In this document: positions 1 to 64,000 of the stretch, piece by piece
How the letters are laid out: the number at the start of each line of letters is the position of its first letter
Numbering within the stretch: position 1 is the first letter of the stretch
Assembly: GCF_026870155.1 (NCBI RefSeq)
Contig: NZ_CP113975.1
Span: 1,612,001-1,676,000, forward strand
Direction: 5' to 3'
Origin: Flavobacterium marginilacus
Lineage (GTDB): Bacteria; Bacteroidota; Bacteroidia; Flavobacteriales; Flavobacteriaceae
Length of the DNA stretch: 64,000 nt
Notes under the pieces: generated by a model
Told to the model about the DNA's origin: nothing
What the model saw: the letters and a program-made list of their open reading frames with translations, nothing else
Database searches by the model: none
Program-made: the position numbers and the translations under genes

Positions 1-165
1 AGAACGTACAAGCTGAATCTTTCAGGAGGTACTTTAACAAATAATAAGTTTACGCCTTACACAACTTCAGATACTAAAAGTCTGAAAAAAGGAACTGATG
101 TAGATGCAGCAGGTTTTGAGATAGGAGCAAGATCAGTTGTAACATACGTTGGTACCTACAAGTAA
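1..165 (+). CDS. GH30-family glycoside hydrolase, C-terminal end (partial)
   Basis: Frame 1 is open from the window edge to a TAA at 163-165 and encodes the last 54 residues of a protein. The tail matches the C-terminus of the complete GH30 protein at 3297-4880: both have a K-(F/L)-(N/D)-L-x-x-G-T-L core, a T-P-Y-x-T-S segment, and end in A-R-S-V-V-T-(F/Y)-V-G. In GH30 enzymes this is the last strand of the beta-sandwich that packs on the catalytic barrel. The gene is therefore probably a paralog of the 3297 enzyme. Its catalytic part lies outside the window, so substrate cannot be judged. Confidence 0.75.
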   Translation, partial: RTYKLNLSGGTLTNNKFTPYTTSDTKSLKKGTDVDAAGFEIGARSVVTYVGTYK

Positions 166-192
166 AATATTTTTTGGATAGAACTTTGTTTT

Positions 193-249
193 GCTTTTTT
201 TACCCCTAATTTCATGAATTAGTGTTGTTAGGGGCAAAAAAAGGCAGGG
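193..249. terminator. Bidirectional intrinsic terminator
   Basis: The inverted arms CCCCTAA (203-209) and TTAGGGG (228-234) are flanked by a T-run on the left and an A-run on the right. The stem can extend by pairing the T-run with the A-run across one mismatch. The U-tract on either strand suits termination of the upstream partial GH30 gene. Confidence 0.6.
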
Positions 250-354
250 CAAAAAAGTATATATAATTGGCAGTCATATTGTACATGCTATTTGTGAACT
301 GCAATTTGCATCTATCTGATATAAGTTAAAATAAGTGAAAAACAATTGACAATC

Positions 355-3177
355 ATGAGGCAAAAATATTTCCTATTAGGGGTTTTATTGTTAGGATTTG
401 GAATAATAAACATAAATGCACAATCTAGCACAAGTGATAACTTAATAGCACAGCCTATTACAGATAACACAGTGCCATTTAGTGTTTTTGATAATGGTAT
501 TTCAGCTCCTGTTACATGGGGACTTGATACCGCTTGGCCTGATGAAAATAATATGCGCAGAGGCGTATCTTTTATGGGCAAAGAAAATGTTGATATTGTA
601 AGAATATCATTTCAGCCTACTCGTGAACTGATTAATGGTGAATTTCAAAGCGGCAACTATGTAGGAGCAGATGGAATAACATACAGCAGTCAAACAGATT
701 GGCTGGACAGACGTCTTGCTCTTGTGGCTTTAACAGGAGAAAAAACAAAAGTGGCATTCAATTGTGACCACCCTTTTGTAGCTTCCTGGTTTAGTCCTGG
801 TGATCGTACTGCTTATGCCCAACGCTGGGAACAGCTGATCTATGCAAGTACAAAATATGCTCAGGGAAAAGGGAGAACCGTAGTATCTGTAGCACCTTTT
901 AATGAACCAGATAATGGATGGGGGCAGGGTACTGTTACAAACTTTAATGATATTGCAGCTCGTCTAAAAAGTAATCCTTATTTTTCTGCTATCCGTGTTT
1001 CGGGAGGGAATACGCTCAATTGCGATCTGGCTCATAATTGGTATGATCAGTTAAAGGCTAATTTAGATGAAGGGAATACGCATCAGCTTGCTGGTGGATT
1101 TGATGGTTATGCAAGTTTTTTTGAGAAAGTCCGAACTGACGGCAAGTATGCCACCGCTGATGAATTACACAATGTAATGGAAGCAATTGTTGGCATCAAA
1201 TACGGCATGCAGACCGGAATATGGTGGGGAACCGCCGAACTTGCAAGAGGTGAATTTGTAAAAGCAAGCCGAAACGGAAAACGATTGGCTTATGCAGAAA
1301 ATCGTCCAAAGTGGACAGCCGCCGCAGTTTATAAAACAAGCCAAGGCAGCGTGCAGGCATTTGGAGGAACTTCTGAAAGACAGGCTGTGGCCACTTCGTA
1401 CCGTTTTATATCAAAAGACAAAGAGGTTTATTTTGATGGTTATGGCCCGCAGCGTGAATATACGATGCAATTGCCAGGGGGTACCGGCTACCAAAAGGGG
1501 CAAACCAATGCCGAAAGGGTTGTTAATATTACTTGGGGTGATGATATACAGCCGGTTATAAATGGCCGTTATATATTAGTAAACCGCAAAAGCGGAAAAG
1601 TATTGGAAGTTGAGAATGGCTCTACTTCAGCTGGTTCAAGCCTTCGTCAATACAATTATAATTCAAGTGCTGCATATCAGCAATGGAATGTTACTCCAGT
1701 CGATTCTAGGATTGGTGGTGATTTTAGCTATTTTACATTTACAGCACAGCATAATGGCATGTCTCTGGATATCTATAATTATTCATTAGAGGATGGAGGA
1801 AAAATTGTCGTTTGGAACGATCTTAAATCAGTAAACCAGCAGTGGTTTCTTGATTATTCCGAGGATGGATGGTTTTATATTCGCAGCCGATTCAGTGCAA
1901 AATGTCTGCAGACTGCCAGTACAGGAGATAATATTGAACAATCCGAAAAATCTGGAGGGACGCAGCAGCAATGGCGTTTAATCCCTATTGGTACTCCTAT
2001 AGATTTTGTATCTCCCAGTGCTCCAGGCAATTTAACAGCCACAGCTAATGCTGCTTCTATTCGGTTAGACTGGACGCCTAGTACGGATGCAGATGTTGCC
2101 GGCTATACAGTTTTTAGAGCCGAATCAAAAGGCGGATCTTACAATACAATAGGCCGAAATATAAAAACAGCTTCTTTTGTCGATAATACAGCATCTGTAG
2201 GGAAAACTTATTTTTATGTTATCAAAGCAGTAGATTATTCTTTGAATCGTTCTGTTTATTCGAATGAAACTTCGGCTGCAGCCACAGGCAATAAAGATAT
2301 CATAGCACATTTTCAATTTGATGATAATACATTAGACAAGAGTATTCAATTAAACCACAGTGCTTCATACGGTGATATTGCCTTTGTTGACGGAAAAACA
2401 GGCTCAAAAGCAATTTCGCTGAAAGGTACTAATGGTTTCTTGCAGCTTCCAGCAAATGTGGCTAATCATGATGAAAGTACTATTGCAGCATGGGTAAATT
2501 GGAAAGGTGGAAATCAGTGGCAGCGAATTTTTGATTTTGGAAATGGTGTGAATGAAAATATGTTTTTAACTGCCAATGCTAACAGTGGTAATTTACGTTT
2601 TGTAATCAATAATGGGAATGGTGAGATTCAATTGGAGAGTGACAAGTTAGCAGTCTCCACTTGGGTACATGTCGCTGTAACAATAAGTAAAACAAAAGGT
2701 TTAAAAATGTATGTCGATGGTAAATTAGTAAAACAGCTGGATAACTCGACTGTCAGCCCAAATGATTTTAAACCAATTCTTAATTATATCGGCCAATACA
2801 CTGCAGATCCGTTATTCAATGGCTATATAGACGATTTCAGAATTTACAATTACACATTATCTGAAAACGAAATAGCAGCTCTTGCTTCTAGCAGTTTAGG
2901 TGTAGATTCAAATGAGAAGAACGGAAGCGGAGCGGCAAACGTATCATTATGGCCTGTTCCTGCTGATGAGGTGATGCGTATGGGGCTTGCTGAAATGAAT
3001 AGTACTGCATCAGCTCTTGTTGTATATGATATGCAAGGAAAAATTGTTATAAACAGAACGTATAGTGATAGTAAAAATATAGAACTGGATACTTCTGATC
3101 TTCCATCTGGAACTTATATACTAAAATTGAAAAATGACGAAAAATCAGTTGTCAAACAATTTATTGTAAGGCATTGA
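355..3177 (+). CDS. T9SS-exported multidomain glycosidase-like protein (NEP motif, ricin-B lectin, FN3, LamG, sorting domain)
   Basis: A 940-residue secreted protein. I chose ATG at 355; the open frame reaches a TTG at 346, but the signal peptide reads well from the ATG. Order of parts: signal peptide 1-23; a region (about 35-390) whose APFNEP motif (Glu184) resembles the acid/base strand of clan GH-A glycosidases, with a possible second carboxylate in AYAENR (Glu315); a ricin-type beta-trefoil lectin domain at about 400-550 with repeated QQW motifs; an FN3 domain at about 555-645; a LamG-like jelly-roll at about 648-842; and a type IX secretion C-terminal sorting domain at about 863-940. The architecture fits a surface or secreted enzyme that binds glycan at two sites. 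I do not recognise the exact GH family of the N-terminal part; clan GH-A is inferred from one motif. It lies between two GH30 genes. Confidence 0.75.
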   Translation: MRQKYFLLGVLLLGFGIININAQSSTSDNLIAQPITDNTVPFSVFDNGISAPVTWGLDTAWPDENNMRRGVSFMGKENVDIVRISFQPTRELINGEFQSGNYVGADGITYSSQTDWLDRRLALVALTGEKTKVAFNCDHPFVASWFSPGDRTAYAQRWEQLIYASTKYAQGKGRTVVSVAPFNEPDNGWGQGTVTNFNDIAARLKSNPYFSAIRVSGGNTLNCDLAHNWYDQLKANLDEGNTHQLAGGFDGYASFFEKVRTDGKYATADELHNVMEAIVGIKYGMQTGIWWGTAELARGEFVKASRNGKRLAYAENRPKWTAAAVYKTSQGSVQAFGGTSERQAVATSYRFISKDKEVYFDGYGPQREYTMQLPGGTGYQKGQTNAERVVNITWGDDIQPVINGRYILVNRKSGKVLEVENGSTSAGSSLRQYNYNSSAAYQQWNVTPVDSRIGGDFSYFTFTAQHNGMSLDIYNYSLEDGGKIVVWNDLKSVNQQWFLDYSEDGWFYIRSRFSAKCLQTASTGDNIEQSEKSGGTQQQWRLIPIGTPIDFVSPSAPGNLTATANAASIRLDWTPSTDADVAGYTVFRAESKGGSYNTIGRNIKTASFVDNTASVGKTYFYVIKAVDYSLNRSVYSNETSAAATGNKDIIAHFQFDDNTLDKSIQLNHSASYGDIAFVDGKTGSKAISLKGTNGFLQLPANVANHDESTIAAWVNWKGGNQWQRIFDFGNGVNENMFLTANANSGNLRFVINNGNGEIQLESDKLAVSTWVHVAVTISKTKGLKMYVDGKLVKQLDNSTVSPNDFKPILNYIGQYTADPLFNGYIDDFRIYNYTLSENEIAALASSSLGVDSNEKNGSGAANVSLWPVPADEVMRMGLAEMNSTASALVVYDMQGKIVINRTYSDSKNIELDTSDLPSGTYILKLKNDEKSVVKQFIVRH

Positions 3178-3296
3178 TTTTTGTTTAGATTATGATATTT
3201 TTTACAGATTTTCCCGCAAGTTAATAAGCAGAATCTCTTGAGTGTTATCGTAAAAGCTGATAATAGTTATAATATTAATATACAAAGAATAAAAAA

Positions 3297-4880
3297 ATGA
3301 AAAAGGTATATGTTTCGCTTGTATTGCTAATGAGTATACACTCTTTTGCACAGCGGACAATTAGCATCAGTACTGATAATGTCGTACAGACCATGGATGG
3401 ATTTGGTGGTTCTGATGCATGGAGATGTCAGTTTGTTGGAAAAAATTGGCCGGAACAAAAAAAGAATGCCATTGCTGATTTACTGTTTAGCAAAGAAATC
3501 GATGCACAGGGAAATCCAAAAGGTATCGGACTTTCTATCTGGAGATTCAATCTCGGGGCAGGAAGTATGGAACAAGGTGAAGACAGCAGGGTTTCAGATC
3601 AATGGAGAAGAAGCGAATGTTTCCTGAATGCTGACGGAACTTATGATTTTTCAAAACAGGAAGGACAAAGATGGTTTTTGCAGGCAGCAAAAAAACGCGG
3701 TGTCGAAAAATATTTAATTTTTACAAACAGTCCTCCAGTTCATATGACAAACAACGGATTGTCATTTGCAACGCAGAAAAATAAACTGAATCTGAAAGAA
3801 GGAGCTATCCCAAAATTTGCCGATTTCTTTGTTAAAAGTATTCAGGGATTGGAGAAAAATGAAGGAGTAAAGTTTGATTATGTCAGTCCAATAAATGAGC
3901 CTCAATGGGAATGGATGGCTAATAATGGTGACAAAAACAGTCAGGAAGGAACACCGGCAACCAATCAGGAAATTTATGATTTGACAAAATCTCTTTCAGA
4001 AAAACTGAAAGCTCAAAAAATGAATAACAAAATTGTTATTGCCGAAGCTGGACAAATCAACTATTTGTATGAAAATGTAAACGGAGAAAACCGCGATAAC
4101 CAGATAGATTACTTTTTTGGAAATACAAAAACGAATATTTCTAAACTTTCTAATGTCGAGAATACTATTTCAGGACATAGTTATTTTACAACCTGGCCGG
4201 TTGACAGACAGGTTTTAAGCAGAAAGCTGATTGCTGCGAATGTAAAACAAAAACCAGGATTGAAATACTGGCAGTCGGAATACTGTATTTTAGAAAATCC
4301 AGGAGAAGCTGAAATTCCTGGCGGCGGCGGCGGCGGAAGAGATTTAGGCATGCAGACGGCATTATTTGTTGCGCGTTTAATACACAATGATATTGCGCTT
4401 GCCAATGCGGCTTCATGGCAGTGGTGGACAGCGCTTACCCGAGTAGATTATAAAGATGGTCTGATTTATCTTGATGACGGAAATAGTAAAGGAGGAACGG
4501 CACCGGAGTATGTGAAAAATGACGGAGAATTTCATGATTCAAAACTGCTTTGGGCTTTTGGAAATTACTCATTGTTTGTGCGTCCGGGAATGCTTAGAAT
4601 AGATGTCCCTAATCAAGACGAACTGGCGGCTGCAAATGATGTAATGATTACTGCTTATAAAGATACAGCAAATAAAAAACTGGTAGTGGTTGCGGTAAAC
4701 TGCGGGAAATCAAATCAGAAATACAAATTTGATTTAACTAAGGGAACACTCAAAAACAATGAATTAACTCCTTATGTAACATCAGAGAATTCTAATTTAA
4801 GCAGAAAGGACATTCAGAAGATTGATAATCTGGAAATTCCAGCCCGATCTGTTGTCACATTCGTAGGGGAATTTCAATAA
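3297..4880 (+). CDS. GH30-family glycoside hydrolase, endo-beta-1,6-galactanase-like
   Basis: A 527-residue exported enzyme with an 18-residue signal peptide ending in S-F-A-Q. The GH30 (beta/alpha)8 barrel begins at the MDGFGGSDAW strand. The acid/base is Glu201 in SPINEPQWEW and the probable nucleophile is Glu328 in YWQSEYC, both in the usual GH30 contexts. The C-terminal beta-sandwich ends in ARSVVTFVG. The INEPQWEW form resembles GH30 enzymes that act on beta-1,6-galactan side chains of arabinogalactan, but other beta-1,6 or beta-1,4 linkages are possible, so the substrate is tentative. The gene has a short leader and is followed by an alpha-galactosidase remnant, GH43 and GH2 genes, which fits degradation of a galactose/arabinose-rich glycan. 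A run of six glycines encoded by (GGC)5GGA lies just after the nucleophile strand. Confidence 0.85.
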   Translation: MKKVYVSLVLLMSIHSFAQRTISISTDNVVQTMDGFGGSDAWRCQFVGKNWPEQKKNAIADLLFSKEIDAQGNPKGIGLSIWRFNLGAGSMEQGEDSRVSDQWRRSECFLNADGTYDFSKQEGQRWFLQAAKKRGVEKYLIFTNSPPVHMTNNGLSFATQKNKLNLKEGAIPKFADFFVKSIQGLEKNEGVKFDYVSPINEPQWEWMANNGDKNSQEGTPATNQEIYDLTKSLSEKLKAQKMNNKIVIAEAGQINYLYENVNGENRDNQIDYFFGNTKTNISKLSNVENTISGHSYFTTWPVDRQVLSRKLIAANVKQKPGLKYWQSEYCILENPGEAEIPGGGGGGRDLGMQTALFVARLIHNDIALANAASWQWWTALTRVDYKDGLIYLDDGNSKGGTAPEYVKNDGEFHDSKLLWAFGNYSLFVRPGMLRIDVPNQDELAAANDVMITAYKDTANKKLVVVAVNCGKSNQKYKFDLTKGTLKNNELTPYVTSENSNLSRKDIQKIDNLEIPARSVVTFVGEFQ

Positions 4881-5069
4881 GGTTTTACAGAGATTTATTT
4901 TAAAGTTTTAATAAGAACTGAATGAATTCTAATTTGGAATTATTTTTCGATAATGATAGCTTTTAGATATTTTTTTGAGGTATATTTACAAATGTATAAA
5001 CCACACTTATAGTATGACTGTATTACTTAAAAAACAATATTTAAGCAATTATAAATAAAGAGAATACTG

Positions 5070-5264
5070 ATGATTGTATATAAGTTTCGTAAAACAAGAG
5101 TACCTGTTTTGTTTTTTTTAATGATTGGCCTTATAGTTCAATCCCAAACTAAAACCGAATTTCATAGCTGTGCCCCCAAACGGACTATGGGATGGAATAG
5201 CTGGGATTGCTTTGGGCCAACGGTTAAAACAGGTTTGTACAAAATTGTCAAAGTATCTAAATAG
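5070..5264 (+). pseudogene. N-terminal remnant of an alpha-galactosidase-like (GH27-type) gene
   Basis: A 64-codon open frame that starts with a normal secretion signal (hydrophobic core about residues 12-25). It then reads into C-A-P-K-R-T-M-G-W-N-S-W-D-C-F-G-P-T-V, the hallmark first strand of GH27-type alpha-galactosidases. After V51-K52 the similarity stops; about a dozen unrelated residues follow, then a stop. Intact relatives are several hundred residues long, so more than 85 percent of the gene is missing. The next gene starts 20 bp later, so an internal deletion joining the 5' end to the region before the GH43 gene is the simplest explanation. Unlikely to make a working enzyme. Confidence 0.75.
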
Positions 5265-5284
5265 CTAATCATATTCTAATAAGC

Positions 5285-7501
5285 ATGAACACTAATTCAA
5301 ACATCTTCATCAAAAACAAAAAATCTTATAAATTGGTTTTTTTGTTAACTGCCTTGGTTATTCTTGGGCAGGCTAACGCGCAGTCGGTTTCAAAAAAGAA
5401 ACTGCCAAAGTCAGAACTAAAGAATTCTAAAGCAAAAACAACGTCCTATTTATTTGCCTATTTTACTGGTAATTCAGGTAATGAAGAAGCGATTCGTTTC
5501 GCGGTAAGTAATGATGGCTATAATTTTAGAGCATTAAATAATAATCAGCCGGTAATCGATTCTAAGCAGATCAGTTCAACCGGAGGTGTGAGAGATCCGC
5601 ATATTCTTCGTGGTGAAGATGGTAAAACATTCTATATGGTTGCCACCGATATGACTTCGGACAAAGGCTGGGATTCTAATAGAGCAATGGTTTTATTAAA
5701 ATCAGATGATTTAATAAACTGGAGTTCAGCGATTATAAATATTCAAAAAAAATATCCAAACCAAGAAAATTTAAAACGCGTTTGGGCACCGCAGACAATA
5801 TATGATGCAAAAAAAGGCAAATACATGATTTATTGGTCTATGCAGCACGGAAATGATATTGACAAAATTTATTATGCTTACGCCAATGCTGATTTTACCG
5901 ATTTGGAAACGGAGCCTAAGCAGTTGTTTTTCAGCCCGACAAACGGTGCGTGTATTGACGGTGAAATTATTCTCAAAGACAATAAATATCATTTGTTTTT
6001 CAAAACTGAAGGAGCAGGAGCAGGCATAAAAATTGCAGTTTCTGATAAACTTACCGAAGGTTATGTTTTGAATGACAAATATGTACAGCAGACTAAGTAT
6101 CCTGTGGAAGGAGCTGGAGTTTTTAAACTGAACAATTCGAAAGATTATATCCTGATGTATGATTTATATACCAAAGGTAAATATCAGTTTACAAAAACCA
6201 GTGATTTAGAGAATTTCTCAGTAATTGACAATGCCGTTACGATGAATTTTCACCCGCGCCACGGAACGGTTATGCCAATAACGGCAGATGAACTGGCACG
6301 TTTGGAAAGTAAATGGGGAAGTGCAGATGATATTTTGAGTTCTCCTGAAGCAAAAGAAATAAAAAAGATAAACATAAAACTTGACGCAGCCACAAAACAA
6401 GTTCACCTTCCTGTAAAATGGGGAACAAATTTAGCGTCATTCAATCCTGATTTTACAAAACTTGCCGGTGTTAGTGTTAGTCCAAAAACACCTCAGGATT
6501 TTACAAAAGGGCCTGTAAAATATACGGTTGCTATACAAGGAAAGCCATCAGAAATTTGGTCAGTTACTGCTTCGGTTGCTAATAATGCTGCTTTGAATGG
6601 TTTATATGCCGATCCTGATGTAATGTATTCTGAAAAAACTTCTAAATATTATATCTACCCTACAAGTGACGGATTTGACGGCTGGTCTGGAACTTATTTT
6701 AAGACATTCTCTTCACCTGATTTGGTAAACTGGACCGATGAAGGAATTATTCTGGATCTCGAAAAAGATGTGACTTGGGCAAAAAAAAATGCATGGGCTC
6801 CTTGTATTACAGAGAAAAAAGTTGGAAACACTTATAAATATTATTTTTATTTCACAGCTGGCCAGAAAATTGGTGTGGCTGCAGCCGATAAGCCCGAAGG
6901 ACCATTTATAGACTCAGGAAAACCTTTGGTAAATAAATTTCCTGAAGGAGTTACAGATGGACAGCAGATAGATCCGGACGTATTTACAGATCCTCAGACA
7001 GGGAAAACCTATTTATATTGGGGAAATAATTATATGGCCTGTGCCGAATTGAATGAGGACATGATTTCTATCAAACCCGAATCGGTTAAGGTAATAACTC
7101 CGGATAAAACTTTCCGTGAAGGTACTACAGTATTCTTTAGAAATGGCAAATACTACTTTTTATGGTCTGAAGATGACACCCGAAGCGAAAATTACCGAGT
7201 GCGTTATGGAATTTCAGATTCCCCATTTGGGAAAATCACTATCCCGGAAAACAATTTAGTTATCGCAAAAAATAAAGAAGCAGGCATATTTGCAACTGGT
7301 CATAATTCGATTATTCAAATACCGGGCAAAGATGAGTGGTACATTGTTTACCACCGTTTCAATTATCCAAAAGGAATGACAATGGGAAATTCTGCTGGAT
7401 TCAATAGGGAAGTCTGTATTGATAAAATGGAGTTTGACAAGAATGGAGCAATATTGCCTGTAACTCCTACTCATGAAGGAATAAAGCCTGTCAAAAAATA
7501 A
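5285..7501 (+). CDS. Tandem two-domain GH43 glycoside hydrolase
   Basis: 738 residues, with a signal peptide in about the first 33 residues ending at N-A-Q. Two five-bladed propellers of the GH43 type are visible. The first (about 50-345) has its catalytic base in GVRDPHIL (Asp104), a second acidic site in CIDGE and a likely acid in YPVEGAG (Glu275). The second (about 435-735) has its base in YADPDV (Asp443), a pKa-modulating Asp563 in IDPDVF and an acid in FREGTT (Glu612). Both domains keep all three expected carboxylates, so both may be active. A linker of about 90 residues with a small beta-sandwich look joins them. GH43 enzymes remove arabinofuranose, xylose or galactose residues; which applies is not clear. 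It begins 20 bp after the GH27 remnant and 64 bp before the GH2 gene. Confidence 0.85.
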   Translation: MNTNSNIFIKNKKSYKLVFLLTALVILGQANAQSVSKKKLPKSELKNSKAKTTSYLFAYFTGNSGNEEAIRFAVSNDGYNFRALNNNQPVIDSKQISSTGGVRDPHILRGEDGKTFYMVATDMTSDKGWDSNRAMVLLKSDDLINWSSAIINIQKKYPNQENLKRVWAPQTIYDAKKGKYMIYWSMQHGNDIDKIYYAYANADFTDLETEPKQLFFSPTNGACIDGEIILKDNKYHLFFKTEGAGAGIKIAVSDKLTEGYVLNDKYVQQTKYPVEGAGVFKLNNSKDYILMYDLYTKGKYQFTKTSDLENFSVIDNAVTMNFHPRHGTVMPITADELARLESKWGSADDILSSPEAKEIKKINIKLDAATKQVHLPVKWGTNLASFNPDFTKLAGVSVSPKTPQDFTKGPVKYTVAIQGKPSEIWSVTASVANNAALNGLYADPDVMYSEKTSKYYIYPTSDGFDGWSGTYFKTFSSPDLVNWTDEGIILDLEKDVTWAKKNAWAPCITEKKVGNTYKYYFYFTAGQKIGVAAADKPEGPFIDSGKPLVNKFPEGVTDGQQIDPDVFTDPQTGKTYLYWGNNYMACAELNEDMISIKPESVKVITPDKTFREGTTVFFRNGKYYFLWSEDDTRSENYRVRYGISDSPFGKITIPENNLVIAKNKEAGIFATGHNSIIQIPGKDEWYIVYHRFNYPKGMTMGNSAGFNREVCIDKMEFDKNGAILPVTPTHEGIKPVKK

Positions 7502-7565
7502 GCTCATCAAAAAAAAAAAGACCATCAATCAAAATATACGAATGAATAATTAAAATAAATACATA

Positions 7566-9986
7566 ATGACTATTAAAAAGCTCGCATTACCAATTCTTAT
7601 TTTTTCCTGCTTATCAGCTTTTAGCCAGATATCGTTTGGGGATTCAAAAAAAATTAATGACAACTGGAAGTTTACGCTGGAGGATGCTTCGGGTGCACAA
7701 AACACTACATACGATGATGCTAAATGGGAATCAGTAAATGTTCCTCATGACTGGAGCGTGAAGGGGAGATTGAGTCCAACTTTGGCGAGCTGTCAAGGTT
7801 ATCTTCCCGGAGGAATTGGATGGTACAGAAAATCATTGAATATTCCTCAAAATAAGAAAGGCGAAAAAGTCTATTTATATTTTGAAGGTGTGTATAATCG
7901 AAGCGAAGTTTTTATTAACGGTCATTCTTTAGGAAAACGCCCTAACGGATATATTTCTTTTGCTTATGATGCGACTCCTTTTGTGAAATATGGAGAAGAT
8001 AATATCATTGCTGTACGTGTTGATCACAGTAAGAGTGCCGATTCCCGCTGGTATTCAGGATCAGGAATTTATCGTAATGTATGGTTAGTTTATTCAAATC
8101 CGGTGCATATTGCACAATGGGGTGTTTATACCTATCCAGAAGTTGCTAATGGAACTGGGACTTTGAATGTTGAAGTAGCTTTGGAAAACGGTTCATCTGC
8201 AAAAGCAAACCTTACAGTTGTCAATGAACTTTTAGACAACAGCGGAAAAACAGTTGCCAAAAGTTCTCAAAAAGTGCTTGTTGATGCCAACAAAGAAAAC
8301 AAAACGGCTGTCAAAATAAATGTAAAAAATCCTCAATTATGGGATTTAGAACACCCAAATCTGTATCAGTTAAAAACAACTATTCTAAAGGATGGGAAAA
8401 CAGTCGATAAAACAGTTACATCAACAGGTTTTAGAAATTTTACATTCGATGCCAATAAAGGTTTTGCTTTGAATGGTAAATGGATGAAAATGAAAGGAGT
8501 TTGTCTGCACCATGACGCTGGAGTTTTAGGATCTGCAGTACCAAGAGAGGTTTTGAAAACCAGATTGATTACTTTAAAAGAAATAGGCGTAAACGCTATT
8601 CGTACAAGCCACAATCCTCAGGCACCAGATTTTTATGCTCTTTGTGATGAATTAGGAATCTTAGTTCTTAATGAAGCATATGATGAGTGGGAATTTCCAA
8701 AACGTAAATGGTTAACAGGATGGAATGTAGGAACTCCAGGTTTTGAAGGTTCTAATGATATTTTTGTTGAATGGGGTGAGAAAGATTTAGAAGACATGGT
8801 ACGCCGTGACCGCAATCATCTTTCTGTTTTTGGATGGAGTATTGGTAACGAAGTTGATTATCCAAATGACCCATATTCACACCCTGTTCTGGATAATGGA
8901 AAAGACGGCTTTGGACAAGCCAATTATGGCGGTTACAAAAAAGATGCACCAGATGCAATGCGTCTTGGCGGTATAGCCAAACGTCTTGTAGCAGCTGTGA
9001 AAAAATATGATAAATCCCGTCCTACAACAGCAGGCCTTGCAGGTGTTGCAATGTCTAACGAAACAGAATATCCAGGAGCTTTAGATATCACAGGATATAA
9101 TTACACAGAAAGCAAATATGGTTCGGATCACAAAAAATATCCTAACAGAGTGATTTTTGGAAGTGAGAATGTTCATGATATGGCACCATGGCTGGCAGTA
9201 AAAAATAACGAACATATATTTGGACAGTTTTTATGGACAGGTATTGATTATTTAGGTGAATCGAATGCTTGGCCATCAAGAGGATTCTATTCTGGATTGG
9301 TAGATCTTGCCGGAATTATTAAGCCAAGAGGATATTTCCGTCAGTCATTATGGTCAGAGAAACCAATGATTTATGCAGGAACATACATCAGCAATAATGA
9401 AAAAGAACTTTCTAAAGATGCTTGGCCTATCTGGAATAATTACAATGAAGGCCAGATCATCAGAGTGGTTTGTTACACTAATGCAGCCAAAGCCCGCTTA
9501 GAATTAAACGGAAAAGTTATTGGTGAAGAAAAGAAATACGACGAAAATACAGGCGTGATTTATTGGGATGTTCCTTTTACTCCGGGTAAATTAGAAGCAA
9601 TAGGACTTAGCGATGATAACAAGGTTGTAAGCAGATATTCAATTGTTTCTTCTCAGCAGCCGTATGCTTTGGTGGTTAATGAAAAAAATATCACTGTTAA
9701 TAAAGATGGCGTTGCCAAAGTGATCGTTCAGGTATTGGATGAAAAAGGACTGCCTGTAATACTTTCTGATAATGAAATTATCTGCGCAGTGAGCGGTTCA
9801 GGTACTTTATTAGGATTGGAAGCTGGAAATAACAGCGATATGGGTGATTATACTGATAATGTTCAGAGAGCATTTCACGGACATCTTGTTGCTTACATTC
9901 AGTCAACAGGAGGCAGTGAGCCTATAAAAGTTAATTTTACCAGCACTTGGTTGAAACCAGCAGAGGTTACTATTCAGGTAAAATAA
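7566..9986 (+). CDS. GH2-family beta-galactosidase-like enzyme
   Basis: 806 residues with a signal peptide ending around A-F-S-Q. GH2 layout: jelly-roll sugar-binding domain (about 25-180, with VPHDWSV and GGIGWYRK motifs), an immunoglobulin-like domain (about 190-290), a TIM barrel (about 295-600) with GVCLHHDAG and IRTSHNP, acid/base Glu429 in SIGNEVD and nucleophile Glu534 in FGSENVHD, then a DUF4982-like domain (about 625-690) and a C-terminal Ig-like domain. This architecture is common in Bacteroidota exo-beta-galactosidases and related enzymes. The galactosidase call is by family; glucuronidase or mannosidase activity cannot be excluded. It is the last gene of the first enzyme run and is followed by a hairpin. 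Confidence 0.88.
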   Translation: MTIKKLALPILIFSCLSAFSQISFGDSKKINDNWKFTLEDASGAQNTTYDDAKWESVNVPHDWSVKGRLSPTLASCQGYLPGGIGWYRKSLNIPQNKKGEKVYLYFEGVYNRSEVFINGHSLGKRPNGYISFAYDATPFVKYGEDNIIAVRVDHSKSADSRWYSGSGIYRNVWLVYSNPVHIAQWGVYTYPEVANGTGTLNVEVALENGSSAKANLTVVNELLDNSGKTVAKSSQKVLVDANKENKTAVKINVKNPQLWDLEHPNLYQLKTTILKDGKTVDKTVTSTGFRNFTFDANKGFALNGKWMKMKGVCLHHDAGVLGSAVPREVLKTRLITLKEIGVNAIRTSHNPQAPDFYALCDELGILVLNEAYDEWEFPKRKWLTGWNVGTPGFEGSNDIFVEWGEKDLEDMVRRDRNHLSVFGWSIGNEVDYPNDPYSHPVLDNGKDGFGQANYGGYKKDAPDAMRLGGIAKRLVAAVKKYDKSRPTTAGLAGVAMSNETEYPGALDITGYNYTESKYGSDHKKYPNRVIFGSENVHDMAPWLAVKNNEHIFGQFLWTGIDYLGESNAWPSRGFYSGLVDLAGIIKPRGYFRQSLWSEKPMIYAGTYISNNEKELSKDAWPIWNNYNEGQIIRVVCYTNAAKARLELNGKVIGEEKKYDENTGVIYWDVPFTPGKLEAIGLSDDNKVVSRYSIVSSQQPYALVVNEKNITVNKDGVAKVIVQVLDEKGLPVILSDNEIICAVSGSGTLLGLEAGNNSDMGDYTDNVQRAFHGHLVAYIQSTGGSEPIKVNFTSTWLKPAEVTIQVK

Positions 9987-10048
9987 CCAGCAGAATTTTG
10001 AATAGTTTTCTAAGAAATTAAAAATAAGTTTCAGTTTTGTTAATTAGT

Positions 10049-10081
10049 AAAAGCTGTTTCTCATATGAGGAGCAGCTTTTA
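10049..10081 (+). terminator. Hairpin after the GH2 gene
   Basis: AAAAGCTG (10049-10056) pairs with CAGCTTTT (10073-10080); the loop contains the palindrome TCATATGA. The downstream T-run is short, so termination may be partial. Confidence 0.5.
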
Positions 10082-10128
10082 TGTTTTCTAATTGTAAATA
10101 GAAATCAAAAACATTCTATTCACTTTAT

Positions 10129-10136
10129 TATATTTG
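10129..10136 (+). promoter_or_regulatory. Bacteroidota -7 box for the TPR/HTH regulator
   Basis: TATATTTG matches the TAnnTTTG -7 consensus of the Bacteroidota sigma factor and sits 29 bp before the TTG start at 10166. No good -33 TTG is seen at the expected distance, so this is a motif call only. Confidence 0.4.
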
Positions 10137-10165
10137 TAATCCATATCATTTAGCCATTATTCAGT

Positions 10166-11803
10166 TTGAAAAATTACCTGCTTTTTTTTTTACTTACAAT
10201 AAGTTATTCGGGTTATTCATCGGAGGCTGATTCTATTTTTGATAAGTTAAATGATGCTTTAAAAAATAAATCGAAATATGTTCAAGTAAAGGAGCAGCGC
10301 ATTCTGAATTTCAAAAAAATTAAATCCGAAGATCTATCGAAGGAACAGGAATACAATTACAACAAAACGTTATATGCTGAATACCAAAAATTCGATTCTG
10401 ATTCTGCAATTTTATATGTCAAAAAAAATCTTGTAATTGCAGCAGAACTGCAAAATAAAGCTTTTTCGGATTTAGCTAAACTGCAATTGGCCAACCTATA
10501 TTCTTCATCTGGAAAATACCGTGAATCGGAAGCTATTTTGAAAAGCATCAATAAGAAAACATTGACCAAATCACTGCTTCCAAATTATTATATGGTGTAT
10601 CGGGAATTTTTCGAGCATTATAACGCAAATAGCAGAAGCAGAGAATATATTGAACAAATAGGAAAATATAGAGACTCTTTGTTAGGGGTATTAAATCCTC
10701 GAACATTGGAGTTTAAAATTAACCAGGCACAGAAAAATGTTTTCAATAAAAAATATACTCTTGCCCTAAAACAATTATCGGTTTTATTAGAAAATACAAA
10801 AGAGGAAGATTCGCAGTACGCGATGATTACGTACCTTTTTGGTAAAATTTATGAAACTACGAAGCAGTTAGAACTAAGGAAAAAATATTATGCGCTTTCT
10901 GCTGCTGCAGATATTAAAAATGCTATAAAAGACAATGCTTCACTTCAGGAATTGGCATTGGTTTTTTACGAAATTGGCGATGTTGATATGGCTTATAAGC
11001 TCACTCAGTCGGCAATTGAAGACGCACTTTACTGCAATGTTCAGTTTCGAACACTGTTAATGTCTGAAATTTATTCGATTATAAATACCGCTTATTTAGA
11101 AAGAGAAGCCCAAAGAAAAAGCGAATTGCAGATATACCTTTTGTGCATTAGTTTACTTTCGGTGTTTCTGATCTTGGCTGTGATTTATGTTTCTCGACAA
11201 ATGAAAAAAGTATCCAGAATTCGTGGAGAACTTTTTGCGACAAGCCAAAAATTAGCCGAGTTAAACAAGGATATTACAGAAACAAACAGCCAGCTGCAGG
11301 AACGAAATGCCCAATTATCTGAATCCAATCATATTAAAGAAGAATATATTGCACATTTTTTCAGTCTGTGCTCCAGTTATATCAATAAATTAGAAAATTA
11401 CCGTGTTATTCTAAACAAAAAAGCAGCACTCAAACAGTTTGATGAAATTTTCAAGATGCTGAAATCGACTACTCTGGTTGAAAAAGAACTGGAAGAACTG
11501 TATGAGAACTTTGATGTAATTTTTCTAAATCTGTATCCGACTTTTGTAAAAGACTTTAATGCATTACTCATCAGTGAAGAACAGGTTGTATTGAAGCAGG
11601 GAGAATTGCTGAATACTGAACTCCGCATCTTTGCATTAATCCGTCTTGGGATAACAGACAGCGTAAAAATCGCAGCATTTCTTCGTTACTCTTTAAGCAC
11701 GATTTATAACTATCGGACCAAAGCCCGGAATAAAGCCGCTGTCTCTCGAAATGATTTTGAGGAAAGAGTTATGAAAATTGGATTATTACCTTCGAAAGGC
11801 TGA
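10166..11803 (+). CDS. Membrane-anchored TPR/coiled-coil/HTH regulator (DUF6377-like)
   Basis: 545 residues from a TTG start. Signal peptide in about the first 18 residues; TPR-like helical repeats from about 60 to 300; one transmembrane helix at about 320-343 (IYLLCISLLSVFLILAVIYV); a coiled coil at about 350-395; and a C-terminal helix-turn-helix at about 485-525 (LRIFALIRLGI, then an SLSTIYNYRTKARNKA recognition helix). The layout puts TPRs in the periplasm and the DNA-binding end in the cytoplasm. This is the DUF6377 type of one-component regulator found beside Bacteroidota glycan genes. It probably senses a sugar signal and controls the GH30/GH43/GH2 genes or the GH3 gene that follows. 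The ligand and the targets are inference. Confidence 0.75.
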   Translation: MKNYLLFFLLTISYSGYSSEADSIFDKLNDALKNKSKYVQVKEQRILNFKKIKSEDLSKEQEYNYNKTLYAEYQKFDSDSAILYVKKNLVIAAELQNKAFSDLAKLQLANLYSSSGKYRESEAILKSINKKTLTKSLLPNYYMVYREFFEHYNANSRSREYIEQIGKYRDSLLGVLNPRTLEFKINQAQKNVFNKKYTLALKQLSVLLENTKEEDSQYAMITYLFGKIYETTKQLELRKKYYALSAAADIKNAIKDNASLQELALVFYEIGDVDMAYKLTQSAIEDALYCNVQFRTLLMSEIYSIINTAYLEREAQRKSELQIYLLCISLLSVFLILAVIYVSRQMKKVSRIRGELFATSQKLAELNKDITETNSQLQERNAQLSESNHIKEEYIAHFFSLCSSYINKLENYRVILNKKAALKQFDEIFKMLKSTTLVEKELEELYENFDVIFLNLYPTFVKDFNALLISEEQVVLKQGELLNTELRIFALIRLGITDSVKIAAFLRYSLSTIYNYRTKARNKAAVSRNDFEERVMKIGLLPSKG

Positions 11804-11999
11804 TTTTGATTGTAAAAGCACTACTTTTTTTAATCTTATTTTTGTTTTAATCATTTGTTTTTCAGTGTTTTGGTTTTTTATTTCACTACTTTTTTTGTTT
11901 AAAAATCCTACACATACTATTACGTTTTAGTTTTACAATATTATTAGGAAATGCTAAAATGTCCTGATAGTATTTTAATGATTTAATAAATTATGTGGT

Positions 12000-14216
12000 A
12001 TGTTTAAAAATGTTAAAACGATTGTTTTTTTACTATTATTAGGTTCATTCGGAGTGAATGCACAAAATAAAGTTCCAGTTTATCTTGACGATAAAAAACC
12101 TATTAATGAACGTGTAGAAGATGCACTTTCTAAAATGACAACTGAAGAAAAAATTGCGATGATTCATGCGCAGTCAAAATTCAGTTCGCCAGGTGTTCCG
12201 CGTCTGGGAATTCCAGAAAACTGGATGACTGACGGACCGCATGGAATTCGTACCGAAGTAAAATGGGACGAATGGGATCAGGCAGGCTGGACAAATGATT
12301 CGTGTATTGCATTTCCTGCACTTACTGCTTTATCTGCCACATGGAATAAGGAAATGGCTTCTTTATATGGAAAATCAATTGGTGAGGAAGCACGTTTCCG
12401 AAATAAAAATGTATTGTTAGGACCAGGCGTAAATATTTATAGAACACCATTAAACGGCCGTAACTTCGAATATATGGGCGAAGATCCTTTTCTTACTTCA
12501 AAAATGGTTGTGCCTTATATTAAAGGGGTGCAGTCAAACGGAGTTGCAGCCTGCGTAAAACATTTTGCTTTAAATAATCAGGAGACAAACCGCAATGCCG
12601 TAAACGTAAATGTTGATGACCGTGCGCTGTATGAAATTTATCTGCCGGCATTTAAAGCAGCTGTTCAGGAAGGTGATGCTTGGGCTATTATGGGATCGTA
12701 CAACAGATACAAAGGGCAGCACTGCTGTCATAATGAGTTTTTGTTAAATAATATTCTCCGCGGCGAATGGGGATTCAAAGGAGTTGTAATCTCAGACTGG
12801 GGAGGAGTTCACGATACCAATCAAGCGATTCATAATGGTCTGGATATGGAATTTGGTTCTTGGACTAATGGACTTTCATGGGGAACAAGCAATGCGTATG
12901 ATAACTATTATCTGGCAAAACCATATTCAACGATGATTGCTAAAGGGGAAATCGGAACAAAAGAATTAGATGAAAAAGTGCGCCGTATTCTGCGTTTATC
13001 GTTCTTGACTACGATGAATAGAGAAAGACCTTTTGGATCATTTGGAACAAAAGAACATGCCGAGGCTGGTTTAAAAATCGCTGAAGAAGGAATTGTACTG
13101 CTTCAGAACAAAAATAATATTCTGCCGATTGACTTGAATAAAACCAAGAAAATTGCTGTCATTGGAGAAAATGCGATCAAGATGATGACTGTTGGCGGAG
13201 GAAGTTCTTCGCTTAAAGCAAAATACGAAGTATTGCCTCTTGACGGATTAAAGAAGAGAATTGGCAGCCAGGTAGCAATTGTTTACGCTCGCGGCTACGT
13301 AGGAGATCCGACTAGTAAGTATAATGGAGTTGCTGCAAAAGTTAGTTTAGAAGACAAACGTTCTCCAGCAGAATTAACCGCCGAAGCTTTAAAAGCGGCG
13401 AAAGATGCTGATGTAGTTTTATTTTTCGGAGGCTTGAATAAAAGCGATCATCAGGACGCCGAAGGAGAGGATCGTAAAGGCTTAGAACTGCCATACAATC
13501 AGGATAAACTAATCAGTGAATTGGTTAAGGTAAATAAAAATGTGGTTTTTGTAAATATTTCGGGAAATGCGGTGGCTATGCCATGGGTAAATGAAGTTCC
13601 CGGAATTGTGCAGGGATGGTTTTTAGGAACTGAGGCAGGTACAGCTTTGGCTAAAGTTCTGGCTGGAGATGTGAATCCATCTGGAAAGCTGACATTTACT
13701 TTCCCGGTTAAATTAAATGATAACGGAGCACATGCTTTAGGACAATTCCCAGGCGGTGACGAAGTAACTTATAAAGAAGGAATTTTTGTCGGGTACCGCT
13801 GGGCTGAAAAGCAAAAGATAAAACCATTGTTCCCTTTTGGCCACGGCTTAAGTTACACGACTTTTGAGTATGGTAAAGTAACTGCAGATAAAAAGCAATT
13901 GTCAAGCGGAGACCAGATTACATTTTCGGTTAAAGTAAAAAATACAGGAAACCGCGATGGGGCTGAAATTGTTCAGCTTTATATCAGTGATTTAAAATCG
14001 TCTTTGGTTCGTCCGATAAAAGAATTAAAAGGTTTTGAGAAAATTTCGCTTAAAGCGGGCGAAGAAAAAACGGTAACTTTTACTGTTGACAAAACTGCCC
14101 TAAGTTTCTTTGACGATAAAAAACACGAGTGGGTTGCCGAGCCTGGAGCTTTTGAAGCTTTAATTGGAGCATCATCTGCAGATATAAAATCTAAAGTGAG
14201 TTTTTCACTTCAATAG
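12000..14216 (+). CDS. GH3-family beta-glucosidase-like enzyme
   Basis: 738 residues; signal peptide ends at V-N-A-Q (about 22). N-terminal (beta/alpha)8 domain with substrate-contact motifs (WMTDGPHGIR; GRNFEYMGEDP; CVKHFALNNQE) and nucleophile Asp266 in VVISDWGG. The alpha/beta sandwich starts at about 375 (KIAVIGENA) and supplies the acid/base, and a fibronectin-III-like domain follows (about 635-730). All GH3 domains are complete. Family members release terminal glucose, xylose or arabinose, and the DWGGVHD context is typical of beta-glucosidases and close relatives. It has its own leader of nearly 200 bp and a terminator behind it, so it is probably a separate transcript from the regulator. 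Confidence 0.85.
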   Translation: MFKNVKTIVFLLLLGSFGVNAQNKVPVYLDDKKPINERVEDALSKMTTEEKIAMIHAQSKFSSPGVPRLGIPENWMTDGPHGIRTEVKWDEWDQAGWTNDSCIAFPALTALSATWNKEMASLYGKSIGEEARFRNKNVLLGPGVNIYRTPLNGRNFEYMGEDPFLTSKMVVPYIKGVQSNGVAACVKHFALNNQETNRNAVNVNVDDRALYEIYLPAFKAAVQEGDAWAIMGSYNRYKGQHCCHNEFLLNNILRGEWGFKGVVISDWGGVHDTNQAIHNGLDMEFGSWTNGLSWGTSNAYDNYYLAKPYSTMIAKGEIGTKELDEKVRRILRLSFLTTMNRERPFGSFGTKEHAEAGLKIAEEGIVLLQNKNNILPIDLNKTKKIAVIGENAIKMMTVGGGSSSLKAKYEVLPLDGLKKRIGSQVAIVYARGYVGDPTSKYNGVAAKVSLEDKRSPAELTAEALKAAKDADVVLFFGGLNKSDHQDAEGEDRKGLELPYNQDKLISELVKVNKNVVFVNISGNAVAMPWVNEVPGIVQGWFLGTEAGTALAKVLAGDVNPSGKLTFTFPVKLNDNGAHALGQFPGGDEVTYKEGIFVGYRWAEKQKIKPLFPFGHGLSYTTFEYGKVTADKKQLSSGDQITFSVKVKNTGNRDGAEIVQLYISDLKSSLVRPIKELKGFEKISLKAGEEKTVTFTVDKTALSFFDDKKHEWVAEPGAFEALIGASSADIKSKVSFSLQ

Positions 14217-14245
14217 ATTCATTTATTTCTAAGGTGGTTGGTTGC

Positions 14246-14279
14246 AAAGCTGTAATTGTAAAAGTTGCAGCTTTTTAAA
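14246..14279 (+). terminator. Terminator after the GH3 gene
   Basis: AAAGCTGTAA (14246-14255) pairs with TTGCAGCTTT (14265-14274) with one G-U pair, followed by a T-run. Confidence 0.6.
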
Positions 14280-14297
14280 ATTAAATTTTTATTTTTT

Positions 14298-14359
14298 ACC
14301 ATTAAGGTATTAAGTATCATTAAGTCATAAAGGCTTTATTTCCTTAATCTCTTAATGGT
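14298..14359. repeat. Palindromic intergenic repeat
   Basis: ACCATTAAG (14298-14306) and CTTAATGGT (14351-14359) are perfect inverted arms around a spacer that itself repeats ATTAAG. It lies just after a terminator and before the DUF1349 gene. It looks like an interspersed palindromic repeat rather than a terminator, because no U-tract follows. Confidence 0.45.
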
Positions 14360-14400
14360 TTAAAAAGAAAACACTTTTATTGTTTTAAAATTTAAATAAC

Positions 14401-15051
14401 ATGAAAAAAATAGTATTATTTGCAGTTGTCTGTTTGTCATTGCAAAATCTTTCTGCTCAAAGTTTAAACAAAATGCAATGGTTTAACGAACCTGAAAAGT
14501 GGGAAATAAAAAACAATGCATTGATTATGAATGTTACTGCCAACAGTGATTACTGGCGGATTTCACATTATGGATTTACCGTTGATGATGCCCCTTTTTA
14601 TTATGCAGATTATGGTGGAGAGTTTGAAGCAAAAGTGAAATTAACAGGAGATTATAAAGCTCGTTTTGATCAAATGGGATTAATGATTCGGGTTGATGAA
14701 AAAAACTATATTAAAACCGGAGTTGAATTTGTAGACGGAAAATTTAACATCAGTACTGTCGTAACGCATGATAAAAGCGATTGGAGCGTAACAGCTCTGG
14801 AAAAAGCACCGCCTTTTGTTTGGATTAAAGTCGTAAGAAGATTAGATGCTGTTGAAGTCTTTTTTTCGTATGACGATAAAACATATATCATGACGAGAAA
14901 TTCTCCGTTACAAGATAACAAGCCTGTAATGGTCGGTTTAATGGCAGCTTCACCCGACGGAAAAGGTTTTGAAGCCAAGTTCGAAAACTTCTCTGTAAAA
15001 CATTTGCCAGACCAGCGCAGGACGGAATGGCTTAAAAATCACCAAGAGTAA
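14401..15051 (+). CDS. Secreted DUF1349 (concanavalin-like) protein
   Basis: 216 residues with a signal peptide ending at L-S-A-Q (about 20). The body is one beta-sandwich domain of the DUF1349 type, with W-x-x-E-P-x-x-W-E near the start, an M-G-L-M-I-R strand with the following D-E-K-N-Y-I-K-T-G-V-E, and a V-M-V-G-L-M-A-A-S-P strand near the end. DUF1349 proteins have a concanavalin-A-like fold; some are attached to glycosidases, but a catalytic function has not been assigned with certainty. Location beside the GH3 gene suggests carbohydrate binding in the periplasm or at the surface, which is inference. Confidence 0.8.
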   Translation: MKKIVLFAVVCLSLQNLSAQSLNKMQWFNEPEKWEIKNNALIMNVTANSDYWRISHYGFTVDDAPFYYADYGGEFEAKVKLTGDYKARFDQMGLMIRVDEKNYIKTGVEFVDGKFNISTVVTHDKSDWSVTALEKAPPFVWIKVVRRLDAVEVFFSYDDKTYIMTRNSPLQDNKPVMVGLMAASPDGKGFEAKFENFSVKHLPDQRRTEWLKNHQE

Positions 15052-15145
15052 TTTTAATTATTGATTGTTAATGATATAATGAAATGTTTGTATTTTGCAG
15101 TTACCATTAATCATTAACAATCAATTATCAACAATCAACTATTTT

Positions 15146-16279
15146 ATGACAGATATTAAACCCAAAAAACATTATGAAATTCTAGACGGTTTACGTGGAG
15201 TAGCCGCAATTTTAGTCGTTGCTTTTCATATTTTTGAAGCGTTTAACGGCGGAAACCGTTTCAAACAGATTATCAATCATGGCTATCTGGCTGTGGATTT
15301 CTTTTTTCTTTTATCAGGATTTGTTGTTGCGTATGCATACGATGACCGCTGGGGAAAAATGACACAATGGGAGTTTTATAAACGGCGTTTGATCCGCTTG
15401 CAGCCGATGGTTATTATGGGAATGATTATCGGAGCCATTTTCTATTATTTTCAGGCTTCGGATATTTTGTTCCCGATGATTGCCAAAATGGAAGTCTGGA
15501 AATTGATTCTGACGATGGTTATTGGTTTCACATTGCTTCCAATTCCGCCGTCTCTGGAGATCAGGGGCTGGGGCGAAATGCATCCGCTGGATGGTCCTGC
15601 GTGGTCGCTGTTTTTTGAATATATAGCCAATATTTTATACGCATTAATTTTTAGAAAATTCTCTAACAAAGTGCTTTCTGTTTTTGTTTTGATTTTTGCC
15701 GGAATACTTGTCAATTATACTGTTTTTGGTTCAAAAGGCGATGTAATCGGCGGATGGTCATTGAATTTAGAACAGATGAATATTGGGTTTACCCGTTTGT
15801 TGTATCCGTTTTTTGCAGGAATTCTGCTTTCCCGTTTAGGAAAACTAATTCATGTAAAGGGGGCTTTCTGGGTCTGCAGTTTATTGATTGCAATTGGTCT
15901 TAGTGTGCCAAGAATTGGAGACGAAAACAGTTTATGGATGAATGGATTATATGAATCTTTCTGTATTATTCTTGTTTTTCCTCTAATTGTTTCAATTGGT
16001 GCAGGAGGCGAAATTAAAAACCCGTTTTCCCTTAAAATATGCAAGCTGTTAGGAGATATTTCATATCCAATTTATATCACGCATTATCCGCTCGTTTATT
16101 GGTATACCGCTTGGGTTGTAGACAATAAAGTTTCGCTGGAAAATGGTTATGTATTAGGTATAGGAGTTTTAATTGCAAGTATTCTAATAGCTTATTTGTG
16201 TTTGAAATTATACGATGAACCTGTACGCAATTGGCTTCAGAACAAATTTCAAAAGAAGAAACCTGTTGCAGTAGAATAA
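15146..16279 (+). CDS. Acyltransferase family 3 (OafA/NodX-type) membrane protein
   Basis: 377 residues from ATG 15146; a TTG 51 bp upstream would add a non-hydrophobic tail without support. The N-terminus has LDGLRG (13-18) and the conserved His28 in VVAFHIFE, both diagnostic of acyltransferase-3 proteins, which move acyl groups (often O-acetyl) from the cytoplasm onto sugars. About ten hydrophobic segments follow. The family modifies cell-surface polysaccharides or exported glycans. The acceptor is unknown. The IS1182-type element begins 17 bp after its stop, so the gene keeps its whole reading frame but has lost its native downstream region. Confidence 0.85.
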   Translation: MTDIKPKKHYEILDGLRGVAAILVVAFHIFEAFNGGNRFKQIINHGYLAVDFFFLLSGFVVAYAYDDRWGKMTQWEFYKRRLIRLQPMVIMGMIIGAIFYYFQASDILFPMIAKMEVWKLILTMVIGFTLLPIPPSLEIRGWGEMHPLDGPAWSLFFEYIANILYALIFRKFSNKVLSVFVLIFAGILVNYTVFGSKGDVIGGWSLNLEQMNIGFTRLLYPFFAGILLSRLGKLIHVKGAFWVCSLLIAIGLSVPRIGDENSLWMNGLYESFCIILVFPLIVSIGAGGEIKNPFSLKICKLLGDISYPIYITHYPLVYWYTAWVVDNKVSLENGYVLGIGVLIASILIAYLCLKLYDEPVRNWLQNKFQKKKPVAVE

Positions 16280-16296
16280 ATGGATGCAGATATAAT

Positions 16297-18100
16297 TTAA
16301 AAACAAAGAGGCTGTCCAAAAAGTAAGGACAGCCTTTTTTTTGCTGTTTTTAATCTAAAATAGTATCTTAGAGTTGCACAAAAAACGAGCAATGGCTAAA
16401 GTAATATTTAAATCGCAATCGATCAATACACCGGAACTTTTTCCGATAAATATTTTTGATAAAATTTCAGAAAACCATCCTGTCCGCTTAGTGGATAAGA
16501 TTGTCAATTCATTGGATATAAGTCATATACTTAAAATATATAAAGGAGGAGGCACCTCGGCCTATCATCCCAGAATGATGCTTAAGGTTTTGTTTTACAG
16601 TTATTTAAGCAACACTTATTCCTGCCGAAAAATAGCAAAGGCACTTACTGAGAACATTCATTTTATGTTTATTTCAGGCAACTTAACTCCTGATTTTAGA
16701 ACCATTAACGATTTTAGAGGAAAGATTTTAAAAGAAAACATCAAAGATTTATTTGCAGAGGTGGTCAAAATGCTTGTGGAAATGGGCTATGTCAGTCTGG
16801 ATATCCAATACATTGATGGAACAAAAATAGAAGCCAAATCCAATAAATACACCTTTGTCTGGCGGGGTTCTATAGAGAAATACAAAGAAAAGCTCGAAGT
16901 AAAAATCAACAGTATCTTATCCGACATTGAAAACAGTATTTTATCAGATAATCAAGAAGTCAACAAGGAAGAATTACCAAAAAAAATAAACTCGGAAGAG
17001 CTGAAAGAAAAATTATCAGAACTCAATAAAAAACTCAAAGAGCCCAACAAGAAGATAACCAAAGAGCTTGAAAAGCTTCAGGAAGAGCACCTGCCAAAGC
17101 TTGAAAAATACGAAAAAGATTTAGTGATTTTAGGCAATAGAAACTCCTACAGTAAGACAGATCCTGACGCTACCTTTATGAGAATGAAGGAAGACCATAT
17201 GAAAAACGGACAGTTAAAACCTGCATACAATCCTCAGATTTCTACTGAAAATCAATTCATTACCAACGTAACCATTCATCAGACACCTAACGACACTACG
17301 ACTTTAAAATCCCATTTGGAGGAATTTGAAAAAATGTATCAAAAACAAAGCAAAACAGTTGTAGCCGATGCTGGTTATGGAAGCGAAGAAAACTACGAAA
17401 TGCTTGAAAATAAAGACATAACGGCCTATGTAAAGTATAATTATTTTCACAAAGAACAGAAGAAAAAAATGAAGGACAATCCGTTTCTTGTCCAGAATTT
17501 GTTCTACAATATACAGCAGGATTTTTATGTGTGTCCAATGGGACAAAGAATGGAAAACATTGGCAGTGGAAAACGGACATCGGCCAACGGATACGAATCA
17601 CAAGTATCTTATTATCAAGCAAAAAGATGTGATGGATGTCCACTTAGAAGTTTGTGCCATAAAGCCAAAGGAAACAGAACAATAGAAGTAAACCACCGCC
17701 TGAACCAATTAAGGGCTCAGGCCAAAGAGCTGCTCATGAGCGAAAAAGGACTCGAACACCGAAGCAAACGCCCAATAGAAGTTGAAGCAGTATTCGGACA
17801 GCTAAAAAACAACAATAAATTCAGCCGGTTTACTTTCACAAGCATCGAAAAAGTGGAAATGGAATTTCTATTGATGGCTATCGGGCATAATTTCAGAAAA
17901 ATGATAGCAAAGAACAATGATGCGTCGAAAACTCATCTAAAAATCTCCTTCAGAGTTCTAAATAGAGCTATAAAAGTCGAAATTCACTTTTTAAATACTG
18001 TAACAGAATATTTTTTCATTAATCAACCAACCCAAAATCGATTCCTGAAATTTGCAGCATAAAAAAAGCTGTCCTTTTCGGACAGCCTCTTTGTTTTTAA
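16297..18100 (+). mobile_element. Complete IS1182-type insertion sequence
   Basis: Terminal inverted repeats of 21 bp (16297-16317 and 18080-18100) are identical and include the core AAACAAAGAGGCTGTCC. They enclose one transposase gene. The outermost four bases on each side are TTAA, which could be either part of the repeat or a 4-bp target duplication; because TTAA is palindromic the two readings cannot be told apart. Each end also folds into its own hairpin (GGCTGTCC with GGACAGCC on the left, GCTGTCC with GGACAGC on the right). The element is 1804 bp and looks intact and possibly active. Confidence 0.85.
16392..18062 (+). CDS. IS1182-family DDE transposase
   Basis: 556 residues from ATG 16392 (a TTG at 16374 extends the frame by six codons). 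The N-terminal part has the IS1182/IS5-like helical domain (NIFDKISENHPVRLVDKIV, then YHPRMMLKVLFYSYL). The catalytic triad is seen as Asp142 in YIDGTKIEAK, Asp326 in VVADAGYGSE and Glu465 in EVEAVFGQLK. A lysine/glutamate-rich insertion (about 165-255) and four cysteines (CDGCPLRSLCH plus VCPMG) of a possible zinc site lie between. No frameshift or stop is present. The stop codon lies 17 bp inside the right inverted repeat. Confidence 0.92.
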   Translation: MAKVIFKSQSINTPELFPINIFDKISENHPVRLVDKIVNSLDISHILKIYKGGGTSAYHPRMMLKVLFYSYLSNTYSCRKIAKALTENIHFMFISGNLTPDFRTINDFRGKILKENIKDLFAEVVKMLVEMGYVSLDIQYIDGTKIEAKSNKYTFVWRGSIEKYKEKLEVKINSILSDIENSILSDNQEVNKEELPKKINSEELKEKLSELNKKLKEPNKKITKELEKLQEEHLPKLEKYEKDLVILGNRNSYSKTDPDATFMRMKEDHMKNGQLKPAYNPQISTENQFITNVTIHQTPNDTTTLKSHLEEFEKMYQKQSKTVVADAGYGSEENYEMLENKDITAYVKYNYFHKEQKKKMKDNPFLVQNLFYNIQQDFYVCPMGQRMENIGSGKRTSANGYESQVSYYQAKRCDGCPLRSLCHKAKGNRTIEVNHRLNQLRAQAKELLMSEKGLEHRSKRPIEVEAVFGQLKNNNKFSRFTFTSIEKVEMEFLLMAIGHNFRKMIAKNNDASKTHLKISFRVLNRAIKVEIHFLNTVTEYFFINQPTQNRFLKFAA

Positions 18101-18130
18101 TGACGTAACTCGCAATTGGCAAGGACTGGA

Positions 18131-20416
18131 CTATTTTATTTTAGGCTTTGAGCCCATATAGAAGGTTATTTTGGAACCATTAGTTATATCAGCATGATTG
18201 ATAGATAAACTATGGATAAGCTGTCCGTTCAAAAGCACTTTTTGAACATAGACATTTTTGGCACTTTGATTAATGGCTTCAACTGTAAAAGTTTTACCGT
18301 TATCCAATGTGAGTTCTGCTTTATTCACAAGAGGCGATCCCAATGCATATTGATCAGATCCCGGAGCAACAGGATAGAATCCCAGTGAAGAGAAAATATA
18401 CCAGGCACTCATTTGTCCGCAATCGTCATTTCCGCCCAATCCATCGGGAGCTGGTTTGTACTGCATATTTAAAATTTTTCGGACCTGCGCTTGTGTTTTC
18501 CAAGGCTGGTCTGTCCAATTATAAAAATAAGCAACGTGGTGCGCAGGCTCATTGCCATGAACGTACCCGCCAATGATTCCTTCTCGGGTAATATCTTCTG
18601 TTTCGGCAAAAAACGAATCAGGTAAATGCATTGTAAATAAAGTGTCTAATCGAGAAGCAAACAGTTTTTTTCCGCCCATTAAATTAATTAAGGCTTCTGG
18701 ATTATGCGGTGCAAAAAAGCTGTAATTCCAGCTGTTGCCTTCAATAAATCCCTGACCATTGGTACTCAAAGCATCAAATTCTTTTTTGAAAGTACCGTCT
18801 GCCAGTTTAGGCTGCATAAAACCGGTTTTTGATTCAAAATTATTTTTCCAGTTTTCAGAGCGTTTTATAAACTCATTGTAAATTTCAGGCTGATTCAGTT
18901 TTTTGGCTAGCTGGGCGATGCACCAGTCATCGTATGCATATTCCAAAGTATTTGATACCGAGACACCGCTTTTTTCGGCAGGAATATATCCTAAGTCCAT
19001 ATAATAGCCAATACCTTCATAATCCCGATGTTTTGCAGTAGTAACGCAGGCTTGTAAAGCTTCGTTTGGATCACCGTTATAAACTCCTTTTATAACCGCA
19101 TCGGCAATTACAGATACACTGTGATAACCGCTCATACACCAGTTATCATTGGCATAATGTGACCAGATAGGCAGCATGTGAAGACTGCTTTGGGCATAAT
19201 GTGCCAGCATTGATTTTACCATATCATTGTTTCGCGAAGGCTGAATAATATTGAAAAAAGGATGCAGTGCTCTATAAGTATCCCACAGTGAAAAAGTGCT
19301 GTAATTGGTAAAACCGTCAGTTTTATGCGTGCCTTGATCCAGGCCTTTATATTCACCGTTTACATCAGTATAAACTGTAGGATTTATAAAAGTATGATAC
19401 ATGGCGGTATAAAAATTAACTTTGACATCATCGGGAGCAGTGATTTTAATTTTATTCAGTTCTTTGTTCCAAATGGCTTGTGCTTGGGTTTTTACTTTTT
19501 CGAAATCCCAGTCTTTTATTTCTGCCTTCATATTTTGCAGCGCGTTTTCCTGGCTTACTGGAGATATTGCAAATTTTATTTTAATTTTTTCAGCTTCATT
19601 GGTTTTAAAATCAAAATACATTCTGATTTGTTTTCCGGCTATTTCAGGGAAGTTTTTATTCTGATCAAATTTTCCCCAAAAACCTCTGTACGCTTGTTTG
19701 GCCTCATAATTCTTCTGACCGTATTGAGTGAAAGGTTTGGAAAAAGCCATAGCAAAATAAACGGTTTTTGTTCTTGCCCAACCGTTCGTCTGCCTGTAGC
19801 CTGTAACCAGAGTGTCGTTTACAACTCTAACATACGTCCAGACATTTTTATCATTATAATTATAAATTCCAGCCATTAAATCCAATATAATATGGCTTTC
19901 ATCTGATTTTTGGAAAGTATACTGATGCATGCCAACTCGGGTTGTGGCGGTTATTTCGGCTAAAATATTTTCATCGTCTAATTTTACTTTATAATAGCCG
20001 GCTTCGGCAGTTTCATTAGCATGAGAAAATGCCGAACGATAGCCGTTTTTTGGATTAGAAGCTGTTCCTGGATTTAACTGCAGTTTTCCCTGCGTAGGCA
20101 TTATCAAAAAATCACCAAGATCTGAATGCCCCGTTCCGCTTAAATGTGTGTGGCTAAAACCGACTATGGTCTTATCTTCATAGCGGTATCCGGCACAGTA
20201 TTTATAAACTTCGCCGTTGTATTTTCCATTCAATTCATAAGAGATTGTATCGGTTTCCGGGCTGAGCTGAATGGCTCCAAATGGTACTGTTGCACCGGGA
20301 TAAGTGTGTCCCATTTTTTCAGTGCCGATAATTGGTTTTACATATTGAACCAGATTCTGCTGTGCATTGGTATGAAAGAAACTTAAGAATATGACAGAGA
20401 GAAAGAATTTTTTCAT
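18131..20416 (-). CDS. GH92-family alpha-mannosidase
   Basis: 761 residues, minus strand, with a signal peptide MKKFFLSVIFLSFFHTNAQ. GH92 enzymes are calcium-dependent exo-alpha-mannosidases that trim N-glycan or yeast mannan chains. The N-terminal beta-sandwich carries GHTYPGATVPFGAIQLSPET and FSHTHLSGTGHSDLG. The (alpha/alpha)6 barrel carries YVHGNEPAHHVAYFYNW, with the Glu that acts as acid, and DGLGGNDDCGQMSAWYI, with the Asp pair of the catalytic base. All signature blocks are present, so it should be active. It stands alone: no other mannan genes are near, the ThuA gene is divergent and the IS1182-type element ends 30 bp beyond its stop. Confidence 0.93.
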   Translation of the reverse strand: MKKFFLSVIFLSFFHTNAQQNLVQYVKPIIGTEKMGHTYPGATVPFGAIQLSPETDTISYELNGKYNGEVYKYCAGYRYEDKTIVGFSHTHLSGTGHSDLGDFLIMPTQGKLQLNPGTASNPKNGYRSAFSHANETAEAGYYKVKLDDENILAEITATTRVGMHQYTFQKSDESHIILDLMAGIYNYNDKNVWTYVRVVNDTLVTGYRQTNGWARTKTVYFAMAFSKPFTQYGQKNYEAKQAYRGFWGKFDQNKNFPEIAGKQIRMYFDFKTNEAEKIKIKFAISPVSQENALQNMKAEIKDWDFEKVKTQAQAIWNKELNKIKITAPDDVKVNFYTAMYHTFINPTVYTDVNGEYKGLDQGTHKTDGFTNYSTFSLWDTYRALHPFFNIIQPSRNNDMVKSMLAHYAQSSLHMLPIWSHYANDNWCMSGYHSVSVIADAVIKGVYNGDPNEALQACVTTAKHRDYEGIGYYMDLGYIPAEKSGVSVSNTLEYAYDDWCIAQLAKKLNQPEIYNEFIKRSENWKNNFESKTGFMQPKLADGTFKKEFDALSTNGQGFIEGNSWNYSFFAPHNPEALINLMGGKKLFASRLDTLFTMHLPDSFFAETEDITREGIIGGYVHGNEPAHHVAYFYNWTDQPWKTQAQVRKILNMQYKPAPDGLGGNDDCGQMSAWYIFSSLGFYPVAPGSDQYALGSPLVNKAELTLDNGKTFTVEAINQSAKNVYVQKVLLNGQLIHSLSINHADITNGSKITFYMGSKPKIK

Positions 20417-20680
20417 TGGATACTTATTGATTGATAAGAAAATACTTTTAAGCGTAAAAATAAAGAATAATTTTCTTTACTGATTATTATTTTAGTTAAG
20501 CTTAAAGTGGTCATGAATAACTTCAAAGTGATTTCAATTGGCGTTAAATTCTGTCATGATTTGTTCTGAAGCATTTATTATAGCAATTTGTCAGTTTTAT
20601 ATCTATCTTTAGATTTTATGAATATTGAATTTTTAGGGATTAATTGATTTTCTTCAAAAAATAGTAAACAATAAATAAAT

Positions 20681-21466
20681 ATGATTTTTCAAAAGAATTA
20701 TTTTCAAAGAATTGGGCTGTATATGTTTTTATTTCTGTTTTCAAATCTAATAAACGCACAAAAACAGTTTAAGGTTTTATTAATAACCGAAACAGCCGGC
20801 TGGTATCATGAATCGATTGAAGCGGGAGTTGTTGCAATTAATGAATTAGCGGCAACGCATAATTTTGAAGTTAACCGGCAGCAAAATTCAGAAAAGATCA
20901 CGGAGAATAAATTAAAGAACTATGATGCTGTAATTTTTTTGAGCACAACTTATAATATTTTTGATGAAAGTGAAAAAACTGCATTTCAAAAATTTATTCA
21001 GTCTGGTAAAGGATTTGTTGGAATACACGCCGCATCCGATACAGAATACGATTGGGAATGGTATACCAAGCTTGTTGGAAGAATGTTTTACATACACCCA
21101 AGACAGCAGACTGCAAAACTTGTCATATTGAATCATGATTTTCCCGGATTGGAAAGTTTTCCAAAGTCTCTTTTATGGACAGATGAATGGTACGAATTTG
21201 GTCCGGAAAAAGTATCAGGGCTTAAATATCTCATTGCTGTTGATGAAAAAACATATGATCCTGCTGTAGTTTGGAAAAGAGGCTCAAATGATCTGGTTGG
21301 AAAAGGAATGGGTAATTTCCACCCAATTTCATGGTATCATGAATTTGATGGCGGGAGATCATTCTATACTGCTTTGGGACATATAGATAATGTATATAAA
21401 AATCATTGGTTTTTAGAGCATTTGTATGGCGGAATTTACTACGCAGCTACTGGAAAAGGATTATAG
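20681..21466 (+). CDS. ThuA domain protein
   Basis: 261 residues with a signal peptide (hydrophobic to about residue 26, ending I-N-A-Q). The rest is one ThuA-like domain of the class I glutamine amidotransferase fold: LLITETAGWYHESIEAG at the start, an FVGIHAASDTEYDW strand, and GRSFYTALGHIDNVY near the end. ThuA was named for trehalose use in rhizobia, and in Bacteroidota these exported forms are common beside glycan genes. Their reaction is not settled; roles in keto-sugar metabolism have been proposed for related proteins. It is divergent from the GH92 gene across 264 bp and may share that regulatory region. Confidence 0.85.
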   Translation: MIFQKNYFQRIGLYMFLFLFSNLINAQKQFKVLLITETAGWYHESIEAGVVAINELAATHNFEVNRQQNSEKITENKLKNYDAVIFLSTTYNIFDESEKTAFQKFIQSGKGFVGIHAASDTEYDWEWYTKLVGRMFYIHPRQQTAKLVILNHDFPGLESFPKSLLWTDEWYEFGPEKVSGLKYLIAVDEKTYDPAVVWKRGSNDLVGKGMGNFHPISWYHEFDGGRSFYTALGHIDNVYKNHWFLEHLYGGIYYAATGKGL

Positions 21467-21476
21467 AAATAGAATT

Positions 21477-21512
21477 AAAAAAGGCTGTCCTTACTTTTTG
21501 GACAGCCTCTTT
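21477..21512. repeat. Solitary hairpin identical to the left end of the IS1182-type element
   Basis: The 36 bases here are the exact reverse complement of 16305-16340 in the IS. The stem GGCTGTCC (21483-21490) pairs with GGACAGCC (21500-21507). A-run and T-run on the two sides let it act as a two-way terminator after the ThuA gene. No transposase or second end is nearby. Confidence 0.8.
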
Positions 21513-21662
21513 TTTTGTTTCTCATTTTGAGATAAAAAAAAACAAAGCATACTATATATCTTTAATGATTTATATATTAGCATGCAATATCTTTTTATGT
21601 TTATCAGCCTTGTGCTTTTTTGTGATAGATAAGCTTGGTTCTTTTTAGGTGTATAAATAAAA

Positions 21663-22112
21663 ATGGCAGTAAAGAAAAGAAAATATCGTAATAAAAAGAA
21701 CATGATGAAAATTATTCAAAAGGAAAGCTATTTCGAATATGTCAATAAGGTTTTAAAAACTTTTTTTACTAGTTCAACTAGTCTAATTTATACCAGCTTA
21801 GTATTTCTTGTAATTGCTGTTTATTGGTACGAAGATGGATTTGAAAAAATGCTTAGAGTTTTCTTTCTGTTGATAAATGCATCGTCAATAATGTTTTTTT
21901 TAGGAGAAATTTTAGCTTCAATAATTTCAAAAGAAATTAACAAATACAATGTGATTAGTCAATTGATCGTAATTTTAATTTTGACTTTTATAAGTTTTTT
22001 TTTCTACGATGAAAATTTCAGATATTGGTCATTTACTTTAGGTCTAATACTATTCATTCCAATAATTCTAAATACTGCGTTTATCAAAATCCGAATATGG
22101 CTAAATTTATAA
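21663..22112 (+). CDS. Unknown small integral membrane protein
   Basis: 149 residues, unrecognised. A basic N-terminus (KKRKYRNKK) precedes four predicted membrane segments at about 39-53, 62-82, 93-113 and 120-140. Internal ATG codons at 21702 and 21705 are alternative starts that would drop the basic head. No family motif is seen. It is AT-rich compared with the flanking enzymes. It sits after the solitary IS-like hairpin and before another unknown gene, so this stretch may be an accessory insertion. Confidence 0.55.
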   Translation: MAVKKRKYRNKKNMMKIIQKESYFEYVNKVLKTFFTSSTSLIYTSLVFLVIAVYWYEDGFEKMLRVFFLLINASSIMFFLGEILASIISKEINKYNVISQLIVILILTFISFFFYDENFRYWSFTLGLILFIPIILNTAFIKIRIWLNL

Positions 22113-22274
22113 ATGGGAATCACTATTTCCAACAGCTGCAACAGATTTAAGCAATACTTTAACGGAAAGCTGTTTTTGCATATGAAATGTTTTTGTAAAT
22201 CGAATAATGAGCTTAATTTAATCCCAACTCCATTAGAATAGGGGCTGATCAATAGACAATGTTAAAAAACCTAA

Positions 22275-22889
22275 ATGAAAAGCACAATAATTTTTACGGT
22301 TATATTTCTAAATACTCTACTAAGTTATGGACAAAAACAACATCTGGAACCTGCCACATTTTATGTCGGCGGAGGCTTAGAAAATTATTATAGAAACTTA
22401 AACACATTATGTTATGAAGGTATGTCTGGTTATCCATATGCTAGATTTATTGCTATCCCTTCATTTTCAAAAGAGTATGCGTTTTCAATCGAAAAAAACA
22501 ATAAAGAATATTTTGTAATTTCCATTACATTAACTGAAAGCTATTGGCGGGCTAAAAAGAAAGACAGCGTAAAGTTTGAAAGTAAAAAAAATAAAATAGA
22601 TGAAAATATTTACACAAAAATTGGTTGTTTATTTCAGCTGTTAGCAAGACAAACAAAAAGTTATAGTGATGAATATCATGGTTTAGATGGCGAATCATAT
22701 TATTTTTTAATTACTGATAATAATGGAGAGATCAAAATTGGAAAAACTTGGTCACCTGATGATAATTCTCTTATGGGAAGATTAATAAAAATATCAAATG
22801 ATTTATATTCATTTGGGAATGGAAATAAAGTTTCAATAGCTGAAATTAACAACGAAATTGACAAATTAATAATTGATTTCGAAAAATAG
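22275..22889 (+). CDS. Unknown exported protein
   Basis: 204 residues with a signal peptide (MKSTIIFTVIFLNTLLSYGQ) and no recognised family. It contains aromatic-rich segments (AKKKDSVKF, YSDEYHGLDGESYYFLITD, KTWSPDDNSLMGRLIKI) that read like a small alpha+beta periplasmic protein. The pattern of a long loop followed by a final helix (VSIAEINNEIDKLIIDFE) is typical of many unnamed Flavobacterium proteins. It may be co-inherited with the membrane protein 162 bp upstream; nothing links them functionally. Confidence 0.55.
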   Translation: MKSTIIFTVIFLNTLLSYGQKQHLEPATFYVGGGLENYYRNLNTLCYEGMSGYPYARFIAIPSFSKEYAFSIEKNNKEYFVISITLTESYWRAKKKDSVKFESKKNKIDENIYTKIGCLFQLLARQTKSYSDEYHGLDGESYYFLITDNNGEIKIGKTWSPDDNSLMGRLIKISNDLYSFGNGNKVSIAEINNEIDKLIIDFEK

Positions 22890-23004
22890 GTATTCCTGAT
22901 AAATGTTGTTGCAACGGTTTTGGATAACTGACTCATATTTCTTATCAAATGGTAATTGTAATCTCTTCTATGTTTTTGTCCTTTGTAAAAAAAACATAGG
23001 AACG

Positions 23005-24033
23005 ATGAATAACAAAAGAATTTTACTCACAGGGATTACAGGATTTTTGGGTTCCCACACCGCTATTCAGCTTTTAAACAAAGGGTATGAAGTAGTAGGA
23101 ACTCTGCAAAGCAAAGACCGGATAAATTCCATTCGGGAAATTATTGGCAAAAAAACGGCGAATATTGACAAACTGACTTTTGCAGTAGCGAATCTTAATG
23201 ACAGTGCTATTTGGTTCGAACTGACTAAAAATATTGATTGTGTGCATCATATCGCATCGCCTTTTCCGAGAGAACTTCCCAAACACGAAAACGACTTGAT
23301 TATTCCCGCAAAACAGGGAACGCTGAATGTTTTGAAAGCTGCAAGTGCCAATAATGTAAAACGGGTAGTTATGGTTTCGTCAATTGCTGCCATAGTTTAT
23401 GGAAAGTCAAAAGAAGAACTGAATAAAGTTTTTGATGAAAACGACTGGACAGATGAAACCTGCAGTAATGACACTACGCCTTATTTTAAAAGTAAAGCAA
23501 TTGCCGAAAAAGCGGCTTGGGAGTTTATAAGACAAAACAGCACAAATCTGGAATTGGTAACGGTTTGTCCCGGAGCTATTTTAGGGCCTGTTTTGGAAAA
23601 TGATTTTGGAACATCGGCAAATATCGTCATTAAAATTTTGGACGGAAGTTCGCCGGCCCTGCCAAAAATTGGGTTTGATATCATCGATGTCCGTTCGGCA
23701 GCAGATTTGCTGATCAAAGCGATGGAAAAGCCGCAGGCTGCAGGAAACCGTTATATTGCTTCTTCGGGTTATATGACATTCAAGGAAGTGGCTATGATAT
23801 TGAAAGAGCAGTATCCCGGCAAAAAAATCCCTACAGCTGAACTTCCCAATTTTGCAGCACGATTATTTTCTATCTTTGAAAAATCACTGAAACCAATCTT
23901 AATTGAATTGGGAATAAAAAGAAAAACGGAAATCACCAAAGCACAGAAAGAACTTCAGTGGCAGCCTTTGTCATCGAAAGCGGCTGTACTGGCCTGTGCA
24001 GAAAGTGTTTTTGAAAACAGAATATTAACATAA
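23005..24033 (+). CDS. NAD(P)-dependent epimerase / dihydroflavonol-reductase-like enzyme
   Basis: 342 residues from ATG 23005; an in-frame start 102 bp upstream would add a sequence that breaks the Rossmann N-terminus. It has the extended SDR features: GITGFLGSHTAIQLL nucleotide-binding turn, VSSIAAI strand with the catalytic Ser, and the YFKSK form of Y-x-x-x-K. It most resembles the dihydroflavonol-4-reductase/cinnamoyl-CoA-reductase branch, which reduces ketones or aldehydes using NADPH. The substrate is unknown. The next gene, a Crp/Fnr regulator, starts at the base after its stop, so the two are co-transcribed and translationally coupled. Confidence 0.85.
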   Translation: MNNKRILLTGITGFLGSHTAIQLLNKGYEVVGTLQSKDRINSIREIIGKKTANIDKLTFAVANLNDSAIWFELTKNIDCVHHIASPFPRELPKHENDLIIPAKQGTLNVLKAASANNVKRVVMVSSIAAIVYGKSKEELNKVFDENDWTDETCSNDTTPYFKSKAIAEKAAWEFIRQNSTNLELVTVCPGAILGPVLENDFGTSANIVIKILDGSSPALPKIGFDIIDVRSAADLLIKAMEKPQAAGNRYIASSGYMTFKEVAMILKEQYPGKKIPTAELPNFAARLFSIFEKSLKPILIELGIKRKTEITKAQKELQWQPLSSKAAVLACAESVFENRILT

Positions 24034-24618
24034 ATGGAAAAATTAAAATCAGTTTTGGGTTTTGGCGGTATTCTTTCGGCTGAAGACATTGATTATATCG
24101 TATCAAATTACAAATGCAGAGCACTGAAAGCCGGAGAACATTTTCAGGAGTTTCATAAAATTTGCAATGAAATAGTTTTTATCGAAAACGGAATTGTAAG
24201 AGTGTATGCAGCTGATGAAAATGGGAACGAGGTGACTAAATATTTCGTAAGAGAGAATCAGTTTTTTGTCGATTTAGAAAGTTATTATACTGCAAAACCT
24301 TCTACAGACGCTTTTCAGGCGATGACGGATTGTGAAACCTATACCATTTCCAAATCGGTTCTTGAAAAACTGTGTGATGAGGTTCCTAATCTGTTTATTT
24401 TTATAAAAAGCCTGACCGAAACTGCTTTGCTCAATAAAATCAAGGACAATGATTTTTTGAATTTTGGCGATGCAAAAACAAAATATCTTGAATTTGTCAG
24501 GCGTTATCCCATATTGGCACGGCAGGTATCGCAGCAGTATATTGCCTCCTATTTGAAAATCACGCCGCAGTCACTAAGCCGGTTGCGGAAAGAACTTGTA
24601 AAGGGAAACAATCGGTAA
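24034..24618 (+). CDS. Crp/Fnr-family transcriptional regulator
   Basis: 194 residues. A cyclic-nucleotide-binding-type beta-roll occupies about 15-120 (CNEIVFIENGIVRVYAADENG; KYFVRENQFF; STDAFQAMTDCETYTI). A winged helix-turn-helix lies at about 155-190 (VSQQYIASYLKITPQSLSRLRKEL). There is no FNR-type cysteine cluster, so it probably senses a small ligand rather than oxygen. Regulators of this kind in Bacteroidota often sit next to the enzyme or exporter gene they control. Here the epimerase/reductase is the likely partner, with zero spacing. A terminator follows. Confidence 0.88.
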   Translation: MEKLKSVLGFGGILSAEDIDYIVSNYKCRALKAGEHFQEFHKICNEIVFIENGIVRVYAADENGNEVTKYFVRENQFFVDLESYYTAKPSTDAFQAMTDCETYTISKSVLEKLCDEVPNLFIFIKSLTETALLNKIKDNDFLNFGDAKTKYLEFVRRYPILARQVSQQYIASYLKITPQSLSRLRKELVKGNNR

Positions 24619-24650
24619 TTCTGATCTATATCATAATTATTTTGAACTAT

Positions 24651-24681
24651 AAACTTCTTAAGAAATTAAGGAGTTTTTTAA
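24651..24681 (+). terminator. Terminator after the Crp/Fnr gene
   Basis: AAACTTCTTAA (24651-24661) pairs with TTAAGGAGTTT (24666-24676) with one G-U pair and a four-base loop. T-run behind. Confidence 0.65.
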
Positions 24682-24736
24682 TGGTAATAACTTCAAAAAT
24701 TAAATTTCATTTTAGATTCATTCCAAATAATTTTTT

Positions 24737-24758
24737 TAGGATAAAAATAAAAATCCTA
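24737..24758. promoter_or_regulatory. Inverted repeat upstream of the metal efflux operon
   Basis: TAGGAT (24737-24742) and ATCCTA (24753-24758) form a short perfect inverted repeat ending 11 bp before the GTG start of the small metal-linked gene. It could be the operator of a metal sensor, but the arms are short and AT-rich. Confidence 0.3.
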
Positions 24759-24769
24759 TTTTTACAATC

Positions 24770-25093
24770 GTGAAACTTACAAGCATCATATTATCACTCA
24801 TTTTTCTATTGCTTTCATGCATGCCCTGTGCAGATATGGGAGCAGATGGTTCTGCACATTCGAAATCCGGATTAGTTACAGCTGACAATCATTCCCACAC
24901 TGCAGGAAATGATTTATGTTCTCCGTTTTGCGTTTGCAGCTGCTGCGGTTCACAAATGACCGATTATCCAAAATTTACAGTTATTGATTTCCCTATTGCT
25001 TTCAAAAGCATTAAAAAACAATTACCTGCTTACAAATCCATTTTTGCTTCCAATTTCTACGGAAGTATCTGGCAGCCGCCACAATTAGTATAA
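24770..25093 (+). CDS. Small Cys/His-rich exported protein (DUF6660-like)
   Basis: 107 residues from a GTG start. A lipoprotein/secretion signal (LSLIFLLLSCMPC) is followed by a His-rich stretch (ADNHSHTAGND) and a cysteine cluster (CSPFCVCSCCGS). This pattern, with the spot in front of an RND metal pump, matches the DUF6660 group of small proteins found beside Bacteroidota CusA/CzcA operons. The cysteines and histidines suggest it binds copper or another soft metal in the periplasm. That role is inference from composition and context. It lies 106 bp before the pump gene, probably in one transcript. Confidence 0.7.
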   Translation: MKLTSIILSLIFLLLSCMPCADMGADGSAHSKSGLVTADNHSHTAGNDLCSPFCVCSCCGSQMTDYPKFTVIDFPIAFKSIKKQLPAYKSIFASNFYGSIWQPPQLV

Positions 25094-25199
25094 TGATGCC
25101 CATCCCGATAGATATTGGGATTCGGGTTAGAAAGCTGTGCTTTGGCACGAATAAAGGCAGCTAATATACTGCCTATTTCTAATTCATTATACATTTTAA

Positions 25200-28100
25200 A
25201 TGTTAGACAAGATTATACAATTTAGCATAAAGAACAAGTTTGTTATACTGCTCTTTACCCTCGTGCTTTTGGCATGGGGCAGTTATTCCATCAAGCAGTT
25301 ACCGCTTGATGCTTTACCTGATATTACCAATAATCAGGTGCAGATTATTACCACGGCACCTACACTTGCCAGTCAGGAAGTGGAACAGTTAATTACCTAT
25401 CCGTTGGAACAGGTCGTAAAAACCATTCCGAAAGTAATAGAACTGCGGAGTATTTCGCGCTTTGGGCTTTCGGTTGTAACAGTTGTTTTCAAAGAAGACG
25501 CAGACATTTATTGGTCAAGAGAGCAGATTTTTCAAAGAATAAAAGCGGCGGAGGAAAATATTCCAAAGTATGCTGGTTCACCGGAATTAGCACCAATATC
25601 TACAGGACTTGGCGAGATATTTCAATATGATGTCTATGCCAAAAAGGGTTATGAAGACAAGTACGATGCCGTAAAACTCCGAACCATTCAGGACTGGATT
25701 ATCATTCCACAGTTACAGGGTGTTGAAGGTGTCGCCGATGTAGGAAGCTGGGGCGGAAAACTAAAACAATACGAAATAGCCGTTGACCCTAACATGCTCA
25801 ACAGTCTGGGAGTAACTATTACAGAGATTTTTGATGCTTTAGAAAAAAACAATCAAAATACGGGCGGGGCTTATATCGAAAAAGATGAGTACGCCTATTT
25901 CATTCGCGGAGTCGGAATGGCATCAGGAATCACCGATCTGCAGAATGTGGTAATCAAAAACAGAAACGGCGCGCCGGTGTTGGTTCGTGATGTGGCCACT
26001 GTGCGCGAAGGAATTGCACTGCGTTACGGAGCATCGACAAAAGATGGTAAAGGCGAAATTGTCTGCGGATTGGTATTAATGCTGAAAGGCGAAAACTCCA
26101 GTGCTGTTGTTAAAAGAGTTAAAGAAAGAATGGAGCAGATCAACAAATCCTTACCCGAAGGAGTTGTTGCCGAGCCATTCATTGACAGAGGAAAACTAGT
26201 CAATAACGCCATCGGGACGGTGACCAAAAACTTAGTTGAAGGAGCTTTAATCGTAATCTTCGTTCTGATATTATTTCTCGGAAATCTTCGGGCCGGATTG
26301 ATCGTTGCTTCGGTAATTCCGCTGTCGATGCTTTTTGCTGTTATCCTTATGAATTATTTTGGCGTAAGCGGGAATCTAATGAGTTTAGGAGCGATTGATT
26401 TCGGAATCATAGTCGATGGTGCCGTAATTATTGTAGAAGCTACAATGCATCATTTGGCAAAAATCAAGAGAAAGAACGAACTGACTCAGGAAGAAATGGA
26501 CAGCGAAGTCTATTTATCAGCTTCCAAAATCAGGAACAGTGCGGCCTTTGGAGAAATCATTATCTTGATTGTATATCTGCCAATTTTGGCACTGGTGGGA
26601 ACAGAAGGGAAAATGTTTCAGCCAATGGCTCTGACCGTTGGATTTGCCATTATTGGAGCTTTCGTTTTGTCATTGACTTATGTGCCAATGATGACTTCTT
26701 TGTTTTTATCCAAAAAAACAGAACACAAAACCAATTTCAGTGACCGAATGATGAAGTGGTTCGAAAGTAAGTATACCCCGATTCTGAATAAAGCGTTGGG
26801 AATGAAAAAAACGGTTCTATTTGTTTCAATAGGTTTGTTCGCTGTCGCCTTATTTACTTTCCAGAATATTGGAGGCGAATTTATACCGACGATTGAAGAA
26901 GGTGATCTGGCTTTTGAAACCAGAATAATGACCGGAAGTTCGTTAACGTCAATGATAAAAACGACGACCGAATGTGAAAAAATATTAAAGGCAAAATTCC
27001 CGGAAATAAAAACTATTGTGACAAAAATAGGAAGCGGTGAAATCCCAACCGATCCTATGCCTATTGAAAATGGGGATATTATTATTGTTCTAAAAGACAA
27101 AAGCGAATGGAGCAATTATGAAAACTGGGAAGAAATTGGAGAAGCAATGAAAAAGGAGATTCAGGATAATTTACCTTTTGTCAATATTGAAGTTTCCCAG
27201 CCTATCCAGATGCGTTTCAATGAACTGATGACGGGAAGCCGAAGCGATATTGCGATTAAAATCTTCGGAGACGATCTGGAAGTTTTAGACACCAAAGCCA
27301 AAGAAATAATTTCAAAAATAAAAAAAATTGAAGGTATCGGTGATTTAAAAGCGGACAAAGTAACCGGTTTACCGCAAATAACTGTCAAATACAATTATCA
27401 TAAAATCGCTTTGTACGGATTGAACATCAGTGATATCAATCAGATTATCCGCTCGTCATTTGCAGGAGAAAGTGCCGGCAGGATATATGAAGAAAGCAAA
27501 CGTTTTGACATTGTAGTCCGGCTGAATCAGGACAATCGTACGGATATTTCGGATGTTAGTAACTTGTTTATTCCATTGCCAAACGGACAGCAGATTCCGC
27601 TTTCACAGGTGGCGACAATCAGTTACGAGCAGGGTCCGGTTCAGGTAGCCCGTGAAGACGGAAAACGACGAATCACCGTCGGCTTAAACGTTCGCGGACG
27701 CGATATCAAAAGTGTTGTAGAAGAAATTCAGGAGAAACTAGAAAACAACTTTAAGCTTCCTGTCGGTTATTATGTGACGTATGGCGGGCAGTTTGAAAAT
27801 CTTATCGAGGCCAATAAAAGGCTTTCGGTAGCACTTCCTATCGCATTAGGATTAATTATGGTTTTGCTGTATTTCACTTTTAACAGTATCAAGCAGTCCT
27901 TATTGATTTTTACGGCCATTCCGCTTTCGGCTATTGGTGGTGTCTTTGCGCTTTGGTTACGTGGAATGCCGTTTAGTATTTCGGCAGGAATTGGTTTTAT
28001 TGCGTTGTTTGGTATTGCAGTTTTAAACGGAATCGTACTGATTTCTTATTTCAATCAGCTTAAATCGGAAGGTATTACCGATCCGCTGCAGCGCGTTTTA

Positions 28101-29519
28101 ATCGGAACCAAAACGCGATTGCGTCCCGTTTTAATGACGGCAGCCGTGGCTTCTTTAGGATTTATGCCAATGGCGTTATCCAACAGCGGCGGTGCCGAAG
28201 TACAAAAACCTCTGGCAACCGTGGTTATCGGCGGACTGATTTCAGCAGCATTGCTTACGCTGATTGTATTACCGATACTTTATCTTTTATTTGAACGTGG
28301 AATTAAAAGAAAAAACAAAATGAAAACTCCAATAATTACAGTAATTATTTTATTGATAAGCGCTTTTTCTTTTGCCCAAAATACCCAGACGGTAACTTTG
28401 GAGCAGGCAGTTTCATTGGCAAAAAACAATAATGCCACTTTGAAAATAGCTGATAAGGAAATCGAAAAGCAGAACGCTTTGAAGAAAACCGCTTTTCAGC
28501 CGGATCCTCTGCAGATTCAGTATCAGGGAGGGCAGTTCAACAGTGCTGCTTATGATCATAATGTATCGGTACAGCAGTATTTCCCTATTGGAAAAATAAC
28601 GAAAGCCAACAGACAGCTGCAGGAAGAACTCGCAAAATTGGCCGAAAAAAATAAAGCGATATCCGAATATGAAATTGAAAAAGCGGTGACTCTGGCCTAT
28701 TATCAATATTTATACGGCATTGAACTGCAAAAACTGAACAACGAACTGAATACGATTTATACCAAATTTCTTAAGAATGCAGAACTGCGTTTCAAGACTG
28801 GGGAAAGCGGTAATATCGAAGTCATCAGTGCCAAAGCCAAAGTGAAGGAAATCGAAACTATCAAAGCACAGATTGAGTATGATTTGGTTATTTACCAAAA
28901 GCAATTGCAGTATTTTGTGCAGAGTGAAAATGTTGTTATTCCCGACGCAGCTTCTTCATTACAGTACAAAAAGGCAATAAAAACAGAAGCTTCTGCAGCA
29001 GAAAATCTAGTAGACGATTATTATTCGCAGCAGATTTTGGTCAGCCAAAAAGAAACAGATGTTTTTAAGGCACAGAAAATGCCTAAACTTGGATTGGGTT
29101 ATTTTGCTCAAACTATTGATACCAAATCATTGTTTCAGGGATTTACGGCGGGTTTGCAGATTCCGCTTTTTGGAGGTGTAAATTCGGCCAGAGCCAAAGC
29201 ATCTGAAATCAGTGTTTTGCAGTCACAAATGGAACTCGATCGAAATAAAGCAGCGCTAAAACTGAAAAAAGAAGAACTGCAGAATGAGTTTGACAAACAG
29301 CAAAAGACACTGCAGTATTATCAAAAAGAAGGTTTGGAATACGCAGACCAGATTATCAATACAGCGCAAAAAAGCTATGCTAATGGCGATATGAGTTATT
29401 GGTCGTACATCAGTTTTCTGAATCAGGCGATTGACATCAAAAAGCAAAATGCCGAAGCGGTTAATTTGTACAATCAAAGTGCTATCGAACTGCAATTCCC
29501 ATCCATTCCTAACAATTAA
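25200..29519 (+). CDS. CusA/CzcA-type heavy-metal RND pump fused to a TolC-like outer membrane domain
   Basis: 1439 residues. Residues 1-1040 are a complete HME-type RND transporter with 12 membrane segments. The first segment follows LDKIIQFSIKNKF, and TM4 carries the proton-relay block GAIDFGIIVDGAVIIVEA. Periplasmic domains lie between TM1-2 and TM7-8. From Met1041 the frame continues without a stop into MKTPIITVIILLISAFSFAQ, a signal-peptide-like segment, then a TolC-type domain (about 1060-1439) with long coiled helices. Inner-membrane pump and outer-membrane channel are thus one polypeptide. It would export monovalent (Cu/Ag) or divalent (Zn/Co/Cd) metal ions; which is unclear. The adaptor gene begins 10 bp after the stop. 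Confidence 0.88.
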   Translation: MLDKIIQFSIKNKFVILLFTLVLLAWGSYSIKQLPLDALPDITNNQVQIITTAPTLASQEVEQLITYPLEQVVKTIPKVIELRSISRFGLSVVTVVFKEDADIYWSREQIFQRIKAAEENIPKYAGSPELAPISTGLGEIFQYDVYAKKGYEDKYDAVKLRTIQDWIIIPQLQGVEGVADVGSWGGKLKQYEIAVDPNMLNSLGVTITEIFDALEKNNQNTGGAYIEKDEYAYFIRGVGMASGITDLQNVVIKNRNGAPVLVRDVATVREGIALRYGASTKDGKGEIVCGLVLMLKGENSSAVVKRVKERMEQINKSLPEGVVAEPFIDRGKLVNNAIGTVTKNLVEGALIVIFVLILFLGNLRAGLIVASVIPLSMLFAVILMNYFGVSGNLMSLGAIDFGIIVDGAVIIVEATMHHLAKIKRKNELTQEEMDSEVYLSASKIRNSAAFGEIIILIVYLPILALVGTEGKMFQPMALTVGFAIIGAFVLSLTYVPMMTSLFLSKKTEHKTNFSDRMMKWFESKYTPILNKALGMKKTVLFVSIGLFAVALFTFQNIGGEFIPTIEEGDLAFETRIMTGSSLTSMIKTTTECEKILKAKFPEIKTIVTKIGSGEIPTDPMPIENGDIIIVLKDKSEWSNYENWEEIGEAMKKEIQDNLPFVNIEVSQPIQMRFNELMTGSRSDIAIKIFGDDLEVLDTKAKEIISKIKKIEGIGDLKADKVTGLPQITVKYNYHKIALYGLNISDINQIIRSSFAGESAGRIYEESKRFDIVVRLNQDNRTDISDVSNLFIPLPNGQQIPLSQVATISYEQGPVQVAREDGKRRITVGLNVRGRDIKSVVEEIQEKLENNFKLPVGYYVTYGGQFENLIEANKRLSVALPIALGLIMVLLYFTFNSIKQSLLIFTAIPLSAIGGVFALWLRGMPFSISAGIGFIALFGIAVLNGIVLISYFNQLKSEGITDPLQRVLIGTKTRLRPVLMTAAVASLGFMPMALSNSGGAEVQKPLATVVIGGLISAALLTLIVLPILYLLFERGIKRKNKMKTPIITVIILLISAFSFAQNTQTVTLEQAVSLAKNNNATLKIADKEIEKQNALKKTAFQPDPLQIQYQGGQFNSAAYDHNVSVQQYFPIGKITKANRQLQEELAKLAEKNKAISEYEIEKAVTLAYYQYLYGIELQKLNNELNTIYTKFLKNAELRFKTGESGNIEVISAKAKVKEIETIKAQIEYDLVIYQKQLQYFVQSENVVIPDAASSLQYKKAIKTEASAAENLVDDYYSQQILVSQKETDVFKAQKMPKLGLGYFAQTIDTKSLFQGFTAGLQIPLFGGVNSARAKASEISVLQSQMELDRNKAALKLKKEELQNEFDKQQKTLQYYQKEGLEYADQIINTAQKSYANGDMSYWSYISFLNQAIDIKKQNAEAVNLYNQSAIELQFPSIPNN

Positions 29520-29529
29520 TATATTCATT

Positions 29530-30726
29530 ATGAAAAATATAATAATCAATAAAATATTTCTGCTCTCCATTTCTTTTTTTCTTCTGGTTTCCTGCGGTCA
29601 AAAGAAAACAGAAGAAGAACATGAAGAAGAACAATCCGAAACGGAAGTTGCATTAACCAAAAAACAAGTCGAAACCATCGGGATTGAAACAGGCAGTCTT
29701 GAAATGAAAAATCTCAATACCGTCATCAAAGCCAATGGTTATACGGCCGTTCCGCCACAAAACCGAGCAGATGTTTCGACACTGATTGGCGGTGTGGTAA
29801 AAGATATTTTTGTTTTGGAAGGAACCTATGTCACCAAAGGTAAAACACTGGCAACCCTTCAAAATCTGGAAGTTTCCGGAATGCAGGAAGAATATCAGTC
29901 GGCAGCAGCAAATATTGAATACTTGGAGCAGGAATTCATACGTCAAAAAACACTGAGCGAAGAAAATGTCAATCCGCGAAAAACGTTTCAGGAAGTAAAA
30001 TCAAAACTTGCTTCTGAAAAAGCCAAAGCACAGGCGGCCAAAAATAAACTGCAGGCACTGAATGTAAATCCGAAAGGCAGTACGTCTTTGGTTCCAATTG
30101 TCGCTCCAATCAGCGGTTATGTGGGTAAAATCAGCATCACCAAAGGCGCATTTGCAGACACTGGGATCACGCTTTTTGAAGTGGTCGACAACAGCCAGAT
30201 GCACCTTGATCTGAATGTATTTGAAAAGGATTTGGGCAAAATCTCCATCGGTCAGGAAGTCGATTTTATATTGACGAATCAATCGAATAAATCCATCAAA
30301 GGAAAAATATTTGGCATCAATAAATCATTTTCCAATGAAAGTAAGACAGTTGATGTACACGCTAAAATCAATCCGGGTAATACTAAAGATTTGATTCCTG
30401 GAATGTATGTGGCAGCGAACATCAATATTTCGAACCAGACTGTTCCTGCACTGCCTAAAGATGCAGTTGTAAAAAACGGAGATAAGTATTTCATCTACAT
30501 TCAGGAAGACCAGCACGAAGAAGTTTCTAAAAAGGAAGGTAATCGCAAAGAAGAAGCTCATAATGAAATTCATTTCAAAGCAGTTGAAGTTGCTGTAGGA
30601 ACAACCGATTTGGGCTATACCGAAGTAAAACTGATTGAAGAAATTTCATCTGATGCTAAAATCGTAGTTAAAGGTGCTTATTATTTATTGGCACAATCAA
30701 AAGGCAGCGGCGAACACGCAGATTAA
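29530..30726 (+). CDS. RND efflux periplasmic adaptor (CusB/CzcB-type lipoprotein)
   Basis: 398 residues from ATG 29530; an in-frame start 99 bp upstream lies inside the previous gene and lacks a signal. The N-terminus is a lipoprotein signal with Cys22 (FLLVSCGQ), followed by an acidic/His stretch (EEEHEEEQSE). The membrane-fusion layout is clear: barrel-sandwich halves around DIFVLEGTYVTKGKTL and PIVAPISGYVGKI, a helical hairpin between (about 120-170), a beta-barrel domain (about 225-300), and a membrane-proximal domain with a His/Glu-rich insert (DQHEEVSKKEGNRKEEAHNEIH) that may bind metal. It links the fused pump and channel and may hand metal to the pump. Confidence 0.9.
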   Translation: MKNIIINKIFLLSISFFLLVSCGQKKTEEEHEEEQSETEVALTKKQVETIGIETGSLEMKNLNTVIKANGYTAVPPQNRADVSTLIGGVVKDIFVLEGTYVTKGKTLATLQNLEVSGMQEEYQSAAANIEYLEQEFIRQKTLSEENVNPRKTFQEVKSKLASEKAKAQAAKNKLQALNVNPKGSTSLVPIVAPISGYVGKISITKGAFADTGITLFEVVDNSQMHLDLNVFEKDLGKISIGQEVDFILTNQSNKSIKGKIFGINKSFSNESKTVDVHAKINPGNTKDLIPGMYVAANINISNQTVPALPKDAVVKNGDKYFIYIQEDQHEEVSKKEGNRKEEAHNEIHFKAVEVAVGTTDLGYTEVKLIEEISSDAKIVVKGAYYLLAQSKGSGEHAD

Positions 30727-30807
30727 AAACTAGAAAAGATAATGGAAGGCATAAAATATTCGTGTCTTCCATGTATTTTCACATACAGCTCTCATGATTT
30801 TATTTAC

Positions 30808-31002
30808 AACCTGAGTTCGATTATTAATACGCTGATTTTATTGATGTTTATAATCCTGCAAGGTTTTTTTAGCCTTGTAGGTATTGCTATTAATAAGTTA
30901 TACCTACAAGGTCATGAAAAAGACCTTGCAGGATGAATCGAAAAGAATATAAGTTGCTGATTGTCTGTTTTATAGCTATAAAATATTAATCGAACTCAGG
31001 TT
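30808..31002. mobile_element. MITE-like element with IS982-type ends
   Basis: The 195-bp element has perfect 16-bp terminal inverted repeats: AACCTGAGTTCGATTA at 30808-30823 and its complement at 30987-31002. The IS982-type ends at 36413 and 37426 read AACCTGAACTCGATTA, differing at only two positions. No transposase is present, so it would need one in trans. It fills most of the 337-bp gap between the adaptor and AraC genes. No other gene is seen in the gap; a 64-codon frame there is judged spurious. Confidence 0.65.
30853..30934. repeat. Long inverted repeat inside the MITE-like element
   Basis: ATCCTGCAAGGT (30853-30864) and CCTTGTAGGTA (30873-30883) are mirrored by TACCTACAAGG (30901-30911) and ACCTTGCAGGAT (30923-30934), giving an 82-bp imperfect hairpin. 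The RNA from either strand would fold strongly and could end the metal operon transcript. Confidence 0.7.
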
Positions 31003-31051
31003 TACATAAAGTCTGTAAAAAATCATTGTCATTAAAGTAGTTTGAATTTCT

Positions 31052-31059
31052 TAACTTTG
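31052..31059 (+). promoter_or_regulatory. -7 box immediately before the AraC-family gene
   Basis: TAACTTTG matches TAnnTTTG and ends 4 bp before the ATG at 31064. If used, transcription would start at or near the A of the start codon, giving a leaderless mRNA. No clean -33 element at standard spacing. Confidence 0.45.
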
Positions 31060-31063
31060 CAGA

Positions 31064-31942
31064 ATGAAAGACAATAAAACACGAATAGTTTCCGAGTTTA
31101 ACAATCAGTTAAAACTGAAAGGTTTTAAAGCATTTCAGATTGAAGATGACAGCGAAGCCACACGAAACTACAGCAGAAAAGACTTCTTTAAAATATGCCT
31201 GACAACCGGCAAAAGCAAAATTCATTATTCAGATAAAACTTTTGAACAAGACGGGACTATTTTATTCTTTGGAAATCCGCATATTCCCTATTCGTGGGAA
31301 ACGCTGACTACCGAATATATTGGTTATACCTGTCTGTTTTCAGAGGATTTTTTAAAACAGATTGACCGCTCGGAAAGTCTGCACCAATCCGCATTTTTTA
31401 AAATTGACGGAACGCCGGTATTAAAAATTTCCGAAGAGCAGCGTTTGTTTCTCAATACTATTTTTCAAAAAATGATCGATGAACAAAAAAGCAGCTATGT
31501 TTTTAAGGATGAACTCATTCGCAGCTACATCAGCTTGATCATACACGAAGCTTTAAAGTTACAGCCTTCGGAAAATTACAATCAAAATAAAAATGCATCT
31601 TCCAGAATAACAGCTGTTTTCCTCGAATTGTTAGAGAGACAATTTCCTGTCGAAACCAGCGAAAATCCGTTGCAGCTAAAAACCGCGCAGGACTATGCAC
31701 AAAATCTGAATGTGCATGTCAATTATCTGAATCGTGTGGTCAAAGAAGTTACCGGAAAGTCCACTACGACCCATATCACCGAAAGAATTGTGGCAGAAGC
31801 AAAAGCTCTGTTACAGCATACCGATTGGAATATCGCAGAGATAGCCTACGCCCTAGGCTTTGAATATCCTACTTACTTCAATAATTTCTTCAAAAAAATA
31901 ACGGGTACAAATCCAAAATCAATTCGCGAAGTGATGGTTTGA
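31064..31942 (+). CDS. AraC-family transcriptional regulator
   Basis: 292 residues. The N-terminal cupin-like sensor (about 25-170) contains GTILFFGNPHIPYSWE. The C-terminal double helix-turn-helix (about 205-292) contains TAQDYAQNLNVHVNYLNRVVKEVTG and WNIAEIAYALGFEYPTYFNNFFKKITG, the standard AraC/XylS signature. It probably activates the cupin and alpha/beta hydrolase genes that follow. A 15-bp motif repeated at 21-bp spacing overlaps its stop codon and lies just before the cupin promoter, which fits binding by this type of regulator. The inducer is unknown. The gene starts 61 bp after the MITE-like element. Confidence 0.9.
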   Translation: MKDNKTRIVSEFNNQLKLKGFKAFQIEDDSEATRNYSRKDFFKICLTTGKSKIHYSDKTFEQDGTILFFGNPHIPYSWETLTTEYIGYTCLFSEDFLKQIDRSESLHQSAFFKIDGTPVLKISEEQRLFLNTIFQKMIDEQKSSYVFKDELIRSYISLIIHEALKLQPSENYNQNKNASSRITAVFLELLERQFPVETSENPLQLKTAQDYAQNLNVHVNYLNRVVKEVTGKSTTTHITERIVAEAKALLQHTDWNIAEIAYALGFEYPTYFNNFFKKITGTNPKSIREVMV

Positions 31943-31971
31943 TTATCTTAATTTTTGGTTTGATAATCTTT
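31936..31971 (+). promoter_or_regulatory. Candidate AraC operator (direct repeat, 21-bp spacing)
   Basis: GGTTTGATTATCTTA (31936-31950) and GGTTTGATAATCTTT (31957-31971) match at 13 of 15 positions and start 21 bp apart, two helical turns. AraC-type regulators bind such repeats. The proximal copy ends 23 bp before the -7 box at 31995, where it would contact polymerase. Confidence 0.55.
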
Positions 31972-31994
31972 AGCCCGCCCGTAATTTCCCGACA

Positions 31995-32002
31995 TACCTT
32001 TG
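31995..32002 (+). promoter_or_regulatory. -7 box for the cupin gene
   Basis: TACCTTTG fits TAnnTTTG, 32 bp before the ATG at 32035. There is no -33 TTG at the usual distance, consistent with an activator-dependent promoter served by the repeat at 31936-31971. Confidence 0.5.
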
Positions 32003-32034
32003 CCTTAGATTATAAAACCAAAAATCGATAAAAA

Positions 32035-32460
32035 ATGAAAACAGATAATAACGAATCCATTTTTCCAAAAGGAGAAAAATTACCCGGTGATTGGTTCTCC
32101 GGAAATGCCTTTTTATCGCCATTGATAAGTAAGGACAAAAACAACAATTTTTCTGCCGGAGCAGTAACTTTTGAACCTAACGCAAGAACAGTCTGGCATA
32201 CGCACCCAAAAGGTCAGGTATTGCTCGTCATTGAAGGCACTGGATTGTATCAGGAAAAAGGAAAATCGGCGCAATTTATCAAAAAAGGCGATGTCATAAA
32301 CATTCCCGAAAACACCGAACATTGGCACGGAGCAACAGCAGCGACTAAAATGGTTCACATCGCCATCACCAATTTTAAAGATGAAAAGCAAGTAACCTGG
32401 CTTCAGCCCGTATCAGATGATGATTTTGCAGAAGCAAACACAGCGGCATCTGAAAAATAA
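32035..32460 (+). CDS. Cupin-domain protein
   Basis: 141 residues, one cupin barrel. The first cupin motif is seen as TVWHTHPKGQVLLVIEGTG (two His and later Glu/His metal ligands), the second as INIPENTEHWHGA. These residues normally hold Mn, Fe or Zn. There is no signal peptide, so it is cytoplasmic. It resembles small cupins linked to carboxymuconolactone-type or quinone-handling proteins, but no reaction can be assigned. It sits between an AraC regulator and an alpha/beta hydrolase and is probably induced together with the latter. Confidence 0.85.
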   Translation: MKTDNNESIFPKGEKLPGDWFSGNAFLSPLISKDKNNNFSAGAVTFEPNARTVWHTHPKGQVLLVIEGTGLYQEKGKSAQFIKKGDVINIPENTEHWHGATAATKMVHIAITNFKDEKQVTWLQPVSDDDFAEANTAASEK

Positions 32461-32689
32461 TTAAAAACAGTCCAATTTGTTAGTTTAAGTACAGTCGGGA
32501 ACTCTTAGTATATCCCGACTACGCCGATAATGGCATGTTTTGACATCCCAATATCCGCAGACTTGTGTCATTACCCCTGTGTGGGAATAACAATGTTGGG
32601 TGTACTTGCTGAGTGAAATATTGGTGCTGGCTATGATTGGACTATTTTGAATTCACTTTTGGCATAAAAATCATTAAATTTTACTATCA

Positions 32690-33739
32690 ATGAAAAAGAT
32701 ATTTCTAATGGCAATGATGTTCTTGATAATCGGACAATCTTTTGCACAAAATAAAAAAACGAAAACAAATTCAAAAAAAATGAACACAACAGAACATTAT
32801 ACTTTTCAGTTAAGCGAAAAAGTAACAAGAACAGCAGTAACGTTTAAAACTCGTTACGGTATTACACTTTCAGGCGATTTATATCTGCCTAAAAACTCTG
32901 AAAACATACAGTTGCCAGCATTGGCAATAAGTGGTCCTTTTGGCGCGGTAAAAGAGCAGTCATCAGGTTTATATGCAAATCAAATGGCGGAAAGAGGTTT
33001 TGCAGTTGTAACATTTGATCCTTCCTATACGGGCGAAAGCGGAGGCGAGCCACGTAATATCGCATCACCAGACATCAACACCGAAGATTTTAGCGCTGCT
33101 GTCGATTTTCTGGGACTCCAAAAAAATGTAGACAGAAATAAAATTGGCATCATCGGAATTTGCGGTTTTGGCGGTTTTGCGTTAAATGCTGCAATTGTTG
33201 ACAAGCGTGTCAAAGCAGTTGCCACTACCAGTATGTATGATATGTCGAGAGTGCTTGCCAAAGGCTATTACGATAAAATGACCGCAGAAGAACGTACAAA
33301 AGCATTTGAAAAAATGAGTTTTCAGCGCTGGACCGATGCCGAAAATGGTACGCCGGCTTTTCCTGCAGTACATCTGCCAGCAAAATTAAACGGTGATGAA
33401 CCACAATTTATAAAAGAGTATTTCGACTATTACAAAACATCAAGAGGCTACCACGAACGTTCATTAAACTCCAACAAAGGCTGGACAATTACCAATGCTC
33501 TGTCTTTTATGAATATGCCGCTGCTGACATACATCAAAGAAATTTCTCCGCGTCCGATGCTTTTAATTGCGGGTGAAAATGCACACTCCCGTTATTTCAG
33601 TGAAGATGTCTATAAAATGGCATCCGAACCCAAGGAACTAATGATAATTCCTAATGCAGTTCACGTAGATTTGTATGATAAAGCGGATATTATTCCATTT
33701 GATAAATTAGACACTTTCTTTAAAACAAATCTGAAGTGA
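32690..33739 (+). CDS. Alpha/beta hydrolase with cysteine nucleophile (dienelactone-hydrolase-like)
   Basis: 349 residues with a signal peptide ending at S-F-A-Q (about 20). The hydrolase core contains SGPFGAVKEQSSGLYANQMAERGF and FDPSYTGESGGEP. The nucleophile elbow reads GIICGFGG-like (G-I-C-G-F-G), with Cys instead of Ser, as in dienelactone hydrolases. The acidic residue is likely in MLLIAGENAHS and the catalytic His in NAVHVDLYD. This matches a group of bacterial alpha/beta hydrolases that keep the Cys; their substrates are unknown. A terminator hairpin follows. Likely part of the AraC-controlled unit. Confidence 0.82.
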   Translation: MKKIFLMAMMFLIIGQSFAQNKKTKTNSKKMNTTEHYTFQLSEKVTRTAVTFKTRYGITLSGDLYLPKNSENIQLPALAISGPFGAVKEQSSGLYANQMAERGFAVVTFDPSYTGESGGEPRNIASPDINTEDFSAAVDFLGLQKNVDRNKIGIIGICGFGGFALNAAIVDKRVKAVATTSMYDMSRVLAKGYYDKMTAEERTKAFEKMSFQRWTDAENGTPAFPAVHLPAKLNGDEPQFIKEYFDYYKTSRGYHERSLNSNKGWTITNALSFMNMPLLTYIKEISPRPMLLIAGENAHSRYFSEDVYKMASEPKELMIIPNAVHVDLYDKADIIPFDKLDTFFKTNLK

Positions 33740-33808
33740 TAAAAACTTTTTTAATGGTTACATATACAACTAATGCTGTATATCAACATTGAAATTTTAA
33801 TTCAAAAA

Positions 33809-33845
33809 CAAAAGCCTGCAAATTGAATGATCTGCAGGCTTTTGT
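33809..33845 (+). terminator. Terminator after the alpha/beta hydrolase gene
   Basis: CAAAAGCCTGCA (33809-33820) pairs with TGCAGGCTTTTG (33833-33844), a 12-bp perfect stem with A- and T-rich sides, so it may work in both directions. Confidence 0.7.
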
Positions 33846-33887
33846 CTTGGCTAAACTTAAAATAGTACTGCCTAATATAAACAAGAA

Positions 33888-33911
33888 GAGGCTGCCTAAA
33901 AAGACAGCCTC
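33888..33911 (-). terminator. Terminator after the yceI operon (IS-end-like hairpin)
   Basis: GAGGCTG (33888-33894) pairs with CAGCCTC (33905-33911) around an A-rich loop. It lies 24 bp beyond the YceI stop on the minus strand. The sequence resembles the hairpin at the IS1182-type ends but is degenerate. Confidence 0.5.
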
Positions 33912-33934
33912 CGCTTCAGTATTGAATTCTAAAA

Positions 33935-34501
33935 TTAAAAGTTCAAGTTTACTGTTAATTCAAATTCATCATAGATAGCTTTGTCTCCAATGCTTTCGAA
34001 GAATGATTTAGAATTGTATTTAATGTCATATTTAGTACGGTCTACATTGAAAGCAGTAGTTGCAGTGTTTCCTTTTACAGTGATGTCAAAAGTAACTGGT
34101 TTAGTGATTCCTTTTATTGTTAAATCAGCATTTACAGTGTAAACATCTTTTCCTTTTGGAGCGATAGTTTTGAAAACTAAAGTTGAAGTTGGGAATTTAT
34201 CAGTTCCAAAAAAGTCATCAGCTTTTAAGTGACCGTTTAATTTTCCTTGGTATTCACCTGTAAGATCTGTAGCTGTCAATGAAGTCATGTCAACTGTGAA
34301 AGATCCTCCTGATAATACATTTTTCTTGAATACTAGAGCACCGCTTTTGAATCCTACAGTTCCTGAGTGCTGACCTGTTACTTTTTTTCCAACCCAGTTG
34401 ATGTTACTTTTTGCTGCATCAATTTTTTTAGTTTGTGCAGTTACTGCTACAGTAGATAATGCTACTACGAATGCTAAGGCGATAGTTTTTAAATTTTTCA
34501 T
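33935..34501 (-). CDS. YceI-family periplasmic protein
   Basis: 188 residues with a signal peptide ending at V-T-A-Q (about 22). It is a complete YceI lipocalin-like barrel: WVGKKVTGQHSGTVGFKSGAL at the start, the GHLKADDFFGTDKFPTSTLVF block in the middle, and an ELTVNLNF end. YceI proteins bind isoprenoid lipids or similar amphipathic molecules in the periplasm and are often induced by stress or base. It lies 47 bp after the nitroreductase gene, and both follow marR, so it is probably the last gene of a MarR-controlled operon. Confidence 0.93.
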   Translation of the reverse strand: MKNLKTIALAFVVALSTVAVTAQTKKIDAAKSNINWVGKKVTGQHSGTVGFKSGALVFKKNVLSGGSFTVDMTSLTATDLTGEYQGKLNGHLKADDFFGTDKFPTSTLVFKTIAPKGKDVYTVNADLTIKGITKPVTFDITVKGNTATTAFNVDRTKYDIKYNSKSFFESIGDKAIYDEFELTVNLNF

Positions 34502-34548
34502 GTTTTAATTGTTTAAAATGATTGAATTCGAATTAGTAATTATTGTTA

Positions 34549-35181
34549 TTATAAAGTGATAAATAATTCTTCTTGTGATTTTCTAACTTTTTTGTAGAAT
34601 TGAGTAGCGTCTTCCTCATGACGGTAGCCAATAGTTGCGATAAGCGAAGCATTTAAATTTAGTTTGTCTAAGCCTAATATTTCGTTTACCTGTGCAGGTA
34701 CAAAACCTTCCATTGGAGTTACGTCAATTTTTAGCTCGGCAGCAGCGTTTAGTAAGTTGCCTAATGCTAAATACGTTTGTTTTGATGTCCAGATGTTTTT
34801 AAGTGATGGTTCCAAAGTAGAAATTTTAGATTTCATAAATTCCCCATATCCAGCCAATGCTTCAAGAGGAGTCTCTCTTTCAACACTGATGGCATTCAAA
34901 AACTCATCAATTGCTTCATCACCAATGTTTGTGTCATTTGCAAAAATGAATAAATGTGAAGCATCTACTATTTGTGTCTGTCCCCAAGCTGCTGGCTGGA
35001 GCTGCGCTCTTAATTCAGGATTTTCTACGATGATTACTTTATAAGGCTGTAATCCGTATGAAGAAGAACTCAATCGAATTGCTTCTTTTAATGTGTTTAA
35101 ATCCTCTGCTGATACTTTTTTTGTTGCATCAAATTTCTTTGTTGCGTATCTCCAATTCTGATTATTCAAAAAATTGCTCAT
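34549..35181 (-). CDS. NfsB-like NAD(P)H-dependent nitroreductase
   Basis: 210 residues, no signal peptide. Nitroreductase-fold features: NNQNWRYATKKFDATKKVSAED at the start with the FMN-contact R-Y-A-T-K-K-F, SSSYGLQPYKVIIVEN, and ATIGYRHEEDATQFYKKVRKSQEELF at the end. Members are FMN homodimers that reduce nitroaromatics, quinones or enones using NAD(P)H. It starts 11 bp after the marR stop, so it is translationally close to its regulator and probably the main detoxification enzyme of the operon. Confidence 0.92.
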   Translation of the reverse strand: MSNFLNNQNWRYATKKFDATKKVSAEDLNTLKEAIRLSSSSYGLQPYKVIIVENPELRAQLQPAAWGQTQIVDASHLFIFANDTNIGDEAIDEFLNAISVERETPLEALAGYGEFMKSKISTLEPSLKNIWTSKQTYLALGNLLNAAAELKIDVTPMEGFVPAQVNEILGLDKLNLNASLIATIGYRHEEDATQFYKKVRKSQEELFITL

Positions 35182-35192
35182 ATTTATTTGTT

Positions 35193-35648
35193 TTATTTAG
35201 TTCGGTATTTTTCTAGTAAGCTGTTCAGCTGTTCTAATTCTTCTGTGTTTAAATTTTTAGCAAAAAACTCTTCGTGTTCCTGTACTTTTGGATCTAATTC
35301 GGCCAATAAATCAAGACCTTTTTGAGTAATCAGAACTTCAATTTTTCTTCGGTTATCTGGGCATACGTTGCGGGTAACCAAATCTTTCAATAATAATTTA
35401 TCTACTAATCTCGTTGTATTGCTTGTTTTGGCGAGCATTCGTTCCTGTATAATGCACATATTGGCAGGGCATCCTTTTTGCCCTCTTAATATTCGTAATA
35501 CATTGAATTGTTCTCCTGATATGTCATAAGGTTTTATGATATCATTAAAGCGTTCTGTAATTACGTTTACAGTATACATTATATTCAAAACAATTTGTTT
35601 TGCTTTACTGTATTCAACCGTGCTTTTTAATTCATCTTCAATCTTCAT
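35193..35648 (-). CDS. MarR-family transcriptional regulator
   Basis: 151 residues from ATG 35648. A longer frame reaches ATG 35684, but that codon lies upstream of the likely -7 box and inside the operator region, so the shorter start is better. The winged helix region contains GEQFNVLRILRGQKGCPANMCIIQERMLAKTSNTTRLVDKL and RKIEVLITQKGLDLL, the MarR recognition helix and wing. Family members repress nearby detoxification genes until a phenolic or oxidant ligand binds. It heads the nitroreductase-YceI operon and has two palindromes in its own promoter. Confidence 0.9.
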   Translation of the reverse strand: MKIEDELKSTVEYSKAKQIVLNIMYTVNVITERFNDIIKPYDISGEQFNVLRILRGQKGCPANMCIIQERMLAKTSNTTRLVDKLLLKDLVTRNVCPDNRRKIEVLITQKGLDLLAELDPKVQEHEEFFAKNLNTEELEQLNSLLEKYRTK

Positions 35649-35661
35649 GGCTTCATATCTT

Positions 35662-35707
35662 ATTTGTTGATACAAATGTAACATTATTTATATTTGTATA
35701 TACAAAT
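35662..35707 (-). promoter_or_regulatory. marR promoter with two candidate MarR operators
   Basis: ATTTGTATATACAAAT (35692-35707) is a perfect 16-bp palindrome; ATTTGTTGATACAAAT (35662-35677) is the same site with one pair of centre mismatches. Their centres are 30 bp apart. On the minus strand the distal site supplies a -33 TTG (35705-35703) and the proximal site overlaps the -7 box TACATTTG (35680-35673), spacer 22. Repressor on both sites would block polymerase. Confidence 0.7.
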
Positions 35708-35858
35708 GTTTGAGTTAATTTTTTGTTAAGAAAATACAATGAAATCTTTTTGGAATAATTAAAATGCAGTAATAATAAGGGGAGAAGCTAGTGAAAACAA
35801 GGGTTGTGGTGTCTTTTTGAAAAAATAAAAATACAATTTTAGAGAAAAGATGTTTTAG

Positions 35859-36329
35859 TTATCTGGTTTCCTGAGCCATTATTTTTAATTCATTTTCAAG
35901 TCTGTCAAAGTTCTCTTCGTTTTTATCGACCACAAAAGGCTTTAATTTATTGCATTCTTCTGCAGAATTAAAAAGCATTTTAAAAACAATTTTTGTTTTT
36001 TCGCTAGATACTTCTTCAAACGCTGCCAATATTTGGAACAGTGGTTTGGAATGACGCTTCCATGCTATTAATGAAGGTACTTCAATTTTAATAAATTCAC
36101 ATTCATTAGGGTAGTTTCCCTTGTCAGGGCCATGCATGATGAAACTCCATTTTCCGCCTACACGGAAATCAAATTCATTAAAAGCATTTGTAAACCCAGC
36201 TGGTCCCCACCATTTTTTTAAATGCTCAGGTTCTGTTCAGGCACGAAAAACAAGTTCTCTCGATGTATTTACAATTCTGGAACTGACTATTTCACTGTCT
36301 GGAGTTGTTGTTAGGATTTCTGTTGTCAT
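35859..36329 (-). pseudogene. AHSA1/START-like (SRPBCC) gene broken by one in-frame stop
   Basis: Reading the minus strand from ATG 36329 gives a 156-codon AHSA1-type (SRPBCC) protein with a single TGA at codon 31 (36239-36237). It falls after L-V-F-R-A and before T-E-P-E-H-L-K-K-W-W-G-P. In homologs this codon is usually tryptophan or another aromatic, so a TGG to TGA change fits. The rest is intact (GGKWSFIMHGPDKGNYPNECEF and the C-terminal helix LENELKIMAQE). An ATG at codon 65 could restart a 92-residue fragment. AHSA1-like proteins bind hydrophobic ligands, and some act with Hsp90. The IS982-type element begins 83 bp upstream and may have separated the gene from its promoter. Confidence 0.75.
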
Positions 36330-36412
36330 TTGCCGCTGTTTATAGTTATTACGTCAGTTAAATTAGATTGTATCAAATCGGTCATTAAGCTGACACAATT
36401 TTTTTTAATGAT

Positions 36413-37426
36413 AACCTGAACTCGATTAATAATTTTGGTTGAAAATTTTGTAGAAAAAGGTAAAATTTAGTATATTTAAATTTCTGACAATTAAATATTT
36501 AACTAAACTCTACCTTATGATTTGTTTTGATAAAATTACAGATATTTTTTCTATTGTTGATGAATTTTGCAAAGATTTTGATAAAACCACACAGTCTTTT
36601 CTGCTAGGAAAACCTTCCAAACGTCCTTCGATTATGTCAAAATCAGAAGTAATTACAATTTATTTACTTTTTCATTTGAGTGGTTTTCGCTGTTTCAAGC
36701 ATTATTACATTTTTTATGTCCAAAAGCATATGCAAAATGAATTTCCTAATACAGTTTCTTATAATCGCTTTTTAGAACTAATGCAAAGTGTTCTTTTGCC
36801 AATGACAATTTTTGCCAAAACCTGTTGCTTAGGCAATTGCACAGGCATTTCGTTTGTAGACTCAACACCAATTAGAGTTTGTAAAAACAAACGAATCAGT
36901 AGAAACAAAGTTTTTAAAGGTATTGCCACTACAGGGAAATCTACAATGGGCTGGTTTCATGGGTTTAAACTCCACATCATCATTAATGACAAAGGAGAAT
37001 TGTTAAGTTTTGCTGTAACTCAAGCCAACGTAGATGATAGAGAGCCACTGAAAAATGAGGGCTTTTTGAATGCTATTTTCGGAAAACTATTTGGTGATAA
37101 AGGATATATAAGCGAGAAACTCTCTCAATTATTATTTGTTGATGGAATCCAATTAATTACAAGTATTCGAAATAATATGAAAAATAGTTTGATGGAAATG
37201 AGTGATAAAATTTTACTCCGTAAACGTTCAATAATAGAAACGGTTAACGATGAACTTAAAAATATTTGCCAAGTTGAACATTCTAGACATCGTTCATTTA
37301 CCAACTTTTTGTCAAATCTTATCGCTGGAATAATTGCTTATAATTTTCTGCCTAAAAAACCTTCTTTGAAATACGAAACGATTAAAACTAACCAATTGGC
37401 TGTATTTTATTAATCGAGTTCAGGTT
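36413..37426 (+). mobile_element. Complete IS982-type insertion sequence
   Basis: 1014 bp with 20-bp perfect terminal inverted repeats at 36413-36432 and 37407-37426 (AACCTGAACTCGATTAATAA and its complement). One intact transposase gene lies inside, its stop within the right repeat. GAT flanks both outer edges and could be a 3-bp target duplication, but that is too short to be sure. It separates the AHSA1 pseudogene from dnaK. Confidence 0.88.
36517..37413 (+). CDS. IS982-family transposase
   Basis: 298 residues, one continuous frame. The N-terminus has the IS982 form (ITDIFSIVDEFCKDF, then SEVITIYLLFHLSGFRCFKHYY). The DDE residues are visible as the first Asp in ISFVDSTPIRVC, the second in LFGDKGYIS and the Glu in KRSIIETVNDELKNIC. 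GIATTGKSTMGWFHGFKLHII is the typical strand block between the first two. No disruption is seen, so the element may be mobile and could supply transposase for the MITE-like element at 30808-31002. Confidence 0.93.
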   Translation: MICFDKITDIFSIVDEFCKDFDKTTQSFLLGKPSKRPSIMSKSEVITIYLLFHLSGFRCFKHYYIFYVQKHMQNEFPNTVSYNRFLELMQSVLLPMTIFAKTCCLGNCTGISFVDSTPIRVCKNKRISRNKVFKGIATTGKSTMGWFHGFKLHIIINDKGELLSFAVTQANVDDREPLKNEGFLNAIFGKLFGDKGYISEKLSQLLFVDGIQLITSIRNNMKNSLMEMSDKILLRKRSIIETVNDELKNICQVEHSRHRSFTNFLSNLIAGIIAYNFLPKKPSLKYETIKTNQLAVFY

Positions 37427-37664
37427 GATACTAAGTTATAAAATAAGTGATGATTTTGCTAAAGCCAGTTTGTTTTTCGAATTAGTATTGGTTTTATTGA
37501 ACTGACGGGGTAAATAAATCTCAAAATGTCAGTTTGTCATACTGTTTTATGCCAAATTTATTATAAACTGACAATTTACTTTGTTTTTTATAATGGCACA
37601 GTGATTGCTTTTGAGTCTTCGAGTTATGAAACTAAGTATATAATAAAAATTAAATATATTAAAA

Positions 37665-39545
37665 ATGGGTAAAATAATCGGAATTGATTTAGGTACTACA
37701 AACTCTTGTGTTTCTGTAATGGAAGGTAATGAAGCAGTTGTTATCCCTAACGCGGAAGGAAAAAGAACTACACCATCTATCATCGCTTTTGTTGAAGGTG
37801 GAGAAATTAAAGTGGGAGATCCTGCTAAAAGACAAGCAGTAACTAATCCAACTAAGACTATTGCTTCTGTTAAACGTTTTATGGGACATACTTTTGCTGA
37901 AATCACTGAAGAAGCAAAAAGAGTACCTTATTCTGTAGTGAAAGGTGACAACAATACACCACGTGTTGATATTGACGGCCGTTTATACACTGCACAGGAA
38001 TTGTCAGCAATGACTCTTCAAAAAATGAAAAAAACTGCTGAAGACTATTTAGGTCAAACTGTAACTGAAGCGGTTATTACTGTTCCTGCTTACTTTAACG
38101 ATGCACAGCGTCAGGCTACAAAAGAAGCTGGTGAAATCGCTGGTCTTAAAGTTATGCGTATCATCAATGAGCCAACTGCAGCTGCACTTGCTTATGGATT
38201 GGACAAAAAAGGAACTGATCAAAAAATTGCTGTTTACGATTTGGGTGGAGGTACTTTTGATATCTCTGTTCTTGAATTAGGAGACGGTGTATTCGAAGTA
38301 TTGTCAACTGACGGTGATACTCACTTAGGAGGTGATGATTTTGACCACGAAATCATTGACTGGTTAGCTGACGAATTTAAAGCTGAAGAAGGTATCGATT
38401 TGCGTCTTGACCCAATGTCATTACAGCGTATCAAAGAAGCTGCTGAGAAAGCAAAAATTGAATTGTCTTCTGGTGCTGAAACTGAAATCAACTTACCATA
38501 CGTAACAGCTACTGCTTCTGGACCAAAACACTTAGTGAAAAAATTATCAAGAGCTAAATTTGAGCAATTGACAGATTCATTAGTAAAACGTTCTATGGCA
38601 CCAGTTGCTAAAGCGTTGAAAAATGCTGGTTTATCTGTTTCTGATATCGACGAAGTTATCTTGGTTGGTGGTTCTACACGTATCCCAAAAATCGTTGAAG
38701 AGGTTGAGAAATTCTTCGGTAAAAAAGCATCTAAAGGTGTTAACCCTGATGAAGTTGTTGCAATTGGAGCAGCTATTCAAGGTGGAGTTCTTTCTGGAGA
38801 TGTAAAAGATGTATTGTTGCTTGACGTTACTCCATTATCTTTAGGAATCGAAACTATGGGTGGTGTAATGACTGTTCTTATCGAAGCTAACACTACTATC
38901 CCAACTAAAAAATCTCAGGTATTCTCTACTGCTTCTGATTCTCAGCCATCTGTTGAGCTTCACGTATTACAGGGAGCTAGAGCAATGGCTGCTGATAACA
39001 AAACTATCGGTCGTTTCCACTTAGACGGTATCCCGCCAGCACCAAGAGGAGTTCCTCAAATCGAAGTTGCTTTTGATATCGATGCTAATGGTATCATCAA
39101 AGTAACTGCTACTGACAAAGGAACTGGTAAATCTCACGATATCCGTATCGAGGCTTCTTCTGGATTAACTGCTGAAGAAATCGAAAGAATGAAACAAGAT
39201 GCTGAAGCTAACGCTGAGTCTGATAAATTAGCTAAAGAAAGAGCTGAAAAATTGAATGAAGCTGATAGTACTATTTTCCAAACTGAAAGTCAATTGAAAG
39301 AATTGGGAGATAAAATTTCAGACCAAAACAAAACAGCTATCGAGTACGCTTTAACAGAATTGAGAATGGCTCACCAATCTCAAGATCTTGAGGCTATCCA
39401 AAAAGGATTAGACAATGTGAACGCAGCTTGGAAAACAGCTACTGAAGCAATGTATGCTCAAGGAGAACAAGGTCAGGCTGCTGAGCCACAAGCACAGTCG
39501 CAAGGTGACAATGTTGAAGACGTTGAATTCGAAGAAGTAAAATAA
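37665..39545 (+). CDS. dnaK: Chaperone DnaK (Hsp70)
   Basis: 626 residues. ATPase domain (1-380) begins [21 protein letters not shown] and has the phosphate loops [17 protein letters not shown] and VGGSTRIPK. The [15 protein letters not shown] linker leads to the substrate-binding beta-domain and an alpha lid, ending in a disordered acidic tail with [10 protein letters not shown]. DnaK folds and refolds proteins with DnaJ and GrpE, neither of which is in the window. The gene is alone, with a 238-bp leader after the IS982-type element and a terminator behind. The length is slightly short of the E. coli protein but normal for Bacteroidota. Confidence 0.98.
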
Positions 39546-39588
39546 TCTTTTTTAGATAAAAGAGAATAGACTTTTAGATTATAGATAA

Positions 39589-39617
39589 AAACCGAGCTAA
39601 AAATGGCTCGGTTTTTT
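39589..39617 (+). terminator. dnaK terminator (left copy of a duplicated hairpin)
   Basis: AAACCGAGC (39589-39597) pairs with GCTCGGTTT (39606-39614) and a T-run follows. A near copy lies at 41201-41230, after the ATPase/nuclease-like cassette. Confidence 0.85.
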
Positions 39618-39651
39618 GTTTATATTTACATTGTAATTAGAAAAACAAAAG

Positions 39652-40773
39652 ATGGAAAAGTTAATAGTTAAAAATTTTGGACCAATAAAAGAAGCTGAAA
39701 TAGATTTGACTAAATATGTTGTGTTTATTGGAGATACTTCTACTGGAAAAAGTGTTTTGGCGAAGTTGATTTCTATTTTTAGGGATTTTTCTAATCTATT
39801 AAAAAATAAGTACGAGAAAGCGAATTATGAAAAAGACTTAGATTTAAATAATCAATTAAATAACTATAATATTGATTTTGATATTGATGATTCTTTTTTT
39901 GAATATTCTAATCCTGAATTGTTAGTAGTAATTGAAAAGAAGAAAATATTAAATATTAGAAATGATTTCGAAAAAAATAATTCATCTAATAAAGATTTCT
40001 TTAAAGATTTTCCAGATGAGGAAATAAAAAATGTTTTTGCACAAATTTATAATTTCAGAAGTACAGTTTATTTTCCTCCCGAAAGAATGTTAATTTCTTC
40101 AGTGGAGTCTTCAATTTATGGTTTATTGGCTAACAATGTTGCGCTCCCTATCTGTTTTAAGAATTTTGCAGCAAGGTATCAGTTCGCAAAAAATGAAAAA
40201 CAAAATATGTTATTTGAAGATTTTGGTTTTGGTTATGCTAATGTAAACAATGAAGTTTTAATATATAATCTAACAGGTGAATTTCAATTAAATAAAGCTT
40301 CGAGTGGAATTCAGTCACTATTACCGCTTCTTTTGGTCTTGAAGTATGAATTAAGGTTAGAAGTTTTAAAACCAGAATTAAATTTTTTAGTAGAGGAGCC
40401 AGAGTTAAATTTGTTTCCGATAAAGCAAAAAAAACTAATTGATTATTTGATACAAAATATAAATAATACAAAACATAAATTAATAATTACAACTCATAGC
40501 CCTTATGTTCTTTCAGCGTTAGATACTTTGATGTTAGCAAAAAATACTTTTAATGAGCATAAAGAACTAAAAGATGATATAAGTAAAATAGTTTATGAAG
40601 GAAGATGGATAGATTACAATGATATTTCAGTTTATGAAGTTCGAAATGATGGAAAAGTGTATTCCATCAAAAATGAAGAATTTCGTAGTATTGATACAAA
40701 TGCAATTGACAGGGTTTCGGATATTATTTCGGAAGAGTTTGATAAACTAACAGAGTTACGATATGCACATTAA
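39652..40773 (+). CDS. ABC/OLD-like AAA ATPase of a two-gene cassette
   Basis: 373 residues, cytoplasmic. KLIVKNFGPIKEAEIDL at the N-terminus is the usual first strand of SMC/RecF/OLD-type ATPases. Walker A is GDTSTGKS (27-34), the ABC signature is SSGIQS (217-222), Walker B is FLVEEPELNLFP (245-256) and the switch His is in TTHSPYVLS (His282). There is no long coiled coil and no TOPRIM domain. The linker between Walker A and the signature is rich in Asn/Asp/Lys and very AT-rich. Its last 11 bases overlap the next gene, so the two are translated together. ATPases of this type pair with effector nucleases in defence systems such as Septu, PARIS and Gabija. The defence role here is inference. 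Confidence 0.82.
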   Translation: MEKLIVKNFGPIKEAEIDLTKYVVFIGDTSTGKSVLAKLISIFRDFSNLLKNKYEKANYEKDLDLNNQLNNYNIDFDIDDSFFEYSNPELLVVIEKKKILNIRNDFEKNNSSNKDFFKDFPDEEIKNVFAQIYNFRSTVYFPPERMLISSVESSIYGLLANNVALPICFKNFAARYQFAKNEKQNMLFEDFGFGYANVNNEVLIYNLTGEFQLNKASSGIQSLLPLLLVLKYELRLEVLKPELNFLVEEPELNLFPIKQKKLIDYLIQNINNTKHKLIITTHSPYVLSALDTLMLAKNTFNEHKELKDDISKIVYEGRWIDYNDISVYEVRNDGKVYSIKNEEFRSIDTNAIDRVSDIISEEFDKLTELRYAH

Positions 40774-41215
40774 TTTTGATGAGTTGATTGCAGCACTTCA
40801 AGATTGTTGTTCAAGAAGTAAAATAGCATCTGAGAATGGAATGAAATTCGAGATTGATTCACGTGAAGTTTTTACGCGAATTAAGATTGATAATTGTTTA
40901 ATCGCTTCGCAACAAGTTCAGAAGTGTGACTTTGGATTTGTAAGGCATTCAAATGATGAGTTTTACTTTGTTGAATTAAAAGGTAAAAATATTGAAACTG
41001 CGGTTGATCAAATTATTAGTACTATTAAAATTTTTGATTCTGATTTGATTAAAATTCCACAAGGGAAAAGATTTGGATTTATTGTTAGTTCACGAAATCC
41101 TTTGTCAGATCAGAAAATTCGAAATTTAAAACAAGACTTCGCAAAAAAATATGGTCATTTTTTAGTTATAAAAAATAAATATTGTCCATATGTTCCAAAA
41201 AAACTGAGCCAGTAA
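40763..41215 (+). CDS. Small PD-(D/E)XK-like protein, partner of the ATPase
   Basis: 150 residues, unrecognised as a named family. The central part reads like a PD-(D/E)XK nuclease core: Asp56 in KCDFGFV, then Glu71 and Lys73 in YFVELKGK, with Gln83 in AVDQI on the next helix. The ELKG followed by an A-x-x-Q-I helix is common in restriction-type and Holliday-resolvase-type nucleases. The upstream strands (EVFTRIKIDN) and the closing FGFIVSS strand fit the same fold. It starts inside the ATPase gene (overlap 40763-40773). I infer that it is the nuclease effector; a non-catalytic ligand-binding role is the alternative. Confidence 0.65.
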   Translation: MHINFDELIAALQDCCSRSKIASENGMKFEIDSREVFTRIKIDNCLIASQQVQKCDFGFVRHSNDEFYFVELKGKNIETAVDQIISTIKIFDSDLIKIPQGKRFGFIVSSRNPLSDQKIRNLKQDFAKKYGHFLVIKNKYCPYVPKKLSQ

Positions 41216-41230
41216 TTGCTCGGTTTTTTT
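41201..41230 (+). terminator. Terminator closing the cassette (right copy of the duplicated hairpin)
   Basis: AAACTGAGC (41201-41209) pairs with GCTCGGTTT (41218-41226) using one G-U pair, then a T-run. The hairpin overlaps the stop codon of the nuclease-like gene. It also faces the minus-strand gene ending at 41251. Confidence 0.8.
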
Positions 41231-41250
41231 GTTAATATGACCAGCTAAGC

Positions 41251-41892
41251 TTAATCCTCTTTCATTATGACAATTTCTCCCAGCATCATTAAAGTTGGTT
41301 TTATTGTGATAGTAATTTCAGGATTATTTTTAATCTTAAATTCTACAGTATTATAACCAATATAAGAGAATATTAAAACATCTCCTTTTTTTGCACTTAT
41401 TGAAAATTTTCCATCGAAGTCAGTTTGTGTTATAATTTTGGTTCCTTTAACCATAACATTTGCTCCTGGTATTGGATTTTTATTTTCGTCATAAACAATT
41501 CCATGATACATTGATTTTTCTTTAGCTTCAATGACTGTAGTGGAATCATCCAATTGTTTTTTGTCTGTTTGTTCTGTTTTAATAGATTCTTGTGCCTTTG
41601 CGGTTTGGCTTCCTAATCCTAAGAAAGCAATTATTGACGCGGTTGCCAACATCCAAATTGAACTTTTTTCTTTTGGAATGAAGATAGTGTGATTAAGTTG
41701 ACTGCTTGTAAATCGGCCGCATATTTTCGAATTTTGATTATAATAGTTCAATATTTCCCTGTCGGAAGCAGTAGTAAAGTCAATAACATCCTTTTGGCAG
41801 GAAGCACAAAATTTTCCTTTTTGTGAAGATGTCATTTCGTTCCAATTTTCTTTACAGGGTTTTGGAATGGAAATATTAATTTTATTAGCCAT
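41251..41892 (-). CDS. Membrane protein with CarboxypepD_reg-like (CNA-B-type) domain
   Basis: 213 residues, minus strand. The cytosolic N-terminus (about 1-70) has a Cys-containing motif (KPCKENWNEMTSSQKGKFCASCQKDVIDF) common in Flavobacterium proteins. One membrane segment follows at about 78-98 (IWMLATASIIAFLGLGSQTAKAQ). A carboxypeptidase-regulatory-like beta-sandwich occupies about 130-200 (MYHGIVYDENKNPIPGANVMVKG, TDFDGKFSI, IFSYIGYNTVEF). This domain also begins SusC proteins. Here it is freestanding on an inner-membrane anchor with no known function. It converges on the cassette terminator. Confidence 0.75.
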   Translation of the reverse strand: MANKINISIPKPCKENWNEMTSSQKGKFCASCQKDVIDFTTASDREILNYYNQNSKICGRFTSSQLNHTIFIPKEKSSIWMLATASIIAFLGLGSQTAKAQESIKTEQTDKKQLDDSTTVIEAKEKSMYHGIVYDENKNPIPGANVMVKGTKIITQTDFDGKFSISAKKGDVLIFSYIGYNTVEFKIKNNPEITITIKPTLMMLGEIVIMKED

Positions 41893-42069
41893 ACTTTTTT
41901 GGTGTAATTTTATTCAAATGATCAATCTTATAAAAATAACTATTTTTTGTAAATGAAATCATTTTTAAATAAACTTGGGGAAATAGTTTTGTTATTTTAA
42001 TGAATGATTGGTTAGTAAAATAATTCTCATTTTAAAAGATTTTTGTAATATTACTATACAAATTATTTT

Positions 42070-43140
42070 ATGAGAAAAATCAAATACAAGAAAGGAAAAC
42101 GACTGCAGCCATATAATCTTGAATATACTGGTTTACATAGAAACAAAGAAATCGAAATGCAGTTGTTCGTTTACAACGATTGTTCCGTGGATGAATATGA
42201 GAATGGTACTATTGCTAATTTGGAAAAGCATATTGATTTAACTAAAATAAATTGGTTAAATATTCACGGATTGAGTGATGTTGATCTGCTTAAAGATGTA
42301 GCTGCTTATTTCAAAATTGACAATTTTATGCTGGCAGATATTTTGAATACCAGTAAAAGAACCAAACTGGAAGAAGAGAAAGATGTTTTGTTTTTTAATA
42401 TCAAATCGATGTTACCTTCGGAAAGCTCTGATGATATAAGGGTTGAACAAATTAGTTTCTTGTTAAAAAAAGGAATTTTGATTTCATTTCAAGAGAAGAG
42501 AAGCGATTTTTTTACACATATACGCGAACGCATTCGAACCAATTCTGGAATTGTGCGTACTAAGAAAGCTGATTATCTATTGTATATTCTGCTGGATGCC
42601 ATTATTGGGAATTTCTATATAACAATTGAAGCGGAAGAGGATAAAATTGAAGATCTAATTAATTGTACTAAAAATAGTGCAGATCCTGTCATTTTAGAAA
42701 AAATTGAAAAGCATAGGGATAATTTTAATTTCTTAAAAAGGTCTATTATACCGCTCAGGGATTCTTTGTATGATATTAAAAGCATCAAAGAGGATAATGT
42801 CTTTGATGAAATTGAATCGGATAATTTTAGTTTTTTTACCCGTCTACATCAAAAATGTTTAGAACTTTTGGAGCAGATCGAATCGGATATGGGGTCATTG
42901 GAAAGTGCGTCCAATTTCTTTTTTGCAGCACAGGCTCACAAGATGAATGAAATCATGAAAACACTAACTGTTATTTCAGTTGTATTCATTCCGCTTACTT
43001 TTATTGTAGGAGTATATGGAATGAATTTTGAAAATATGCCCGAATTGCGGGAACCAAACGGTTATTATTTTGTAATCGGTTTTATGGTTTTGACAGTAGC
43101 CGGAATGGTTTTTTATTTTAAAAAAAGGAATTGGTTTTAA
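42070..43140 (+). CDS. corA: CorA-type Mg2+/Co2+ channel
   Basis: 356 residues. A large cytoplasmic domain (about 1-290) with long helices is followed by two membrane segments (about 298-318 and 330-350). The diagnostic pore motif YGMNFENMPEL lies between them, with a KKRNW basic C-terminal tail. CorA forms a pentameric channel for Mg2+ and other divalent ions, gated by Mg2+ binding at the cytoplasmic interface. The gene has its own leader of about 180 bp and is separated by about 110 bp from pta, with no sign of functional linkage. Confidence 0.95.
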   Translation: MRKIKYKKGKRLQPYNLEYTGLHRNKEIEMQLFVYNDCSVDEYENGTIANLEKHIDLTKINWLNIHGLSDVDLLKDVAAYFKIDNFMLADILNTSKRTKLEEEKDVLFFNIKSMLPSESSDDIRVEQISFLLKKGILISFQEKRSDFFTHIRERIRTNSGIVRTKKADYLLYILLDAIIGNFYITIEAEEDKIEDLINCTKNSADPVILEKIEKHRDNFNFLKRSIIPLRDSLYDIKSIKEDNVFDEIESDNFSFFTRLHQKCLELLEQIESDMGSLESASNFFFAAQAHKMNEIMKTLTVISVVFIPLTFIVGVYGMNFENMPELREPNGYYFVIGFMVLTVAGMVFYFKKRNWF

Positions 43141-43256
43141 TCCTATAAGATAAATAACTTTATTATTTAAACCTGATTTTGGTCATATTTAGAAGGAAAT
43201 TAAAGATATAATTTTGCATAAGTGTTTAAAAGAATAAAAATTTTAAAAGGGTGAAC

Positions 43257-45350
43257 ATGAAAAAAGCTATATATATCGCAACGATTGAAGAAAATTGCGG
43301 TAAAACAATAATTACCTTGGGGTTATTGAGAATGCTGTTGGGGAAAACTGCAAAAGTGGGTTATTTCAGACCAGTTATTGAAGATTATGAAGAAGGAAAA
43401 AAAGATACGCATATCGAGATGGTTATATCCTATTTCGATTTGGATATTCAATATGAAGATGCTTATGCTATCACAAAAAGTAAATTAATCAAGAAAAAAA
43501 ATAACGGGAAATTAGGTGATGTTGTTGATTTAATTATTGAAAAATATAAAAAACTCGAAGACCGTTTTGATTTTATTTTAGTCGAAGGAACCAGTTTTAC
43601 AGGCGAAGGGACAGTTATTGAGCTGGACATGAATGTGCTGATTGCTAAAAATCTTGGTGTCCCAACTATTATTGTAGGTTCGGGAAAAGGAAAAACTCTG
43701 GAGGAATTAGTTGATAATTTGAATTTAGCTTATAATTCATTTAAAATAAAAGAAGTTGAAGTTTTGGCAGTTATTGCCAATAAAGTACAGCCTCAGAATT
43801 TAGAATTGGTTTCAACGGCACTGCAGAAAAGTTTACCGCCCTCAGTTCTTATCAATTCCATCCCATTAATTGGCAGTTTGAGCAATCCTACAATACAGGA
43901 AATTGTTGAAGCATTGGATGCCAAAGTATTGTTTGGTCAAGAGTATTTAAACAATCAGATTGGTAATTATAGTATTGGAGCGATGCAGTTACGTAATTAC
44001 TTGCTGCATCTAAAAGAGAATGCACTTGTTATCGTTCCGGGAGACAGAGCCGATATTATTCTTGGAGCATTGCAGGCAAATGAATCCGCTAATTACCCTA
44101 CAGTTTCGGGGATTGTTCTGACAGGAAATATAATACCCGAAGACAGTATTTTGAAATTGATAGAAGGTCTTTCATCTATAGTGCCAATTATAACAGTAGA
44201 AAGAGGTACTTATCATATTGCCAATGAAATAGGGAATATTAAGCCAAAGATTTATGCTAAAAATATTCAAAAAATAGAAACTTCGATAAATACATTTGAC
44301 AAATATGTTGATTTAGATACGTTAATCGATAAATTTAATGCTTTCAAATCAGAAGGAATGACACCAAAAATGTTCCAATACAACATGGTGAAAAGAGCCA
44401 AAGCACATAGAAAGCATATCGTTCTGCCTGAAGGAAGTGATGAAAGAATTATTATTGCCGCTTCTCGTCTGTTAGCAATGGATGTTGTTGATATTTCTAT
44501 TATTGGAAATAAAAAACAAATAGAAAGTAAAGTGGCAGAATTAGGTTTAGATTTTGACTTTACCAAAGTACCAATTATCAATCCAATCGAGTCTGAAAAT
44601 TATGATGATTATGTAAATACGTATTATGAATTGCGTAAAGCCAAAAACGTTACCCTTGGAATGGCTAGGGACTTAATGGAAGATGTTTCCTATTTTGGAA
44701 CCATGATGGTGTACAAAGGACATGCAGACGGAATGGTTTCGGGTGCTGCACATACGACACAGCATACCATCTTACCAGCGTTACAGTTTATTAAAACCAA
44801 ACCAAATTCTTCGGTAGTATCATCAGTATTTTTCATGTGTCTGGAAGACCGCGTTTCTGTTTTTGGAGACTGCGCAATCAATCCAAATCCTACTGCTGAA
44901 CAATTAGCTGAAATTGCTATTTCATCTGCAGATTCAAGTATCGGTTTTGGAATAGAGCCAAAAATAGCAATGCTGTCTTATTCATCTGGTTCATCAGGAA
45001 AAGGGGATGAAGTAGAAAAAGTAAGAACTGCGACAGAGATTGTAAAACAAAAACGTCCAGATCTAAAAATTGAAGGACCAATACAATATGATGCAGCAGT
45101 CGATTTGGAAGTAGGACAAAGCAAAATGCCAAATTCTGAAGTAGCAGGTCACGCCAGTGTATTGATTTTTCCTGATTTGAATACAGGAAACAATACTTAC
45201 AAAGCCGTACAGAGAGAAACTGGAGCATTGGCAATCGGTCCAATGCTGCAAGGGTTAAATAAGCCGGTAAATGATTTGAGCCGTGGCTGTACCATTGATG
45301 ATATCATAAATACAGTTGTTATAACAGCTATTCAGGCACAGGGATTGTAA
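43257..45350 (+). CDS. pta: Phosphate acetyltransferase
   Basis: 697 residues from ATG 43257. A GTG six bases upstream overlaps the ribosome-binding AAAGGGTGA, so the ATG is preferred. The N-terminal P-loop-like domain (about 1-220; IATIEENCGKTIITLGLLRML) and a DRTGG domain (about 220-330) precede the catalytic PTA_PTB domain (about 360-695; HRKHIVLPEGSDERIIIAASRLL, MVSGAAHTT, AMLSYSSGSSGKG). It converts acetyl-CoA and phosphate to acetyl phosphate, or the reverse. The ackA gene follows 76 bp downstream, the standard acetate pathway pair. Confidence 0.96.
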   Translation: MKKAIYIATIEENCGKTIITLGLLRMLLGKTAKVGYFRPVIEDYEEGKKDTHIEMVISYFDLDIQYEDAYAITKSKLIKKKNNGKLGDVVDLIIEKYKKLEDRFDFILVEGTSFTGEGTVIELDMNVLIAKNLGVPTIIVGSGKGKTLEELVDNLNLAYNSFKIKEVEVLAVIANKVQPQNLELVSTALQKSLPPSVLINSIPLIGSLSNPTIQEIVEALDAKVLFGQEYLNNQIGNYSIGAMQLRNYLLHLKENALVIVPGDRADIILGALQANESANYPTVSGIVLTGNIIPEDSILKLIEGLSSIVPIITVERGTYHIANEIGNIKPKIYAKNIQKIETSINTFDKYVDLDTLIDKFNAFKSEGMTPKMFQYNMVKRAKAHRKHIVLPEGSDERIIIAASRLLAMDVVDISIIGNKKQIESKVAELGLDFDFTKVPIINPIESENYDDYVNTYYELRKAKNVTLGMARDLMEDVSYFGTMMVYKGHADGMVSGAAHTTQHTILPALQFIKTKPNSSVVSSVFFMCLEDRVSVFGDCAINPNPTAEQLAEIAISSADSSIGFGIEPKIAMLSYSSGSSGKGDEVEKVRTATEIVKQKRPDLKIEGPIQYDAAVDLEVGQSKMPNSEVAGHASVLIFPDLNTGNNTYKAVQRETGALAIGPMLQGLNKPVNDLSRGCTIDDIINTVVITAIQAQGL

Positions 45351-45373
45351 ATAAAAGTTTAATCGTTTAAATC

Positions 45374-45389
45374 GTTTAATCGATTAAAC
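45374..45389. repeat. Perfect palindrome between pta and ackA
   Basis: GTTTAATCGATTAAAC is a 16-bp perfect palindrome within a cluster of ATCGTTTA repeats (45362-45412). It might be an operator or an RNA-processing site; its AT-rich nature leaves chance possible. Confidence 0.4.
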
Positions 45390-45426
45390 AAATAAACGAT
45401 TAACCGTTAACCATTAAAATATAAAC

Positions 45427-46623
45427 ATGAAAGTAGTAATAATAAACTCAGGGAGTTCTTCTATAAAATATCAATTAATTGAAATGCCAGCCGGCGAAGT
45501 AATCTGCTCTGGAATGATTGACAGAATTGGTTTGGAAACTTCTAATTTTAGTTATGTAACCAAAGCTGATAAAGTAGAAGAAATTCTGCCAATCCCTAAT
45601 CATAAAATTGGACTTAATAAAATAGCTCAATTGCTTATGGATGACGAAAAAGGAGTTATAAAAAGTACAAAAGAGATTGAAGCAGTAGGACACAGAGTGG
45701 TGCATGGCGGCAGTTCTTTTTCGAATACAGCCTTGATTACACCAGAAGTTAAGGAAGAAATAAAAAATTTATGTGACATAGCTCCGTTGCACAATCCTGC
45801 GCATTTACAAGGAATCATTGTTGCTGAGGAAATTTTTGCCGAAGCCAGACAAATAGCTGTTTTTGATACTGCTTTTCATCAGACAATGCCTGAGATTGCC
45901 TATAAATATGCTATTCCTTCGCATTTTTTAAAAGAGAACAAAATCAGAGCTTATGGCTTTCATGGAACATCGCACAAGTATGTGTCTGAAAAAGCAATAG
46001 AATACCTAAAAGCAGCAAATAAAGCGCACCAAAATATAATTACAGTGCATTTGGGTAACGGGTGCAGTATTACTGCTGTGAAAGACGGGAAATGTATTGA
46101 TACTTCCATGGGCTTTACTCCAATCAGCGGATTGATTATGGGAACCCGAAGCGGTGATATCGATTCATCGGTTTTATTTTATATGATGAAAGCGCTCAAT
46201 TATACTGTAGATGAAGTTAGTACTTTATTGCAAAAACAAAGCGGTATGCTTGGTTTGACAGGATACAGCGATTTAAGAGATATTGAATCGAATGCTGAGC
46301 AGGGAAATAAAGACTGTCAGCTGGCATTGGCAATGAACGCGTATCGAATCAAAAAATATATTGGTTCCTATACAGCGGCTTTGAATGGCTTGGATGCCAT
46401 TGTTTTTACTGCAGGAATCGGTGAAAATTCTGCAAATATGAGAAAGCTGGTTTGTACCGATATGGAATTTTTTGGCATTGAATTGGATGTTGACAAAAAT
46501 GAAATCCGTTCCAAAGATATCCGAGAAATCAATTTGCCGCAATCGAAAGCTAAAGTTTTGGTTATACCTACTGATGAGGAAATTGAAATTGCCAATCAGG
46601 TTTATAAATTACTGCAGAATTAA
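45427..46623 (+). CDS. ackA: Acetate kinase
   Basis: 398 residues, complete. Starts MKVVIINSGSSSIKYQLIEMP, the ASKHA phosphate-1 motif of acetate kinases. Other family blocks: AVGHRVVHGGSSF, VFDTAFHQTMPEIAYKYA, YGFHGTSHKYVSEKA, VHLGNGCSITAVKDGKCIDTSMG and VFTAGIGENSANMR. It makes acetate and ATP from acetyl phosphate, paired with pta. The pair supports overflow metabolism after sugar breakdown by the nearby hydrolases. A terminator follows. Confidence 0.98.
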   Translation: MKVVIINSGSSSIKYQLIEMPAGEVICSGMIDRIGLETSNFSYVTKADKVEEILPIPNHKIGLNKIAQLLMDDEKGVIKSTKEIEAVGHRVVHGGSSFSNTALITPEVKEEIKNLCDIAPLHNPAHLQGIIVAEEIFAEARQIAVFDTAFHQTMPEIAYKYAIPSHFLKENKIRAYGFHGTSHKYVSEKAIEYLKAANKAHQNIITVHLGNGCSITAVKDGKCIDTSMGFTPISGLIMGTRSGDIDSSVLFYMMKALNYTVDEVSTLLQKQSGMLGLTGYSDLRDIESNAEQGNKDCQLALAMNAYRIKKYIGSYTAALNGLDAIVFTAGIGENSANMRKLVCTDMEFFGIELDVDKNEIRSKDIREINLPQSKAKVLVIPTDEEIEIANQVYKLLQN

Positions 46624-46643
46624 AAAAATAATAGTAAAGGTTC

Positions 46644-46675
46644 AAAAAGCTTCTGTATTCAGAGGCTTTTTTTTG
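46644..46675 (+). terminator. Terminator after ackA
   Basis: AAAAAGCTTCTG (46644-46655) pairs with CAGAGGCTTTTT (46660-46671) with one G-U pair and a short loop, then T-run. Confidence 0.75.
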
Positions 46676-46699
46676 TGTTTTTAATTGAATAAATGTAAT

Positions 46700-46707
46700 T
46701 ATATTTG
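46700..46707 (+). promoter_or_regulatory. -7 box of the propeller/HTH regulator
   Basis: TATATTTG fits the TAnnTTTG consensus, 17 bp before the TTG start at 46725. A TTTG at 46672-46675 may serve as a loose -33 element (spacer 24). Confidence 0.45.
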
Positions 46708-46724
46708 ATAAAAAACTCTACATT

Positions 46725-49469
46725 TTGAAAGCTAAACTATTCCTTATATACATTTTTGGGTTTATCTCACTGCAGATTTCGGCTCAGGAACTGCTGCCTT
46801 TTGTTGAAAATTACAGCAAATCAAATTATCAGGGAGATAATCAGATCTGGAGCGCTGTACAGGGTAATGACAATGCGATGTATTTTGCCAATAATAATTA
46901 TTTGCTGCGGTATGATGGCGTAAAATGGGAGAAATATAAACTGCCGAATAAAACAATAATCCGATCCATAATGGTTGAAGGGAACAAGATTTATTCGGGT
47001 TCTTATCAGGAGTTTGGTTATTGGTACCGAAAAGATGCCAAGATGCATTATGTTTCTATTTCCAAAGGGAAGAAAGTCTTTGATGAAAAGAATAATAATG
47101 ACGAAATATGGAAGATATTTAAGTTTAATGGTAAAATTTATTTTCAATCCTTTAACGGTCTTTTCATTTATGACGGAAAAGTCATTAAAGAGAAAAAAAT
47201 TCCTTTTTTAATATCCTATTGTTTTGTTGTTGGGAATGAATTACTGATTGCTTCGGTAGAAAAAGGAATTTACAGACTGATTAATGGAGAAATAAAAAAA
47301 GTAAACGGGCTGTCGCTTTTAGAAAATAATGTAATTCATTCCATTCAGAAATATCAGGCGAAAACTTATTTTTTTACCAAAAAGCACGGAGTTTATGTGT
47401 TTGAAAATAATGTTTTGAGCCCTTGGAAAAATGATTTGAATGAAATTTTAAAATCGGCCAATATTAATGCTGCTCAATTTATTAAAAAGAATAAACTGAT
47501 TATTGGTACTGCAAATAATGGCGTTTATATTCTAGATCTGACTGATGGTACTTATAAGAATATTAATAGAAATAATGTTCTTATGAACAATTCTATTTTG
47601 AGTATTGGTCAGGACAAAGAAAATGATCTATGGCTAGGTCTGGATAACGGAATTGCCCATATCGAGGTAAATTCTCCGATTTCAATATTTTATGATAATT
47701 CAGGGATTCTGGGCTCGGTCTATTCGGTGGCAAGTACTCCGGAAGGCTATCTGATGGCTTCCAATCATGGTGTCTTTAAATACGAAAACAAACATCTTTC
47801 TTTGATTCCCGGTACGCAGGGACAGGCCTGGGTTATAAGTAAAATAAACGATCAATATCTCATTGGACATAACGAAGGCACATTTATTTATAAAAATGGC
47901 TTATTCAGCAGATTGAGTGATATTAACGGAGGATGGAATCTTGCCAAAAGCGGCATTAATAATTCCTATCTGCAGGCTACTTACAGCGGTGTTGTTGTTT
48001 ATAATGATGCCAATAATCTAAAGGAAAAGCAAGCTGTAAAAGGATTGCTGAAGCCAATTAAATATCTTGCTCAAAACAGGAAGAATGAAATTTGGGCAGC
48101 AGATATTAATAGAGGTTTATATCGTATTTTATATAATGATGCCTATGAAACCAAACCTGATAATGTTACCCAGCGCAGTAAAATAAGCAATGACTTTGGG
48201 GTTAAAATATTTGAGTTTAGAAATGAAATTCTCTTTTTGATTAATAATTCCTGGTATACATTCAATTCTATAACTAATCAATTGGAAGCAAATCAATTGT
48301 TTAATGATAATTTTAAAAATGTTTCAAATATTGTTTCCATCGATGAAAACCATTTTATGGTACTGCAGGATGGACTTTTGTATCATATTTATGCTAAAGG
48401 ATCTAAGTTTGTCAGAAACAGTATTCAGGAGAAATATTATAAAGGAAAAATTATCAATGACAATCTCAAGATTTTTAAAGATAAAAATAACTACCTGCTG
48501 AATCTCGATGACGGTTTTATTTCTTTGGATTTAAAGGACAATACTAATGAAAATGCTGATGTAAAGATTGAAGCTTTTAATAATGGCATTTTAGTTGAAA
48601 ATAATTCGAAAATTAGACACAATTCAGAGTTGAGAATTGATGTGATTTCAGGTGTTTATGGTGCTTCGAAACCGGATTTGTTTTACAGACTAAATGGCAC
48701 AAAGGAGTATGTGCCAATAAAAGAAGGTCTGATACTTTTGAACAATCTCAACAGCGGTTCCCATGAAGTAACGGTTTATAATAATGATGGACTGCATTAT
48801 AATAAAGCAGCTGATTTTCAATTTTCGGTAGCCAATGCCTGGTATTATTCATTTTGGATGATTTGTGTTTATCTTATCGTGGCTGGACTCATTTTATATC
48901 TTTATTATAAATGGAATAAGATGAAATATATTCAGAAGCTTAAACTGCAGAAAGAAGAATTAAAGCATCAAAGAGAGATTCTTGAAATGGAATTGAAAGC
49001 CGAGAATGAGTTAAACAGACAGGAGTATGAAAAACACATTCTGGAGCTTGAACTTCAGTCTAAATCTTCTGAAGTAGCTGGTAAATCGCTTTCTATTGCT
49101 AAGCAGAGTGAAATGATTGAGAATATTCAGAATATATTGGATTCCGAATCCGATTTCAATAAGTTAAAAAGCGAAATTAAAAAAGCCATAAAGATTAACG
49201 CCGTTAATAAGCATGAATGGGAGACTTTTGAAACGAATCTAAATCAGATTAATAATGAATTCATAATCAATCTTTCAAAAAAATATCCAAACCTAACTTC
49301 CAAAGATATTAAGCTCTGCGTATACTTGAAAATGAATCTTTCTTCCAAAGAAATTGCTCCTATGATGAATATTTCTTTCAGAGGGGTAGAGCTTCATCGC
49401 TATCGTTTAAGAAAAAAATTGGAGCTAAATCAGGACGAAGTACTTTCAAAATTTCTATTATCAATATAA
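46725..49469 (+). CDS. Membrane-bound propeller/Y_Y_Y/HTH regulator of the utilisation locus
   Basis: 914 residues from a TTG start, with a signal peptide ending at I-S-A-Q (about 21). The periplasmic part has repeated two-component-regulator propeller strands (about 40-610; QDKENDLWLGLDNGIAHI, RKNEIWAADINRGLY). A Y_Y_Y-type beta domain follows (about 620-700; YRLNGTKEYVPIKEGLILLNNLNSGSHEVTV). One membrane helix (about 707-728) leads to a coiled coil (about 735-800) and a LuxR-like HTH (about 855-905; TSKDIKLCVYLKMNLSSKEIA). It resembles hybrid two-component sensors but has no histidine kinase or receiver, so it probably binds DNA while in the membrane. It lies 242 bp upstream of susC. Confidence 0.85.
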   Translation: MKAKLFLIYIFGFISLQISAQELLPFVENYSKSNYQGDNQIWSAVQGNDNAMYFANNNYLLRYDGVKWEKYKLPNKTIIRSIMVEGNKIYSGSYQEFGYWYRKDAKMHYVSISKGKKVFDEKNNNDEIWKIFKFNGKIYFQSFNGLFIYDGKVIKEKKIPFLISYCFVVGNELLIASVEKGIYRLINGEIKKVNGLSLLENNVIHSIQKYQAKTYFFTKKHGVYVFENNVLSPWKNDLNEILKSANINAAQFIKKNKLIIGTANNGVYILDLTDGTYKNINRNNVLMNNSILSIGQDKENDLWLGLDNGIAHIEVNSPISIFYDNSGILGSVYSVASTPEGYLMASNHGVFKYENKHLSLIPGTQGQAWVISKINDQYLIGHNEGTFIYKNGLFSRLSDINGGWNLAKSGINNSYLQATYSGVVVYNDANNLKEKQAVKGLLKPIKYLAQNRKNEIWAADINRGLYRILYNDAYETKPDNVTQRSKISNDFGVKIFEFRNEILFLINNSWYTFNSITNQLEANQLFNDNFKNVSNIVSIDENHFMVLQDGLLYHIYAKGSKFVRNSIQEKYYKGKIINDNLKIFKDKNNYLLNLDDGFISLDLKDNTNENADVKIEAFNNGILVENNSKIRHNSELRIDVISGVYGASKPDLFYRLNGTKEYVPIKEGLILLNNLNSGSHEVTVYNNDGLHYNKAADFQFSVANAWYYSFWMICVYLIVAGLILYLYYKWNKMKYIQKLKLQKEELKHQREILEMELKAENELNRQEYEKHILELELQSKSSEVAGKSLSIAKQSEMIENIQNILDSESDFNKLKSEIKKAIKINAVNKHEWETFETNLNQINNEFIINLSKKYPNLTSKDIKLCVYLKMNLSSKEIAPMMNISFRGVELHRYRLRKKLELNQDEVLSKFLLSI

Positions 49470-49536
49470 AAAGGGGTATTTATTTATTAATAACATACTT
49501 TTTCTGTGTTTTTATTATGTAATAACAACACATCAT

Positions 49537-49668
49537 TACTACATCATTGCTCTTGGATGTAGTACTTCTTGATCTTTGTTAACTACTTAAAAACAAGGGT
49601 TTATAAAAATAAAAATACAGTTTGATGTATTCATGTAGTACCTGTGTTACGGTCACTACAACGTTGTA
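49537..49668 (+). promoter_or_regulatory. Cluster of repeated half-sites upstream of susC
   Basis: TACTACATC (49537-49545) and GATGTAGTA (49556-49564) form a perfect inverted repeat with a 10-base loop. The half-site recurs as ATGTAGTAC at 49557-49565 and 49633-49641. A 12-bp palindrome TACAACGTTGTA lies at 49657-49668, 43 bp before the susC ATG. These are candidate operator sites for the HTH regulator encoded just upstream. Confidence 0.5.
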
Positions 49669-49711
49669 ATTGGTTAATTTAGCTCAACTAACTAAAACGT
49701 TTGATAAACCT

Positions 49712-52700
49712 ATGAGAAATTTTATTTTTAGCTTCTTAGCTCTTATTCTGCTTCCAGGATATATGTCTGGCCAAGCTGTAAAAGGAAAAGTATTGGATCA
49801 GAACGGACTTGCTATTCCCGGCGCATTTATTGTTGCTGGAAATGTGTCCACTGATACCGATTTTGATGGAAAATTTAGTATAAATGCCAAAGAAGGCGAT
49901 ATATTAAAAATTAGCTTAGTCGGTTTCGAATCTGTCTCAGTCACAGCAGTTTTGACACCAATGACTATCACTTTAAAGGAATCCCAGGACACCGCGCTGA
50001 AAGAGGTTGTTGTCATTGGTTATGGTACGAGAAAGAAGATAGACAATACTACAGCTATCTCTTCCATAAAAGCTGAGGAAATTACCAAAACCAAAGTATT
50101 GAATGCTTCGCAGGCCATTCAAGGTAAAGCGGCTGGTGTACAGGTAATTTCATCTGATTTACCGGGCAGTACGCCTTCGGTAATTATTAGAGGTATGGGA
50201 ACTGCTTTAGGAGGACGGACTCCCTTATATGTTGTTGATGGAATGCAGACAGAAAACATCAATAACATTAATGCAAATGATATTACTTCTTATGAAATTT
50301 TAAAAGATGCGTCTGCGCTTGCAATTTATGGTACAAGGGCAGCTAATGGAGTAATCATTATTACGACTAAAAAAGGTAAAGGAGAGAAAATATCTGTTGA
50401 AATTGAAAGCTTTGCAGGTATGAGAGAACCTTTGAAAAAGGTTAAAATGGCTGGTAGTAATAAATTTGCTCACTATACGAATGCGGCATTACAATCGACA
50501 GTATTTTCGCAGGATCAGCCTGTAAATACAGATTGGTTTGACGAAATTACAAGAACAGGAACTTATATTCAAAATAACATTTCTGTTTCTGGAGCATCAG
50601 AAAATATAAAATACTTTTTCAGTTTAGGAAACTACCAAGAAAAAGCAGTTTTAGATGGTTTAGATTATGGACGTACAACTTTTAGAAATAATAATGAATT
50701 TAAAATTTCTAAAAAACTGACTGTAAATCAAACTTTCAGTTTTACATCTGCAAAATCTGCACCAAAACCATTGAGTGCTTTTACAAATGCATACAAACAA
50801 TCACCAATTGTGCCGGTTTATTTTGCTGATGGTAAATATGGTGTTTCCCGTGTAGGAGATGATGGTTTTGCCAGCGAATCCGGATCTTCATTTAATAATG
50901 TTGGAAATCCAGTGGCTCAACTAAATTTTTATGATGAACAGCAGAGAAGTGTAACCCTGCAGGGTGGTTTAAAATTAGATTATGAAATTTTAAAGTCATT
51001 GAAATTTACTTCACAATTTAATGGTGAATATTATACTTGGAAACAGTATAATTATGATGATACTAAAAATATATGGTTAGCAGCAAACCCTAACAAGGTA
51101 TCTGGTGATTATGAGAAAGAATTTCCAAATGCTAATATCAATTTATTGACAAAAGGCAGAGAGGAATATTTTAATTGGAATTTATCTAACTATTTGACTT
51201 ATAATAAAATTTTTGGAAAAATTCATGATGTGGAGCTTACAGCTGGTATCGAGACTTCAGTAAGGGGTCCTAGAGAAAAGCTGACAATAGCTAGAAAAAA
51301 TGTTAATTCAAATTCTAATTATTGGTCTTTGAAAGGAGATAATGATTATGAAACAAATATTACAAGTTACCAGGATGAGGTTTTTAATGAAACTAAATTG
51401 GCATCTTATTTTGGCCGATTCCAGTATAAATTAATGGAGAAATATTTGTTAACTGGAACCATTAGACGTGACGGATCTTCAAATTTTGGAAAAGATTACC
51501 GCTGGGGTAATTTCCCTGCCTTTGGTTTAGGCTGGGTTATGTCCAAAGAAAGCTTTATGCAGGATGTGAAAGTAATAAACATGCTGAAATTAAGAGGCGG
51601 CTGGGGTAGATTAGGTAACCAGAACGTACCGCTTAACAATCAATCGTATACTTCTGGTCCTAATGCTTATTTAGGAGGTTCAATTTTAAATCAGGGAACA
51701 ACTATCAGCTCTCAGATAGATCCTAGTCTATCCTGGGAAATAACTGAAGAATCTTCAGTTGGTTTAGATTTTGAACTATTAGACAGCAGATTAAAAGGAA
51801 CTTTTGATGTATATGATAAAAATACTTCAAATGTAATTTTAAATACTAAACCCTATTTTACTTCTGGAATCACAGCAGCTTCACCAGCACATGTTGGAGA
51901 AGTTTCCAACAAAGGATATGAGATTTCTTTGCGCTGGGATGACAAAATTACAGATGATTTCAGTTATTGGATCGGCGGTAATTTTTCGAACAATAAAAAT
52001 GAGCTTACAGGTTTAAAAGATGTTATATTAACGCAGCTTATTGGAGGAGGATTAGGTAATGGACAAGATACTAAATTACTTGATAACACTACAGTTGGTC
52101 AGCCGTTAGGAAGTTTTTACATTTATGAATATGCAGGTTTTGACAGCACAAATGGTAAAATGTTATACTATAATGCAGCAGGAGATAAAGTAACTCAAGA
52201 TGCTTTAAGTGCTAGTACTGATAAAAAGTATGTTGGATCCAGTCTGCCAAAATCGAATTACGGTGTTTCTTTAGGATTCAATTACAAAAACTTTGATTTC
52301 TCTGTTGATGGATACGGAACTGCAGGTGCTAAAGTTTATAATGGTAAAAAAGCACAGCGTTTTTCTGGAGAAAATATTGAAAATGCTATCGCTTCAGATT
52401 TTTGGACACCAAATAATTTAACAGCTTCAAATCCTGCACCATTCAATCAGGTGCCTGTAGCTTCTACTTATTATTTAGAGTCTGGTGATTTCTTTAGAAT
52501 CAACAATATTACATTAGGATATAAACTGCCAATTCAGGGGAATAATTTTATTAGTTCCTGCAGAATTTATGTGAACGCGATAAATCCATTTATTACACAA
52601 AAATTCTCTGGTTTCTCACCTGAATTAAACGGAGATGCTAATCCTTACGGAAGTCAAGGTGTTGAACTTGATGCTTATCCAACTTTAAGATCATTTGTAA

Positions 52701-52723
52701 TTGGTGCTAATTTAAAATTTTAA
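49712..52723 (+). CDS. susC: SusC/RagA-family TonB-dependent outer membrane transporter
   Basis: 1003 residues from ATG 49712; a TTG 42 bp earlier adds only a polar tail. Signal peptide ends near M-S-G-Q. Then a CarboxypepD_reg-like domain (about 20-95; VKGKVLDQNGLAIPGAFIVAGN), a plug (about 105-215; VVVIGYGTRKKIDNTTAIS, TPLYVVDGMQTENINNINAND, YGTRAANGVIIITTKKG) and a TonB-dependent beta-barrel to the C-terminus. SusC proteins import oligosaccharides bound by SusD. It is followed 4 bp later by susD, and the pair defines this polysaccharide locus. The barrel loops do not reveal the substrate. Confidence 0.95.
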   Translation: MRNFIFSFLALILLPGYMSGQAVKGKVLDQNGLAIPGAFIVAGNVSTDTDFDGKFSINAKEGDILKISLVGFESVSVTAVLTPMTITLKESQDTALKEVVVIGYGTRKKIDNTTAISSIKAEEITKTKVLNASQAIQGKAAGVQVISSDLPGSTPSVIIRGMGTALGGRTPLYVVDGMQTENINNINANDITSYEILKDASALAIYGTRAANGVIIITTKKGKGEKISVEIESFAGMREPLKKVKMAGSNKFAHYTNAALQSTVFSQDQPVNTDWFDEITRTGTYIQNNISVSGASENIKYFFSLGNYQEKAVLDGLDYGRTTFRNNNEFKISKKLTVNQTFSFTSAKSAPKPLSAFTNAYKQSPIVPVYFADGKYGVSRVGDDGFASESGSSFNNVGNPVAQLNFYDEQQRSVTLQGGLKLDYEILKSLKFTSQFNGEYYTWKQYNYDDTKNIWLAANPNKVSGDYEKEFPNANINLLTKGREEYFNWNLSNYLTYNKIFGKIHDVELTAGIETSVRGPREKLTIARKNVNSNSNYWSLKGDNDYETNITSYQDEVFNETKLASYFGRFQYKLMEKYLLTGTIRRDGSSNFGKDYRWGNFPAFGLGWVMSKESFMQDVKVINMLKLRGGWGRLGNQNVPLNNQSYTSGPNAYLGGSILNQGTTISSQIDPSLSWEITEESSVGLDFELLDSRLKGTFDVYDKNTSNVILNTKPYFTSGITAASPAHVGEVSNKGYEISLRWDDKITDDFSYWIGGNFSNNKNELTGLKDVILTQLIGGGLGNGQDTKLLDNTTVGQPLGSFYIYEYAGFDSTNGKMLYYNAAGDKVTQDALSASTDKKYVGSSLPKSNYGVSLGFNYKNFDFSVDGYGTAGAKVYNGKKAQRFSGENIENAIASDFWTPNNLTASNPAPFNQVPVASTYYLESGDFFRINNITLGYKLPIQGNNFISSCRIYVNAINPFITQKFSGFSPELNGDANPYGSQGVELDAYPTLRSFVIGANLKF

Positions 52724-52727
52724 TACA

Positions 52728-54185
52728 ATGAAAAAGATATATATAGCAGCGTTTGTATTTTCAGCGTTCTTTTTTGCGGGTTGTGCAGACGATTATTTAG
52801 ATGTAGACCAAACAGAGTCTATTTCTACAAAAGATATAGAATTATACAACAATGATGCTGGTGCAGCTCAGTTTGTAACGGCCATTTATAATAAATTCCT
52901 GAATTGGGATATGACCTCATTCGGATGGATAGGCCTTTCAAGTATTACTTCTGATGATGCCGATAAAGGTTCTTCACCTGGAGATACCGGTACTGATAAG
53001 GATGTATTAGATGCATTAACTTATAATGCTTCAAATCCATCTGCTGAAAGTACTTTTATTGCAAATTATGATGGAATTAACAGATGTAATCAAGCCTTAA
53101 ATATTATTCCAAAATTAGATAAGGCTGATCCAAATTTAAGAGCCAGATTAATTGGCGAAGCTAAATTTTTAAGAGCTTTTATGTATTTTACGCTGGTAAA
53201 ATGTTACGGTGGAGTACCAATTGTAGATCATTTGCCGGTTCCTGGTTCAGATTCTGATAGAATCATGCAGCTGACTCGTAAAACGTCTGCAGAAGTTTAT
53301 GCTTTTATTGAAAATGATTTGAATGATGCAATTGCTGCGTTACCAGATAGATCAGCTTATTCAACAAATGAAAGATCAAGAGCTTCAAAAGGTGCTGCTT
53401 ATGCATTATTGGCAAAAGTCAGTTTATACCAAAAGAAATGGCAGCAGGTAGTTGATAATGCTAATAAGGTTACAGGGTATTCAATTGTTAGTGATTATGC
53501 TTCTATGTTTAAAGCATCAGGAAAATTTGATTCTGAATCTATTTTCGAAATTTATGCGCAGGGAGCTGCACCAGCCAAAGGAATTGAAGGTTATTCTAAC
53601 ACACAAGGTGCCCGCGGTGCCGGTGGCTGGGGATGGGGTTTCAACACGCCATCACAAAGTTTAGTAAATGCTTATGAGTTTGGAGATGTTAGAAAAGCTG
53701 CTACAATCATTTTTAGAGGATCGACTTTATATGATGGAAGAGTTGTTCCAAATACAGTAGAAAACGAAAGATACAATTATAAAGCGTATTCGTCAGCTTA
53801 TACCGATGCTTGGGAAACAGATGTTGATATTAAATACTTAAGATACGCCGAAGTTTTATTAATGAAAGCCGAAGCTTTAAATGAATTGGGACAGACCTCT
53901 GCTGCAATTCCGCTGTTAAACCAAATCAGAAACAGAGCAGGATTAGGAAACACAGCTTTTAGTTCACAGGCAGATATTAGAACTGCAATATGGAGAGAAA
54001 GAAGAGTAGAAATGGCTTTTGAACATGACAGATTCTTTGATTTAGTGAGAACAGGTCAGGCCAAAGCAGCTTTTGCCATAGACAATAAAGTCTTTACCGA
54101 AGGCAAAAACGAATTGTTTCCAATTCCAGCTTCATTTATTAAACAGTCTGGCGGATTATCTAAACAAAATCCGGGTTATAATTAA
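52728..54185 (+). CDS. susD: SusD/RagB-family surface glycan-binding lipoprotein
   Basis: 485 residues with a lipoprotein signal and Cys19 in FFFAGCADD. SusD features: an N-terminal SusD-like part (YLDVDQTESISTKDIELYNND), TPR-like helices (about 95-260; RLIGEAKFLRAFMYFTLVKCYGG), and a RagB/SusD C-terminal block (IKYLRYAEVLLMKAEALNELGQ; IWRERRVEMAFEHDRFFDLVR). It caps the SusC barrel and binds the glycan. It is in the same transcript as susC, with 4 bp between stop and start, and is followed after 16 bp by the LamG lipoprotein gene. Confidence 0.95.
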   Translation: MKKIYIAAFVFSAFFFAGCADDYLDVDQTESISTKDIELYNNDAGAAQFVTAIYNKFLNWDMTSFGWIGLSSITSDDADKGSSPGDTGTDKDVLDALTYNASNPSAESTFIANYDGINRCNQALNIIPKLDKADPNLRARLIGEAKFLRAFMYFTLVKCYGGVPIVDHLPVPGSDSDRIMQLTRKTSAEVYAFIENDLNDAIAALPDRSAYSTNERSRASKGAAYALLAKVSLYQKKWQQVVDNANKVTGYSIVSDYASMFKASGKFDSESIFEIYAQGAAPAKGIEGYSNTQGARGAGGWGWGFNTPSQSLVNAYEFGDVRKAATIIFRGSTLYDGRVVPNTVENERYNYKAYSSAYTDAWETDVDIKYLRYAEVLLMKAEALNELGQTSAAIPLLNQIRNRAGLGNTAFSSQADIRTAIWRERRVEMAFEHDRFFDLVRTGQAKAAFAIDNKVFTEGKNELFPIPASFIKQSGGLSKQNPGYN

Positions 54186-54201
54186 TTCTAAAAAAAGTAA
54201 A

Positions 54202-55101
54202 ATGAAAAAACATACATATATTTTCTTGCTTTCTTTTGTTTTGGCTTCTACAGTTTTTGTGAGCTGCGAGGATAGTATAGATAAAACGAACAGTCCAATT
54301 CCTTATGAGCCAATTGGAGGTTATGAGAACTCAGATGAAATTGCTAAAGATCATTTATTGGCTAAATTTAGTTTTGATGGTAATATTCAAGATTCCAAAA
54401 ATGCTATAACTGGCGGCGTAGGAACAGATGTTACGTATGAAACTGGGGTAAAAGGTAACGCTTATAAAGGATCTGCAAGTTCATTTATTACATATAATAC
54501 CGTTTCTAACGCTGTAATTAATTTAAAAAATATTTCAGTTTCAATGTGGATAAAAACCGATCCGCATACTGGAGGCGCACAATCATTGTTTATGCTTCCA
54601 AAGAAAACAGATTTCTGGGGAAATATTTTTTCTTTGATTGAAGCGAATGATTCAAATACTTCGATGTTTCTAAAAAATCATATTCAGAAAGATGTAACGC
54701 CTAGTATTCCTTGGTCAGGACAATTTATTGAGCATAAAGATGATAATATTTTAAAGAATATGTATGGATCATGGAAACATATAGTTTGGACATATAACGG
54801 TACAAGTTCTACTTATAGCATATATATCGATGGTGTAAAATTAGATTTACCAGCTACAATCTCGAAAAGATACGCAAGTGATCCTTCAACTGGGGGCGGA
54901 CCTTATGGAGAATTGTCTAATTCTGAAGTTTCGAAATTTATTATCGGTGGTTATCAGCAGCATTTAGGAACTCCATGGGGTAATCCTGATGGATGGATGC
55001 TTCATTATACAGGTTTAATGGATGAATTCAGAATTTATGATACTGCACTTGCTGATAATGAAGTTACAGCTTTATACAAATTAGAGAAAGATAACAGATA
55101 A
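54202..55101 (+). CDS. LamG-domain surface lipoprotein (SusE/SusF-position protein)
   Basis: 299 residues with a lipoprotein signal (ASTVFVSCEDS, Cys near 23). A LamG/concanavalin-like jelly-roll (about 50-295) includes LLAKFSFDGNIQDSKNAITGG, ISVSMWIKTDPHTGGAQS, WKHIVWTYNGTSSTYSIYIDG and LMDEFRIYDTALADNEV. It occupies the place of SusE/SusF after susD, and probably binds the same polysaccharide at the cell surface. A strong terminator lies directly behind it, so it ends the highly expressed part of the operon. Confidence 0.88.
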   Translation: MKKHTYIFLLSFVLASTVFVSCEDSIDKTNSPIPYEPIGGYENSDEIAKDHLLAKFSFDGNIQDSKNAITGGVGTDVTYETGVKGNAYKGSASSFITYNTVSNAVINLKNISVSMWIKTDPHTGGAQSLFMLPKKTDFWGNIFSLIEANDSNTSMFLKNHIQKDVTPSIPWSGQFIEHKDDNILKNMYGSWKHIVWTYNGTSSTYSIYIDGVKLDLPATISKRYASDPSTGGGPYGELSNSEVSKFIIGGYQQHLGTPWGNPDGWMLHYTGLMDEFRIYDTALADNEVTALYKLEKDNR

Positions 55102-55113
55102 GAATTCATTTTG

Positions 55114-55153
55114 CACACCTGATTTGTTCAAAAATCAGGTGTGTATTTTTTTA
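55114..55153 (+). terminator. Strong terminator inside the polysaccharide locus
   Basis: CACACCTGATTT (55114-55125) pairs perfectly with AAATCAGGTGTG (55132-55143), a 12-bp stem with 6-base loop, then TATTTTTTT. It separates the LamG lipoprotein gene from the GH144-type gene. Readthrough or a downstream promoter must serve the enzymes. Confidence 0.85.
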
Positions 55154-55173
55154 CCCATTAAATTTTTATAAAA

Positions 55174-56565
55174 ATGAAAAGTCATTTATTCATATTGATT
55201 TTTTTGAATTTCTTTAATTCATGTTCCTCATCACCTTCTGATGGAAATGGTAATAGCGGAGGTACTCCATTACCAACAACTCCAACAGCACCAATCATCG
55301 CTTTGACAGATGAACAAGCCATGGATCAGGTTCAGAAAGATGCCATAAAGTACTTTTGGGATTATGCTGAATCCAATTCCAAATTAGGGAGGGAACGCTA
55401 CCATACAGAAGACCCTGGATTCGAAGCTAATAAAGTAACCACTGGAGGTTCAGGTTTTGGATTAATGTCTTTGATTGTTGGAATAGAAAGAGGTTTTATT
55501 CCAAGAGCCGAAGCCGTTACCCGAATGACCACAGCCATGGATTTTCTCGATAAAGCAGATCGTTTTCACGGAGCTTGGTCACATTGGATAGACGGAACCA
55601 CAGGAAAAGCAATTTCTTTTGGGAATAAAGATGACGGAGGAGATATCGTTGAAACCGCTTTTTTGTGCCAAGGATTGATTGCGGTGCGTGAGTATTTTAA
55701 AAATGGAAATACTGCTGAAAAAGAATTGGCAGCCAAAGCAGACAAACTTTGGAAAGGGGTAGAATGGAGCTGGTATACCAATGGTGAAAAAGCGATGTAC
55801 TGGCATTGGTCACCTACGTATCAATGGGAAATGAAATTCAAATTAGAAGGTTATAATGAGTGTTTGATTGCTTATATTTTGGGAGCTGCTTCAACAACGC
55901 ACCCAATTCCTGTAGCTGCTTATCATGAAGGCTGGACACGAAACGGAACCATTGCAACTGGGAAAACGCAGTATGGAATCCCATTAGTATTCAAATACAA
56001 TACTGTCAGCGGAAATGCAGGACCTCTGTTTTGGGCACAGTATTCGTATTTAGGATTAGATCCTTCGCAATTGTCTGATAAGTATGCCAATTATTGGGAA
56101 TTAACACAAAATCAGGCAAAAATTATTTACAGTCACTGCGTTGCTAATCCAAAAAATTGGAACGGTTATTCCGAGAAATGCTGGGGACTCACAGCAAGTT
56201 ATTCCCGAAATCCAGACGGAACAACAGGTTATTCAGCTCATGATACCGATAATGATTTGGGCGTAATTACGCCGACAGCAGCATTGTCTTCTTTTCCATA
56301 TACTCCAAAAGAGAGCATGAAATTTTTGCATTATTTGTATGATGAAAAGAAAAGTACTTATGTGGGAATTGCAGGACCTTACGATGCTTTTTCGCCACAA
56401 TACAATTGGGTTACGCCTCGTTATCTCGCAATAGACCAGGGAACAATTGCTCCAATGATTGAGAACTACCGCACAGGTTTGATTTGGAAGTTATTCATGA
56501 ATGCGCCAGAGGTAAAACAGGGCTTGACAAATCTTGGATTTCATTCTGGTAAATATGGATTTTAG
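55174..56565 (+). CDS. GH144-type endo-beta-1,2-glucanase-like lipoprotein (PF10091)
   Basis: 463 residues with a lipoprotein signal (FLNFFNSCSSSP, Cys17) and a Gly/Thr/Pro linker to about residue 40. The rest is one (alpha/alpha)6-type Glycoamylase domain, PF10091: DAIKYFWDYAESNSKLGRER; GGSGFGLMSLIVGIERGF; FHGAWSHWIDGTTGK; DGGDIVETAFLCQGLI; WGLTASYSRNPDGTTGY; and TPRYLAIDQGTIAPMIENYRTG. Bacteroidota members studied in Chitinophaga (GH144) cut linear beta-1,2-glucan to sophorooligosaccharides. GH144 is inferred from these motifs and the GH3 context. The next gene begins at the base after its stop. Confidence 0.82.
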   Translation: MKSHLFILIFLNFFNSCSSSPSDGNGNSGGTPLPTTPTAPIIALTDEQAMDQVQKDAIKYFWDYAESNSKLGRERYHTEDPGFEANKVTTGGSGFGLMSLIVGIERGFIPRAEAVTRMTTAMDFLDKADRFHGAWSHWIDGTTGKAISFGNKDDGGDIVETAFLCQGLIAVREYFKNGNTAEKELAAKADKLWKGVEWSWYTNGEKAMYWHWSPTYQWEMKFKLEGYNECLIAYILGAASTTHPIPVAAYHEGWTRNGTIATGKTQYGIPLVFKYNTVSGNAGPLFWAQYSYLGLDPSQLSDKYANYWELTQNQAKIIYSHCVANPKNWNGYSEKCWGLTASYSRNPDGTTGYSAHDTDNDLGVITPTAALSSFPYTPKESMKFLHYLYDEKKSTYVGIAGPYDAFSPQYNWVTPRYLAIDQGTIAPMIENYRTGLIWKLFMNAPEVKQGLTNLGFHSGKYGF

Positions 56566-57279
56566 ATGAAAATAAAAATAACGCTATTAATGCTGATGTT
56601 CTCTGTATTTGGCTTTTCGCAAAGTGAAATTACAGGAAAAATTAAAACGGTTATTGAAATAAAGTATGAACTAGGTTATGTACTGCATAAACCGGCGAAT
56701 ATAAAAGATAAAAAACCATTGATTGTTTTTATTTCTGGAGATGGTGAAAAAGGAACTGATCTTGAAAAAGTAAAAATTCACGGACCTTTAAAGTATTTGA
56801 AAACTCACGAATTAGATGCTTATGTCTTAGCACCGCAGTGCAAAGAAGATGAAAATTGGAATATCGAATCTATTTATCAATTGATCGTGAAAATCCAGAA
56901 AGAAAACAATATTGATTCGAGTAAAATTTATGTGACAGGTTTAAGTTCTGGAGGGTGGGCAACATGGAATTTAGCTCTTTCATATCCTGATGTATTTGCA
57001 GCAGTTATACCTATTTCGGGATTTGTGGATTTGATTCAGCTGGAAGGGATTTGCAAAATTGCCAATATTCCAACCCGGATTTTTCATGGTTTATTGGATG
57101 ATGTAGTAAATGTGGATTATGCAGTTTCAGTTTATAAAGAACTAAAAAAATGCAATGCAAAAGACGTTCAATTAACCATTTTTGATGACGCAGGTCACGA
57201 TAGCTGGACAAGAGTTTATGACAACCCAGAAATTTATGACTGGATGTTTAAACAGATAAAAACGAATACAAATAAATAA
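56566..57279 (+). CDS. Exported alpha/beta hydrolase (esterase/PhaC-depolymerase-like)
   Basis: 237 residues with a signal peptide ending F-G-F-S-Q (about 19). Alpha/beta-hydrolase triad: nucleophile Ser127 in GLSSGGW, Asp in HGLLDDVVNVDYA, and His in DDAGHDSW. The YVLAPQCKEDENW strand and the overall size match the phospholipase/carboxylesterase or feruloyl-esterase-like group. In glycan loci such enzymes remove acyl groups (succinyl, acetyl) from the polymer, and beta-1,2-glucans of some bacteria do carry succinyl groups. That link is inference. Start is adjacent to the GH144-type stop and the GH3 gene follows in 10 bp, so all three are co-transcribed. Confidence 0.8.
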   Translation: MKIKITLLMLMFSVFGFSQSEITGKIKTVIEIKYELGYVLHKPANIKDKKPLIVFISGDGEKGTDLEKVKIHGPLKYLKTHELDAYVLAPQCKEDENWNIESIYQLIVKIQKENNIDSSKIYVTGLSSGGWATWNLALSYPDVFAAVIPISGFVDLIQLEGICKIANIPTRIFHGLLDDVVNVDYAVSVYKELKKCNAKDVQLTIFDDAGHDSWTRVYDNPEIYDWMFKQIKTNTNK

Positions 57280-57289
57280 AAATTACAGA

Positions 57290-59590
57290 ATGAAAAATAC
57301 ATTAGTCTTACTTTTTTTAGGTTGTGCTGTTTTGGGTTTCGCTCAAAAAAAGAGCACTAAAACTACCGTAAAAATTAAACCTAAAACCGAATTTGTTGCT
57401 GAGCTGTTATCCAAAATGACTTTGGAGGAAAAGCTGGGACAGTTGAATTTACCAACATCGGGAGATATTACAACTGGCCAGGCGAATAGTTCGAATGTTG
57501 CAAAAAATATAGCAGAAGGAAAAGTTGGCGGTCTGTTCAATATAAAATCGGTACAGAAAATTAAAGAAGTACAAAAGATAGCTGTTGAAAAAAGCCGTTT
57601 AAAAATTCCGTTGCTTTTTGGTATGGATGTTATTCACGGTTACGAAACTACTTTTCCTATTCCGCTTGGATTGTCTTGCACTTGGGACATGAAGCTAATC
57701 GAAAGAAGCGCCCAGATTGCAGCACAGGAAGCAAGTGCCGATGGTATTAATTGGACTTTTTCTCCTATGGTTGATATTTCTCGTGACCCTCGTTGGGGAA
57801 GAATTTCAGAAGGTTCCGGTGAAGATCCGTATTTGGGAAGCCAGATTGCCAAAGCGATGGTAAATGGATATCAGCAGCATGACCTTTCGAAGAACAATAC
57901 AATCTTGGCATGTGTGAAGCATTTTGCATTGTATGGCGCGCCCGAAGCAGGACGTGACTACAATACAGTTGATATGAGCCATATTCGGATGTTCAATGAT
58001 TATTTTCCGCCTTACAAAGCAGCTGTCGATGCTGGAGTTGGTTCGGTTATGGCATCTTTTAATGAAGTGGATGGAATTCCAGCTACTGGAAATAAATGGT
58101 TAATGACAGATGTTTTAAGAAAACAATGGGGTTTTAAAGGTTTTGTAGTTACTGATTTTACAGGTATTCCCGAAATGATAGCGCATGGTATGGGCGATCT
58201 GCAGACTGTATCGGCTATGTCTTTGAATGCCGGAGTCGAAATGGATATGGTAGGCGAAGGATTCTTGACTACTCTGAAAAAATCTTTGGACGAAAAGAAA
58301 GTTACTATAGAGCAGATCAATAATGCGGTAACCTTAATTCTGAATGCAAAATACGATTTAGGATTATTTGAAGATCCTTATAGATATTGTGATGAAAAAA
58401 GAGCAAAAACTGAAATTTTTACCGCTTCAAGCAGAGATGAAGCTCGAAAAACAGCAGCGCAGTCATTGGTTCTGCTAAAAAACCAAAATCAGTTACTGCC
58501 TCTGAAAAAATCGGGAACTATTGCGCTTATTGGTCCATTGGCGGATGCCAAAAACAATATGTCAGGAACTTGGAGCGTGGCGACTAATGGAGAAAAATGC
58601 ATTTCATTATTGACAGGAATTCAGGAAGTTGCTGGGAAATCTGCTAAAGTGTTATATGCCAAAGGAAGCAATCTTGATTATGATGAAACTTTTGAGACCA
58701 ATGCAACGATGTTTGGCAAAACCTTAAACAGAGATAAACGTTCCAAAGAAGAAATGCTGGCCGAAGCTTTGAAAACTGCAAACCAAGCCGATGTCATTGT
58801 GGCAGCATTAGGAGAATCTGCAGAGATGAGTGGGGAAAGCAGCAGCCGAACCAATCTGGAAATTCCGCAGGCGCAGAAAGATTTATTGAATGAATTACTG
58901 AAAACAGGAAAGCCTGTAGTACTTGTTTTGTTTGATGGTCGACCATTAGTTCTAAATGATGAAAATGCTACCGTTCCAGCCATTTTGAATGTTTGGTTTG
59001 CTGGCAGTGAAGCTGGTTACGCCATCGCCGATGTTTTGTTTGGTGATGTTAATCCTTCAGGAAAATTAACGGCAACTTTTCCAAGAAGCGTTGGTCAGGT
59101 GCCGATTTATTATGCGCATAAAAATACAGGAAGACCTTTGGCTAACACTGAAGGTAAATTCGAAAAATTCAGGTCTAATTATTTAGATGAAAGAAACGAA
59201 CCTTTATTCCCTTTTGGCTACGGATTAAGTTATACCAATTTTGAGTATTCAAACCCGAAAATTTCATCGGATAAAATGAATGCTGACGGAAAAGTAACTG
59301 TGAGTATAGAAGTTGCCAATACTGGAAATTATGATGGAAAAGAAACAGTTCAATTGTATATTAAAGATGTTGTAGGATCGGTAACAAGACCAGTTAGAGA
59401 ACTTAAAGCATTCCAGAAAATAACTCTTAAAAAAGGAGAAAAACAAACCGTATCATTTGATATTACTATAGAAGATTTAAAATTCTATAATTCTGATTTA
59501 AAATTTGCTGCTGAACCTGGACAGTTTGAAGTTTTCGTTGGAGGAAACTCAAACGCAGATCATAAGGTAAGTTTTAATTTAGTTAATTAA
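57290..59590 (+). CDS. bglX: GH3-family beta-glucosidase (BglX-like)
   Basis: 766 residues with a signal peptide (GCAVLGFAQ, about 20). BglX layout: (beta/alpha)8 domain with LLFGMDVIHGYETTFPIPLGLSCTWD, CVKHFALYGAPEAGRDYNTVDMS and nucleophile Asp289 in FVVTDFTGIPEM; sandwich domain (about 400-610; IALIGPLADAKNNMSGTW) that carries the likely acid/base region SAEMSGESSSRTNLEIP; and an FN3-like end (about 665-760). It removes terminal glucose from beta-gluco-oligosaccharides in the periplasm. With the GH144-type enzyme it would finish sophorooligosaccharide breakdown. A terminator follows, ending this operon. Confidence 0.88.
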   Translation: MKNTLVLLFLGCAVLGFAQKKSTKTTVKIKPKTEFVAELLSKMTLEEKLGQLNLPTSGDITTGQANSSNVAKNIAEGKVGGLFNIKSVQKIKEVQKIAVEKSRLKIPLLFGMDVIHGYETTFPIPLGLSCTWDMKLIERSAQIAAQEASADGINWTFSPMVDISRDPRWGRISEGSGEDPYLGSQIAKAMVNGYQQHDLSKNNTILACVKHFALYGAPEAGRDYNTVDMSHIRMFNDYFPPYKAAVDAGVGSVMASFNEVDGIPATGNKWLMTDVLRKQWGFKGFVVTDFTGIPEMIAHGMGDLQTVSAMSLNAGVEMDMVGEGFLTTLKKSLDEKKVTIEQINNAVTLILNAKYDLGLFEDPYRYCDEKRAKTEIFTASSRDEARKTAAQSLVLLKNQNQLLPLKKSGTIALIGPLADAKNNMSGTWSVATNGEKCISLLTGIQEVAGKSAKVLYAKGSNLDYDETFETNATMFGKTLNRDKRSKEEMLAEALKTANQADVIVAALGESAEMSGESSSRTNLEIPQAQKDLLNELLKTGKPVVLVLFDGRPLVLNDENATVPAILNVWFAGSEAGYAIADVLFGDVNPSGKLTATFPRSVGQVPIYYAHKNTGRPLANTEGKFEKFRSNYLDERNEPLFPFGYGLSYTNFEYSNPKISSDKMNADGKVTVSIEVANTGNYDGKETVQLYIKDVVGSVTRPVRELKAFQKITLKKGEKQTVSFDITIEDLKFYNSDLKFAAEPGQFEVFVGGNSNADHKVSFNLVN

Positions 59591-59610
59591 GTTGGTTAGT
59601 AGTTTGGTCT

Positions 59611-59647
59611 GCCCTTCGTTTTTGGTTAGACGAAGGGCTTTTTTTTC
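59611..59647 (+). terminator. Terminator after the GH3 gene of the locus
   Basis: GCCCTTCGT (59611-59619) pairs with ACGAAGGGC (59630-59638), then T-run. Strong stem, G+C-rich for this genome. Confidence 0.85.
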
Positions 59648-59745
59648 AATTATTATTTAGGATAAAATATTTTAAATTCTTCCAAACTTGATTGTTTCAG
59701 ATTGATTGCCGTGTGAGGATAATGTCATTAATAAGGCTTTAATTT

Positions 59746-59812
59746 ATTCTCGCAGAGATGCGAACGCGCAAAGTTAAGATGGTTTTTTGAGTCTTAGTGT
59801 CTTTGCGAGAAT
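59746..59812. repeat. Palindromic intergenic repeat
   Basis: TATTCTCGCAGAGA (59746-59759) and TCTTTGCGAGAATA (59799-59812) are inverted with one mismatch around a 39-base spacer that also holds GCGAACGCGCAAAG. It looks like one copy of an interspersed palindromic repeat. No U-tract follows. Confidence 0.55.
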
Positions 59813-59885
59813 ATATTTGGACAAATTTTAGTTTCAAAAGAAAAATTATCTAAACCTTAAATCATTTAATATAAATAGAACAAAA

Positions 59886-61808
59886 ATGAATAAACTGTAT
59901 TCGATAACGCTTTTGTTTTTTTTGATTGGTTTTACAGCCAGTACAGAAGCTCAAAATAATGCTGTTGGCGGAAAAACAGACTGGTTTGATCCTAGTAAAC
60001 CGGCTACAACTTATTGTAATCCGATTAATATTGGTTACAATTATACGACTCAAAATCACAATGGTATTCCAGAGTCCCGCCGTTCCAGTGCAGATCCTGT
60101 GATTATTACGTATAAAGGTGACTATTATTTATTTGCGACCAATCAGGCTGGATTTTTCTGGAGCAAAGACATGTCAGACTGGAAATTTGTTTATGGCAGT
60201 TTTCAGCGAAATCCAGGTGATGATGATCAGTGTGCGCCTGCTGCCTGGGTTGTCAATGATACTTTGTTTTATGTCGGTTCAACATGGAAAAAAGATCATC
60301 CAATCTGGAAAACAGCAGATCCAAAATCAGGACGATGGACAAGACATGTAAACACGGCAATGCTGCCAACATGGGATCCTGCAATTTTTCAGGATGATGA
60401 TAAAAAAGTCTACATGTATTACGGTTCAAGCGGAAAACTGCCTCTTGTTGGTGTTGAGGTAGATTATAAAACTTGGCTTCCAAAAGGAAATCAGGCGGAT
60501 TATGCAAAATTATATACCGCAACTGAAGTCGAAGATATTCAGAAACCGTATGGACAGGCAAAAGCAGTTGTAGGTCTAGATCCGGCAATGCATGGCTGGG
60601 AACGTTTTGGTCCTAATAATGATATGGAGCCAGCACCTTGGGGAAATTTTATTGAAGGTGCGTGGATGACCAAACACAATGGAAAATATTATATGCAGTA
60701 TGGTGCTCCCGCAACTGAATTTAAAGGCTATGCCAATGGTGTTCATGTAGGAGATAATCCTTTGGGACCATTTATTTACCAAAAACATAATCCGATGTCG
60801 TATAAGCCTGGAGGTTTTGTAATTGGCGCCGGACACGGAAATACTTTTGCCGATAATTATGGGAATTACTGGAATACGGGAACTTGTAAAATTTCTATAA
60901 AAGACCGTTTCGAACGCAGAATTGATATGTTTCCCGCTGGATTTGACAAAGACGATGTTATGTATTCTATTACTTCGTATGGTGATTTTCCAATTGTGCT
61001 CCCCACAGGACAGCGTGACCAGACAAAAGGAGCTTCTTCGGGCTGGATGCTGCTTTCGTACAAAAAGCCAGCAACAGTTTCTTCTTCTGAGGAATGTAAA
61101 GACGTTGAAACACATAGAATGGATAATGGAGATAAAAAAGTATTTGAAAAAATCTGTTATGATGTATCTAATTTAACTGATGAAAATATCCAGACCTATT
61201 GGTCGGCAGCTACAGATAAAGCAGGTGAGTGGTTACAGCTGGATTTAGGCAGAAAGATGGAAATCAACGCACTGCAGATCAATTATGCCGATCATAAAGC
61301 TACTCAGTATAATAAAGCGATGGATGTTTATTATCAGTATAAAATCTATATGTCTGATGATGCACAAAACTGGACATTGGTAATTGATAAATCAAAAAAC
61401 GATAAAGATGTTCCTCACGATTATGTAGAACTGACAAAATCGATTACCGCACGTTATATTAAAATGGTCAATATTCATAATGCTTCTGGTATGTTTGCAG
61501 TTTCGGATTTTAGAGTTTTTGGAAATGGATTGCTGGAAAAACCAAAGCCTGTCTCTGATTTTAAAGTAAAAAGAAATAAAACGGATTCCCGCAACGCTAT
61601 CATTTCATGGAAAAAACAGACAGATGCCGTTGGTTATACTATTTATTATGGAATTGCCCCTGATAAATTATACACCAGTATTATGGTTTATGATGACAGT
61701 ACTTATGATTTTAGAGGACTAGATAAAGGGACGCGTTATTATTTTTCGATTGAAGCTTTTAATGAAAATGGTATTGGATTAAAAAATAAGATTATTGAGA
61801 TTAAATAA
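59886..61808 (+). CDS. GH43 enzyme with discoidin (F5/8C) and FN3 domains
   Basis: 640 residues with a signal peptide (FFLIGFTASTEAQ, about 22). GH43 propeller (about 35-400): catalytic base Asp70 in SSADPVIITYKGDYYLF, DPAIFQDDDKKVYMYYGS and acid Glu257 in NFIEGAWMTKHNGKYYMQYG. A discoidin-like domain (about 420-550; GEWLQLDLGRKMEINALQINYAD; ITARYIKMVNIHNASGMFAVSDFRVFG) and an FN3 domain (about 555-640; NAIISWKKQTDAVGYTIYYG) follow. Similar fused GH43 proteins act on arabinose, xylose or galactose side chains. It has its own leader of about 290 bp, so it may be expressed separately from the GH144-GH3 unit. Confidence 0.86.
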   Translation: MNKLYSITLLFFLIGFTASTEAQNNAVGGKTDWFDPSKPATTYCNPINIGYNYTTQNHNGIPESRRSSADPVIITYKGDYYLFATNQAGFFWSKDMSDWKFVYGSFQRNPGDDDQCAPAAWVVNDTLFYVGSTWKKDHPIWKTADPKSGRWTRHVNTAMLPTWDPAIFQDDDKKVYMYYGSSGKLPLVGVEVDYKTWLPKGNQADYAKLYTATEVEDIQKPYGQAKAVVGLDPAMHGWERFGPNNDMEPAPWGNFIEGAWMTKHNGKYYMQYGAPATEFKGYANGVHVGDNPLGPFIYQKHNPMSYKPGGFVIGAGHGNTFADNYGNYWNTGTCKISIKDRFERRIDMFPAGFDKDDVMYSITSYGDFPIVLPTGQRDQTKGASSGWMLLSYKKPATVSSSEECKDVETHRMDNGDKKVFEKICYDVSNLTDENIQTYWSAATDKAGEWLQLDLGRKMEINALQINYADHKATQYNKAMDVYYQYKIYMSDDAQNWTLVIDKSKNDKDVPHDYVELTKSITARYIKMVNIHNASGMFAVSDFRVFGNGLLEKPKPVSDFKVKRNKTDSRNAIISWKKQTDAVGYTIYYGIAPDKLYTSIMVYDDSTYDFRGLDKGTRYYFSIEAFNENGIGLKNKIIEIK

Positions 61809-61920
61809 TTTCTGATTTAGAGAAAAGTCTTGGAGAAATTCCTTTTGGTTGTTTAGAATTTTGTTTCTTTGCTTTAAGCCAGAAAATGATTTTTAATAAC
61901 TTAAAAGAGGAATAATTACC

Positions 61921-63294
61921 ATGAAAAAAACAATTCTTTTAACTGCTTTAGTTTTAAATGGGCTGATGTCATTTGCACAGTCAAATGATGAAAAAAACAT
62001 TAAGCTATTTTATAAAAAAGCCTTAACCGAATCCAAATGTTATTCTTGGCTGAAGTATTTATCTAATGATATTGGAAGCCGTTTGTCTGGATCTTCCAAT
62101 GCTGCAGCAGCTGTTGAATATACAAAATCACAATTAGAAGGACTTGGGCTTGATAAAGTTTATCTGCAGGAAGTAATGGTGCCTCATTGGGTACGCGGTG
62201 AAAAAGAAACTGCATACATTTTAGATAATAAAATTAAAACTGCTGTTCCAATATGTGCTTTAGGCGGTTCTATTGCAACGGCAAAGACTGGTCTTACTGC
62301 TGAGGTTATAGAAGTGCAGGGTATTAAAGATCTAGAGGCATTAGGAGATAAAATAAAAGGCAAAATTGTGTTTTTTAACAGACCGATGAATCCTGAAAAT
62401 ATTGAAACTTTTATGTCATATGGAGCATGTGTGGATCAAAGATTTGCCGGCGCAAAAGAAGCTGCAAAATTTGGTGCAGTAGGTGCAATCGTGCGTTCAA
62501 TGAATCTACGTTTAGACGATTTTCCGCATACTGGAGCCCAAAGTTATGGTGACCTGCCAAAAGAAAAATACATTCCTACAGCAGCAATAAGTACAAACGG
62601 AGCTGAATTATTGAGTGAGTCATTAAAAAAAAATCCAGCATTAAAGTTTTATTTCAAACAATCATGCGAGACATTGCCTGATGTGTTGTCATATAACGTA
62701 ATTGGAGAATTGACAGGAACAGAGCATCCAGAAAATATTATGGTTGTTGGCGGACATCTTGATTCTTGGGACTTGGCAGATGGCTCTCATGATGATGGTG
62801 CAGGAGTAGTGCAGAGTATGGAGGTAATCCGTACGCTTAAAAACATAAATTATAAGCCAAAAAACACCATTCGTGTAGTGCTGTTTATGAATGAAGAAAA
62901 TGGCGGAAAAGGCGGTGCCAAATATGAAGAAGCGGCGAAGCAAAAGAATGAAAATCATATTTTCGCTCTAGAAAGTGATTCTGGCGGTTTTACTCCAAGA
63001 GGTTTTTCTATTGAGTCTGATGAGGCTAATGTGAAAAAGATACAGGGATTTAAAGAACTGTTTGAACCTTATTTGGTACATAGCTTTACAATTGGCCACG
63101 CTGGATCAGATATCGGGCATTTAACATCTAAAAAAATTGTCAAAGCAGGATTAAAGCCAGATTCTCAGCGTTATTTTGATTACCATCATGCTGCAAATGA
63201 TAAGTTTGATGCAATTAATAAACGAGAGTTAGAACTTGGTGCAGCGACTATGACATCACTTATTTATTTGATAGATCAAAAAGGTATAGAATAA
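61921..63294 (+). CDS. M28-family metallo-aminopeptidase/carboxypeptidase
   Basis: 457 residues with a signal peptide (LMSFAQ, about 20). An M28 zinc-peptidase domain with a PA insertion (about 115-245) is complete. Two-zinc ligands appear as His279 and Asp in GGHLDSWDLADGSHDDGAG, the Glu pair in FMNEENGGKGG, Asp in ALESDSGG and His in FDYHHAANDKFD. It would remove N-terminal or C-terminal residues from peptides in the periplasm. No sugar-related domain. It lies after the utilisation locus with a 112-bp leader and a terminator behind, so it is probably an independent housekeeping gene. Confidence 0.92.
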   Translation: MKKTILLTALVLNGLMSFAQSNDEKNIKLFYKKALTESKCYSWLKYLSNDIGSRLSGSSNAAAAVEYTKSQLEGLGLDKVYLQEVMVPHWVRGEKETAYILDNKIKTAVPICALGGSIATAKTGLTAEVIEVQGIKDLEALGDKIKGKIVFFNRPMNPENIETFMSYGACVDQRFAGAKEAAKFGAVGAIVRSMNLRLDDFPHTGAQSYGDLPKEKYIPTAAISTNGAELLSESLKKNPALKFYFKQSCETLPDVLSYNVIGELTGTEHPENIMVVGGHLDSWDLADGSHDDGAGVVQSMEVIRTLKNINYKPKNTIRVVLFMNEENGGKGGAKYEEAAKQKNENHIFALESDSGGFTPRGFSIESDEANVKKIQGFKELFEPYLVHSFTIGHAGSDIGHLTSKKIVKAGLKPDSQRYFDYHHAANDKFDAINKRELELGAATMTSLIYLIDQKGIE

Positions 63295-63320
63295 TTTTAA
63301 TGATTATAATTTAATGACAG

Positions 63321-63351
63321 CCTGCACAGAATTAATTCTTGCAGGTTTTTT
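63321..63351 (+). terminator. Terminator after the M28 peptidase gene
   Basis: CCTGCA (63321-63326) and TGCAGG (63340-63345) pair around the palindrome AGAATTAATTCT, giving one stem with a single mismatch, then TTTTT. Confidence 0.75.
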
Positions 63352-63504
63352 GTTTAAAGTTACTATTAGAGATACTGGAATAGTTAATAATTGAAATACT
63401 AATTTTGTCATAAATAAATGTAAAAACCCAAATTTTTCAGACATACTTACTTTTTATTGCACAAAATAAATCCTATTTTAGCGTTCCATTAAAAGAATAA
63501 AAAG

Positions 63505-64000
63505 ATGATTACTGAAGAGCAGTTTCAAAACGAACTGAAAGTATTGATTGCAAATGCTATTAGAGAAGATGTAGGATCTGGAGATTATAGTTCATTGGCC
63601 TGTATTCCAGAAAGTGCAATGGGCAAAGCCAAATTACTGGTGAAAGAAGACGGTATTATTGCCGGCGTAGCTTTTGCAAAAATGATATTTGAATATGTGG
63701 ATCCAAATATGCAGATTGAAACCTTCATTCAGGATGGAACTCCAGTCAAAAAAGGTGACGTGGTTTTTCATGTTTCAGGAAGTTCGCAGTCGATTTTAAA
63801 GTCCGAGAGAGTGGTGCTGAATTCGATGCAGAGAATGAGTGCCATTGCTACCAAAACAAATAGTTATGTACAGCTGTTAGAAGGAACAGATACCAAAATA
63901 TTGGATACAAGAAAAACCACTCCTGGATTTCGTGTTGCCGAGAAATGGGCAGTAACAATCGGAGGCGGAGAAAATCATCGTTTTGCTTTGTATGATATGG
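63505..64000 (+). CDS. nadC: Nicotinate-nucleotide pyrophosphorylase, carboxylating (partial)
   Basis: The first 165 residues are present; the gene runs off the window. N-terminal domain LIANAIREDVGSGDYSSLACIP is the standard NadC/QPRTase opening. SGSSQSILKSERVVLNSMQRMSAIAT is the conserved helix, and KILDTRKTTPGFRVAEKWAV the phosphate-binding block. The GGGENHRF motif is also present. NadC converts quinolinate and PRPP to nicotinate mononucleotide and CO2 in NAD synthesis. ATG 63505 follows an A/G-rich leader and gives the usual N-terminus. No link to the glycan genes upstream. Confidence 0.95.
   Translation, partial: MITEEQFQNELKVLIANAIREDVGSGDYSSLACIPESAMGKAKLLVKEDGIIAGVAFAKMIFEYVDPNMQIETFIQDGTPVKKGDVVFHVSGSSQSILKSERVVLNSMQRMSAIATKTNSYVQLLEGTDTKILDTRKTTPGFRVAEKWAVTIGGGENHRFALYDM

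Follow-up and report, generated by a model that had tools for sequence, protein, structure and literature searches.

A two-gene ATPase and PD-(D/E)XK-type nuclease locus behind dnaK in Flavobacterium: a candidate abortive-infection module with a hypervariable ATPase insert

Directly 3' of dnaK in Flavobacterium marginilacus lie two forward-strand genes that share 11 bp, one coding for an ABC/OLD-type ATPase and the other for a small PD-(D/E)XK-type nuclease. Leaning on analogy with the studied system WonAB, we infer a defence function for this pair and consider it probable (about 0.72) that it counters phages by abortive infection, as a chromosomal module of the ABC/OLD-ATPase plus PD-(D/E)XK effector type that is WonAB-like and belongs to the PADLOC candidate PDC-M29. 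The pair is thus of a recognised, little-studied kind rather than a new kind of system, and what is new here is its anatomy and evolution. It is unusual in keeping one spot beside the essential gene dnaK, where few species carry it. All coordinates refer to the window, the whole stretch of 64,000 nucleotides that was analysed.

Architecture of the gene pair

The ATPase gene (39652..40773, forward strand), recognised from its open reading frame and motifs, encodes 373 residues and is proposed to act as sensor/activator, while the nuclease gene (40763..41215, forward strand) encodes the proposed effector, a protein of 150 residues assigned from the PADLOC model PDC-M29B, a predicted structure and conservation. 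Both frames and their overlap lie where a preceding sequence-only reading had placed them, and its remark that the stretch is very AT-rich also holds: GC content is 26.9% against 35.4% for the window, and only one of 313 sliding windows of the same length is equally low. The gene order that it described, ATPase followed by nuclease, is widely kept, as the ATPase adjoins the small gene in 50 of the 52 loci examined (the window, 21 from genome contigs and 30 fetched stretches). Forty-eight of these meet the distance rule of our script, which is missed by L019, where the nuclease is truncated by the contig end, and by L193, where its start was called further upstream. The small genes of L183-L187 were found with the PADLOC model and not with our own profile. 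Where both genes are present they usually overlap by 4 or 11 bp. Flavobacterium sp. HJJ, an assembly of the same species (L009), has the same locus with 99% protein identity. In two loci (L184 and L188) the ATPase is broken into two open reading frames, so that these copies look degraded. An ATPase is missing from two loci: the contig of L013 begins at the nuclease, and L181 has a DUF3782 protein (L181:6665-7258) that stands without an ATPase partner and matches the nuclease profile at E 2e-7, hinting in sequence at a distant kinship between the DUF3782 and small-nuclease families.

The ATPase carries a Walker A motif, GDTSTGKS, at residues 27-34 (39730..39753, forward strand), in which G27, G32, K33 and S34 are invariant across 43 aligned sequences, nine of which fall outside the close Flavobacterium-type set. 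The signature S217-S218-G219, Walker B E248-E249-P250-E251 and switch H282 are equally invariant, so each of the ATPase motifs picked out from the single sequence is upheld by its relatives. Pfam matches comprise PF13175, the AAA_15/OLD-type core, and PF13304; Toprim is absent among the three Pfam matches at E<=1. The predicted fold of the head resembles those of Rad50 and SMC, and a PDB sequence search gave nothing meaningful (best E 0.2). Conservation is strikingly uneven along the chain: among 34 close rows (the window, 31 database proteins, L017 and L018) mean pairwise identity is 0.95 over residues 1-45, 0.29 over 46-135, 0.66 over 213-295 and 0.88 over 319-373. The hypervariable insert at residues 46-135 (39787..40056, forward strand), which is the proposed sensor region, also varies in length in these rows, from 73 to 119 residues when measured over 46-139. 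The conserved C-terminal part at residues 319-373 (40606..40770, forward strand) is, by analogy with WonA, the proposed surface for holding the nuclease.

In the nuclease, residues D43, C55, D56, F67, Y68, E71, K73, Q83 and P113 are invariant in 72 aligned small proteins, eight of which are distant rows from Bacteroidota, Nitrospirota or Fibrobacter. The order D56, E71-x-K73, Q83, first noticed as that of a PD-(D/E)XK core, is therefore not a matter of chance. These four residues form the predicted active site (40928..41011, forward strand), with D56 encoded at 40928-40930, E71 at 40973-40975, K73 at 40979-40981 and Q83 at 41009-41011. A predicted model of high confidence (pLDDT 94.9, pTM 0.91) places D56 just before a strand at 57-61, E71 and K73 at the end of a strand at 66-73, and Q83 in a helix at 77-95, a PD-(D/E)XK-like topology. 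A restriction-endonuclease-like core is predicted by the model, though a structure search with the nuclease was weak; its VIA rows include NucS, EcoT38I, PspGI, FokI and HamA. At E<=1 neither Pfam nor PHROGs yielded a match to its sequence, NCBIfam gave two below threshold (acetyl-CoA carboxylase; best E 0.0075), and a PDB search produced nothing meaningful (best E 0.043). One nuclease homologue (P0038) bears a precomputed Pfam label, PF27768, that was not found with the Pfam copy used here, which may mean that Pfam has since taken up the family.

Relation to known systems and proposed mechanism

When PADLOC families are scored by E-value in a search of the model library, without PADLOC's own cut-offs or system rule, PDC-M29A is the best of 75 families for the ATPase (E 1.3e-44) and PDC-M29B the best of three for the nuclease (E 1.3e-9, residues 40-139 on positions 55-160 of a profile of 164). 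The window proteins therefore match both models and adjoin each other, although the PDC-M29B match is moderate and far better ones occur in another lineage, with E down to 2.5e-62. These better matches lie partly among type I restriction genes, and the dnaK clade forms a separate branch. The PDC candidates are attributed, in the passage of PMC12988326 that cites it, to a "guilt-by-embedding" study (Payne et al. 2024 preprint), and a literature search found no paper naming PDC-M29.

Among studied systems, WonAB from the WASA-1 prophage of Vibrio cholerae comes closest. As set out in the passages of PMC12137116 devoted to it, WonAB consists of an OLD-type ABC ATPase and a PD-(D/E)xK protein, both needed, and depends on the catalytic K71 of WonB and on ATPase residues; the predicted binding site of WonB is formed by the C-terminal extensions of a WonA dimer (section 7). 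During infection phage DNA still replicates and genomic DNA is not degraded while translation stops, the authors suggesting an rRNA or tRNA target, and WonA is required for WonB toxicity, not only for neutralising WonB (PMC12137116). Judged by description, the window pair shares with WonAB an OLD-type ABC ATPase lacking Toprim, a small PD-(D/E)XK partner and a two-gene operon, and the catalytic lysine is similarly placed (K71 in WonB, K73 here). WonAB differs in being prophage-borne and shown to abort infection by translation arrest, whereas the window pair is chromosomal, has a fixed site at dnaK and a predicted function. The authors of WonAB place it in the "OLD-ABC ATPase + Novel REase" class of Krishnan et al. 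2020, alongside PD-T4-4, and see a broader family in which ABC-ATPase sensors work with nuclease effectors (PMC12137116; see also passages of PMC12409358).

PD-T4-4 itself comes from E. coli, on an ICE-like element according to the relevant part of PMC9519451, and a table in PMC10952713 lists a PD(D/E)XK nuclease domain for it. The window ATPase matches PADLOC PD-T4-4_A (E 5.6e-22, best stretch 179-367), more weakly than PDC-M29A, but the nuclease has no PD-T4-4_B match at E<=1; the single PD-T4-4_B model, PDLC04034, matched nothing in this genome, and the same search gave no signal in control genomes either. PARIS, Gabija and OLD systems share the AAA_15/OLD-type core PF13175, with AriA (E 2.9e-22) and GajA (E 4.2e-13) both matching the window ATPase. 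They part from the pair in other respects: the window ATPase is without the Toprim domain that sets apart Gabija and OLD, the 150-residue partner has no match to the UvrD-like helicase GajB, and no AriB (Toprim/DUF4435) match to it was found at E<=1. Septu (PtuA/PtuB) and the PtuAB of retrons Ec78/Ec83 are likewise different, for the same table gives the Septu partner as an HNH nuclease (PMC10952713), whereas the window partner has an ExK core and no Pfam family at E<=1; the PtuB model is absent among its PADLOC and NCBIfam matches. The claim that the partner resembles no known pairing has accordingly to be given up, since PADLOC already lists the candidate and WonAB, as described in PMC12137116, and PD-T4-4 share the architecture. 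The broader suggestion of a defence candidate with an ATPase sensor and a PD-(D/E)XK-like effector gains from the two PDC-M29 matches, the invariant residues and the model topology, and PDC-M29 in turn gains independent evidence and a link to the WonAB/PD-T4-4 class.

On the predicted fold, the ATPase would dimerise through its Walker A, signature and Walker B motifs in the manner of Rad50, SMC and PtuA heads, and the insert, to judge from its variability, may read a phage-caused signal. As in WonAB, the C-terminal part would hold the nuclease and keep it off until ATP turnover changes the shape of the complex. The activated nuclease would then cut nucleic acid with the conserved D56, E71 and K73, most likely tRNA or rRNA if the analogy extends to the target, and with host tRNA or rRNA cut, translation and phage production would stop and the infection would be aborted. 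At the level of the genome, the pair in this reading resides at one set position, between dnaK and corA, where it has a terminator of its own and is lost and/or exchanged.

The dnaK site and its evolution

Within 199 Flavobacterium genomes, the window's own included, a search with the nuclease finds eight at E<=1e-3, five of them strong, and none in the other 191, in keeping with the accessory, patchy occurrence that had been expected. In samples across the phylum, each again including the genome itself, 20 of 395 genomes match the nuclease profile and 22 of 296 the PADLOC model. Ten further Flavobacterium loci display their upstream side: the pair is directly 3' of dnaK in seven (L009, L011, L012, L014, L017, L018 and L019), and a remnant of the dnaK 3' end precedes it in the other three (L010, L015 and L016) and in L190. 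Of 80 dnaK loci that were fetched, L118 alone carries the pair immediately after dnaK; this set includes neither the window's genome nor G078, which are both carriers. The 12 ATPases at the dnaK site form one clade (100/100), and since this clade keeps its site just behind dnaK across Flavobacterium species, the pair seems to have resided at this one locus for a long time, being repeatedly lost and/or exchanged. Of the notion of a module acquired after dnaK, the position behind dnaK stands, and a recent random insertion looks less likely. To the right of the pair lies a CarboxypepD_reg-like gene (41251-41892, reverse strand), of which relatives have one copy, two or none between dnaK and corA, so that this gap is variable beyond the pair itself.

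The boundaries of the site are marked by two terminator-like hairpins. The left one, ACCGAG-N10-CTCGGTTTTTT, lies between dnaK and the ATPase gene (39591..39617, forward strand) and is the sole exact match to its pattern in the 5.3 Mb genome; CTCGGTTTTTT is present twice in the window against 0.06 expected. Its look-alike on the right (41203..41230, forward strand) overlaps the nuclease stop codon, and it is here that homology to the empty site of a near relative (L084) starts, running at 87% over 220 bp. Two other filled loci (L011 and L015) behave like the window against the empty sites L095, L097, L104 and L108. All eight empty sites checked have dnaK, then one ACCGAG...CTCGGTTTTTTT hairpin, then the right-hand sequence, with a single CTCGGTTTTTT within 400 bp of dnaK, and some also bear unrelated hairpins. 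The other filled loci showing both sides carry two such hairpins, identical in L010 and L014; the exceptions are L018, whose hairpins differ from each other, and L017, which lacks the right-hand one. A pattern of the right hairpin with its downstream bases, searched with three mismatches allowed, hit no second place in the genome and thus missed the left copy, owing to an insertion or deletion downstream; the likeness lies in the hairpin itself. The arrangement points to insertion at, or duplication of, the dnaK terminator, and paired terminator copies would allow clean loss or exchange of the pair.

In several Flavobacterium genomes the dnaK 3' end also appears to serve as a target at which ICE-like elements bearing a tyrosine integrase insert. 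In the genome of L010 an intact dnaK lies ~126 kb from the pair with a relaxase gene (PF03432) between. The genome of L015 is arranged likewise, again with about 126 kb, provided that L015 lies on contig 1. This spacing is consistent with integrative elements inserting into the dnaK 3' end and displacing the pair outward. Immediately before the pair, L010 carries Gabija (GajA E 8.6e-215, GajB E 4.4e-257) and a Mrr-type nuclease, L015 has methyltransferase, PLD and HNH genes, and L016 a tyrosine integrase with a Mu/IS21-type transposase gene. Nine of the 80 fetched dnaK loci (L089, L093, L098, L099, L101, L107, L111, L120 and L124) have an open reading frame of 416-419 residues, with near-identical C-termini, no more than 800 bp from dnaK, and the one of these that was scanned with Pfam, from L089, is a tyrosine integrase (E 4.3e-24). 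A single att core shared by the ICE-like insertions was considered and rejected, the dnaK-side and cassette-side copies having only 8 exact consecutive bases in common. Searches for mobile copies of the pair gave no match among plasmids, one in a virome (37.5% identity, E 2e-12, in an unverified 4.7-kb record), and 0 of 102 pattern stretches confirmed on viral contigs.

Substitution rates single out the insert. Across six loci (L010, L011, L012, L014, L015 and L016) mean pN is 0.017 for the ATPase N-terminus, 0.436 for the insert, 0.034 for the C-terminus, 0.080 for the nuclease and 0.059 for corA, while mean pS is 0.38-0.66 throughout; at similar pS, the insert is thus the fast part. From sequence comparison, such a fast insert is as would be expected of a phage-facing sensor, and the slow C-terminal part and nuclease as would be expected of an interface and effector. 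The loci consequently offer a natural allele series at one site in an environmental genus, with a similar nuclease, near-identical ATPase ends and a very different insert, and insert swaps on otherwise constant alleles are a ready-made way to learn what this ATPase class senses.

A recent swap of the whole cassette between F. anhuiense (L011) and F. tagetis (L012), first suggested by a dnaK pS of 0.08, was rejected because cassette pS (0.28-0.63) falls in the range of the corA (0.40) and pta (0.48) yardsticks; what stands out between these two loci is the nonsynonymous divergence of the ATPase middle. Individual segments are discordant. The L015 nuclease is close to those of L011 and L012 (pS 0.25-0.26) though corA differs by 0.70-0.73, and the L012 insert is nearer to that of L016 (pN 0.16) than to that of L011 (pN 0.31). 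With eight rows, the ATPase data reject the dnaK topology (p-AU 0.003) and the dnaK data do not reject the ATPase topology (0.13). Together, the segment discordances and this one-way rejection suggest piecewise exchange between loci, horizontal transfer and loss both being compatible with the discordance of the trees.

Other genomic homes and alternative readings

Outside the dnaK clade, four of 38 loci have the pair splitting a core operon with both flanks confirmed by Pfam: SufB-type and an ABC ATPase in the SufC position (L023), LpxC and a hexapeptide protein in the LpxA position (L027), MurE-type and a MurD-type ligase (L029), and SdhA and SdhB-type (L166). We take these to be suf, lpx, mur and sdh operons, names that go beyond the Pfam families. 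One flank is confirmed as GreA (L026), DnaE (L164) or, about 1.4 kb away, FtsW-type (L028). A second Flavobacterium lineage with its own clade comprises three ATPases behind a lysS-type gene (L178, L179 and L189), where the flank of L178 is a class II tRNA synthetase by Pfam, read as LysS, and the other two were assigned likewise by eye; in all three genomes the pair again follows a terminator-like hairpin. ARAGORN called no tRNA for a tRNA-like string before the ATPase in L179. HsdM, HsdS or HsdR neighbours are confirmed by Pfam in L173, L175, L176, L185 and L191. Flanks were Pfam-scanned at 14 of the 38 non-dnaK loci, picked by eye as recognisable. Among 15 control OLD/Toprim loci no core-operon insertion was seen by eye, and ten flanking proteins from seven of them, scanned with Pfam, included no core-operon gene. 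Four of the 15 control loci lie, by eye, beside type I restriction genes, so that this association is not special to the family of the pair. The classes were drawn up once the loci had been seen, and many loci are related by descent; we therefore treat the core-operon pattern as a lead and not a result. A literature search on defence genes in housekeeping operons gave nothing on point among the matches listed. Core operons are possibly an overlooked home for immune genes.

The probabilities that we attach to the defence reading and to its alternatives are not mutually exclusive. The pair could act by DNA-directed restriction, the ATPase recognising or loading on phage DNA and the nuclease degrading it without the cell being killed. 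PD-(D/E)XK folds do include many DNA endonucleases, as in the NucS to HamA rows named above, the ATPase resembles Rad50 and SMC heads, and some relatives sit among type I restriction genes; we nevertheless regard this as unlikely, given that WonAB, in the account in PMC12137116, spares phage replication and genomic DNA and stops translation, and that no modification or DNA-specificity gene accompanies the pair between dnaK and corA in the window. The overlapping genes with the small nuclease last, their near-constant pairing and the naming of PF13304 after a putative AbiEii toxin would also suit a nuclease toxin restrained by the ATPase and kept mainly by addiction. That is improbable to us: the frequent absence at the dnaK site (1/80 fetched loci filled) suggests easy loss, a hypervariable insert is not something that a plain antitoxin would require, and the toxicity of WonB requires WonA beyond neutralisation (PMC12137116, in the part concerned).

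Location within or behind core genes (SufB|SufC-type, SdhA|SdhB, LpxC|LpxA-type, MurE|MurD-type, dnaK and lysS-type), a Rad50-like head and the near absence of copies on phages or plasmids might instead be expected of a DNA- or RNA-repair pair serving the host, comparable to Rad50-Mre11 or SbcCD. This housekeeping role is very improbable when the pair is absent from most genomes even within the genus (191/199 at E<=1e-3), has a hypervariable middle between near-frozen ATPase ends, lies among type I restriction genes in other lineages and is matched in both genes by PADLOC defence-candidate models. The relatives are likewise not always housekeeping genes outside variable regions, though some distant ones are found inside housekeeping operons.

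We prefer to think of the pair as an abortive-infection module, and a wider joint reading can be offered tentatively, as possible though doubtful. The immune locus would then be a free-standing pair of genes placed within or directly after essential ones (dnaK, lysS; suf, sdh, lpx and mur operons) rather than in defence islands. Its Flavobacterium copies would be bounded by a duplicated host-gene terminator and cleanly lost or swapped, and it would evolve as an allelic specificity locus, with frozen ATPase ends and nuclease interface around a diversifying sensor insert and with pieces exchanged between species. If this is true, an abortive-infection switch tied to an essential operon would stay expressed and be hard to lose apart from the essential gene.

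A separate change is seen upstream of dnaK, where the window holds an AHSA1-family gene and, next to it, a DDE_Tnp_1_3 transposase insertion sequence (35859-36137, reverse strand, and 36517-37413, forward strand). The AHSA1-family protein has 92 residues here against 156 in HJJ (L009), which is without the insertion, and the insertion sequence appears to have cut off the start of the gene.
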